From assembly GCA_021826225.1 (NCBI GenBank), contig JAKBAV010000016.1, positions 1-33,051 on the forward strand: DNA of 33,051 bases, in the 5' to 3' direction. Positions within the stretch are counted from its first letter, which is position 1; the number at the start of each line of letters is the position of its first letter. The translations under genes were made by a program, and so were the position numbers. The notes under the pieces are model-generated. The model was not told the origin of the DNA and did no database searches. It worked only from the letters and a program-made list of their open reading frames with translations. The stretch comes from Pseudomonadota bacterium. Lineage in GTDB: Bacteria; Pseudomonadota; Alphaproteobacteria; Acetobacterales; Acetobacteraceae. This document shows positions 1-33,051 of this stretch, piece after piece.

Positions 1-279
1 GTGCTGTCGCGCTTCATGGGCCATTTCAACGTGGCGACCATCGTGATCACCTGGGTCGCCTTCACCGAGATCAACCTGCATAACCACGATCTATGGAATG
101 TGGACCGCTTTCCGTTCCGCTACGTGAACACGATGTCCAAGATGCATCACAACCACCATATCAAATTCACCGGCGGCAATTACGCGACCATCTCGCTGCT
201 TTATGACTGGATGTTCGGCACGCTGGATTATGGCGATGCCCGCAAGGCGAAAGCTCAGCCGGTCCGTAAGCCCGCCTGA
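1..279 (+). CDS. Sterol desaturase / fatty acid hydroxylase family protein, C-terminal part
   Basis: This is the 3' end of a gene whose beginning lies outside the window. The reading frame is open from base 1, and the GTG there is probably an internal codon. About 92 residues are visible. They contain a histidine-rich stretch (KMHHNHHIKF) and an upstream NLHNHD, which match the HxxHH-type di-iron ligands of the integral-membrane fatty acid hydroxylase/sterol desaturase superfamily. The ending, with an aromatic segment then MFGTLDYG, is also typical of that family. Such proteins oxidise lipid or sterol substrates in the membrane, but the substrate cannot be told from this fragment. A strong hairpin follows the stop codon directly. 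Confidence 0.75.
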   Translation: MLSRFMGHFNVATIVITWVAFTEINLHNHDLWNVDRFPFRYVNTMSKMHHNHHIKFTGGNYATISLLYDWMFGTLDYGDARKAKAQPVRKPA

Positions 280-285
280 CGAACC

Positions 286-312
286 AGCCCCCTGGGACCA
301 TCCCAGGGGGCT
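286..312 (+). terminator. Hairpin terminator between convergent genes
   Basis: A perfect 12-bp inverted repeat (AGCCCCCTGGGA / TCCCAGGGGGCT) with a 3-base loop lies seven bases after the desaturase stop. On the plus strand it is followed by a moderately T-rich tail (TCGTTCATTT), as in an intrinsic terminator. It also lies just past the degP stop on the other strand, but the tail on that side is not T-rich, so termination there would be weaker. Confidence 0.7.
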
Positions 313-320
313 TCGTTCAT

Positions 321-1883
321 TTACTGACCGGACTGGCTGTGGCTGCCGGAACGGCCGCCGAGGTCGATACCGACGAACAGCGCCTGGCCCTGGCGGATGA
401 TGCGCAGCGCCACGGCTCCTGAGCCGGTCTTGCGCGCCGTGGCGATGGCGTCCACCGCATCGGCCGGGGTGTTCACGGTGGTTGCTCCCACGCCGACCAG
501 CAGGTCGCCCGGCTGCAGCCCGGCAACATCCGCGGGCGAGTTAGGTGTCACCGCGGTGATCACCGCGCCGGTCGCGCTGTCAGGCAGGTTAAGCTGGCTC
601 CGCGCATCCGGGGTCAGCGGCGCCAGCGTCAACCCGAGTGCCCCGTGCGAGGCCGGTCCGCTTTGGCTGCCGCCATTCTGCTGGAACGCGGCGTCCGGGT
701 TGGCCGGCATCGTGGTCACGGCAACAGAGACGCTCTGCTGCGCCCCGTTACGCAGGTAATCGATCTTGGCCTGCTGGTTGGGACCGACATTGGCGATATC
801 CGAGGCCAGATCGCCGGGATTGGTCACCTTTGCACCATTCACGGCGGTGATCACATCGCCCGCCTTCAACCCGGCATGCTCCGCCGGACTGCCGGGCGAT
901 ATGGCCGCGATCAGGGCGCCATCCTTGGTCGGGTCAAGTACCGGCAGGCCCAGCGCCTGCGCCATTTGCGGTGAAATCTCCTGCGCCGCGACGCCGAGAT
1001 AGCCGCGCACCACCTTGCCGCTGGCAATCAGCTGCGTGGTGATCCGCTTGATCGTGTTTGAAGGAATGGCAAAGCCGATGCCGACGGAGCCGCCGGTCGG
1101 GCTCAGTATGGCGGTGTTGATGCCGATGACCTGACCCTTCTGGTTGAACAGCGGTCCGCCTGAATTGCCTTCATTGATCGGCGCGTCGATCTGGATGAAG
1201 CGGTCATACGGGCCGTCGCCTATGTCACGGCCCAGCGCCGATACGATACCGGCGGTCACCGTGCCGTCCAGGCCGAACGGATTGCCCATGGCGATCACCC
1301 ATTCGCCTGGCGTGACCGTCGCGGAATCACCGAGGTCGAGATAGGTGAGCGGATGTCCGGCCGAGATTTTGAGCACCGCAAGGTCGGTCTTGGGGTCGGT
1401 GCCGATGATTTTGGCAGGATAGGTATTGCCATCGGACAGGGTGACCGTGACCGTCCGCGCGTCCTTCACCACATGGTCGTTGGTGATGATGATGCCCGAG
1501 GAATCGATCACGAAGCCGGACCCCTTGGCCTCGACCGCCTGCGGCTGCTGCGGCACGCCGAAGCCAAAGCCGAAGGGCAGGCCGGGGATCTGCGGGAAAC
1601 CCGGCGGCAGCCCGCTTTGCCCCTGGTCGCCCGGGCCGTTATCGCCACCATCGCCGCTTTGGTCGGAAGTCTGGTCGAGCTTCAGGTGAACATCCACCGA
1701 CACCACGGCCGGCGACACGCGCTTGACCAGGGAGGCGAAATCCGGAAGCGGGGAAAAGCCCTGCTCAACGCTTTTGGTAGCGTCCAGCGAAGGATCGGCC
1801 GCCAGGGCGGGAGGACAGATCAGGGCTGTACTCCCGAGCAGGGCCAGCGAGAGGGCAGCGGCACGGGAAAGGGAAGGGCGCAT
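321..1883 (-). CDS. degP: Periplasmic serine endoprotease DegP/HtrA (Do family)
   Basis: A 520-residue HtrA protein that degrades or refolds damaged envelope proteins in the periplasm. A Sec signal peptide ends near residue 29 (ALA-A). A Gly/Pro/Asp-rich linker (about 70-115) precedes the trypsin-like domain. The catalytic triad reads His137 (TNDHVV), Asp167 (KTDLAV) and Ser241 (GNSGGP). Two PDZ domains follow, roughly 290-385 and 415-505, the full DegP/DegQ layout. The start is supported by a GAGGAG ribosome-binding site at 1894-1899. The gene has its own upstream region (1884-2065) with paired TGTAAC half-sites and a candidate promoter, which suggests envelope-stress control. Family assignment is secure. 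Whether it is DegP, DegQ or MucD in the strict sense is not. Confidence 0.95.
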   Translation of the reverse strand: MRPSLSRAAALSLALLGSTALICPPALAADPSLDATKSVEQGFSPLPDFASLVKRVSPAVVSVDVHLKLDQTSDQSGDGGDNGPGDQGQSGLPPGFPQIPGLPFGFGFGVPQQPQAVEAKGSGFVIDSSGIIITNDHVVKDARTVTVTLSDGNTYPAKIIGTDPKTDLAVLKISAGHPLTYLDLGDSATVTPGEWVIAMGNPFGLDGTVTAGIVSALGRDIGDGPYDRFIQIDAPINEGNSGGPLFNQKGQVIGINTAILSPTGGSVGIGFAIPSNTIKRITTQLIASGKVVRGYLGVAAQEISPQMAQALGLPVLDPTKDGALIAAISPGSPAEHAGLKAGDVITAVNGAKVTNPGDLASDIANVGPNQQAKIDYLRNGAQQSVSVAVTTMPANPDAAFQQNGGSQSGPASHGALGLTLAPLTPDARSQLNLPDSATGAVITAVTPNSPADVAGLQPGDLLVGVGATTVNTPADAVDAIATARKTGSGAVALRIIRQGQALFVGIDLGGRSGSHSQSGQ

Positions 1884-1963
1884 TTAATCGAAACTCCTCA
1901 GTATGGGCAGTTGGGTAAGATTTGGGTCGAGGAAGCAGCGTGAATCGCCGGGTGACTGTTACT

Positions 1964-2014
1964 TAAATGCCACACCGAAGGGGTATTCTCAACCGTGTTA
2001 CAAAAAAGGTTACA
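1964..2014 (-). promoter_or_regulatory. Candidate degP promoter with tandem TGTAAC half-sites
   Basis: Read on the minus strand, two identical TGTAAC hexamers (2009-2014 and 1997-2002) lie 12 bp apart, separated by CTTTTT. Four bases further is TTGAGA (1987-1992), a good -35 box, and after a 17-bp spacer a weak -10, CATTTA (1964-1969). A third GTAAC sits at 1958-1962. Direct half-sites about one helical turn apart, placed just upstream of a -35, are the usual layout for an OmpR/PhoB-family response regulator activating transcription. The regulator's identity is inference; a ChvI/BvrR-class envelope-stress regulator would fit. Confidence 0.4.
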
Positions 2015-2029
2015 CTTCTTCACCCCCGG

Positions 2030-2063
2030 AAAAATTACGCGCGGCGTCCTGCCGGTGCCCGCG
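2030..2063 (-). terminator. Possible weak terminator after the universal stress gene
   Basis: Just after the TAG of the universal stress protein gene, the minus strand reads CGCGG, a 14-base loop, then CCGCG, followed within four bases by ATTTTT (2030-2034 on the plus strand is AAAAA). The stem is only 5 bp and the loop is long, so this is a tentative call. Confidence 0.3.
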
Positions 2064-2065
2064 AG

Positions 2066-2932
2066 CTACCGGTTCATCAACACGGGCAGTTGCGCGTTTT
2101 CCAGCACATGCCGGGTAATCCCGCCCAGGATGAGCTGGCGCAGCCGCGAGGCGGTGGAATAGGCGCCCATGGACATCAGATCCGCCCCGAAATCCCCCGC
2201 CGCGGCGAGCAGCCCGGCGCCGGTCACCCCCCGGCGCGGGTAAAACTGCACGACATCCGCGGTGACCCCATGATGCGAGATATATTCGGCAACCTCCGCA
2301 CCGGAAGGGCCGGGGCGGCGGTAATCATCGGATACCAGAATCCGCACCGCCTCCGCCTGGCGCACGAAGGGCATCACCGAGGCCAGTGCCGAGGCGGCAT
2401 TGGCCGTGCCGTTCCAGGCGATGGCGACGCGTTTGCCGATGGTGTCCGGCAGGCGCACCGGGGCGAGCAGCACCGGCCGGCCGGAATCGAACAGCACCGC
2501 ATGCAGCGCATCCGCCGCCGCCACATCCTCGCCGGCCTGTGGGTGCGGCACGATGGTAAGGTCCGCCAGCCGGGCTTTATGCGCGATCAGCTCATCCTCA
2601 CGCCCGGTGAGTGCCGTGAAACTGGCGCTGGGTTCGTCCCCGCCGCGCAGCGCCTCGCCCACCGGCACGCCTTCCTCCTCCGCCGCCATGGCGAACAGCT
2701 CTTCCAGGCTGCGCTCACGTGCCCCGGTCGCGCGTTCCGAGGCACTCATCATGTCCTCGATCATAGCCCCGGTCATGCCCTCGCCGACGAAGGGCGCGAA
2801 TTCCTGCGCCGTGCGGATATGCAGCACCTGCAGATGCGCGTGCCAGCGTTTGGCCAGCGTCAGCCCGGTATGCAATGCCGAAACCGCCGAGGCGGTGCTG
2901 GTAACCGGAAGCAGGAATTTGCGGACCGCCAT
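2066..2932 (-). CDS. Universal stress protein, two tandem UspA domains
   Basis: A 288-residue cytoplasmic protein with two Usp folds in one chain (about 1-145 and 155-288). The second domain keeps the nucleotide-binding type signature GAYSTASRLRQLILGG followed by TRHVLENAQLPVL near the C-terminus, a strong family hallmark. The first domain lacks a clear copy and may be structural. Proteins of this type support survival under stress; the ligand here is unknown. The start is well placed: AGGAGC lies at 2938-2943, and a consensus TATAAT -10 (2961-2966) lies upstream. It precedes degP in the same direction but has its own possible terminator. Confidence 0.9.
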   Translation of the reverse strand: MAVRKFLLPVTSTASAVSALHTGLTLAKRWHAHLQVLHIRTAQEFAPFVGEGMTGAMIEDMMSASERATGARERSLEELFAMAAEEEGVPVGEALRGGDEPSASFTALTGREDELIAHKARLADLTIVPHPQAGEDVAAADALHAVLFDSGRPVLLAPVRLPDTIGKRVAIAWNGTANAASALASVMPFVRQAEAVRILVSDDYRRPGPSGAEVAEYISHHGVTADVVQFYPRRGVTGAGLLAAAGDFGADLMSMGAYSTASRLRQLILGGITRHVLENAQLPVLMNR

Positions 2933-2960
2933 CGGGGCTCCTTATTGTTCATTCATCGCG

Positions 2961-2966
2961 ATTATA
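2961..2966 (-). promoter_or_regulatory. Consensus -10 box upstream of the universal stress gene
   Basis: On the minus strand this hexamer is TATAAT, a perfect sigma-70 -10 element, in an AT-rich patch between the FAD oxidoreductase stop and the universal stress protein start. The predicted transcript start near 2954 would leave a leader of about 22 bases carrying the AGGAG site. The -35 region 16-17 bp upstream (around TAGTTT) is poor. Confidence 0.45.
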
Positions 2967-2985
2967 TGACATAACGCTGAAAAAA

Positions 2986-4248
2986 CTACAGCAGATCGCG
3001 CAGGCGGAACCAGGAGGTGGCGAGCAGCAGAGCCGGGGTACGCAGCGCCGGGCCGCCGGGGAATTTGGCGTGCGGAATGCGGGCAAACAGGTCGAACCGC
3101 TCCGCCTGGCCGGCAATGGTCTCGGCCGCGAGCTTGCCGGCCAGCCCCGTGAGCGCCACGCCATGCCCCGAAAAGCCATGGGCGAACAATATGTTATCGG
3201 CGAGCCGGCCGAAATGCGGCGCGCGGTTCACCGTGATATCGACATTGCCGCCCCAGAGATACTCCACCCGCGCATCGCGCAATTGCGGGAAAACCCTTAC
3301 CGCGCGGCGCAGCATGGAGGCGCCGAGGCTGGGCGGCGGCAGGGTGGAATAGGAGACGCGTCCGCCGAACAGCATCCGGTTGTCGGGCGAGCGCCGGAAG
3401 TAATCCAGCACGAAATTAAGATCCCCGACCGCCTCGTTACCCGGGATCAGGCTGGGCACATCGTCGCGCGGCTCGGTCGCCATGATATAGGTGCCGACCG
3501 GCATGATATAGCCCGCCAGCCCGCGCTCCAGACCGCCGAGATAAGCCCCCCCCGCGACCAGCAGGTAAGCCGCGGTAACGCGATGCCCCCCGGCATGCAG
3601 GATGATTTTCGCCCCCGGCTCGACTTTGGTGACCGCCGCCTTGGCAAATAATTTCGCCCCCGCCGCCTGAGCCGCCCGGGCAAGGCCAAGCGTATAGTTA
3701 TACGGGTGGATATGCCCGGCAATGTCATCCTCCAGTGCCGCGATATAGCGCGGGCTCGGCAGCTTCGCCTGGAGGTCGGCACCTTGAAGCAGCCGCCCCA
3801 CCGGCGCGCCCAGCGCCGCCAGCTCCTCCTGCTCGTCATGCAGGTCGCGTAGCTGGCGTTCCTTCAGCGCGGCGTGCAGGTAGCCGCGCACCGGGTCGGC
3901 CGGAATGCCGAAGCGCGCGATCTGCCCGTGCAGCAGGTCCACCGCCTCGACCGACATGTCCCATAGCCGTCTGGTGGTATCCGCCCCGGTGAGCTGGCGC
4001 AGTTTATGCAGTGAGCAGCCAAAACCCGGCAGCGCCTGCCCGCCATTGCGCCCGGAAGCGCCCCAGCCGATATCCTGCGCCTCCAGCAGCGCCACGCTGT
4101 AGCCGCGCTCCGCCAGGTGCAGCGCCGCCGAAACCCCGGTAATGCCGCCGCCGATAATGGCGACATCGGCGGATATGTCCTGCGTCAGCGTGGCGGCGGT
4201 AAAATCAACCTTGCGGGTCGCGTGGTAGTAGTTTTGCATTCGCTGCAT
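2986..4248 (-). CDS. FAD-dependent oxidoreductase, DAO family, PuuB-like
   Basis: A 420-residue flavoprotein of the D-amino-acid oxidase family. The N-terminal Rossmann motif is at residues 33-38 (GGGITG) after the beta strand VAIIG, with the acidic end of the second strand at LLEA. The segment GWGASGRNGGQ is the conserved FAD-contact motif of the gamma-glutamylputrescine oxidase (PuuB)/glycine oxidase-like group. The C-terminus carries FAHGFSGHGVALTGLAGKL, the second FAD-binding block. These enzymes oxidise amines or amino acids, giving peroxide and ammonia. The start is uncertain: ATG at 4248 has ACAGGA only about 3 bases upstream, while ATG at 4239 has it about 12 bases upstream. It lies 31 bases after the PCu(A)C-like gene and may be in an operon with it and the GST. 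No other putrescine genes are nearby, so the substrate is open. Confidence 0.85.
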   Translation of the reverse strand: MQRMQNYYHATRKVDFTAATLTQDISADVAIIGGGITGVSAALHLAERGYSVALLEAQDIGWGASGRNGGQALPGFGCSLHKLRQLTGADTTRRLWDMSVEAVDLLHGQIARFGIPADPVRGYLHAALKERQLRDLHDEQEELAALGAPVGRLLQGADLQAKLPSPRYIAALEDDIAGHIHPYNYTLGLARAAQAAGAKLFAKAAVTKVEPGAKIILHAGGHRVTAAYLLVAGGAYLGGLERGLAGYIMPVGTYIMATEPRDDVPSLIPGNEAVGDLNFVLDYFRRSPDNRMLFGGRVSYSTLPPPSLGASMLRRAVRVFPQLRDARVEYLWGGNVDITVNRAPHFGRLADNILFAHGFSGHGVALTGLAGKLAAETIAGQAERFDLFARIPHAKFPGGPALRTPALLLATSWFRLRDLL

Positions 4249-4279
4249 CGTCCTGTCTGGCGGCGCCGGGTACGCAGCT

Positions 4280-4696
4280 TCACTTATGTGGCGGCGTTAC
4301 GGCGTTGAGATAGCCGATCAGGCTTCCCGTCCGCGTGAAGCTGAAGGCGCAGGGCAGGATGCCGTCGCGCTTCACCTTGTAGCGCGCATCGTTGATGAGC
4401 AGATGCGGCCCATTGGCCGAGAGCGTCACGGTCCCGCCCGGCGGGATGACCAGGCTGGGCAGGGTTTTGCCACCGGCATCGGCCAGCACGGTGCTGGCGG
4501 CGATGCTGCAGCTGACACTGGTGAGACTATCGGGGGCATCCCCGGTATTATGGATCTGCAGGAAGCCTTCAGTATCCTGGTTGTCCTTCGCGGTCTGCCA
4601 GACCGTGCCATGGTCGAGGGTCAGCACCGCATCGGCACAGGCCGGCAAAGCGGGGAGCAGGAGGGCCAGCCCGAGGGCTATGGAACGGAGCTTCAT
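4280..4696 (-). CDS. PCu(A)C-like periplasmic protein with degenerate copper site
   Basis: A 138-residue exported protein. Residues 1-22 form a signal peptide; LPAC at 17-20 also resembles a lipobox, so a lipoprotein is possible. The remainder has the fold pattern of the PCu(A)C copper chaperone family: FLQIHNTGDAPDSL early, then IPPGGTVTLSANGPHLLI and a closing GYLNAV. Family members bind Cu(I) through a conserved Met/His set, including an HxM near this point. Here His98 is followed by Leu-Leu, and the middle region (SCSIAASTVLADAGG) has no Met or His, so the site looks lost or rearranged. Its ATG overlaps the GST stop (ATGA), which implies translational coupling. Copper delivery should not be assumed. 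Confidence 0.7.
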   Translation of the reverse strand: MKLRSIALGLALLLPALPACADAVLTLDHGTVWQTAKDNQDTEGFLQIHNTGDAPDSLTSVSCSIAASTVLADAGGKTLPSLVIPPGGTVTLSANGPHLLINDARYKVKRDGILPCAFSFTRTGSLIGYLNAVTPPHK

Positions 4697-5349
4697 GCGG
4701 GGCTTTCATATTTTTCGAGTTGCCAGGATGCGGGCTCGTGTGCCGCCAGCTCGTACCAGGCGGCAACCAGCGGATGCGCGCGCACCGCCGCGCAATAGGC
4801 CGCCGCCCCGGCGGAGAGCGGCGGCGCGTAGGTAAGGAGCCGGGCCGCGACGGGCGCGTACATGGCATCCGCCGCGTTGAACGTCCCGCCGAACAGATAC
4901 GGCCCACCCTGGCCGAACACGGCGCGGGTTTCCGCCCAGATCATCTCGACCCGCGCGATATCCGCAAGGCTCTCCGGAGTCTGTCCCAGCCCGGCAAAGT
5001 CGCGGCCGAGATTCATCGGCATCGCCAGGCGCAGGGCGCGGAACCCGGCATGCATTTCCGCGGCAATGGCGCGGGCATGCGCCCGTGCCGCCCGGTCGGC
5101 CGGCCATAAAGCGGGGTTGAATTCGGCGCAATACTCCGCGATGGCGAGGCTCTCCCATATACGCGCGCCCTGATGGTCGAGGAACGGCACCAGCCCGCTG
5201 GGCGAGACCGCCTTCACCGCCGGGGAGTTGCCGCCGGCAAGCGGGATGAAAATCTCCTCCACCGCCAATCTGGCCAGGCGCGTCATCAGCCAGCCGCGCA
5301 GCGACCACGATGAGTAGCGCGCCGTACCGAGGTAAAGTTTTGCCGTCAT
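4693..5349 (-). CDS. Glutathione S-transferase family protein
   Basis: A cytosolic GST-like protein of about 218 residues. The N-terminal thioredoxin-like domain begins KLYLGTARYSSWSLRGWLM, with the Ser-rich active-site region (YSSWS). It includes the glutathione-binding SGLVPFLD (cis-Pro) and ESLAIAEY. An all-helical C-terminal domain follows, with FGGTFNAADAMYAPVAARL, matching the conserved N-capping box of the family. I prefer the ATG at 5349, because homologues start close to MTAKLYLG; an in-frame ATG at 5361 would add four residues. The stop overlaps the start of the PCu(A)C-like gene. The gene diverges from folP across a short GC-rich inverted repeat. Confidence 0.88.
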   Translation of the reverse strand: MTAKLYLGTARYSSWSLRGWLMTRLARLAVEEIFIPLAGGNSPAVKAVSPSGLVPFLDHQGARIWESLAIAEYCAEFNPALWPADRAARAHARAIAAEMHAGFRALRLAMPMNLGRDFAGLGQTPESLADIARVEMIWAETRAVFGQGGPYLFGGTFNAADAMYAPVAARLLTYAPPLSAGAAAYCAAVRAHPLVAAWYELAAHEPASWQLEKYESPA

Positions 5350-5382
5350 CACCCGCTCCATTAAACCGCCGCCTCCCTAGCA

Positions 5383-5421
5383 CGGCGCCCCCCTTGTGCC
5401 AAAATTTGGGGGGCAGCGCCG
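5383..5421. repeat. GC-rich inverted repeat between GST and folP
   Basis: CGGCG plus six C (5383-5393) pairs with six G and CGCCG (5408-5413 and 5417-5421), with a 3-base bulge on one side and a 14-base loop. It sits in the divergent GST/folP interval and covers the unlikely GTG start at 5396. It could fold in a folP leader transcript or act as an extruding element. Confidence 0.45.
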
Positions 5422-5425
5422 CTTC

Positions 5426-6283
5426 ATGCTAGCGGGGCGCATGGCCGCATCCGCCGCAAGCTGGGCCGGGCTGTCCCTTGCCCGGCCACTCGTCATGGGC
5501 ATCCTCAACGTCACGCCGGATTCATTCTCCGATGGCGGCAGCCATGCCGCGCCGCACGCCGCCATCGCGGCCGGTTCGCGCTTGCTGGCCGAGGGCGCGG
5601 ATATTCTGGATATCGGCGGCGAGAGCACGCGTCCCGGCGCCATTCCGGTTACGCCGGCGCAGGAGCAGGCGCGGATTCTGCCGGTTATCCGGGCGCTGGC
5701 GGCGCAAGGTGCCGTCATCTCGGCCGATACCCGTAACGCCGCCACCATGGCGGCGGCACTGGATGCCGGGGCCGCCATCATCAACGACATTTCAGCCCTC
5801 ACCCATGATGCCGCGGCACTGCCTTTGGTGGCGGCGCGCGGCTGCAAGGTGGTGCTGATGCATGCGCGCGGCACGCCCGCCACGATGAACGATCGCGCGG
5901 TCTATGATGACGTGGCGGGCGACGTGCTCGCCGAACTCCTGGCGGCGCGCGACCGTGCCCTTGCCGGCGGCGTCCGGGCGGAAAACATCGCGCTCGATCC
6001 CGGTTTCGGCTTCGCCAAGCGCGGCGCGCAGAATGTGGCGCTGCTGCGGGCCACGGCGCGCTTCGTTGCCACCGGGCATCCCGTGCTCATCGGCCTGTCA
6101 CGCAAGCAATTTCTCGGCGCGCTGTCAGGCGAGGCCGAGCCCGCCAAACGCGATCCCGCATCCCTGGCGGCGGGGCTGTTCGCGCTGGGGCTTGGCGCCC
6201 ATATCGTTCGGGTCCATGACGTGGCAGGCACGGTTCAGGCCTTCCATGTGTGGCGGATTTTAAATGCGAGATATGATGGGTAA
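5426..6283 (+). CDS. folP: Dihydropteroate synthase
   Basis: Condenses 6-hydroxymethyl-dihydropterin diphosphate with p-aminobenzoate to give dihydropteroate in folate synthesis; it is the sulfonamide target. From the ATG at 5426 it has 285 residues in a TIM barrel. Signature 1 is [14 protein letters not shown] (about 25-38), signature 2 is [11 protein letters not shown] (62-72), and the later blocks are [23 protein letters not shown] and the C-terminal RVHDV. The frame extends upstream to a GTG at 5396, but that codon lies inside a hairpin and has no ribosome site. ATG 5441 is another option. Its last 20 bases overlap glmM, so folP, glmM and thiD form one operon, although the three enzymes serve different pathways. 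Confidence 0.95.
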
Positions 6284-7646
6284 TTCGGATAATCGCCGGC
6301 TCTTCGGCACGGATGGCATTCGCGGCACGGCCAATACCGCGCCGATGACGCCCGAAATGGCGCTCAAGCTCGGCCAGGCGGCGGGGCTCATGTTCACCCG
6401 TGGCAGCCATCGCCACCGCGTCATCATAGGCAAGGATACCAGGCTGTCCGGCTACATGCTGGAGCCCGCCCTCACCGCCGGTTTCTGCTCCGCCGGCATG
6501 AATGTCACTTTGGCGGGGCCACTTCCCACCCCGGCCATCGCCATGCTCACCCGCTCGCTGCGGCTCGACCTCGGCGTGGTCATCTCCGCCTCGCATAACC
6601 CGTTCGAGGATAATGGCATAAAGCTGTTCGGCCCCGATGGCGCCAAGCTCTCCGATGAGGCCGAGGCCGAGATCGAGGCGCTGATGGGCCAGGACCTGTC
6701 CGGCCGCCTGGCCGGGCCGGAGCATCTCGGCCGCGCCTCGCGCCTGGTGGATGCCGCCGGGCGCTATATCGAAGCCGCCAAATTCTCCCTGCCGCGCGGC
6801 CTGCGGCTCGATGGTCTGCGCATCGTGCTCGATTGCGCCCATGGCGCGGCCTACAAGGTCGCGCCGGCGGCTTTGTTCGAGCTGGGCGCCGAGGTCATCG
6901 CCCTCGGCGTCTCGCCGGACGGCTTCAACATCAACCGCGAGTCCGGATCCACCGCGCCGAGGCAGCTTTGCGAGGCGGTGCTGGAACATGGCGCGGATAT
7001 CGGCATCGCGCTCGACGGCGATGCCGACCGCGTGATCCTGGCCGATGAACGCGGCGAGATCATCGATGGCGACCAGATTCTCGGCCTCATCGCGCGGGAC
7101 ATGGCCGAGGCCGGCACATTGCGCGGCGGCAGCATCGTTGCCACCGTCATGTCCAATCTCGGGCTGGAGCGGTTCCTCGCCCGGCGCGGCATTGACCTCA
7201 TCCGCACCAAGGTCGGCGACCGCTATGTCGCCGAGGTGATGCGGGAAAAAGGCATCAATCTGGGCGGCGAACAATCCGGCCATGTCATCCTGTCAGATTT
7301 CGCCACCACGGGCGACGGGCTGGTGGCGGCGTTGCAGGTTCTCTCCGTGCTGGTGCGCTCCGGCAAGCGTGCCTCGGAAGCCTGCCGCATGTTCGCACCG
7401 CTGCCGCAGCTGCTGCGCAATGTCCGCTATGCCGGCGCCTCGCCGCTGGCTCTGCCGCATATCAAAACCGCCATCGCGGACGCCTCCACCCAGCTCGGCA
7501 CCAAGGGCCGCGTGCTGATCCGCGCCTCCGGCACCGAACCGCTGATCCGCGTGATGGCCGAAGGCGAGGATGCCGCGCAGATCCACGCCATCGTCGACAG
7601 CCTGTGCGGCACCATCGCTTTGGCCACCGCCGAAGCCGCCGAATGA
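6264..7646 (+). CDS. glmM: Phosphoglucosamine mutase
   Basis: Interconverts glucosamine-6-phosphate and glucosamine-1-phosphate on the route to UDP-GlcNAc, for peptidoglycan and LPS. The product has 460 residues in the four-domain alpha-D-phosphohexomutase layout. FGTDGIRG lies near the start. The phosphoserine loop is SASHNP with the catalytic Ser at 110. The metal loop is LDGDADRVI, the sugar-binding loop is GGEQSGHVI, and [15 protein letters not shown] is the C-terminal phosphate-binding loop. Start choice is ambiguous: ATG 6264, 6273 or 6276 are all in frame and all overlap the end of folP. Homologues usually have fewer residues before FGTDGIRG, so the later ATGs are credible. thiD starts inside its stop codon. 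Confidence 0.96.
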
Positions 7647-8419
7647 AAATCGTCTTCACGATCGCCGGTTCGGATTCCGGCGGCGGGGCCGGCATCGAAG
7701 CGGATATCAAAACCATTTCCGCCCTCGGCGCCTATGCCTGCACCACCATCACGGCGGTTACGGCGCAGAACACGCTGGGCGTGGCCGGGGTACACACGCT
7801 TCCCGCCGCCTTCGTGGCGCTGGCCATGAAAACCGTGCTCGATGATTTCCGCGTGGACACCGTAAAACTCGGCATGCTGGCCAATGAGGCGATCATCCGC
7901 GCCGTCGCCGGCGTGCTGCCGGATACCATCCCCATCGTGCTCGACCCGGTAATGGTGGCAACCTCCGGTGCCGTGCTGCTGGAGGATGGCGCCATTGCCG
8001 CCATGCGCCAGCTCCTGCTGCCCCGCGCCACGCTGGTGACACCGAATTTGCCCGAGGCCGCGCGGCTGACCGGGCTCCCCGTCGGCAATGCGGCCGAGCG
8101 CATCGCCGCCGGCCATGCGCTGCGCGCCATGGGGGCGCGCGCGGCGCTGGTAAAAGGCGGGCATGGCGATGACGACATGCTGACGGATTATCTGGTCACG
8201 GATACGGCGGTGGAGGCCATCATCCTGCCGCGCCTGCACACGAGCAGTACCCATGGCACGGGCTGCACCATGGCCTCGGCCATCGCCACCGGCCTCGCCC
8301 AGGGCCTGCCGTTGTTGGCTTCGGTACGCCGCGCGCGGGATTATCTGCAGGAAGCCATCCGCACCGCACCAGGTTTCGGCGCCGGGCATGGGCCGGTGAA
8401 TCATCTAGTACGCATATAG
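7643..8419 (+). CDS. thiD: Hydroxymethylpyrimidine/phosphomethylpyrimidine kinase
   Basis: Phosphorylates HMP and HMP-phosphate to HMP diphosphate for thiamine synthesis. The product has 258 residues in the ribokinase fold. [18 protein letters not shown] at the N-terminus binds the pyrimidine, [11 protein letters not shown] lies mid-chain, LVTPNLPEA follows, and HGTGCT (204-209) is the anion-hole/catalytic block with Cys208. The frame is open from 7604, but the proper start is the ATG at 7643, which overlaps the glmM TGA as ATGA and fits the family N-terminus exactly. It is the last gene of the folP operon and converges on argJ 36 bases later. Confidence 0.94.
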
Positions 8420-8455
8420 AAACGATCAGGAGGATTTCCCGCGCACGCCGCGCGC

Positions 8456-9682
8456 TCAGCTCCGATACGACCCGTTAATATCAATATATCCATGCGTTAA
8501 ATCGCAGGTCCATACCGTGGCATGGCCGTCGCCCAGCCCGATATCCACCGTGATCTCGATCTCGCCACCCTTCATATGCGCCACAACCGGGGTCTCGTCA
8601 TAGCCCGGCACCACGCCGCCATTCTGCGCCATCCACACCCCGCCCACGGCAACGCCCAGCCGGTCGCGGTCCGCCGGCTCGCCGGCCTTGCCCACGGCCA
8701 TCACGATCCGCCCCCAATTGGCGTCCTCGCCCGCGATGGCGGTTTTAACCAGCGGCGAATTGGCGATGGCAAGCCCGATGCGCTTGGCGGAAGCATGGCT
8801 CACCGCGCCTTCGACCGTAATCGTCACCAGTTTCTGCGCACCTTCGCCGTCGCGCACCACGAGCAGCGCCAGCTCATGCAGCACCTCATGCAGCGCGCGG
8901 CGGAAATCGGCGAGATGCGCGGCGTCGTCCACCGGCTTGTTGCCGGCTTGGCCGGTGGCGAAGAGCAGCACCGTGTCGGAGGTCGAGGTATCGCTGTCGA
9001 TGGTGATGCAGTTGAAACTATGCTCCACACCTTTCGCCAGCATCGCCTGCATGGCCTGCGCCGGGATCGCGGCATCGGTGAAGATGAAGGCCAGCATGGT
9101 CGCCATATCCGGCGCGATCATGCCGCTGCCCTTGGCGATGCCGTTGATCGTAACCTCGACACCGCCGATTTTCGCGCGCCGTGTCGCGCCCTTGGCAAAG
9201 GTATCGGTGGTCATGATGGCGCCGGCGGCCTGCGCGAAGCCGTCAGCCGCCAGCCTGCCTTGCAGCTCGTCCATCACCGCGACGATTTTATGCGCCGGCA
9301 GCGGCTCGCCGATCACCCCGGTGGAGGCCAGGAATATCTGGTCCGCCGTGGTGCCGAGGGTTTGCGCCGCGGCCCGGGCCGTGGTCTCGACCGCGCGCAT
9401 CCCGGCAACGCCGTTGAACACATTGGCATTACCGGCATTCACCACCAACCCGCGCGCCACGCCGCCCTGCAGCGCCTCGCGGCAATAGGTTACCGGGGCG
9501 CCGGGGCAGAGGTTTTTGGTGAACACCCCGGCTACGGTGGTGCCTTCGGCAAATTCCGCCAGCAGCACGTCGGCCCGGCCCTTATAGCGTATCCCCGCCT
9601 CCGCCGTGGCCAGCCTTACCCCGGCCAATGGTGGCATTTCAGGAAGCGGGCGCGCCAGCGGCGAGACGGGCAGCTTGGCCAT
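8456..9682 (-). CDS. argJ: Bifunctional glutamate N-acetyltransferase / ornithine acetyltransferase
   Basis: Recycles the acetyl group from N-acetylornithine to glutamate in arginine synthesis; many members also use acetyl-CoA. The product has 408 residues, the normal length. The self-processing site is KGSGMIAPDMATML, with Thr195 as the predicted new N-terminal nucleophile that splits the precursor into alpha and beta chains. Other family blocks are VNAGNANVFNG, FLASTGVIGEPLP, NCITIDSDTSTSDT and the terminal NGSYRS. The start ATG shares one base with the TAA of the upstream parvulin gene (TAATG), so the two are co-translated. Adjacency to a parvulin gene recurs in Rhodospirillales-like genomes. 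Confidence 0.96.
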   Translation of the reverse strand: MAKLPVSPLARPLPEMPPLAGVRLATAEAGIRYKGRADVLLAEFAEGTTVAGVFTKNLCPGAPVTYCREALQGGVARGLVVNAGNANVFNGVAGMRAVETTARAAAQTLGTTADQIFLASTGVIGEPLPAHKIVAVMDELQGRLAADGFAQAAGAIMTTDTFAKGATRRAKIGGVEVTINGIAKGSGMIAPDMATMLAFIFTDAAIPAQAMQAMLAKGVEHSFNCITIDSDTSTSDTVLLFATGQAGNKPVDDAAHLADFRRALHEVLHELALLVVRDGEGAQKLVTITVEGAVSHASAKRIGLAIANSPLVKTAIAGEDANWGRIVMAVGKAGEPADRDRLGVAVGGVWMAQNGGVVPGYDETPVVAHMKGGEIEITVDIGLGDGHATVWTCDLTHGYIDINGSYRS

Positions 9683-10542
9683 TATTTCGTGGCGGGCGCC
9701 GCGATGGGCGTGCCATCGGGGTTGAACAGCTTGATGGCGACCTTGTTGCGCGCCGCATCGAGTGTGGACTGCACCGCGGCTTCACCGAGCTGCTGCTTGA
9801 TCTGCGCCTGCACGTCGGCCAGCTTGGGCGTCGGAGCGGTGCGCTTGGCCTCGCACAGAATCACGTGCCAGCCGAACTGCGTCTGCACCGGCTTGGTGGT
9901 GTACTTGCCGGGTGCCAGGGCAAAAGCGGCATCCGAGAAGGCCGGGACCATCTCATCCTTGCTGAACCAGCCGAGTTCGCCGCCATTTTTGGCGCCGGGG
10001 TCGATGCTGTATTTCTGTGCCAGCTTGGCGAAATCGGCACCCTTGTTCAGCTGGTCGATGATATCCTGGGCCTTGGCCTCGGTAGCCACCAGGATCTGCC
10101 GCGCCTCGACCTGCTCCGGGCCGGGCTTGTTGGCGTAATCCTTATTGTACTCGGCCTGCACGGCCGCATCGGTCACCTGGCTCATCACCTTCTGCTGCAC
10201 ATAGGCATTTTCGAGCTTGATATTGGCGGCGGCCTGCATCTGCTGCGCCACGGAAGGGGTCTTCTCCAGCCCTTCCTTCAAGGCCGCCGCGAGCACGGCC
10301 TTGCGGTCGACTTCCTGGCTCAGCAGCATCTGGTAGAGCTGGTCAGGCGGCAATTGCTGCGCCTGCGCCGGAACGCTCTGGAGGTCCGCCTGGAGGTCGC
10401 TCATATGGATTTTATACGGGCCGACGATCGCGACCACCGGGTCATGCGCCGTGGGTGCCGTGGCGGGCGCCTGCGTTTGTGCCAGGGCGGCGGGAGCGGC
10501 AAGTACGGCGGCAAGTGCGGCGGCAGAGCGTGACAGGCGCAT
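9682..10542 (-). CDS. Periplasmic parvulin-type peptidyl-prolyl isomerase (PpiC/SurA-like)
   Basis: From the ATG at 10542 it has 286 residues, with a clear signal peptide ending ALA-Q near residue 22. AGAGAAGG lies 10 bases upstream. An upstream in-frame start at 10584 would put 14 charged residues before the signal peptide and is less likely. A SurA-like helical N-domain is followed by a parvulin domain (EQVEARQILVATE to GWHVILCEAKR). That domain contains the hallmarks FAKLAQKYSIDPGAKNGGELGWF and FGWHVI. It probably helps fold outer-membrane or periplasmic proteins. It is translationally coupled to argJ, which has no obvious functional link. Confidence 0.9.
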   Translation of the reverse strand: MRLSRSAAALAAVLAAPAALAQTQAPATAPTAHDPVVAIVGPYKIHMSDLQADLQSVPAQAQQLPPDQLYQMLLSQEVDRKAVLAAALKEGLEKTPSVAQQMQAAANIKLENAYVQQKVMSQVTDAAVQAEYNKDYANKPGPEQVEARQILVATEAKAQDIIDQLNKGADFAKLAQKYSIDPGAKNGGELGWFSKDEMVPAFSDAAFALAPGKYTTKPVQTQFGWHVILCEAKRTAPTPKLADVQAQIKQQLGEAAVQSTLDAARNKVAIKLFNPDGTPIAAPATK

Positions 10543-10589
10543 GAGGCGGTAACCTTCTCTTGAGTTTGCGCTCCTATGCGTCAAACCCC

Positions 10590-10604
10590 GCCTTCCGGCA
10601 AGGC
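10590..10604 (-). terminator. Possible weak terminator after the DUF1295 gene
   Basis: On the minus strand GCCTT-GCCGG-AAGGC forms a 5-bp stem with a 5-base loop, followed by GGGGTTTG. It lies 16 bases beyond the DUF1295 stop, where the sigma-factor operon should end before the parvulin gene. The U-tract is short, so this is tentative. Confidence 0.3.
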
Positions 10605-10620
10605 TGGCGCCGCCAAGCCG

Positions 10621-11397
10621 CTACCTGCCACGGCCAAACCGGGGAAATATCGCGCCGGTACGCGCCTGATACGCGCGGTAGGCGTCGCCCCGGCTTGCCA
10701 GCATCGCGGCTTCCAGCGGCGGCACGCCCGAGGCATAGCGCAAGGTCAGGTACATCAGCCCCGGTGCGAGCAGGCTGAGCAGGCTCCACGGCTGGTGCGC
10801 CGTAATCCCCAGCACCGGCCAGGCGCACCAGAAGAGGAATTCGAACAGGTAATTAGGGTGGCGGGAGGCGCGCCACAGCCCGCTATCGCAAATTTTGCCC
10901 TTATGTGCCGGATCGGCCCGGAAAACGCGCATCTGGCGGTCGGCCAGCGCCTCACCCGCCAGCGCGCAGAGCGCCAAAGTGAAGCCCAGCGCATCGCAAA
11001 GCCGCAAGCCCATGGCCGGCTGGCGGGCCGCGTAGAGCACGGCAATGCCGAGAACCAGGGTGAACGGCCCCTGCGGCAGGACCAGCAACAGCATGTTGCG
11101 CTGGAAGCCGCCCGCCGCCCGCATCCGGGCATAGCGCGCATCCTCCGGGCCACCCGCCACCCGCTTGGCGATATGCCCGCCGAGCCGGACGCACCACAGC
11201 ACGAGCAGCACCGCCACCAGCTCCCGCCGCCATGGCACCAAACCCGCCACCAGCGCGGCACCGGCGCAAACCAGCCCGGTGCCGAAGGTCCAGAACACAT
11301 CCACCCAGCCGGCATTGCCCGCCCGCGCCTGCACCACCCAGGCGCCGAGCATGAGCAGCGACATCGCCACGCCGATGGCGAGACAGGCTACGAGCAT
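10621..11397 (-). CDS. DUF1295 / steroid 5-alpha-reductase-like membrane protein
   Basis: A 258-residue polytopic membrane protein with about six hydrophobic segments. The C-terminal block GLWRASRHPNYLFEFLFW, then YASGVPPLEAAMLASRGDAYRAYQART, is characteristic of DUF1295. That family is related to steroid 5-alpha-reductases and isoprenylcysteine methyltransferases, which reduce or methylate lipid-like substrates with NADPH or SAM. The exact reaction is unknown. It overlaps the end of the methyltransferase gene by 10 bases and closes the rpoE-chrR operon, so I infer a role in stress-induced lipid modification. No strong ribosome site precedes the ATG, which fits coupled translation. Confidence 0.82.
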   Translation of the reverse strand: MLVACLAIGVAMSLLMLGAWVVQARAGNAGWVDVFWTFGTGLVCAGAALVAGLVPWRRELVAVLLVLWCVRLGGHIAKRVAGGPEDARYARMRAAGGFQRNMLLLVLPQGPFTLVLGIAVLYAARQPAMGLRLCDALGFTLALCALAGEALADRQMRVFRADPAHKGKICDSGLWRASRHPNYLFEFLFWCAWPVLGITAHQPWSLLSLLAPGLMYLTLRYASGVPPLEAAMLASRGDAYRAYQARTGAIFPRFGRGR

Positions 11398-12410
11398 GGC
11401 CGCAGCAGGTAATGGCTCACCCCCCAGGCCGCGCCCTGGTCATGCCCGAACAGCCCCGCCGTGGCGAGGAAGAACAGCCGCCAGCGGCGCTGCCATAGTC
11501 TGGCATCCTGGCCATAGGTTTCCCGCAGGATCGGCAGGATAGCCGCCTGATTGGCATCGTATCGCGCGAGCCAGGCCAGAGCGGTCTGCTGGTAATGCCG
11601 TCCGTTCCAGCGCCAGCCCTGTTCAACCCTGAACAGATCGGCGAATTCATGGATCAGCTCATGGCTCGGCATGATGCCGCCGGTAAAAAAATAATTGGCG
11701 ATCCAGTCGGCCTCATCCTCATGGTTGAACCGGTAAGGTTGCCGGGCATGGCTGAACACATGCAGAAACAGCCGCCCGCCCGGCGCCAGCCAGTTACGCA
11801 CGCGGCTGAGCAGACCGCGCCAGTTGGCCATGTGCTCGAACATTTCCACCGAGACGATCCGGTCGAACGCCGTATCGATGCTGAAATCATTCATATCGGC
11901 GGTGATGACCCGGATATTGCCGAGCCCCAGCCGCCGCGCCTCGCTTTCGATGAACAGGCGCTGCGGCGCCGCATTCGATACAGCGGTGATGCTGGCGCCG
12001 GGAAACCGCGCGGCCATGTATAAAGTGAGCGAGCCCCAGCCGCAGCCCAGTTCCAGGATGCGCTGGCCATCCGCCAGCTGCGCGTGCGCGGCGGTTTCCT
12101 CCAGGGCACGCAGCTCGGCGGCGGCCAGATCGGTGCTGCCCTCGAACAGGCAGCATGAATATTTGCGATGCGGGCCGAGACAATGGGCGAAAAATTCCGG
12201 CGGCAATTCGTAATGCTGGCGGTTGGCCGCCTGGGCATGCTCGGCAATGGCGCGCGCCGCCATCTCATCGGCAAAGGCGCCGTTGCGGGGCGGGATGATG
12301 GCAAGCTGCGCCTGCGTGCGCCCGACCAGCCGGGAAATGCCGAAGCGCAGCAGCGCATCGGGCAGCGGTGCGCGTTCGGCGGCGCGGGATATCCGGGCGG
12401 CGAGAGTCAT
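11388..12410 (-). CDS. SAM-dependent methyltransferase, cyclopropane-synthase superfamily
   Basis: A 340-residue class I methyltransferase. The SAM motif is ILELGCGWGSLTLYMA (about 118-133). The cyclopropane-synthase-like features are QHYELPPEFF, KYSCCLF with Cys86 and VEMFEHMANW with Glu192-His193. The length and sequence style resemble the branch that also contains plant coclaurine N-methyltransferase-like enzymes, so the acceptor may be a lipid double bond or an amine. The ATG overlaps the hydrolase stop as ATGA. It is the fourth gene of the rpoE-chrR operon and is clearly not a duplicate of the second homologue at 16740-17960, since motif residues and lengths differ. Substrate is unknown; membrane lipid is inferred from context. 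Confidence 0.85.
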   Translation of the reverse strand: MTLAARISRAAERAPLPDALLRFGISRLVGRTQAQLAIIPPRNGAFADEMAARAIAEHAQAANRQHYELPPEFFAHCLGPHRKYSCCLFEGSTDLAAAELRALEETAAHAQLADGQRILELGCGWGSLTLYMAARFPGASITAVSNAAPQRLFIESEARRLGLGNIRVITADMNDFSIDTAFDRIVSVEMFEHMANWRGLLSRVRNWLAPGGRLFLHVFSHARQPYRFNHEDEADWIANYFFTGGIMPSHELIHEFADLFRVEQGWRWNGRHYQQTALAWLARYDANQAAILPILRETYGQDARLWQRRWRLFFLATAGLFGHDQGAAWGVSHYLLRPCS

Positions 12411-13273
12411 GCGGCATTCCTTTGTTCATTTGTGGGTTGCAGGTCGCGGATGAAGCCGAGGCAATCGGGCAGCACCGGCGCCAGAAATTCCAGCAAAGGC
12501 GACATCGCGCCGATCAGCAGCTTATGATCGAGCCTGGGATAATAACGCGTCTCCACCGCATCGCCCGCCGCGCGCAGCCGGGCCGCCAGGCGCTTGGTGT
12601 TTCGCGGCGCCACCGTGGTGTCGCGCAGTCCCGCCGCGAGAAAAGCAGGCGGCGCGCCGGGGGTGACGAAATTGATCGGCTGGGTGCGGGCGAGCTGATC
12701 CTCCGGCCCGAATACCTGCTTCAGCACAGGGTCCTGCAAAGGCAGAAAATCATACGGCCCGGCAAGGCCGATGAACCCGGCTATATCGCGCGGATTCATC
12801 CCCACGGCCTGGAGATATACCGGATCGAGCGCCAGCATGGCGGCATTATAGGCCCCGGCGGAATGCCCCATCAGCACCAGCCGGTCGGGGTCGCCGCCCA
12901 GCTCCGCCGCATGCCGGGCGGTCCAGGCCACAGCCCCGGCGCAGTCATACAAAAAGGTGGGGAAGCGGACCTGCGGGTAGACGCGGTAATCCGGGATGAC
13001 GGCGATGATGCCGTGCGCGGCCAGAGCGGCGCCGACGAAGCGATACATCGCCTTGCTGCCATCCTCCCAGCTGCCACCGTATAAAAACACCACCACCGGC
13101 GCATCCCTCGCGCCGTCGGGGCGGTAGATATCGAGCTTGCCGCGCGGACCAGGAGCATAGGCGACATCCCGCGTGACGTGAAAATCACCGCTGGCGGTGG
13201 CATTCAGGATCGCCACCGGCGAGCCGCAGGAAGCCAGGCCGAGCAGCAGAAACGGCGCCAGAAATCGCCGCAT
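12407..13273 (-). CDS. Lipoprotein alpha/beta hydrolase (esterase/lipase-like)
   Basis: A 288-residue protein with a lipoprotein signal: MRRFLAPFLLLGLASC, lipobox LASC with Cys16. The alpha/beta-hydrolase domain has the oxyanion motif as YGGSW (usually HGGSW in this esterase/Bd-FAE-type family) and the nucleophile elbow GHSAGA with Ser138. Asp218 (GLRDTTV) and His250 (RLDHKLL) probably complete the triad. It should be anchored to the periplasmic side of a membrane and cleave an ester. Given its place two bases after chrR and before a lipid-type methyltransferase, a phospholipid or acyl ester is a reasonable but unproven substrate. Confidence 0.85.
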   Translation of the reverse strand: MRRFLAPFLLLGLASCGSPVAILNATASGDFHVTRDVAYAPGPRGKLDIYRPDGARDAPVVVFLYGGSWEDGSKAMYRFVGAALAAHGIIAVIPDYRVYPQVRFPTFLYDCAGAVAWTARHAAELGGDPDRLVLMGHSAGAYNAAMLALDPVYLQAVGMNPRDIAGFIGLAGPYDFLPLQDPVLKQVFGPEDQLARTQPINFVTPGAPPAFLAAGLRDTTVAPRNTKRLAARLRAAGDAVETRYYPRLDHKLLIGAMSPLLEFLAPVLPDCLGFIRDLQPTNEQRNAA

Positions 13274-13275
13274 GC

Positions 13276-13929
13276 CTACTGGCCCAGGCGGCGTTGCAGC
13301 CGCCCCAGCCAGCCGCCGAGGCGTAACCCGCCCTCCAGCGCGGCCAGGCAGAGGCAGCCTTCCGCATCGGCGCGCGGCTGGTGCAGCAGCAGCTCATCGC
13401 CCTCGGCCATGTCGCCCGGGCCATAGCTGCCGGTGCAGTCGCTGTAGCCGCCATGCAGAATTTGCGTCAGCTCGTGCAGGGCGTGGCTATGGGTCACAAC
13501 CCCCCGGTTCGCCGCCACGCGCAGCAGCATCACATTGGCCTCCGGCGCCCAGGGCAGCCGCACCTGGCTATAGCGCACACCAGGGCCGAACCACAGCCAG
13601 CGCCCGATATCGCAGCCCGCCAGCACATCCGGCAGCTTCATGCCCGGCGGCAAATGGAGCATCGCGCGGCGCGGCACATGCGGCGCGGTGGTTACGGGCG
13701 GCGGCTCATCCAGCCGTGCCAGCACCTCGGCAAAGGCGGCGGGGGCCAGCGGCTCCAGCTTTTCGGCCTCCATCAATGCGCCGCCCAGCGCCTCGAACCC
13801 CGCCACGCGGGCGCGGCATTGCGGGCAGCCTGTCAGATGCGCCTCAACAACCAAAGCCAGCCCGGCATTGAGCGCGCCGGTGGCGTGGCGGAGCAAGGTA
13901 TCGTCGGCGGGATGATGCGTAATGGTCAT
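13276..13929 (-). CDS. chrR: ChrR-type zinc/cupin anti-sigma factor
   Basis: A 217-residue anti-sigma factor that should hold RpoE inactive until singlet oxygen or a related signal releases it. The N-terminal anti-sigma domain has zinc ligands His6, His31, Cys35 and Cys38 (HLTGCPQC), the same positions as known for R. sphaeroides ChrR. The C-terminal cupin keeps THSHALHE (His147, His149, Glu153) and LLHQPR (His183), matching the second metal site with a uniform shift. All ligands are therefore present. The ATG shares one base with the rpoE TAA (TAATG), giving tight stoichiometric coupling. GYGPGD-like cupin turns support the fold. This is one of the most secure functional calls in the window. 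Confidence 0.95.
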   Translation of the reverse strand: MTITHHPADDTLLRHATGALNAGLALVVEAHLTGCPQCRARVAGFEALGGALMEAEKLEPLAPAAFAEVLARLDEPPPVTTAPHVPRRAMLHLPPGMKLPDVLAGCDIGRWLWFGPGVRYSQVRLPWAPEANVMLLRVAANRGVVTHSHALHELTQILHGGYSDCTGSYGPGDMAEGDELLLHQPRADAEGCLCLAALEGGLRLGGWLGRLQRRLGQ

Positions 13930-14555
13930 TAATCGGCTCCCAGCGCATCGCGCAGCCGGACAAGGGCGAGGCGGATGCGGGATTTAACAGTGCCCAGCGG
14001 CAGGTTCAGCACCTGGGCGATGGCGGCGTGCGGCGTATCGCTGAAGAAGGACAGTTCGATGACCCGGCGCTGCTCACCGGAGAGCACCGCCAGCGCCTCG
14101 CGCATGCGCGCTGCCTGCTCGCTCTCCAGGGTGATGGCCTCGGGCGATGGCGAAAACTCCTCCTCGGGCAGCTGCGGCGCCGGCCCGCGCTGGCGCCGCG
14201 CCTGATCGATCCGCAGATTCCGGGTGATGGTGTACACCCAGGTGGCGGCGCCGGCCCGGGCGGGGTCAAAACTTTCCGCCTTGCGCCAGAGCATCAGCAT
14301 CGTCTCCTGCGCCAACTCCTCGGCGGCGCCGCCGCTCAGCCCGGCCCGCAGGTGGAACGCCTTCAGCCGTGGCGCGAAATGCTTGAACAAGGCGGCGAAG
14401 GCTTGGCGGTCACGCGCCGCCGCGACCAGCCCGATGAGCCGCGCCTGGGCCGCCGCATCGAGCGGAGAGGGCTGATCGACGGCGCTCAACGGCCCAGCCG
14501 GACGGGCAAACGGGCGGCAACGTGCTGGATCGAATATGGCTTCATGCTTGCTCAC
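13929..14555 (-). CDS. rpoE: ECF sigma factor RpoE (ChrR-controlled, ECF11 type)
   Basis: A sigma-70 family ECF factor. Region 2 runs from FAALFKHFAPRLKAFHLR through AEELAQETMLMLWRKAESFDP to WVYTITRNLRIDQARR. Region 4 contains LSGEQRRVIELSFFSDTPHAAIAQVLNLPLGTVKSRIRLALVRLR, a helix-turn-helix for the -35. Pairing with chrR points to the singlet-oxygen sigma factor. The frame is open to a GTG at 14591, but a good autoregulatory promoter (14561-14590) lies inside that extension. Translation must then begin at GTG 14555, at or next to the transcript start (a leaderless message), or at TTG 14489 (186 residues, closer to normal ECF length). I list 14555 as a compromise. Confidence 0.92.
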   Translation of the reverse strand: MSKHEAIFDPARCRPFARPAGPLSAVDQPSPLDAAAQARLIGLVAAARDRQAFAALFKHFAPRLKAFHLRAGLSGGAAEELAQETMLMLWRKAESFDPARAGAATWVYTITRNLRIDQARRQRGPAPQLPEEEFSPSPEAITLESEQAARMREALAVLSGEQRRVIELSFFSDTPHAAIAQVLNLPLGTVKSRIRLALVRLRDALGAD

Positions 14556-14560
14556 AGCCG

Positions 14561-14590
14561 GTTTTACGCAGCCCCGCCGGATTTGGATCA
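14561..14590 (-). promoter_or_regulatory. Predicted RpoE-dependent autoregulatory promoter of rpoE-chrR
   Basis: On the minus strand TGATCC (14585-14590) is followed after exactly 18 bp by TAAAAC (14561-14566). TGATCC is the known -35 core of RpoE/ChrR-controlled promoters in Rhodobacter. The transcript start would be near 14554. Its mirror partner 9 bp away drives the opposite operon. Confidence 0.65.
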
Positions 14591-14599
14591 CTCAAGGCG

Positions 14600-14629
14600 T
14601 GATCCAAGCCCGCCGCCGCCGCGTATAGC
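14600..14629 (+). promoter_or_regulatory. Predicted RpoE-dependent promoter of the lipid-modification operon
   Basis: TGATCC (14600-14605) is followed after exactly 18 bp by TATAGC (14624-14629). The start would be near 14636, leaving a leader of about 18 bases with a perfect AAGGAGG (14643-14649) before the ATG at 14654. The two -35 boxes form the palindrome GGATCAC-N7-GTGATCC. Confidence 0.65.
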
Positions 14630-14653
14630 ATTTGTAATCTACAAGGAGGCCGC

Positions 14654-15976
14654 ATGTCCGACAGGAAAAAAATCGCCGTGGCCGGCGCCGGGATATCGGG
14701 TCTCGCCGCCGCCTGGCTGCTGTCGCGGCGGCATGATGTCACCTTGTTCGAGGCCGAAAACCGCCTGGGCGGGCATAGCCATACGGTGCTCGCCGGCAAG
14801 GTGCCGGTCGATACCGGCTTCATCGTATATAACGAGCCGGCATATCCCAATCTCACGGCCCTGTTCCGGTATATCGGGGTGGCGACGCAACCATCGGACA
14901 TGTCGTTTTCCGTCTCTCTCGATGCCGGACGGGTGGAGTATTCCGGAGGTAGTGTAGCGGGCCTGTTCGCGCAACCGGGCAACCTGCTGCGCCCGCGCTT
15001 CTGGGCCATGCTGCGCGACATCATTCGCTTCTACCGCGAGGCACCCGCCGCCATGCCCCTGCTAGGCGAGACCCGGCTGGATGAGTATCTGCGCGCCGCC
15101 GGCTTCAGCACGGCATTTTGCGAGGATCACCTCTACCCGATGATCGCGGCGGTATGGTCCACCCCGGCGGGGCAGGCCGGGGCGCTGCCGGCGGCATCCT
15201 TCATCCGTTTCTGCGAAAATCACGGGCTGCTGAAGCTCACCGGCCGCCCGGTCTGGCGCAGCGTCACCGGCGGCTCGCGTGAATATGTGGCGCGGCTGCA
15301 GGCGGATTTCCGCGGCCGCATCATGCCGCGCCGCGCCGTGGCTGCCGTGCGGGATATCCAGGGCGGCGTCGAGCTGCGCGATTCAACCGGCGCCGTGCAG
15401 ACCTTCGACGCGGTGGTGCTGGCCATGCATGCCGACCAGGCGCTGCGCCTGCTCGCCGACCCCAGCCCCAGGGAGCGCGAGCTGCTTGGCGCCTTCCGTT
15501 ACACCAGCAACACCGCCGTGCTGCATCAGGATGCGCGGGCGATGCCGCGCCGGAAAGCCGCCTGGGCCGCCTGGAACTATGCCGGCGGCGGCACGGCCGA
15601 GGCGCCGGTCGCCGTCACCTACTGGATGAACCCGCTACAGGCCCTGCCCGGCAGCCAGGATTACTTCGTCACCCTCAACCCGCATATCGAGCCCAACCCG
15701 GCGCGCGTGCTGCATAGCCAGGTCTATGAGCATCCCATCTTCGATGTCCCGGCCTTGCGCGCGCAAAAAAGCCTCTGGGAGCTGCAAGGCGGCAAGCACC
15801 GCTGGTTCTGCGGCGCCTATTTCGGCGCCGGCTTCCATGAGGACGGGTTGCAGGCCGGGCTGGCCGTGGCCGAGGCGCTGGGCGGCGTGCGCCGCCCCTG
15901 GCAGGTGGCCGCGCCGAGCGGGCGCATCTGCGTTCCGGCGGCGGCGCTGGCACCGGCCCTGGAGGCGGCGGCATGA
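14654..15976 (+). CDS. Flavin amine-oxidase-like protein, UfaD-type desaturase candidate
   Basis: A 440-residue NAD/FAD-binding protein. The N-terminal dinucleotide fold has GAGISG at 11-16, an acidic strand end (LFEAE) and RLGGHSHT, as in flavin-containing amine oxidases and phytoene-desaturase-like enzymes. FSTAFCEDHLYPMIAAVWSTP and the C-terminal FCGAYFGAGFHEDGLQAGLAVAEAL are typical of the NAD(P)-binding proteins found beside DUF1365 and cyclopropane-synthase genes. In R. sphaeroides, a homologue in the RpoE regulon (UfaD) desaturates a methylated acyl chain during furan fatty acid synthesis. This gene is first in the rightward operon under a predicted RpoE promoter, with AAGGAGG 4 bases before its ATG. 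Its stop overlaps the next start (ATGA). UfaD-like function is inferred from family and position. Confidence 0.82.
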   Translation: MSDRKKIAVAGAGISGLAAAWLLSRRHDVTLFEAENRLGGHSHTVLAGKVPVDTGFIVYNEPAYPNLTALFRYIGVATQPSDMSFSVSLDAGRVEYSGGSVAGLFAQPGNLLRPRFWAMLRDIIRFYREAPAAMPLLGETRLDEYLRAAGFSTAFCEDHLYPMIAAVWSTPAGQAGALPAASFIRFCENHGLLKLTGRPVWRSVTGGSREYVARLQADFRGRIMPRRAVAAVRDIQGGVELRDSTGAVQTFDAVVLAMHADQALRLLADPSPRERELLGAFRYTSNTAVLHQDARAMPRRKAAWAAWNYAGGGTAEAPVAVTYWMNPLQALPGSQDYFVTLNPHIEPNPARVLHSQVYEHPIFDVPALRAQKSLWELQGGKHRWFCGAYFGAGFHEDGLQAGLAVAEALGGVRRPWQVAAPSGRICVPAAALAPALEAAA

Positions 15977-16743
15977 GCGCGCTGTATCACGCCAGCGTCA
16001 CCCATGGCCGCTTCACGCCGAAGCTTCACCGGCTGAAATACCGCATCTTCACCCTGCTGCTGGACCTGACGGCGCTGGATGAGGAAGCCGCCCAGCTCCG
16101 GCTGTTCTCGCGCAACCGCTTCAACCTGTTCTCTTTCCATGACCGCGATTACGGCGACGGCAACGGCGACCCTGCCGCCTGGGCGCGGGCGCAGATGCGC
16201 GAAGCCGGGCTCAACCCCGAAGGCAGCCGGATCAGCCTGCTCACCATGCCGCGCGTGCTCGGCTACGGGTTCAATCCCATATCCGTCTATTTCTGCCATG
16301 ACAGCGCGGGCGCCCTCAGCGCCATTCTGTACGAGGTCAACAATACGTTCGGTCAGCGCCACGGCTATTTCTTCACGGTGTCAGCCCGGCCGGACGGCAC
16401 GCTGCACCAGCACTGCGCCAAAAAACTCTACGTCTCACCCTTCATGGATATGGCAATGCATTATGATTTCGCCGTGCAGCCGCCGGCGGATACGCTGCGC
16501 CTGCGTATCCTGGCCGGCAATGCCCAGGGCACCGTGTTGGCGGCCGGGCTGAGCGGGCGGCGGGCGGCACTCACCGATGCCACGCTGCTGCGCGCGGCCT
16601 TCACCTACCCGTTCCTGACATTGAAAGTGATGGCCGGGATCCATTGGGAGGCGCTGCGCCTCTGGCTGAAGGGCATGCGTGTCCTGCCGCGCCCCGCGCC
16701 CGGGGCGGCAGCCGTGAGCTTCGCACCGGAGAGCACGCCATGA
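15973..16743 (+). CDS. DUF1365 family protein
   Basis: A 256-residue protein with the DUF1365 start, ALYHASVTHGRFTPKLHRLKYRIFTLLLDL, and mid-chain blocks LLTMPRVLGYGFNPISVYFCHD and AKKLYVSPFMDM. The biochemical role of the family is not settled, but it occurs regularly between the amine-oxidase-like and cyclopropane-synthase-like genes of ECF sigma/ChrR loci, so a part in acyl-chain modification is likely. There is no signal peptide. Conserved His and Cys residues (CHD, HQHCAKK) could bind metal or substrate. It overlaps its neighbours by four bases on each side, so it should be made in step with them. Confidence 0.88.
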   Translation: MSALYHASVTHGRFTPKLHRLKYRIFTLLLDLTALDEEAAQLRLFSRNRFNLFSFHDRDYGDGNGDPAAWARAQMREAGLNPEGSRISLLTMPRVLGYGFNPISVYFCHDSAGALSAILYEVNNTFGQRHGYFFTVSARPDGTLHQHCAKKLYVSPFMDMAMHYDFAVQPPADTLRLRILAGNAQGTVLAAGLSGRRAALTDATLLRAAFTYPFLTLKVMAGIHWEALRLWLKGMRVLPRPAPGAAAVSFAPESTP

Positions 16744-17960
16744 GTGAGATACAAGGCAACATGGCGGGCAGCGGGTTCCGCATCCCCCGGCCGGGCGTGG
16801 CGCTGTTGCGGCACATGCTGCGGCGGCTGTCATGCGGGCGCCTGGTGGTCGTGCTGCCGGATGGCACCAGGCTCGCGCAGCGCGGCCCCTTGCCGGGCAC
16901 CGAGGCCATGGTGGAGCTGCATAACTGGCGTCCCCTGCGGGCCATTCTGCTCGGCGGCGATGCCGGGTTCGCCGAAAGCTTCATCGCCGGGGACTGGTCG
17001 AGCCCCGATCTGCCCGCCTTCCTGCGCTTCGGCGCCGAGAACATGGCTGGGGTGGATGCCGCCAGCCAGATAACATGGCCCAGCCGGCTGCTGGCCCGGC
17101 TGCGCCACTGGACCAACCGCAACTCGCGCACCGGCAGCCGGCGCAACATCCAGGCGCATTACGATCTCGGCAACGGCTTCTACGCGCGCTGGCTCGATGT
17201 CAGCATGACCTACTCCGCCGCCCTCTATACCGCGCCGGATGATGATCTGGCCGCCGCTCAGGCGCGCAAGCTCGACCGCATCGCCACGCTGCTGCAGGCC
17301 GAACCGGGAGCGGCGGTGCTCGAAATCGGCTGCGGCTGGGGCGCGCTGGCCGAACGCCTGGCGCGCGAAGGTGCCGCGGTGACGGCCCTCACCCTCTCCC
17401 CCGCCCAGGCCGGATACGCGCAAAACCGCCTGGCCGAGGCCGGGCTCGCCGCGCACGCGGACATCGCCCTGCGCGATTATCGCGACGAGACCGGGGTATA
17501 TGACCGTGTGGTCTCCATCGAGATGCTGGAGGCGGTCGGCGAGGCCTATTGGCCGGCCTATTTCACCGCTTTGCGTGCCCGGCTGAAGCAAGGCGGGCGG
17601 GCGGTATTGCAGGTCATCACCATCGCCGAGGAACGCTTCGAGGCCTACCGGCGATCGCCCGATTTCATCCAGCGTCATGTTTTTCCCGGCGGCATGCTGC
17701 CGACCAAAAGCGCCATCGTCATTCAGGCGGCCCGTGCCGGGCTCGTGCTCAAGGCGGTTGAATGCTTCGGCTCCAGCTATGAGCTGACCCTGGCCGAATG
17801 GCGGCGGCGCTTTCTGCAAACCTGGCCCGAGGCGGCGCGCGACGATGGTTTCGCCCCCGCCTTCCGCCGGCTCTGGGAATATTACCTCGCCTACTGCATG
17901 GCCGGTTTTGCCACCGGCATGACCGATGTGGGATTTTTCGTACTGGAGCCGGCACCATGA
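16740..17960 (+). CDS. Cyclopropane-fatty-acyl-phospholipid synthase homologue, probably a methylase (UfaM-like)
   Basis: A 406-residue lipid methyltransferase. The start at 16740 overlaps the DUF1365 stop (ATGA); an in-frame start at 16644 would lie wholly within DUF1365 and is rejected. The N-terminal lipid-binding region is followed by HYDLGNGFYARWLD (140-153), SAM motif VLEIGCGWGALAERLA (193-208) and HVFPGGMLPT near 313-322. The Cys of the YSCAY motif, a bicarbonate ligand in true cyclopropane synthases, is Ala160 here (TYSAALY). The EHVG motif reads EAVG (Glu264-Ala265). SAM binding looks intact while ring closure looks impaired, which fits a methylating enzyme such as Rhodobacter UfaM. 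Its acceptor is probably an unsaturated phospholipid chain. Confidence 0.88.
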   Translation: MSEIQGNMAGSGFRIPRPGVALLRHMLRRLSCGRLVVVLPDGTRLAQRGPLPGTEAMVELHNWRPLRAILLGGDAGFAESFIAGDWSSPDLPAFLRFGAENMAGVDAASQITWPSRLLARLRHWTNRNSRTGSRRNIQAHYDLGNGFYARWLDVSMTYSAALYTAPDDDLAAAQARKLDRIATLLQAEPGAAVLEIGCGWGALAERLAREGAAVTALTLSPAQAGYAQNRLAEAGLAAHADIALRDYRDETGVYDRVVSIEMLEAVGEAYWPAYFTALRARLKQGGRAVLQVITIAEERFEAYRRSPDFIQRHVFPGGMLPTKSAIVIQAARAGLVLKAVECFGSSYELTLAEWRRRFLQTWPEAARDDGFAPAFRRLWEYYLAYCMAGFATGMTDVGFFVLEPAP

Positions 17961-18358
17961 AGAGCTATTTTCTCGCCTATATCATTACCGGCGGCATTTT
18001 CGCGGTCATGGACGCGGTCTGGCTGAGCCTCATGGCCGGGCGCCTGTACAAGCCGGTGCTGCATGAAATCCTGGCACCAAAGGTCCAGGCGGCACCCGCC
18101 ATCATCTTCTATTTGCTGTATATTCTTGGGCTGGTCATCTTCGCGGTGGCGCCCGGTCTGGCGGCGGGGCGCTGGAGTGCCGCCCTCTGGCGCGGCGCCT
18201 TGTTCGGCCTGTTCACCTACATGACCTATGACCTGACCAATCAGGCGACGATGCGGGTCTGGGCCACCAGCATCACCGCCGCCGATATCGGCTGGGGCAT
18301 GGCGGCCAGCGCCACCGCCGCCACTCTGGGCTGCGCGGCACTTCTGGCGTTGCGGTAA
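17957..18358 (+). CDS. DUF2177 family membrane protein
   Basis: A 133-residue inner-membrane protein with four hydrophobic helices. MKSYFLAYIITGGIFAVMDAVWL and FGLFTYMTYDLTNQATMRVW are the recognisable DUF2177 blocks. The real start is the ATG at 17957, overlapping the TGA of the methyltransferase; an upstream frame extension to 17798 is internal to that gene. The family has no agreed biochemical function but is often found in RpoE/ChrR-type stress loci with lipid-modifying genes. A role as membrane adaptor or transporter is possible. The next gene starts directly after its stop. Confidence 0.85.
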   Translation: MKSYFLAYIITGGIFAVMDAVWLSLMAGRLYKPVLHEILAPKVQAAPAIIFYLLYILGLVIFAVAPGLAAGRWSAALWRGALFGLFTYMTYDLTNQATMRVWATSITAADIGWGMAASATAATLGCAALLALR

Positions 18359-18886
18359 ATGTGGGCACTGGCGAGGCATGACGACAGGCTGACGGCGGCC
18401 TGCAACCGGGTGGCGCTGCTGCTGGCGGGGAACACGCCGTTTTATCCGCTCTACCTGTGGTTCATCCTGGGCCGGGCAGGCTGGCCCGCGCTGCTGCTCA
18501 CCGGCCTGTCGCTGCCCGTCTTCATGGCGACCATCTGGGTGGCGCGCCGTCATCCACTGGCCGGGCGTATCTGGCTGTGCACCGCCGCCAGCCTCAACAC
18601 CGCCTGGGTCACCTGGCTGCTGGGCGCGCCATCCGGCATCACCTTGTTCTTCCTGCCCTGCCTCGTCCTGGCCGTACTGGCATTCCGCGGCACCGAGCTT
18701 CTGCCCCGGGCGCTGCTCACCCTGCTCCCCCTCGGCCTGTACGCCGCATCCCTCTGGGCCCCGCACGCCCCCGCGATATATCCGGCGGCGGATTATCCCG
18801 GCCTGGTCCGGCTCAATGCCGCCGCCGTTGCGTCACTATGCGTCATCCTGCCTTACATGCTGGGCGCCGCCCGGGGCGAAGGTTAG
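18359..18886 (+). CDS. Unrecognised polytopic membrane protein, last gene of the lipid operon
   Basis: A 175-residue protein with about six hydrophobic helices (roughly 18-37, 40-60, 70-90, 94-112, 116-133, 150-168) and a short cytoplasmic tail. The ATG follows the DUF2177 stop without a gap (TAA-ATG), so it belongs to the same operon. I do not recognise a named family. The pattern of an N-terminal R/N-rich helix (CNRVALLLAGNTPFY), then RIWLCTAASLNTAWV and LGAPSGITLFFLP, recalls the membrane sensor halves of some GGDEF/adenylate-cyclase proteins. No output domain follows. It could be a stand-alone sensor or a small transporter. Confidence 0.7.
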   Translation: MWALARHDDRLTAACNRVALLLAGNTPFYPLYLWFILGRAGWPALLLTGLSLPVFMATIWVARRHPLAGRIWLCTAASLNTAWVTWLLGAPSGITLFFLPCLVLAVLAFRGTELLPRALLTLLPLGLYAASLWAPHAPAIYPAADYPGLVRLNAAAVASLCVILPYMLGAARGEG

Positions 18887-18895
18887 AGCGGAGGC

Positions 18896-19987
18896 CTAGA
18901 TAGCCTCGGCGTGAAGGCTGTAGCGCATGGTTTTGGGCGCCAGCGGATCAAGCCAGACACCATCGACCTGCGCCTGCGGGTACATCAGAAACGGCACGAC
19001 CCGGCCGCCGCCGCCAGGCAGGGCGACATCATTGGCATGGTTATACGGCATCCAGTTGCCCTCCCACGCCCCGAACAGCCCCTTGCGCACCGCCGCCACG
19101 CGCGGGTCGGTCAGAGTCAGCCCGCCTTTCACCTCATCGAGCATCACCTTGCGCACATCGGCCGGGTCCATGGCGGTCCAGCCATAGCCCTCCAGATACA
19201 CCTCGGCCCGGCAATGCTGCGCGCTGGTCACATCGGCGGTATTCGCGCCGAGGCTGCGATAGCCGAATTGCGATTGCGCCACGCGCACGCCGTAAATATC
19301 ACGCGCCGGAATGCCGGCGGCCCGCACCAGCCCGACGAAAAGCCCGTTGAGATCGGCGCATTTGCCGCCGAAATCGGCGTATTTGAGCATCGCCCCGACA
19401 TTGCCGGTGCCGCAGCCCCGAACCGCATGGTCGCGATGGGTGTTGCAGACGACCCAGCCGTAAATCGCCGCGGCGCGGGCGCGATCCCCGGTGAGGCCCT
19501 GGACGATCTGGCCGCTGAGCCGCGCGATCGGCCCGGTGACCGGAATATATTGCGTCGCCCCGGTATATTGCGCCCGTTCCGCCACGCTGAGCGGCGCCAC
19601 GGGGCGTGGATCATTCCAGTTCACCGCACGGTCGCGCGAGGCAAACCGGCTGGTCACCGCAATCGCCGGCGTGGCACCTGGTTCCCACATGACATGGAGC
19701 ATTCTCGCACCGCCGGCATCGACCTCCCGGGCGGAGAAATCCGCGCCATGCCAGTCATTGCCGAGCGGCGTCACCCAGGCGGGATCGCTGACCGAAGGCA
19801 GCGGCACCCAGGCCTGCGCCAGCCGGCCGGGCGTGGCCAGGTTCAGCGTCGTTGTCACCGCGTAGCGCTTCCAGCCATCCTGCGGGCGCGGCGCGAAGAG
19901 CGGCGCCGGCGCGGCGCGACCGAGGCTGGCATAGGAGGTTCCCGCCGCGAGGGCAGTGAGAAACTGGCGTTTGGTGAAATCCGGCAT
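18896..19987 (-). CDS. Exported transglutaminase-like domain protein
   Basis: A 363-residue protein with a signal sequence TKRQFLTALAAGTSYASL, which resembles a Tat signal in its KR variant; Sec export is also possible. The transglutaminase-like fold carries a Cys-His-Asp triad: Cys210 in GGKCADLNGLFVGLVRAAGIPAR, His258 in QHCRAEVYLEGYGW, and Asp274 in AMDPADV. Bacterial members are usually peptidases or amidases rather than cross-linkers. The start has a good GGGGAGA site upstream. The gene ends 9 bases from the convergent lipid operon and diverges from an SDR gene over a region with a small palindrome. No partner gene indicates the substrate. Confidence 0.85.
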   Translation of the reverse strand: MPDFTKRQFLTALAAGTSYASLGRAAPAPLFAPRPQDGWKRYAVTTTLNLATPGRLAQAWVPLPSVSDPAWVTPLGNDWHGADFSAREVDAGGARMLHVMWEPGATPAIAVTSRFASRDRAVNWNDPRPVAPLSVAERAQYTGATQYIPVTGPIARLSGQIVQGLTGDRARAAAIYGWVVCNTHRDHAVRGCGTGNVGAMLKYADFGGKCADLNGLFVGLVRAAGIPARDIYGVRVAQSQFGYRSLGANTADVTSAQHCRAEVYLEGYGWTAMDPADVRKVMLDEVKGGLTLTDPRVAAVRKGLFGAWEGNWMPYNHANDVALPGGGGRVVPFLMYPQAQVDGVWLDPLAPKTMRYSLHAEAI

Positions 19988-20009
19988 TGCTCTCCCCTGA
20001 ACGGTTCGT

Positions 20010-20022
20010 TAGCATCGTGCTA
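20010..20022. promoter_or_regulatory. Palindrome in a divergent promoter region (possible operator)
   Basis: TAGCA-TCG-TGCTA is a perfect 5-bp inverted repeat with a 3-base centre. It lies about 23 bases upstream of the transglutaminase-like gene start and about 110 bases upstream of the SDR gene. The outer bases extend it imperfectly (GTTAGCA/TGCTATC). The size and position suit a small repressor such as a TetR-family dimer, but no regulator gene is adjacent. Confidence 0.3.
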
Positions 20023-20131
20023 TCGCATAGGCGGGGGTTGATGCAACATCTTTGGCGCGGTTCCGGTTGCCGGACCCGCCATCAGGTGTGCCGGGCTCAC
20101 GAATGCATCCGTTAGAACAAGGAAAATGGGG

Positions 20132-20911
20132 ATGAGACTCAAAAATAAGGTCGCGGTCATCACGGGCGCCGGTTCGGGCATGGGCCGCGCCATGGCGGAA
20201 GCTTTTGCCGCCGAGGGCGCCAGGCTGGTGCTGGCCGATATCAGCGGCGCGCAGAATGAGGTCGCGGCGGCGCTGGGGGATGCGGCGGTGGCCGTGCACG
20301 CCAATGTCGCCGAGGAGGCGGATGTGCGGAACATGATCGCCACGGCCGAGGAAAAATTCGGCCGGCTCGATATCCTATGCAACAATGCCGGGTTCGGCGG
20401 CGGCATGGCGCCGCTGCATGAGCAGACCACCGAGGCCTGGGACCGCGTGCATGCGGTCAACCTGCGTGGCGTGTTCTTCGGCATGAAGCATGGCGTGATC
20501 TCGATGCTGAAAACCGGCGGCGGCGCCATCGTCAACACCACATCGGCCTCCGGCGTGGTCGGCTGGAAGCATCACAGCATCTATGGCGCCGCCAAGGCCG
20601 GGGTGAACCAGATGACCAGGACCGCGGCGCTCGATTATGCCGGCAATAATATCCGCGTGAACGCCGTCGCCCCCGGCACGATCTGGACCGGGCTCGTCCC
20701 CGCCTCGAAAAAATTCCCCACCCCGCCCCCCGGCGCCCCGACCCTGGCCGGCATCCCGATGAACCGCTGGGGCCTGGCCAGCGAAATCGCCTCGGCGGCC
20801 CTGTTCCTGGCGAGCGACGATGCCTCGTACATCACCGGCGTCATTCTGCCGGTCGATGGCGGGTATTGCATCGGCTTCTCCGGCATGGGTGCCGAAAACA
20901 AGGGGCTGTAA
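20132..20911 (+). CDS. Short-chain dehydrogenase/reductase (SDR)
   Basis: A 259-residue classical SDR. The NAD(P)-binding TGAGSGMG is at 11-18, an acidic residue after the second strand (LVLADIS) suggests NAD preference, and NNAG is at 84-87. The catalytic Ser138, Tyr151 and Lys155 are seen in NTTSASG and SIYGAAKAG. The C-terminal block reads YITGVILPVDGGY. ATG 20132 has AAGGA 8 bases upstream and is preferred to the ATG at 20126. It is followed, after a large hairpin, by an NTF2-like gene, a pairing frequent in catabolic or steroid/aromatic-type pathways. The substrate is not evident. Confidence 0.9.
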   Translation: MRLKNKVAVITGAGSGMGRAMAEAFAAEGARLVLADISGAQNEVAAALGDAAVAVHANVAEEADVRNMIATAEEKFGRLDILCNNAGFGGGMAPLHEQTTEAWDRVHAVNLRGVFFGMKHGVISMLKTGGGAIVNTTSASGVVGWKHHSIYGAAKAGVNQMTRTAALDYAGNNIRVNAVAPGTIWTGLVPASKKFPTPPPGAPTLAGIPMNRWGLASEIASAALFLASDDASYITGVILPVDGGYCIGFSGMGAENKGL

Positions 20912-20925
20912 CACCTGTGTTGACC

Positions 20926-20967
20926 GCGCGCGCGGCGCTGGCCTAGTTAGGCCGGCGCCGCGCGCGC
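20926..20967 (+). other. Very stable GC-rich hairpin between the SDR and NTF2-like genes
   Basis: A 20-base arm (20926-20945) pairs with 20948-20967, with a single G-U-type mismatch and a two-base centre, composed mostly of alternating GC. It is followed by A6 rather than T's, so it does not look like a plus-strand intrinsic terminator. The last nine bases of the repeat region (GCGCGCGCC) are repeated directly at 20975-20983. Confidence 0.6.
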
Positions 20968-21002
20968 CAAAAAAGCGCGCGCCAGAAAAAGGGAGCAGAA
21001 CG

Positions 21003-21461
21003 TTGAGCAAATTCACCCCGGAGCAAGCCGTCGCCGTCATCGAGATTCAGCAGCTGATCAATGAGTGGTCGTACGAGCTCGACGTCAATAACGGCATCAA
21101 TATCGCCAGCCTGATCACCGAGGATTGCAGCTATCTCGTGCGCGGCGGTGTCCGCACCAGCCGGGACGCGGTGGCGCAATTCTACAAGGAACGCCTGGAA
21201 GGCTACGCGGCAACGCCCGAGGGCGCGCCCATCCACCGCCACATGCTGGCCAATCTGCGCGTCAGCTTCACCGGCGCCGATGCCGCCGCGATAGGCTTCT
21301 CGCTGCTCTATTTCTCGACCCTCGGCATGAAAGCGGGCACCGACCATGCCGACCCGGCCTCGGCCGCCGATGTCCGAATGGATGTCCGCCGCGATGCCGG
21401 CGGTGAATGGCGCATCGCCAAATTCGACAGCAACATGACCTTCCGGCGCGTGCTGGCCTGA
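21003..21461 (+). CDS. NTF2/SnoaL-like family protein
   Basis: A 152-residue single-domain protein of the SnoaL-like/ring-hydroxylating dioxygenase beta-subunit-like fold (NTF2 superfamily). The start is TTG 21003, preceded by AAAAAGGGAGC. The frame is open further upstream, but only through the SDR gene and hairpin. It begins with the helical FTPEQAVAVIEIQQLINEWSYELD, then TEDCSYLVRGGVRTSRDAVAQFY, and ends with a beta-sheet section EWRIAKFDSNMTF. Members act as small-molecule isomerases, hydrolases or accessory subunits; the activity here is unknown. It is probably co-transcribed with the SDR and ends 14 bases from the convergent ybhR-like gene. Confidence 0.82.
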   Translation: MSKFTPEQAVAVIEIQQLINEWSYELDVNNGINIASLITEDCSYLVRGGVRTSRDAVAQFYKERLEGYAATPEGAPIHRHMLANLRVSFTGADAAAIGFSLLYFSTLGMKAGTDHADPASAADVRMDVRRDAGGEWRIAKFDSNMTFRRVLA

Positions 21462-21475
21462 TCGCCTGAGCCGCC

Positions 21476-22582
21476 TCATCCCAGGCGTCTGCGGAACAGC
21501 CAGCCGGCGGCGCCCAGGCTGCACAGCGCCAGCGCCGCCATGGCGGCGTATTGCGGCAGCAGGGCGGCGAAACCCGGCCGTTCCAGAAAACACTCACGGA
21601 TCACCACAAGTACGTAACGCATCGGGTTGATGAAGGTGAGGTCCTGGACCAGCGCCGGCATGTTGGCGATGGGTGTGGCGAAGCCCGACAGGATGATGGA
21701 CGGCACCATGAACATGAAGGCGCCGAGCAGCGCCTGTTGCTGTGTGGCGGCGAGCGAGGAGATCATCAACCCGATGCCGGTGACGGCGGCGATGAACAGC
21801 ACGAGCCCGGTATAAAGCTGCGCCAGCCCGCCGAGCAGCGGCACGCCGAACCAGAATACCGTGGTCAGAATGATCACGCTGCCTTCCGCCAGCCCGATGA
21901 GCAGGCCGGGGATGCTCTTGCCCAGCAATATGTCGAGGGGCCGCAGCGGGGTAACGAGGATCTGGTCGAAGGTCCCCGCCTCGCGTTCGCGCGCCACGGA
22001 CAGGCCGACGACGAGCAGCGTGACCACCTGAGCCAGCAGCGCCACGATGCCGGGAATGATGAACCAGTGGGAGTCGAGATTGGGGTTGAACAGCGCGCGC
22101 GCCACGAGTTGGGAGGGCGGTGGCGGGCCGCCATGGCTGGCCGCCCAGTCCTGCCCGGCATCGGCGATGATGCTGTTGGCATAGCCGAGGGCGAGCAGCG
22201 CGGTGTTTGAATTGCGGCCATCGACGATGACCTGCACCGGGGCGGGCTGATGGACCAGCAGATCCCGCGTGAAACGCGGGTCTATATCGAGCACCATCGC
22301 GGCCTGGCGGGAATCGATCAGCTGCGCGATACGTGCCGGGCTGTGCAGCACCGCCATTTGCCGGAAGGCGGGCGAGCCGGCGAAATCGGCGACCAGCGCG
22401 CGAGAGGCCGCGGATTGGTCCTGGTCATACACGGCGAAGGGCACGTGGTTGAGCTCGAAGCTGGCCGCGTAGCCGAACACGACAAGCTGGATCAGCGGCG
22501 GCCCGATCAGCACCATGCGGCTTTTGCCATCGCGCAGAATGGCTAGAAATTCCTTGATGACGAGGGCCAGCAGGCGGCGCAT
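21476..22582 (-). CDS. ybhR: ABC-2 type exporter permease, YbhR-like
   Basis: A 368-residue inner-membrane permease. One N-terminal helix (about 22-42) is followed by a large periplasmic domain (PFAVYDQDQSAASRALV onward). Five further helices start at the HWFIIPGIVALLAQ segment and include SVAREREAGTFDQILVTPLRP, the coupling-helix region typical of ABC-2 exporters. The start is ATG 22582, five bases after the preceding permease stop; upstream extension is internal to that gene. It ends in RRRLG. It pairs with the next permease to form the membrane channel of a YbhGFSR-type efflux pump. Substrate is unknown here. Confidence 0.9.
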   Translation of the reverse strand: MRRLLALVIKEFLAILRDGKSRMVLIGPPLIQLVVFGYAASFELNHVPFAVYDQDQSAASRALVADFAGSPAFRQMAVLHSPARIAQLIDSRQAAMVLDIDPRFTRDLLVHQPAPVQVIVDGRNSNTALLALGYANSIIADAGQDWAASHGGPPPPSQLVARALFNPNLDSHWFIIPGIVALLAQVVTLLVVGLSVAREREAGTFDQILVTPLRPLDILLGKSIPGLLIGLAEGSVIILTTVFWFGVPLLGGLAQLYTGLVLFIAAVTGIGLMISSLAATQQQALLGAFMFMVPSIILSGFATPIANMPALVQDLTFINPMRYVLVVIRECFLERPGFAALLPQYAAMAALALCSLGAAGWLFRRRLG

Positions 22583-22587
22583 CGCGC

Positions 22588-23679
22588 TTACTCCAGACGT
22601 TTGCGCGACGCGATACGCGCCGCGCCAAGAAAAACAACCGCCATGACCAGCAGCGCGAACAGATTGGGCAGCAGCACCGGCCAGACCGTGCCGGCGAGGA
22701 ACAGCGTCTGCAGAATCGCCACGAAATAGCGCGCCGCGACGATATGCGTGAGCCATTGAATGGGCGCCGGCATGCTGGAAATATCGAAGATGAATCCGGA
22801 CAGGATGAAGGCGGGCAGAAAGGTGGTGATGATAGCGATCTGCCCGGCGACGAACTGGTTTTTGGCGAGCGTGGAAATCAGCAGTCCCATGCCGAGCGAG
22901 GCGAGCAGGAACAGCGCGGCGGCCAGGGTCAGCACCGCCAGCGAGCCGCGCAGCGGCACGCCGAACAGGAGCACCGCCATCAGCACCGCCACCGCCATGC
23001 CGCCCATGCCGAGGATGAAATACGGCACGACCTTCGAGACGAGGATTTCAGTCATGCTGACCCTGGTGACCAGCAACGCCTCCATGGTGCCGCGCTCCCA
23101 TTCGCGGGCGATGACCAGGGCGGTGAGCAGCGCGCCGGTCAGCGTCATGATCACCGCGATCAGTCCGGGCACCAGATAATCGCGGCTGCGTACCGCCGCG
23201 TTGAACCAGATGCGCGGCTGTACGGCGATGGGCGAGGCTGCGCCGGCCTGCCTGGCGGCCCAGCCGGCCCAGCTCTGCTGCACGTAATTCTCGATGAGGC
23301 GGGCATTATTGGCATCCACGCCGTTGACGAAAACCCCGATGGCCGGCGCCCGCCCGGCGCTGACGGCGCGGGCGAAATCCGCCCGCAGCCAGACGAAGCC
23401 CTCGATCCGTCCGGCATCGAGCGCCTGTTGCGCCGCCGCCGCGCTGGCAAAATCCTGAGGCGCGAAATAGGCTGACTGACGGAATTCGCCGGTGAAGCTG
23501 GCGGCCATGGCGCTGGGCTTTTCAACCACCAGGCCGAGCGCCACATGCCGCGCATCGAGCGACACGCCGTAGCCAAACAACAACAGCAGCATGGCCGGCA
23601 GAATGAAGGCGATGGCGATGGAGGAGGGGTCGCGCAGAATTTGCAGGCTCTCCTTACGGATCAGGCCGCGCAGCCGCAT
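22588..23679 (-). CDS. ybhS: ABC-2 type exporter permease, YbhS-like
   Basis: A 363-residue permease with the same architecture: MRLRGLIRKESLQILRDPSSIAIAFILPAMLLLLFGYGVSLD is the entry helix, followed by a periplasmic domain and five C-terminal helices. The IAREWERGTMEALLVTRVSMTEILVSK segment is the coupling region. ATG 23679 is listed; a GTG at 23694 overlapping the ATPase TGA (GTGA) would add five residues and is equally possible. It lies between the ATPase and ybhR in the same order as in the E. coli ybhG-F-S-R operon. Confidence 0.9.
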   Translation of the reverse strand: MRLRGLIRKESLQILRDPSSIAIAFILPAMLLLLFGYGVSLDARHVALGLVVEKPSAMAASFTGEFRQSAYFAPQDFASAAAAQQALDAGRIEGFVWLRADFARAVSAGRAPAIGVFVNGVDANNARLIENYVQQSWAGWAARQAGAASPIAVQPRIWFNAAVRSRDYLVPGLIAVIMTLTGALLTALVIAREWERGTMEALLVTRVSMTEILVSKVVPYFILGMGGMAVAVLMAVLLFGVPLRGSLAVLTLAAALFLLASLGMGLLISTLAKNQFVAGQIAIITTFLPAFILSGFIFDISSMPAPIQWLTHIVAARYFVAILQTLFLAGTVWPVLLPNLFALLVMAVVFLGAARIASRKRLE

Positions 23680-23690
23680 CGCCGCGCCGC

Positions 23691-25484
23691 TCACGCCGCG
23701 CTCTCCCGGGTTTTGGCGCTGTCGGCCATGATCAGGGCAATGAAGGCGTCTTCCATGCCGGGGTTCGGCTGCGCCGCGCTCCGCCCGGCCTGCTTCAGGG
23801 CCTCCGGCGTGCCGCTGGCCAGAATCCGGCCTTGCGCCATGATGACCAGCCGGTCGCAATATTCCGCCTCCTCCATGAAATGGGTGGTGACCAGCACGGT
23901 CACGCCGGCTTCCGCCAGCGCGTTGATGCGCTGCCAGAATTCCCGCCGCGCCATCGGGTCCACACCGGAGGTCGGCTCATCGAGGAATAATATGTCGGGC
24001 TCGTGCATCAGCGCGCAGGCCAGCGCCATGCGCTGCTTGAAGCCGAGCGGCAGGTCACGGCTGGTGGCGTCGCGCAGCGGGGCGAGGTCGAACTCGCGCA
24101 CGGCCCAGCCGATCCGCGCCGCGGCCGCCGCGCCGGACAGGCCATAGGCGGCGGCGAAAAAGCGCAGGTTCTGGATCACCGACAAATCGCCGTAGAGCGA
24201 GAATTTCTGCGCCATATAGCCAAGCCGCCCGCGTGCCGTGGCGGCCGCGCCGCGCAGATCGAAGCCATCGACGCGCAGCCGCCCGGCGCTGGCCGGCAAC
24301 AGGCCGCACAGCATGCGGAACGTGGTGGATTTGCCCGCGCCATTGGCGCCGAGCAGGCCAAAAATCTCACCGCGCCGGACGCTGAAGCTGATATCATCGA
24401 CCGCGCGGAACGCCCCGAATTGCTTCACGAGGTTCTGCACCTCGATCACCGCCCCCGCCCCCGCCCCAGCCGGCACCGCCCCAGCCGCGCGCGGGGCCGC
24501 AGGGGCGGGCGCGGCGGCGGGGTTCCGGGCCTTGAGCAGATCGACGAAGCGATCCTCGAAGCGGGGCGGCACGGCGGTGAGCGTAACATTATCCGGCAGC
24601 ATGTCCGGCGCCATTTCCGGCGCCAGAATCAGGCGTACCGCTTCGCCCTGGACCACGGCATCGGTCACCCCCGGCAGCGGCGCCAGAGCGGCCTGCAGGG
24701 CGCGCTTGCTCTGCCCGGCGGCCCGCGCCTGAAAGCTCCGCCCGGCCATCGCCTGGGTGAAATCGTCCGGTTTTCCGGCGCCGATCAACTGCCCCTCATG
24801 CAGCAGCAGCACCTCGTCGCAGCGCGCGGCCTCGTCGAGATAGGCGGTGGAGAGCAGCACGCTCATGCCCGAGCCGCGCACGAGCTGGCTGACAATCTCC
24901 CACAGCTCGCGGCGCGAGACGGGATCGACCCCGACGGTTGGCTCATCGAGCAGCAGCAGCCGGGGCGGGCGGAGCAGCGTGCAGGCGAGGCCGAGCTTCT
25001 GCTTCATGCCGCCGGAAAGCTTGCCCGCCAGCCGCTGGGTAAAGCCGGCCAGGCCGGTCATATGCAGCAATTCGCCGTAGCGGCCGGGGCGCGCGGCCTG
25101 GGGCACGCCTTGCAGATCCGCGTAGAGATCGAGGTTTTCCCGCACGGTGAGGTCCTCATACAGGCCGAAGCGCTGCGGCATGTATGAGATCATACCCTGC
25201 ACGGTGAGCGGTGCTGCCCGCACATCCACCCCGAACACATGGATCGACCCGGCATCGGCGCGCAGCAGCCCGCAGATCAGGCGCATCAGCGTGGTCTTGC
25301 CGGCGCCATCCGGCCCGATGAGCCCGGTGACCAGCCCCGGCGCGGTTTCGGCGCTTAATGCGCCAAGCGCGTTGACAATGCGCTGCCCGATGCGAAACCG
25401 CCGGGTGACATTGGCGATAACCAGGGGCTTGGCGGCATCCAGGGGCGTATCCGCGGCCGCGCGCGTATCAAGGGGCGGAGGCAT
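23691..25484 (-). CDS. ybhF: Fused tandem ABC ATPase, YbhF-like
   Basis: A protein of about 597 residues with two complete ABC domains joined by an Ala/Pro-rich linker. Domain 1 has Walker A GPDGAGKTT, signature LSGGMKQKL and LLLDEPTVGVDP. Domain 2 has Walker A GANGAGKST, a changed signature LPLGFKQRM and LFLDEPTSGVDP. The LPLG variant of the second signature is a YbhF-family feature, not a mutation. It powers the two downstream permeases. ATG 25484, GTG 25508 and ATG 25499 are all possible starts and all overlap the end of the HlyD-like gene. The stop is next to the ybhS start. Confidence 0.93.
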   Translation of the reverse strand: MPPPLDTRAAADTPLDAAKPLVIANVTRRFRIGQRIVNALGALSAETAPGLVTGLIGPDGAGKTTLMRLICGLLRADAGSIHVFGVDVRAAPLTVQGMISYMPQRFGLYEDLTVRENLDLYADLQGVPQAARPGRYGELLHMTGLAGFTQRLAGKLSGGMKQKLGLACTLLRPPRLLLLDEPTVGVDPVSRRELWEIVSQLVRGSGMSVLLSTAYLDEAARCDEVLLLHEGQLIGAGKPDDFTQAMAGRSFQARAAGQSKRALQAALAPLPGVTDAVVQGEAVRLILAPEMAPDMLPDNVTLTAVPPRFEDRFVDLLKARNPAAAPAPAAPRAAGAVPAGAGAGAVIEVQNLVKQFGAFRAVDDISFSVRRGEIFGLLGANGAGKSTTFRMLCGLLPASAGRLRVDGFDLRGAAATARGRLGYMAQKFSLYGDLSVIQNLRFFAAAYGLSGAAAAARIGWAVREFDLAPLRDATSRDLPLGFKQRMALACALMHEPDILFLDEPTSGVDPMARREFWQRINALAEAGVTVLVTTHFMEEAEYCDRLVIMAQGRILASGTPEALKQAGRSAAQPNPGMEDAFIALIMADSAKTRESAA

Positions 25485-26514
25485 GGGCGCCACACACATC
25501 CGGCCCACGCGGGCTGTTCCGCCCTTGTGCCAGGCCGATCGTCACGGTCGCCGGCATGCCCAGGCGCAGCTGGTCGCGCGGCGCGCAGGCATAGACGCGA
25601 AGCTGATACACGAGCTGGGCACGCAGATCCGGCGTTTCGACATTTTTCGGCGTGAATTCGGCGGTGGGCGAGATATAGCCGATCCAGCCATGATAGATTT
25701 GGCCGGGATAGGAATCGGTGGTGATATCCGCCGCCATGCCGAGCCTGATGCGGCCCAGCGCATCCTCGGGCACATAGGCCCGCACCCAGAGCGGATTGGT
25801 GAGCGCGATGAGATAGACGGGCGTCGCGGGGGATACCATGTCGCCCGGTTCCTGCACGCGCTCCTCGATCACGCCATCGGCCGGAGCATAGAGTTTCGTA
25901 TCCTGATATTCCTGCGCGGCGAGGGCGGCATTGGCCTGGGCGGCGGCATAGCTGGCCTGAGCGGCGGCGATGTCCTCGGTGCGCGGGCCTTTGACGGCAA
26001 GAACATAAGCCTGCTTCGCCGCCTCATAGGTCTGTTCGGCGTTCAGGTAAGCGGCCTGCGCGTCATCGCGCTGCTGAATGGCCGCGGCGCCACCGCGCGC
26101 GAGTGCCGCGTAGCGCCGGTAGTTCGCCTCATCATTGCGGGAGAGGATGGCCAGAGCATCCATCTGCGCCTTGGCCTGGGCGATCTGTTCCGGACGAGAC
26201 CCAGCCAGAAGTGCCGCCAGAAGCTGCTTCTGGCTGGCCGCCTGGGCTTGCGCGGCGGCCAGGCTGGCCTGGAAGCGGCGCGCATCCATCGCGGCGATCA
26301 GCGCGCCTTGGCGCACGGTGTCACCCTCTTGAAAGGGCAGGCTCACAAGGCGGCCGCTATCATTGAAGGCGGCATAGACCTCCCGGATATCGACATTGCC
26401 ATATAGCGTGAGGCTGTTGCGGTCCGGCCGCTGGCCCTGAAGCAGCAGATAAGCGGCGGCCACGGCGAGAGCGATGGCCGCGATGCCGCCAACCAGAAGT
26501 TTCCTGCGCGCCAA
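25468..26514 (-). CDS. ybhG: HlyD-family membrane fusion protein, YbhG-like
   Basis: A 348-residue periplasmic adaptor anchored by one N-terminal helix (KLLVGGIAAIALAVAAAYLLL). The barrel-sandwich half NVDIREVYAAFNDSGRLVSLPFQEGDTVRQGALIAAMD is followed by an Ala/Gln-rich coiled-coil hairpin (about 80-210). The second sandwich half is TKLYAPADGVIEERVQEPGDMV, followed by a beta-barrel domain. It links the ABC pump to an outer-membrane channel. Translation starts at TTG 26514, since the only nearby ATG (26522-26524) is in another frame; AAGGAG lies 7 bases upstream in a 14-bp tandem duplication. It is the first gene of the ybhG-F-S-R operon. No outer-membrane factor or TetR regulator is adjacent. 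Confidence 0.9.
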   Translation of the reverse strand: MARRKLLVGGIAAIALAVAAAYLLLQGQRPDRNSLTLYGNVDIREVYAAFNDSGRLVSLPFQEGDTVRQGALIAAMDARRFQASLAAAQAQAASQKQLLAALLAGSRPEQIAQAKAQMDALAILSRNDEANYRRYAALARGGAAAIQQRDDAQAAYLNAEQTYEAAKQAYVLAVKGPRTEDIAAAQASYAAAQANAALAAQEYQDTKLYAPADGVIEERVQEPGDMVSPATPVYLIALTNPLWVRAYVPEDALGRIRLGMAADITTDSYPGQIYHGWIGYISPTAEFTPKNVETPDLRAQLVYQLRVYACAPRDQLRLGMPATVTIGLAQGRNSPRGPDVCGAHASAP

Positions 26515-26521
26515 AATCCAT

Positions 26522-26549
26522 CTCCTTCAGCCGCGCTCCTTCAGCCGCG
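26522..26549. repeat. 14-bp tandem duplication carrying the ybhG ribosome-binding site
   Basis: CTCCTTCAGCCGCG occurs twice head to tail (26522-26535 and 26536-26549) without mismatch. On the minus strand each copy contains AAGGAG, so ybhG has two potential Shine-Dalgarno sites, of which only the nearer is at working distance from the TTG start. Confidence 0.85.
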
Positions 26550-26645
26550 GCAGGGTAGGCGATCAAGCCCCGCCGCAGCTTCCGTAGAGCCGCCAGGGGA
26601 GGCTGGCATTGACCTTCGTCAATGCGGCATCGCGCGTAACGTCCC

Positions 26646-26678
26646 CGCCGATCAGCCGCCGATCAGCCGCCGACCAGC
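26646..26678. repeat. 11-bp triplicate at the 3' end of the PAAR gene
   Basis: Three consecutive copies of CGCCGATCAGC, the third with one change (T to C). They span the PAAR stop codon. The unit length is not a multiple of three, so copy-number change would alter the tail of the reading frame or the 3' region. Confidence 0.8.
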
Positions 26679-26956
26679 ACGGTGAAGCAGCCCAGCACGA
26701 TCGACCCGCCATGCGCGCAGGTGTCCAACATGCGCGCCGCCGGCCGGCCGCCGATGAGCACGGTGGCGGAACCTTTCACGATGGCATCCGGCGGGCCGAC
26801 GCAGGTGACCATGTCGCCCAGGCAGGCCGCCGGCAGGCCGCCGATCAATACGGTCGGCGCGCCCGGCGAGGTGATCGGGCCGCCGACATGCGGGACCAGT
26901 ACCGTAACCATCGGGCATACATGCATGTCGGTGAGGCGGGCGGCGGGGAAGGGCAT
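26663..26956 (-). CDS. PAAR-domain protein (secretion-system spike tip)
   Basis: A 97-residue protein made of one PAAR domain. The three beta-hairpin repeats are visible: PTVLIGGLPAACLGDMVTC, ATVLIGGRPAARMLDTCAHGG and FTVLVGG. Candidate zinc ligands include His12, Cys14, His23, Cys52 and His82. PAAR proteins form the sharpened conical tip on VgrG trimers of type VI secretion systems and can carry effectors. No VgrG, Hcp or other T6SS gene is in the window, so this may be an orphan tip or belong to a different contractile apparatus. There is no toxin extension. The ribosome site is weak. Both flanks contain short tandem repeats. Confidence 0.85.
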   Translation of the reverse strand: MPFPAARLTDMHVCPMVTVLVPHVGGPITSPGAPTVLIGGLPAACLGDMVTCVGPPDAIVKGSATVLIGGRPAARMLDTCAHGGSIVLGCFTVLVGG

Positions 26957-27017
26957 ATTGGCTGTTTAACCGTTTCAATTGCGGCCGTCATCTGATATAT
27001 GAACAGGTAATGAACTC

Positions 27018-27039
27018 TTGAGATAATGTTGAGATAATG
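27018..27039. repeat. Tandem 11-bp repeat upstream of the two-partner secretion operon
   Basis: TTGAGATAATG occurs twice without a gap (27018-27028 and 27029-27039), in the AT-rich interval between the PAAR and tpsB genes. The 11-bp period is about one helical turn, so both copies face the same side of DNA. Each copy starts with a fair -35-like TTGAGA, but no matching -10 at 16-18 bp was found. Confidence 0.6.
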
Positions 27040-27150
27040 TGCCGGAAATTAAGACATCGCCACCCCCAGCCGTGGCGCGGGCTTGGTTTCCGACGCATAT
27101 GTCGAGCACAGGACGTCAATGCACAAGACGTGAAGGATGGATGGGGCAGA

Positions 27151-28914
27151 ATGCGGCAACCGGGCAGGTTCGTTTCACGTTTGTACTATGCCTGGGGGTT
27201 TAATGCCCGGGCGGTCTGCTATGGCGCCATGCTCGCGGTCTGTGCCGGGCCGGCCCTGGCCCAGAGCGCGCCGCCCAACCCGCTGCTGACCTCGCCGCTG
27301 CCGCATATCCAGCCGGCGCCGCAGCCGCAGCTCGGCGCAGGTTTGCCGAATTTCGAGACGCCGGGGGCGGAGGGCACGCTGCCCAACGCGGCCATCGCGG
27401 TCCGCTCGGTCACGGTCGTGGGGGCCACGGCATTTGCCCCGGCGCGGCTGGCGGTGTTGACCCGGGGTCTCGCCGGGCAAACCGTTGCGCTGCAACGAAT
27501 AGAGGCGGCGCGGCTGGCTTTACTCGGCCTGTATCGCGGCCATGGTTTTATTCTCACGACTGTTTCGCTCGATATCGATGCCGCCGGCAATGTCCGCTTC
27601 ATCGTCATCGAAGGCCGCATCGTGGCGGTCAAACTCTCGCAGAGCATCGGCCCGGCGGGCACCATGGTGCTGCGTTTCCTTAACCATCTCACCGCGGAGC
27701 GGCCGCTCAACGAGGCATCGCTGGAACGCTGGCTGCTCCTGGCCCAGCAGATCCCGGGCATCGCGGTGCATGCGGTGCTGCAGGCCGATAGCGATGATCC
27801 CGGCGCGCTGACCCTTGTGGCGGAGGTGAGCAAACAGGATGTTTCAGGATTGCTGACGGCGGATAATCGCGGTTTCAAGGATGCCGGGCCGGTGGAGGCG
27901 CTGGCCGTGGCGGATTTGAACAGCATGACGGCGCAGGGCGACCAGACCGAGGTTTCGCTGTTCCATACCGAGGTCGGGACCGATAATTTCGGTCAGGTAT
28001 CCGAAAGTTTTTTCATCGGCGATCGCGGGCTGCGCCTTAAACTCTATGGCGGCGCCGGCCGGGCCAATCCGCGCGGAACGCTGGGCGCGGTGCACTATGA
28101 AAGTTTCATTACCGTATTCGGCGGCGTACTGAGCTATCCGCTGCTGCTGCAACGAAACCAGGCGCTGGACCTGTCCCTGCATTTCGACGGTATCGAGGAC
28201 ACGATCCACATCGCCGGCATACGCAACAGCGCCGACAGCCTGCGTGTGGCGCGGTTCGCCGGCCAGTATGCGTGGCAGGATCTGTGGGCGGGCAACGGGC
28301 GCGAGGCGCAAAGCGTGCTCAACCTGCAGGACTCCCAGGGCGTGCCGGCATTCGGCGCCTCGCCGGATGGGCGGACGGCGCCGCCCGCCGGGCGCGCCGA
28401 TGCCAAGATGGATTTCTGGAAGCTCACCGGTTCGGTGAGCCGGACGCAAACCCTGTTCTCGCCCTTCGGCGCCGCCACGGTGGCGCTGCGTGCCGAGGCG
28501 GGCGGCCAGTACACCACCGATATCCTGCCCTCGGAGGAGCAATTCTACCTCGGCGGCAGCCGCTTCACCCGCGGGTATTATTCCGGCCAGGTGGTGGGCG
28601 ACAAGGCCGCCTATGCCACGGCGGAGCTGCAGCTCAACACCGGGGATGAGTTCACCTTGTTCCACCAGGATATCGCTTTGGGCGCGCAATTTTACGGCTT
28701 TTACGATTGGGGCGAGACCTGGTCGAACCTGAAGACGGATCTGAACCATCAGGTCAGGTCCGCCGGAGGCGGCGTCAGGCTCGGCCTGACCAAAAATCTG
28801 GAAATGGACGGCGAGGTGGTGGAGCGGCTGACGACACAGCTGGAGCCGAAGGTAACAGGCACGGCGCCGCTGTCTGAAACCGTGATCTATTGGGGCGTAA
28901 CGGCCCGCTACTGA
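27151..28914 (+). CDS. Two-partner secretion outer-membrane transporter (TpsB, ShlB/FhaC family)
   Basis: An outer-membrane beta-barrel of 587 residues from ATG 27151 that exports its partner exoprotein. The frame is open from 27037, but 27151 gives a proper signal peptide ending GPALA-Q near residue 37. A Pro-rich linker follows, then a POTRA domain (about 80-155: IAVRSVTVVGATAF to VRFIVIEGRIV). The 16-stranded barrel includes EEQFYLGGSRFTRGYYSG, the conserved [VT]RG[YF] lid-lock motif of Omp85-type transporters. The C-terminal residue is Tyr after TAR, not the usual Phe but acceptable. It is followed 47 bases later by the large TpsA gene and should be its dedicated secretion partner. Confidence 0.92.
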   Translation: MRQPGRFVSRLYYAWGFNARAVCYGAMLAVCAGPALAQSAPPNPLLTSPLPHIQPAPQPQLGAGLPNFETPGAEGTLPNAAIAVRSVTVVGATAFAPARLAVLTRGLAGQTVALQRIEAARLALLGLYRGHGFILTTVSLDIDAAGNVRFIVIEGRIVAVKLSQSIGPAGTMVLRFLNHLTAERPLNEASLERWLLLAQQIPGIAVHAVLQADSDDPGALTLVAEVSKQDVSGLLTADNRGFKDAGPVEALAVADLNSMTAQGDQTEVSLFHTEVGTDNFGQVSESFFIGDRGLRLKLYGGAGRANPRGTLGAVHYESFITVFGGVLSYPLLLQRNQALDLSLHFDGIEDTIHIAGIRNSADSLRVARFAGQYAWQDLWAGNGREAQSVLNLQDSQGVPAFGASPDGRTAPPAGRADAKMDFWKLTGSVSRTQTLFSPFGAATVALRAEAGGQYTTDILPSEEQFYLGGSRFTRGYYSGQVVGDKAAYATAELQLNTGDEFTLFHQDIALGAQFYGFYDWGETWSNLKTDLNHQVRSAGGGVRLGLTKNLEMDGEVVERLTTQLEPKVTGTAPLSETVIYWGVTARY

Positions 28915-28930
28915 AGCATATGGAATTTGG

Positions 28931-28946
28931 CGCCCGTTCGCGGGCG
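28931..28946 (+). other. TTCG-loop hairpin between tpsB and tpsA
   Basis: CGCCCG-TTCG-CGGGCG is a perfect 6-bp stem with a UUCG loop in RNA, in the 47-base interval between the two genes. It has no T-run after it and ends 15 bases before the tpsA ATG. It could affect mRNA stability or translation of tpsA relative to tpsB. Confidence 0.6.
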
Positions 28947-28961
28947 ATGTGAGAGGGTGAG

Positions 28962-31900
28962 ATGGAACAGAGGACTCGGCGTTTGGCGGGCGGAATAATG
29001 CCCATGCGCCAGCCGCGCGCGGCGTGGCTGGCAACCACCGCGTTCACGGCGATCCTGCTCGCCCCCGCCACGCTGCGGGCACAGACCGCGCTTGCCCCCG
29101 ATACCACACCGCAAGGCGGCGTGGTCACCGGCGGCACCGCGACGATCACCCAGGGCACCGGCACCACCACCATCGACCAGTCCAGCCAGCGCACCGCCAT
29201 CGATTGGCAGAGCTTCAACATCGGCAGCGGCGCCACGGTGCGCTTCAACCAGCCCTCCTCCACCGCCATCGCGCTGAACAATGTGGTGAGCGCGACGCCC
29301 TCGATCATCGCCGGCAAGATCACCGCCAACGGCCAGATCGTCATCGTCAACCAGTCCGGTGTCGTCTTCACCCATGGCTCGCAGGTGAATGCCGAGAGCA
29401 TCGTCGTTTCCACCTCTAAAGTGGCGACCGCAGATTTCATGGCCGGCCATCTGGTGTTTTCCGGCCCGCCCAACCCGGGTGCGAAAATCGTCAATGATGG
29501 CGAACTCACCGCCGGGCAGGCCGGGCTGGTCGGGCTGGTGGCACCGCAGGTCGCCAATAACGGCGTCATCACGGCGCGGCTCGGCCAGGTGGTGCTGGCC
29601 GGCGCCAGCGCCTTCACGCTTGATCTCTATGGCGACAGGCTGATCTCGCTCGACGTGACGCAGGCGGTGCGGGCGGTGGATGTGGGCGGCCACCTGGTGC
29701 CGGCGCTGGTGACCAATAAGGGGCTCATTCTGGCCGATGGCGGCAAAATCACCCTGACAGCGCGGGATGCCGATGCGCTGGTGACGCAGCTGATCGATGC
29801 CGGAGGCACCATCCGGGCCAATACGGTGGGGAGCACGACCGGGGCGATCTCGGTCACCGGAGTCGGCGGCAATATCCAGATCGCCGGCAATCTGCTGGCC
29901 CAGGGCACCGCTGCGGGCGAACACGGCGGCACGGTCGAGGCGTTGACGACGGGGACGGTCAGCGTCGCCCCCACGGCGGTCATCGATGCATCGGGCGCGG
30001 CGGGCGGCGGCATCGTCGCCTTGGGGACGGATATCGCCCGGGCCAGCGCCGGGGCGGCGGACAGCACGGCGCCGCGCGCGGCGGCGGTGCAGGTGGCGGC
30101 CGGCGCGCAGATCAAGGCGGATGCGACGGGTACGGGCAATGGCGGCAAGGCCGTGTTGCTGAGCAGCGGGAAGACCGATTTCGCCGGAGCGATTTCCGTG
30201 CGCGGCGCAACCGGCGGCAATGGCGGGCTGGCGGAAATTTCGAGCGACGGCGTGATCAGCCTCAGCGGCACGGCGGATGCCACCGCTCTGGACGGCCATG
30301 CCGGCGAGGTCCTGCTCGATCCGCAGACGCTGATCGTGACCAGCAGCGCCGGCAGCGCCAGTAACGTCTCCTATATCGACCCATCCTCCCTGACCAACCT
30401 GTCGGGCACGATCGACCTGGCCGCATCGAAAATAATCGCCGTGGACAGCGCCATCAACCTCACCGGCACCAATGCGGTGAGCCTGGTGTCCAACGGCGAC
30501 ATGCTGATCAGCGCCTCGATCGCCACGGCCGGCTCGCTGGAAATAGATGCCAGCGGCTCGCTCGATATCGCCGCCGGGCTGACCGCCTCCAGCATCGCGC
30601 TGAGCAATTCCGGCAGTGGCGGCGTGCTGCTCGGCGCCCCGGTCCTCGGCACGCTGGTGGCGCTGCAGAGCAGCGGCGGCGTTACCGAGACAAGCGGCGG
30701 CGTCATCGACGCGGCCACGCTGATCAGCGCCTCGCAGATCGGCGGCAATGCGCTGCTCGGCAATGCCAACAGCATAACCACGCTTGGCAGCTTCGCGGCA
30801 TCAGGCAATATCGTGCTGAACGACATCGCCGCGCTGGCGGTAACAGGCATGCTGCATACGCCCAGCAGCCTGACGCTGGAGGATGCGGCCGGGGTGAGCG
30901 AGCTTGCCGGCGGCACGATCAGCGCGGCGACATTGAGCAGCGGCGGCACCACCATCGGCGGCGACGTCCTGCTGGGCAATGGCAACACCATCGGCACGCT
31001 GGGCGGCATCACGCTGGGCGGTACGCATGTGCTGGGCCTCGTGGATACCGGCAGTTTGAACGTGCAGGGCACCCTCCAGGCGGGTGGGGCGACGTTGAGC
31101 GCTACAAATCTGACACTGGCGGCGCCGGTTTCGGTGGCGAATACCCTCGTTGCGGTGGCGTCCGGCACGCTGAACGTGGCGGGCGCGGTGAATGCCGGCA
31201 GCGCGACGCTGAGCGGCACGAAGGTGACCCTGTCCGCCCCGCTAACGGTTGCCAACGCGCTGGACCTCACCGATGGCGGCGCGTTGAATCTGGCCGATGC
31301 GATCACCGCCGGCAGCGCGACGCTGAGCGCGGCGGGAATGACCCTGTCGGCGCCGCTTTCGGTGGCGCAGGAGCTGGTTCTGGAATCCACCGGCGCGGTT
31401 ACGGCGGCGGCGGGCGGTACGATCGCCGCCGGCACGCTGGATAGCGGCGGCACGACCATTGGCGGCGCGGTGGCGCTGGGCAATTCCAATAATATCGGCA
31501 CGCTGGGCGCCTTCGCCGCCACGGGCGACATATTGCTCGGCAATAGCGGGGCGCTCGACATTGCCGGTGCGGTCAGCACGCCCGGCCTGCTCACGCTGCG
31601 TAATGGCGGCGCCATCAGCGAGCTTGCCGGCGGCAGCATCGCGGCGGCGACATTCGGCAGCGGCGGCACCACCATCGGCGGCGATGTGTTGCTGGGCAAT
31701 GGCAACAGCATCGGCACGCTGGGCGCCATCGCGCTTGGCAGCACGCATGCGCTGGACCTCGTGGATACCGGCTCCTTGACCGTGCTGGGGGCGATTAATG
31801 CCGGCAGTGCCACACTGAGCGCGGCGGGGCTGACGCTGGCCGCTCCGGTTACGGTGGCGCAAAACCTGGTTCTGGAATCCACCGGCGCCGTTACGGCGGC

Positions 31901-33051
31901 GACAGGCGGCACGATCAGCGCCGGCACGCTGGATAGCGGCGGCACGACCATTGGCGGCGCGGTGGCGCTGGGCAATACCAATAATATCGGCACGCTGGGC
32001 GCTTTCGCCGCCACGGGCGACATATCGCTAGGCAATAGCGGCGCGCTCGACATTGCCGGTGCGGTCAGCACGCCTGGCCTGCTCACGCTGCGCGCTGGCG
32101 GTGCCATCAGCGAGCTTTCCGGCGGCAGCATCGCGGCGGCGACATTCGGCAGCGGCGGCACCACCATCGGCGGCGATGTGTTGCTGGGCAACGGCAACAG
32201 CATCGGCACGCTGGGCATCACGCTGGGCGGCACCCATGTGCTGGACCTCGTGGATACCGGCTCCCTCACCGTACAGGGGGCGATCAACGGCGGCGGCGCA
32301 ACGCTGGCTGCGACGGATATCACCCTGGCGGCACCTGTATCGGTGGCGAATACGCTGATCGTGGCGGCGTCCGGCACGCTGGATGTGGGCGGCACGCTCA
32401 ACGCCGGCAGCGCAACGCTGAGCGCGGCCGCGATGACGCTGACCGCCCCGGTAACGGTGACCAACGCGCTGGATCTCACCGATACCGGCGCCTTGAACCT
32501 GCCCGGCGCGATCACCGCCGGCAGCGCGACGCTGAGCGCGGCGGGAATGACCCTCTCCGCGCCTGTCTCGGTGGCACGAGAGCTGGTTCTGGAATCCACC
32601 GGCGCGGTTACGGCGGCGGCAGGCGGCACGATCGCCGCTGGCACGCTGGATAGCGGCGGCACGACCATTGGCGGCGCGGTGGCGCTGGGCAATTCCAATA
32701 ATATCGGCACGCTGGGCGCCTTCGCCGCCACGGGCGATATATTGCTCGGCAATAGCGGCGCGCTCGACATTGCCGGTGCGGTCAGCACGCCCGGCCTGCT
32801 CACGCTGCGTAATGGCGGCGCCATCAGCGAGCTTGCCGGCGGCAGCATCGCGGCGGCGACATTCGGCAGCGGCGGCACCACCATCGGCGGCGATGTGTTG
32901 CTGGGCAACGGCAACAGCATCGGTACGCTGGGCGCCATCGCGCTCAGCGGCACACACCGCCTGGCGCTCACGGATACGGCTTCGCTGACCGTGGCGGGCG
33001 CCGTCGATGCCGGCACCGCGACCCTCAGCGCCGCCGCCCTCACCCTGGCGG
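28962..33051 (+). CDS. Filamentous haemagglutinin-like exoprotein (TpsA), incomplete at the 3' end
   Basis: The frame is open from ATG 28962 to the end of the window (over 1360 residues, no stop seen), with GAGAGGG upstream. A signal peptide (about 1-41, TLRAQ) is followed by the TPS secretion domain, recognisable by TIDQSSQRTAIDWQSFNIGSGATVRFNQPSSTAIALNNV and by IVNQSGVVFTHGSQVNAESIVVST, the NxSG/NPNG-type motif. The rest is Gly/Ala/Ser/Thr-rich and forecasts a right-handed beta-helix. From about 30654 it is built of a 410-bp unit in four copies plus 310-bp spacers made of 38-residue sub-repeats. No C-terminal toxin or anchor is visible, so adhesion or biofilm versus contact-dependent inhibition cannot be decided. 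TpsB lies directly upstream. Confidence 0.9.
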   Translation, partial: MEQRTRRLAGGIMPMRQPRAAWLATTAFTAILLAPATLRAQTALAPDTTPQGGVVTGGTATITQGTGTTTIDQSSQRTAIDWQSFNIGSGATVRFNQPSSTAIALNNVVSATPSIIAGKITANGQIVIVNQSGVVFTHGSQVNAESIVVSTSKVATADFMAGHLVFSGPPNPGAKIVNDGELTAGQAGLVGLVAPQVANNGVITARLGQVVLAGASAFTLDLYGDRLISLDVTQAVRAVDVGGHLVPALVTNKGLILADGGKITLTARDADALVTQLIDAGGTIRANTVGSTTGAISVTGVGGNIQIAGNLLAQGTAAGEHGGTVEALTTGTVSVAPTAVIDASGAAGGGIVALGTDIARASAGAADSTAPRAAAVQVAAGAQIKADATGTGNGGKAVLLSSGKTDFAGAISVRGATGGNGGLAEISSDGVISLSGTADATALDGHAGEVLLDPQTLIVTSSAGSASNVSYIDPSSLTNLSGTIDLAASKIIAVDSAINLTGTNAVSLVSNGDMLISASIATAGSLEIDASGSLDIAAGLTASSIALSNSGSGGVLLGAPVLGTLVALQSSGGVTETSGGVIDAATLISASQIGGNALLGNANSITTLGSFAASGNIVLNDIAALAVTGMLHTPSSLTLEDAAGVSELAGGTISAATLSSGGTTIGGDVLLGNGNTIGTLGGITLGGTHVLGLVDTGSLNVQGTLQAGGATLSATNLTLAAPVSVANTLVAVASGTLNVAGAVNAGSATLSGTKVTLSAPLTVANALDLTDGGALNLADAITAGSATLSAAGMTLSAPLSVAQELVLESTGAVTAAAGGTIAAGTLDSGGTTIGGAVALGNSNNIGTLGAFAATGDILLGNSGALDIAGAVSTPGLLTLRNGGAISELAGGSIAAATFGSGGTTIGGDVLLGNGNSIGTLGAIALGSTHALDLVDTGSLTVLGAINAGSATLSAAGLTLAAPVTVAQNLVLESTGAVTAATGGTISAGTLDSGGTTIGGAVALGNTNNIGTLGAFAATGDISLGNSGALDIAGAVSTPGLLTLRAGGAISELSGGSIAAATFGSGGTTIGGDVLLGNGNSIGTLGITLGGTHVLDLVDTGSLTVQGAINGGGATLAATDITLAAPVSVANTLIVAASGTLDVGGTLNAGSATLSAAAMTLTAPVTVTNALDLTDTGALNLPGAITAGSATLSAAGMTLSAPVSVARELVLESTGAVTAAAGGTIAAGTLDSGGTTIGGAVALGNSNNIGTLGAFAATGDILLGNSGALDIAGAVSTPGLLTLRNGGAISELAGGSIAAATFGSGGTTIGGDVLLGNGNSIGTLGAIALSGTHRLALTDTASLTVAGAVDAGTATLSAAALTLA
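30654..31063 (+). repeat. TpsA long repeat, copy 1 (diverged)
   Basis: A 410-bp unit, from the segment encoding LVALQSSGGVTE to VDTGSLNV. It aligns over its whole length with the three later copies without net length change, but shows many substitutions. It ends with the well-conserved STATTIGG-type block read here as SSGGTTIGGDVLLGNGNTIGTL. Confidence 0.75.
31064..31373 (+). repeat. TpsA spacer block 1 (38-residue sub-repeats)
   Basis: A 310-bp block between long repeats 1 and 2. It contains two full 38-residue (114-bp) sub-repeats, starting ATLSATNLTL and ATLSGTKVTL, and the beginning of a third (ATLSAAGMTL). It matches 32273-32582 in length exactly and in sequence closely. Confidence 0.75.
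31374..31783 (+). repeat. TpsA long repeat, copy 2
   Basis: A 410-bp unit, nearly identical at DNA level to copy 4 (32583-32992) through most of its length, with only a few scattered third-position changes. Encodes LVLESTGAVTAAAGGTIAAG through LDLVDTGSLTV. Confidence 0.85.
31866..32272 (+). repeat. TpsA long repeat, copy 3
   Basis: A 407-bp unit, the same as copy 2 except for one codon fewer near its end (GITLGGTHVLD against GAIALGSTHALD) and modest substitutions. It is separated from copy 2 by only 82 bp, which correspond to the last part of a spacer block. Confidence 0.85.
32273..32582 (+). repeat. TpsA spacer block 2 (38-residue sub-repeats)
   Basis: A 310-bp block with the same two-and-a-part 38-residue sub-repeats as 31064-31373 (ATLAATDITL, ATLSAAAMTL, ATLSAAGMTL). 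The equal length shows that spacer plus long unit duplicated together. Confidence 0.75.
32583..32992 (+). repeat. TpsA long repeat, copy 4
   Basis: A 410-bp unit, almost identical to copy 2 until its final 50 bases, where it diverges (LSGTHRLALTDTASLTV). A further spacer-type block (ATLSAAALTLA) begins before the window ends. Confidence 0.85.

Follow-up and report, generated by a model that had tools for sequence, protein, structure and literature searches.

With a probability of about 0.8, judged from sequence comparison, the divergent ten-gene locus of the window (the whole 33,051-nucleotide stretch of DNA analyzed here) is a compact singlet-oxygen regulon island, of the ECF11-type sigma-E/ChrR kind, for dimethyl-furan fatty acids. 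Singlet oxygen is the predicted inducer of the cluster, which holds relatives of the complete known furan pathway together with helper genes. All ten open reading frames were recovered (Table 1), and nine of them have a clear Pfam or NCBIfam assignment (DUF1295, two CMAS, BD-FAE hydrolase, ChrR, ECF sigma, flavin amine oxidase, DUF1365 and DUF2177). Inside each arm, neighbouring genes overlap or lie no more than 2 bases apart, in agreement with the two coupled operons described in an earlier, sequence-only reading. The RpoE-ChrR regulator, the UfaD-like and UfaM-like proteins, the (predicted) co-regulation of the two arms and the membrane-lipid modification proposed there also stood; its view of some genes as extra and its order of the pathway did not.

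Table 1. Genes and predicted promoters of the divergent locus; positions count from the first letter of the window.
Feature	Position	Strand	Basis or remark
DUF1295 integral membrane protein, SRD5A/sterol-reductase/ICMT fold	10621..11397	-	likely NADPH-dependent C=C reductase (inferred)
fufM candidate, SAM methyltransferase, FufM / coclaurine-N-methyltransferase-like clade	11388..12410	-	tree and profile comparison
Lipoprotein alpha/beta hydrolase (BD-FAE / HSL-like esterase)	12407..13273	-	Pfam PF20434 97.5 bits; lipobox LASC, GHSAG motif
chrR, zinc anti-sigma with cupin-like domain	13276..13929	-	TIGR02451 174.4 bits
rpoE, ECF sigma factor	13929..14555	-	Sigma70_r2, Sigma70_r4_2; start GTG 14555 or TTG 14489
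Predicted sigma-E promoter, rpoE-chrR-hydrolase-fufM-DUF1295 arm	14565..14590	-	TGATCC-N16-CGTA
Predicted sigma-E promoter, ufaD-ufaO-ufaM-DUF2177-receptor-like arm	14600..14625	+	TGATCC-N16-CGTA
ufaD, flavoprotein acyl desaturase (UfaD-like)	14654..15976	+	Amino_oxidase, NAD_binding_8; recurrent gene order
ufaO, DUF1365, furan-forming oxygenase family	15973..16743	+	PF07103 275.4 bits
ufaM, cis-vaccenoyl methyltransferase clade	16740..17960	+	PF02353 253.7 bits
DUF2177 small membrane protein	17957..18358	+	PF09945 139.4 bits
Stand-alone class III adenylyl cyclase receptor-type membrane domain (MASE7-like), no cyclase attached	18359..18886	+	

The identity of the regulator pair is borne out by its sigma domains, by the TIGR02451 score of ChrR, which exceeds the cut-off of 124.5 bits, and by the ligand positions. 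In alignment with R. sphaeroides ChrR, H31, C35, C38, H141, H143, E147 and H177 are all kept; H31, C35 and C38 of the anti-sigma domain are taken here to be the zinc site, and H141 and H143 of the cupin-like domain (Cupin_7, E 3.3e-7) are presumably ligands. E147 and H177 of the same domain are required for the response in R. sphaeroides, according to the excerpted literature. Like other members of ECF11, the locus also has a predicted TGATCC-type promoter upstream of both rpoE and the target operon; the two motifs lie on opposite strands of the shared control region noted earlier, and from this pairing the two arms are predicted to be co-regulated. The listed start of the sigma frame (14591) is upstream of its own predicted promoter, therefore the real start should be downstream, where the two options of Table 1 are found.

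The pattern TGATCCN15-17CGTA has 13 sites in the whole draft genome, versus 2 for the backwards pattern. Across 80 named loci, 61 of the 79 exact motifs are close upstream of a module gene; permuted motifs (n = 60) gave a mean of 0.43 of 4.0. Where ChrR accompanies FufM (36 loci), 31 of the 73 exact motifs have a module gene nearby, sigma and chrR themselves not counted. In the other 44 of the 80, with no ChrR in view, the near-module fractions are 4/6 for exact and 13/126 for one-mismatch motifs, much as in eight permuted controls that were allowed one mismatch. Since the motif is not enriched in FufM loci without ChrR, sigma-E control of fufM-DUF1295 as a universal rule was rejected. Twelve of the 13 exact sites in the genome, both locus sites among them, overlap some stop-to-stop frame of more than 150 aa, so this frame test cannot sort the sites. 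By eye, one site before a lipocalin-like ORF is promoter-like. The draft genome gave no reaction-centre match, thus any singlet oxygen must have another source. A same-genus genome (L011) has rpoE-chrR with zero module lipid genes within 20 kb.

The hydrolase, DUF1295 and the last membrane protein had been called extra here; the same genes recur across Alphaproteobacteria, and in the comparison that the sequence-only reading had proposed, all ten families occur together in 8 of the 80 named loci; culturable strains with the full set include Neoroseomonas soli and a Bosea. We further counted 101 ChrR loci (100 fetched and the window; for four of the fetched loci the anchoring ChrR match scored under the family cut-off, and the split match G230 was left out). 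DUF1295 was found in 12/12 of those with FufM versus 2/89 of those without, the receptor-like gene in 9/12 versus 0/89, the hydrolase in 8/12 versus 2/89, DUF2177 in 5/12 versus 2/89 and UfaO in 12/12 versus 43/89, counts that ignore shared ancestry, many of the 12 FufM loci coming from a single family. On these counts chance was rejected as the explanation of the gene set. In 232 genomes of the class, our own included, UfaO accompanies FufM in 9/9, DUF1295 in 31/34, DUF2177 in 26/28 and the receptor-like protein in 4/4, with p-values that likewise ignore shared ancestry.

The last protein of the plus-strand arm had been called unknown. A family match does exist, at a marginal 26.3 bits for MASE7 against a cut-off of 26.2, and the protein is predicted to share the shape of the fat-sensing part of adenylyl cyclase, with the helical membrane-anchor fold of the Rv1625c-type receptor domain. 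Different from Rv1625c, the cyclase catalytic domain is absent: the 175-aa ORF ends at 18886, and a ligand is putative. Its four class-wide matches lie within open frames of 144–254 aa. PADLOC gave no match at E 0.01 for the last two plus-strand proteins. The chance that it is only a structural or transport protein, its helical fold resembling that of cyclase membrane anchors by accident, comes close to even. Of the earlier proposal to sense or transport in the membrane, the sensing part thus gains a candidate, the adenylyl-cyclase-type membrane domain.

The DUF1295 protein has the membrane fold of the steroid 5-alpha-reductase/ICMT superfamily and shares a PNY stretch with PbSRD5A; it is likely an NADPH-dependent C=C reductase. 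We consider it unlikely that DUF1295 and FufM are a unit of their own, with a role such as methyl-branched chain reduction, that was simply captured beside furan genes here. Some loci, such as L176 and L196, do carry DUF1295-FufM with no furan genes in view, and deletion mutants of RPA0923 and RPA0924 exist in a laboratory strain of R. palustris; that of RPA0923, numbered next to fufM and, judged by B29, presumably a DUF1295 gene, was built yet goes unmentioned throughout the Results (PMC7380195). Against this, DUF1295 follows UfaO genome-wide (p 2e-7, ignoring phylogeny), and two ChrR loci without nearby FufM (L085 and L096) carry it alongside UfaO and DUF2177. Both in vitro and in R. sphaeroides, FufM by itself achieves the second methylation (PMC7380195), hence DUF1295 is not needed for this step there.

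Known enzymes related to the 340-aa methyltransferase and to the DUF1365 protein are FufM and UfaO, respectively; the sequence-only reading named neither. In Rhodopseudomonas sp. B29, three CMAS genes score at least 142 bits, and the next 45; of the three, one adjoins UfaO, one is CFA-type and one adjoins DUF1295. The 340-aa protein forms one clade with the last of these (100/100), and in a three-clade tree its group is separate from the CFA-type clade. Its family profile scores 286 bits to coclaurine N-methyltransferase 6gkv versus 138 to CFA synthase 6bqc; together with the tree, this disfavours a cyclopropane synthase. That it is instead an amine N-methyltransferase or a second cyclopropane synthase is very improbable: the best solved relatives of the family are indeed plant coclaurine and pavine N-methyltransferases, but its type occurs together with UfaO in 59/80 loci, it falls outside the CFA-type clade, and it is the sole candidate left in B29. 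We take At4g33110 to be a plant protein of the coclaurine-N-methyltransferase-like branch. FufM and At4g33110 share 38% identity (PMC10940516), and three CMAS-type genes, matched by the B29 set, are described for R. palustris (PMC7380195). By elimination, the 340-aa protein would belong to the RPA0924 clade, apart from UfaM and CFA synthase, a placement that rests on the congener B29 and the published similarity to At4g33110, not on the FufM sequence of CGA009.

Homologues of UfaM, UfaD and UfaO are clustered in the locus, UfaD and UfaO being recognized from their families, from gene order and from the family names in the literature; UfaO homologues contain DUF1365 (PMC7380195). The order ufaD-ufaO-ufaM recurs in many loci, and domains, order and clade bear out the UfaD-like and UfaM-like proteins. 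The ufaM product and the UfaO-adjacent B29 protein share 47% identity over 370 residues and belong to one clade (support 98/95). Earlier, a pathway of release, methylation and desaturation or reduction had been proposed; it misses the oxygenation step, DUF1365 being the UfaO family (PMC7380195), and the second, furan-directed methylation of the FufM clade. The hydrolase, as had been suggested, is a lipoprotein esterase-like protein (lipobox at residues 13–16). Its intact GHSAG motif and the reductase-type fold of DUF1295 fit a route in which it first frees an acyl chain for methylation, desaturation or reduction and transport, but this route is very improbable, since UfaM, UfaD and UfaO modify chains already present in phospholipids (PMC7380195), which makes an initial release unnecessary for synthesis, and the hydrolase match occurs in only 10/101 ChrR loci versus UfaO in 55 of those 101.

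In the furan-island reading, ChrR would hold sigma-E back; once ChrR is turned over in response to singlet oxygen or organic peroxides, the freed sigma-E would fire the two back-to-back promoters. By homology to tested proteins, UfaM would methylate the vaccenoyl chain of a phospholipid, UfaD would then desaturate the methylated chain, UfaO would close the furan using O2, giving 9M5-FuFA, and FufM, with 9M5-FuFA and not 18:1 as its substrate, would add the second methyl to give 9D5-FuFA; the furan chain would trap singlet oxygen. We infer that DUF1295 may be a membrane reductase whose substrate is the chain in its methylated, furan or oxidised form, that the hydrolase may remove damaged chains at the envelope, that the last protein may be an orphan cyclase-type lipid receptor domain binding C18/furan acyl chains and reporting or buffering them, and that DUF2177 may be an accessory membrane protein.

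The locus resembles the R. sphaeroides sigma-E/ChrR (ECF11) regulon (RSP1091-1087 and ufaM RSP2144) in its ufaD-ufaO-led operon, sigma-E control and UfaM; there too, presumably, the ufaD-ufaO operon adjoins rpoE and is divergent from it. Different from R. sphaeroides, where ufaM is elsewhere by gene number, ufaM is inside the locus here, and DUF1295, DUF2177, the hydrolase and the receptor-like gene join it and the fufM candidate. The other three genes of the R. sphaeroides operon, RSP1087-1089, did not detectably alter its fatty acids (PMC7380195), so operon membership is no proof of a lipid role. R. palustris has relatives of all four furan enzymes, with the same ufaD-ufaO-ufaM order (RPA2571-2569) and the reported FufM (RPA0924), and in B29 the fufM-type gene adjoins DUF1295 as it does here; however, the furan genes of R. 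palustris are in two separate loci, whereas here they form one divergent sigma-E/ChrR locus. By family names, the locus is also like Arabidopsis and Chlamydomonas sets (AtUFAMD1, AtUFAO1, AtFUFM1/LIME1; CFA1, CFA2/CPLD27, DUF1365, DUF2177, DUF1295), which are eukaryotic and have SAK1 in place of sigma-E/ChrR. In the alga, singlet oxygen induces the set through SAK1 (PMC4067076), and the locus points to a matching, already published gene list.

Furan oxidation by singlet oxygen leaves an ene-dione, and there is chemistry for ring re-closure. A joint reading, which we hold quite doubtful, is that the island carries its own lipid-sensing and recycling machinery, a gene set also used by green algae: the orphan receptor domain would read free C18:1/furan acids freed by the lipoprotein esterase, and DUF1295 would convert the ene-dione left after trapping into a re-closable chain. 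If so, furan lipids would be regenerating, not sacrificial, quenchers.

In a limited paper collection, we found no work that links furan fatty acids to either DUF1295 or DUF2177. The four families whose role here has yet to be assigned (DUF1295, DUF2177, the lipoprotein esterase and the MASE7-like protein), a candidate helper set that recurs across Alphaproteobacteria, are candidates for unexplained furan-fatty-acid biology, and a stand-alone cyclase-receptor fold beside a cis-vaccenoyl-modifying pathway offers a testable ligand hypothesis for how bacteria may monitor protective lipids.

The island is real: its core is the already known sigma-E/ChrR furan-fatty-acid regulon, of which it is an unusually complete variant. 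All ten ORFs claimed by the sequence-only reading were found where it had placed them, in a window that spans one entire contig; the draft genome (2.59 Mb, 87% complete) is from the family Acetobacteraceae. The minus-strand arm contains, in order, rpoE, chrR, a lipoprotein hydrolase, a 340-aa methyltransferase and DUF1295; the plus-strand arm contains a UfaD-like flavoprotein, DUF1365, a 406-aa methyltransferase, DUF2177 and a membrane protein. In both arms, neighbouring ORFs overlap or almost touch. Just outside the island, a PPIC-type rotamase (then ArgJ) and a transglutaminase-like protein look unrelated to it.

In Rhodobacter sphaeroides, UfaM, UfaD and UfaO convert phospholipid vaccenoyl chains to the methyl-furan chain, UfaO homologues containing DUF1365; in Rhodopseudomonas palustris, RPA2569, RPA2571 and RPA2570 perform this conversion too, and FufM (RPA0924) adds the second methyl (PMC7380195). 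The plus arm of the window has relatives of this pathway in the order ufaD-ufaO-ufaM. R. palustris possesses three such methyltransferases, UfaM, RPA3082 (without phenotype) and FufM; RPA3082 and FufM are 38% and 26% identical to R. sphaeroides UfaM (PMC7380195). Likewise, a whole-genome CMAS search of the congener Rhodopseudomonas sp. B29 gave three genes of at least 142 bits, the next scoring 45: one is beside UfaO, one is CFA-type, and one, 56% identical to the window 340-aa protein over 342 residues, is beside DUF1295. In a tree of 31 proteins, which forms three clades, the 340-aa protein falls in the DUF1295-adjacent clade (support 100/100) and the 406-aa protein in the UfaO-adjacent clade (98/95). 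The closest solved relatives of the 340-aa family are plant coclaurine/pavine N-methyltransferases, and the plant protein At4g33110 is coclaurine-N-methyltransferase-like. A plant study gives FufM and At4g33110 as 38% identical (PMC10940516). Placed through the B29 trio, the tree and the plant-type relatives, the 340-aa protein would be FufM, by elimination. The FufM-type gene directly adjoins DUF1295 in Bradyrhizobium sp. BTAi1 (locus L176) and B29 (L196). A deletion of RPA0923, numbered next to fufM, was made in the 2020 study and goes unmentioned in its Results (PMC7380195).

The shared control region proposed between the arms is borne out by two back-to-back sites of the same architecture, pointing apart; given the promoter position, the true sigma start is probably not the listed one at 14591.

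Predicted sigma-E sites and flanking genes
Feature	Position	Strand	Detail
Predicted sigma-E promoter, rpoE arm	14590-14565	-	TGATCC-N16-CGTA
Predicted sigma-E promoter, ufaD arm	14600-14625	+	TGATCC-N16-CGTA
PPIC-type rotamase	9682-10584	-	
Transglutaminase-like protein	18896-19987	-	
Exact sigma-E motif, own draft genome	C96:3084-3109		25 bp upstream of lipocalin-like lipoprotein ORF (by eye)

In 34 ChrR loci, ufaD lies no more than 3 kb away on the other strand; TGATCC-N15-20-TA faces ufaD in 15 of them, rpoE in 20 and both in 11. Four of the 34 were poorly scannable, as over-long ORFs mask the gap. TGATCCN15-17CGTA occurs at 13 sites in the own draft genome, versus 2 for the backward-read pattern; the lipocalin-like lipoprotein gene is possibly a further regulon member. 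From 578 confirmed relatives of the 340-aa protein, we also analyzed the best 80 named FufM loci, all at 56-79% identity; selection was therefore on FufM itself, and some of the contigs are short. Here, 61 of 79 exact sites lie near module ORFs (at most 450 bases before or 200 bases past the first start), compared to a mean of 0.43 of 4.0 for permuted motifs (n=60); their targets are sigma (26), ufaD (20), DUF2177 (10), DUF1295 (3), a methyltransferase (1) and the hydrolase (1). At both R. sphaeroides ChrR zinc sites, the aligned residues are conserved in the window ChrR. They include E147 and H177, which are required for the singlet-oxygen response; the other ligands are H31, C35, C38, H141 and H143.

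ChrR is not in view in 44 of these best 80 loci, and there the motif, with one mismatch allowed, is not above permuted controls. In B29 and BTAi1, the DUF1295-FufM pair stands alone, other module genes not being in view. Therefore, the enzyme set is kept more widely than sigma-E control. Five FufM loci (L128, L166, L170, L186 and L202) share an RskA-like anti-sigma by eye, and in four of them an ECF sigma is matched more weakly; this hints at another regulator instead of sigma-E/ChrR. In a genome of the window's genus (G110, locus L011), rpoE-chrR is present with no module lipid gene in 20 kb, so the island is variable inside the genus. No photosynthetic reaction centre was matched in the own draft genome, of which some 13% may be missing; the host is thus probably non-phototrophic.

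The hydrolase, DUF1295 and final membrane protein, considered extra here by the sequence-only reading, are rather a recurring set. In the DNA in view of the best 80 of 578 FufM loci, we observed DUF1295 in 66, UfaD in 60, UfaO in 59, DUF2177 in 57, UfaM and ChrR in 36 each, sigma in 35, the receptor-like membrane protein in 31 and the hydrolase in 24. All ten families, whose joint gene order the sequence-only reading had proposed to compare, occur together in eight of the 80: near relative L124, metagenome bins L136 and L139, Methylobacterium bin L140, Bosea L144, L161 and L174, and Neoroseomonas soli L173. Across 232 class genomes (own genome counted), UfaO is present in 121; with p-values that ignore phylogeny, it accompanies FufM in 9/9 (p 0.0025), DUF1295 in 31/34 (p 2e-7) and DUF2177 in 26/28 (p 1e-6). 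The receptor-like protein is rare (4/232, one a short match), 4/4 with UfaO. DUF1295, DUF2177 and UfaO also occur in two ChrR loci (L085, L096) that have no FufM in the vicinity. By eye, a small secreted DUF2147-like protein is found in eleven FufM loci (L126, L133, L134, L137, L141, L144, L174, L182, L192, L195, L198), a DUF6134-like protein in seven and a photolyase/cryptochrome-like protein in four.

In Chlamydomonas, SAK1 is needed for singlet-oxygen induction of 104 genes, among which CFA1, CFA2, DUF1365, DUF2177 and DUF1295 rank 2, 11, 18, 22 and 25 by strength of induction (PMC4067076, Table 5); these family names recur in the window. CFA2 is also labelled coclaurine N-methyltransferase, CPLD27 (PMC4067076), a label suggestive of the FufM-type branch. 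The link between CFA and the furan lipids of R. sphaeroides was pointed out in a 2021 review (PMC8491031). For UfaM/D, UfaO and FufM, relatives in Arabidopsis are already published (PMC10940516); in the literature searched, no paper joined either DUF1295 or DUF2177 with the furan genes. The main interest of the island is that four accessory families are now testable, foremost the final membrane protein, a putative orphan domain of cyclase type, and DUF1295 with its reductase fold.
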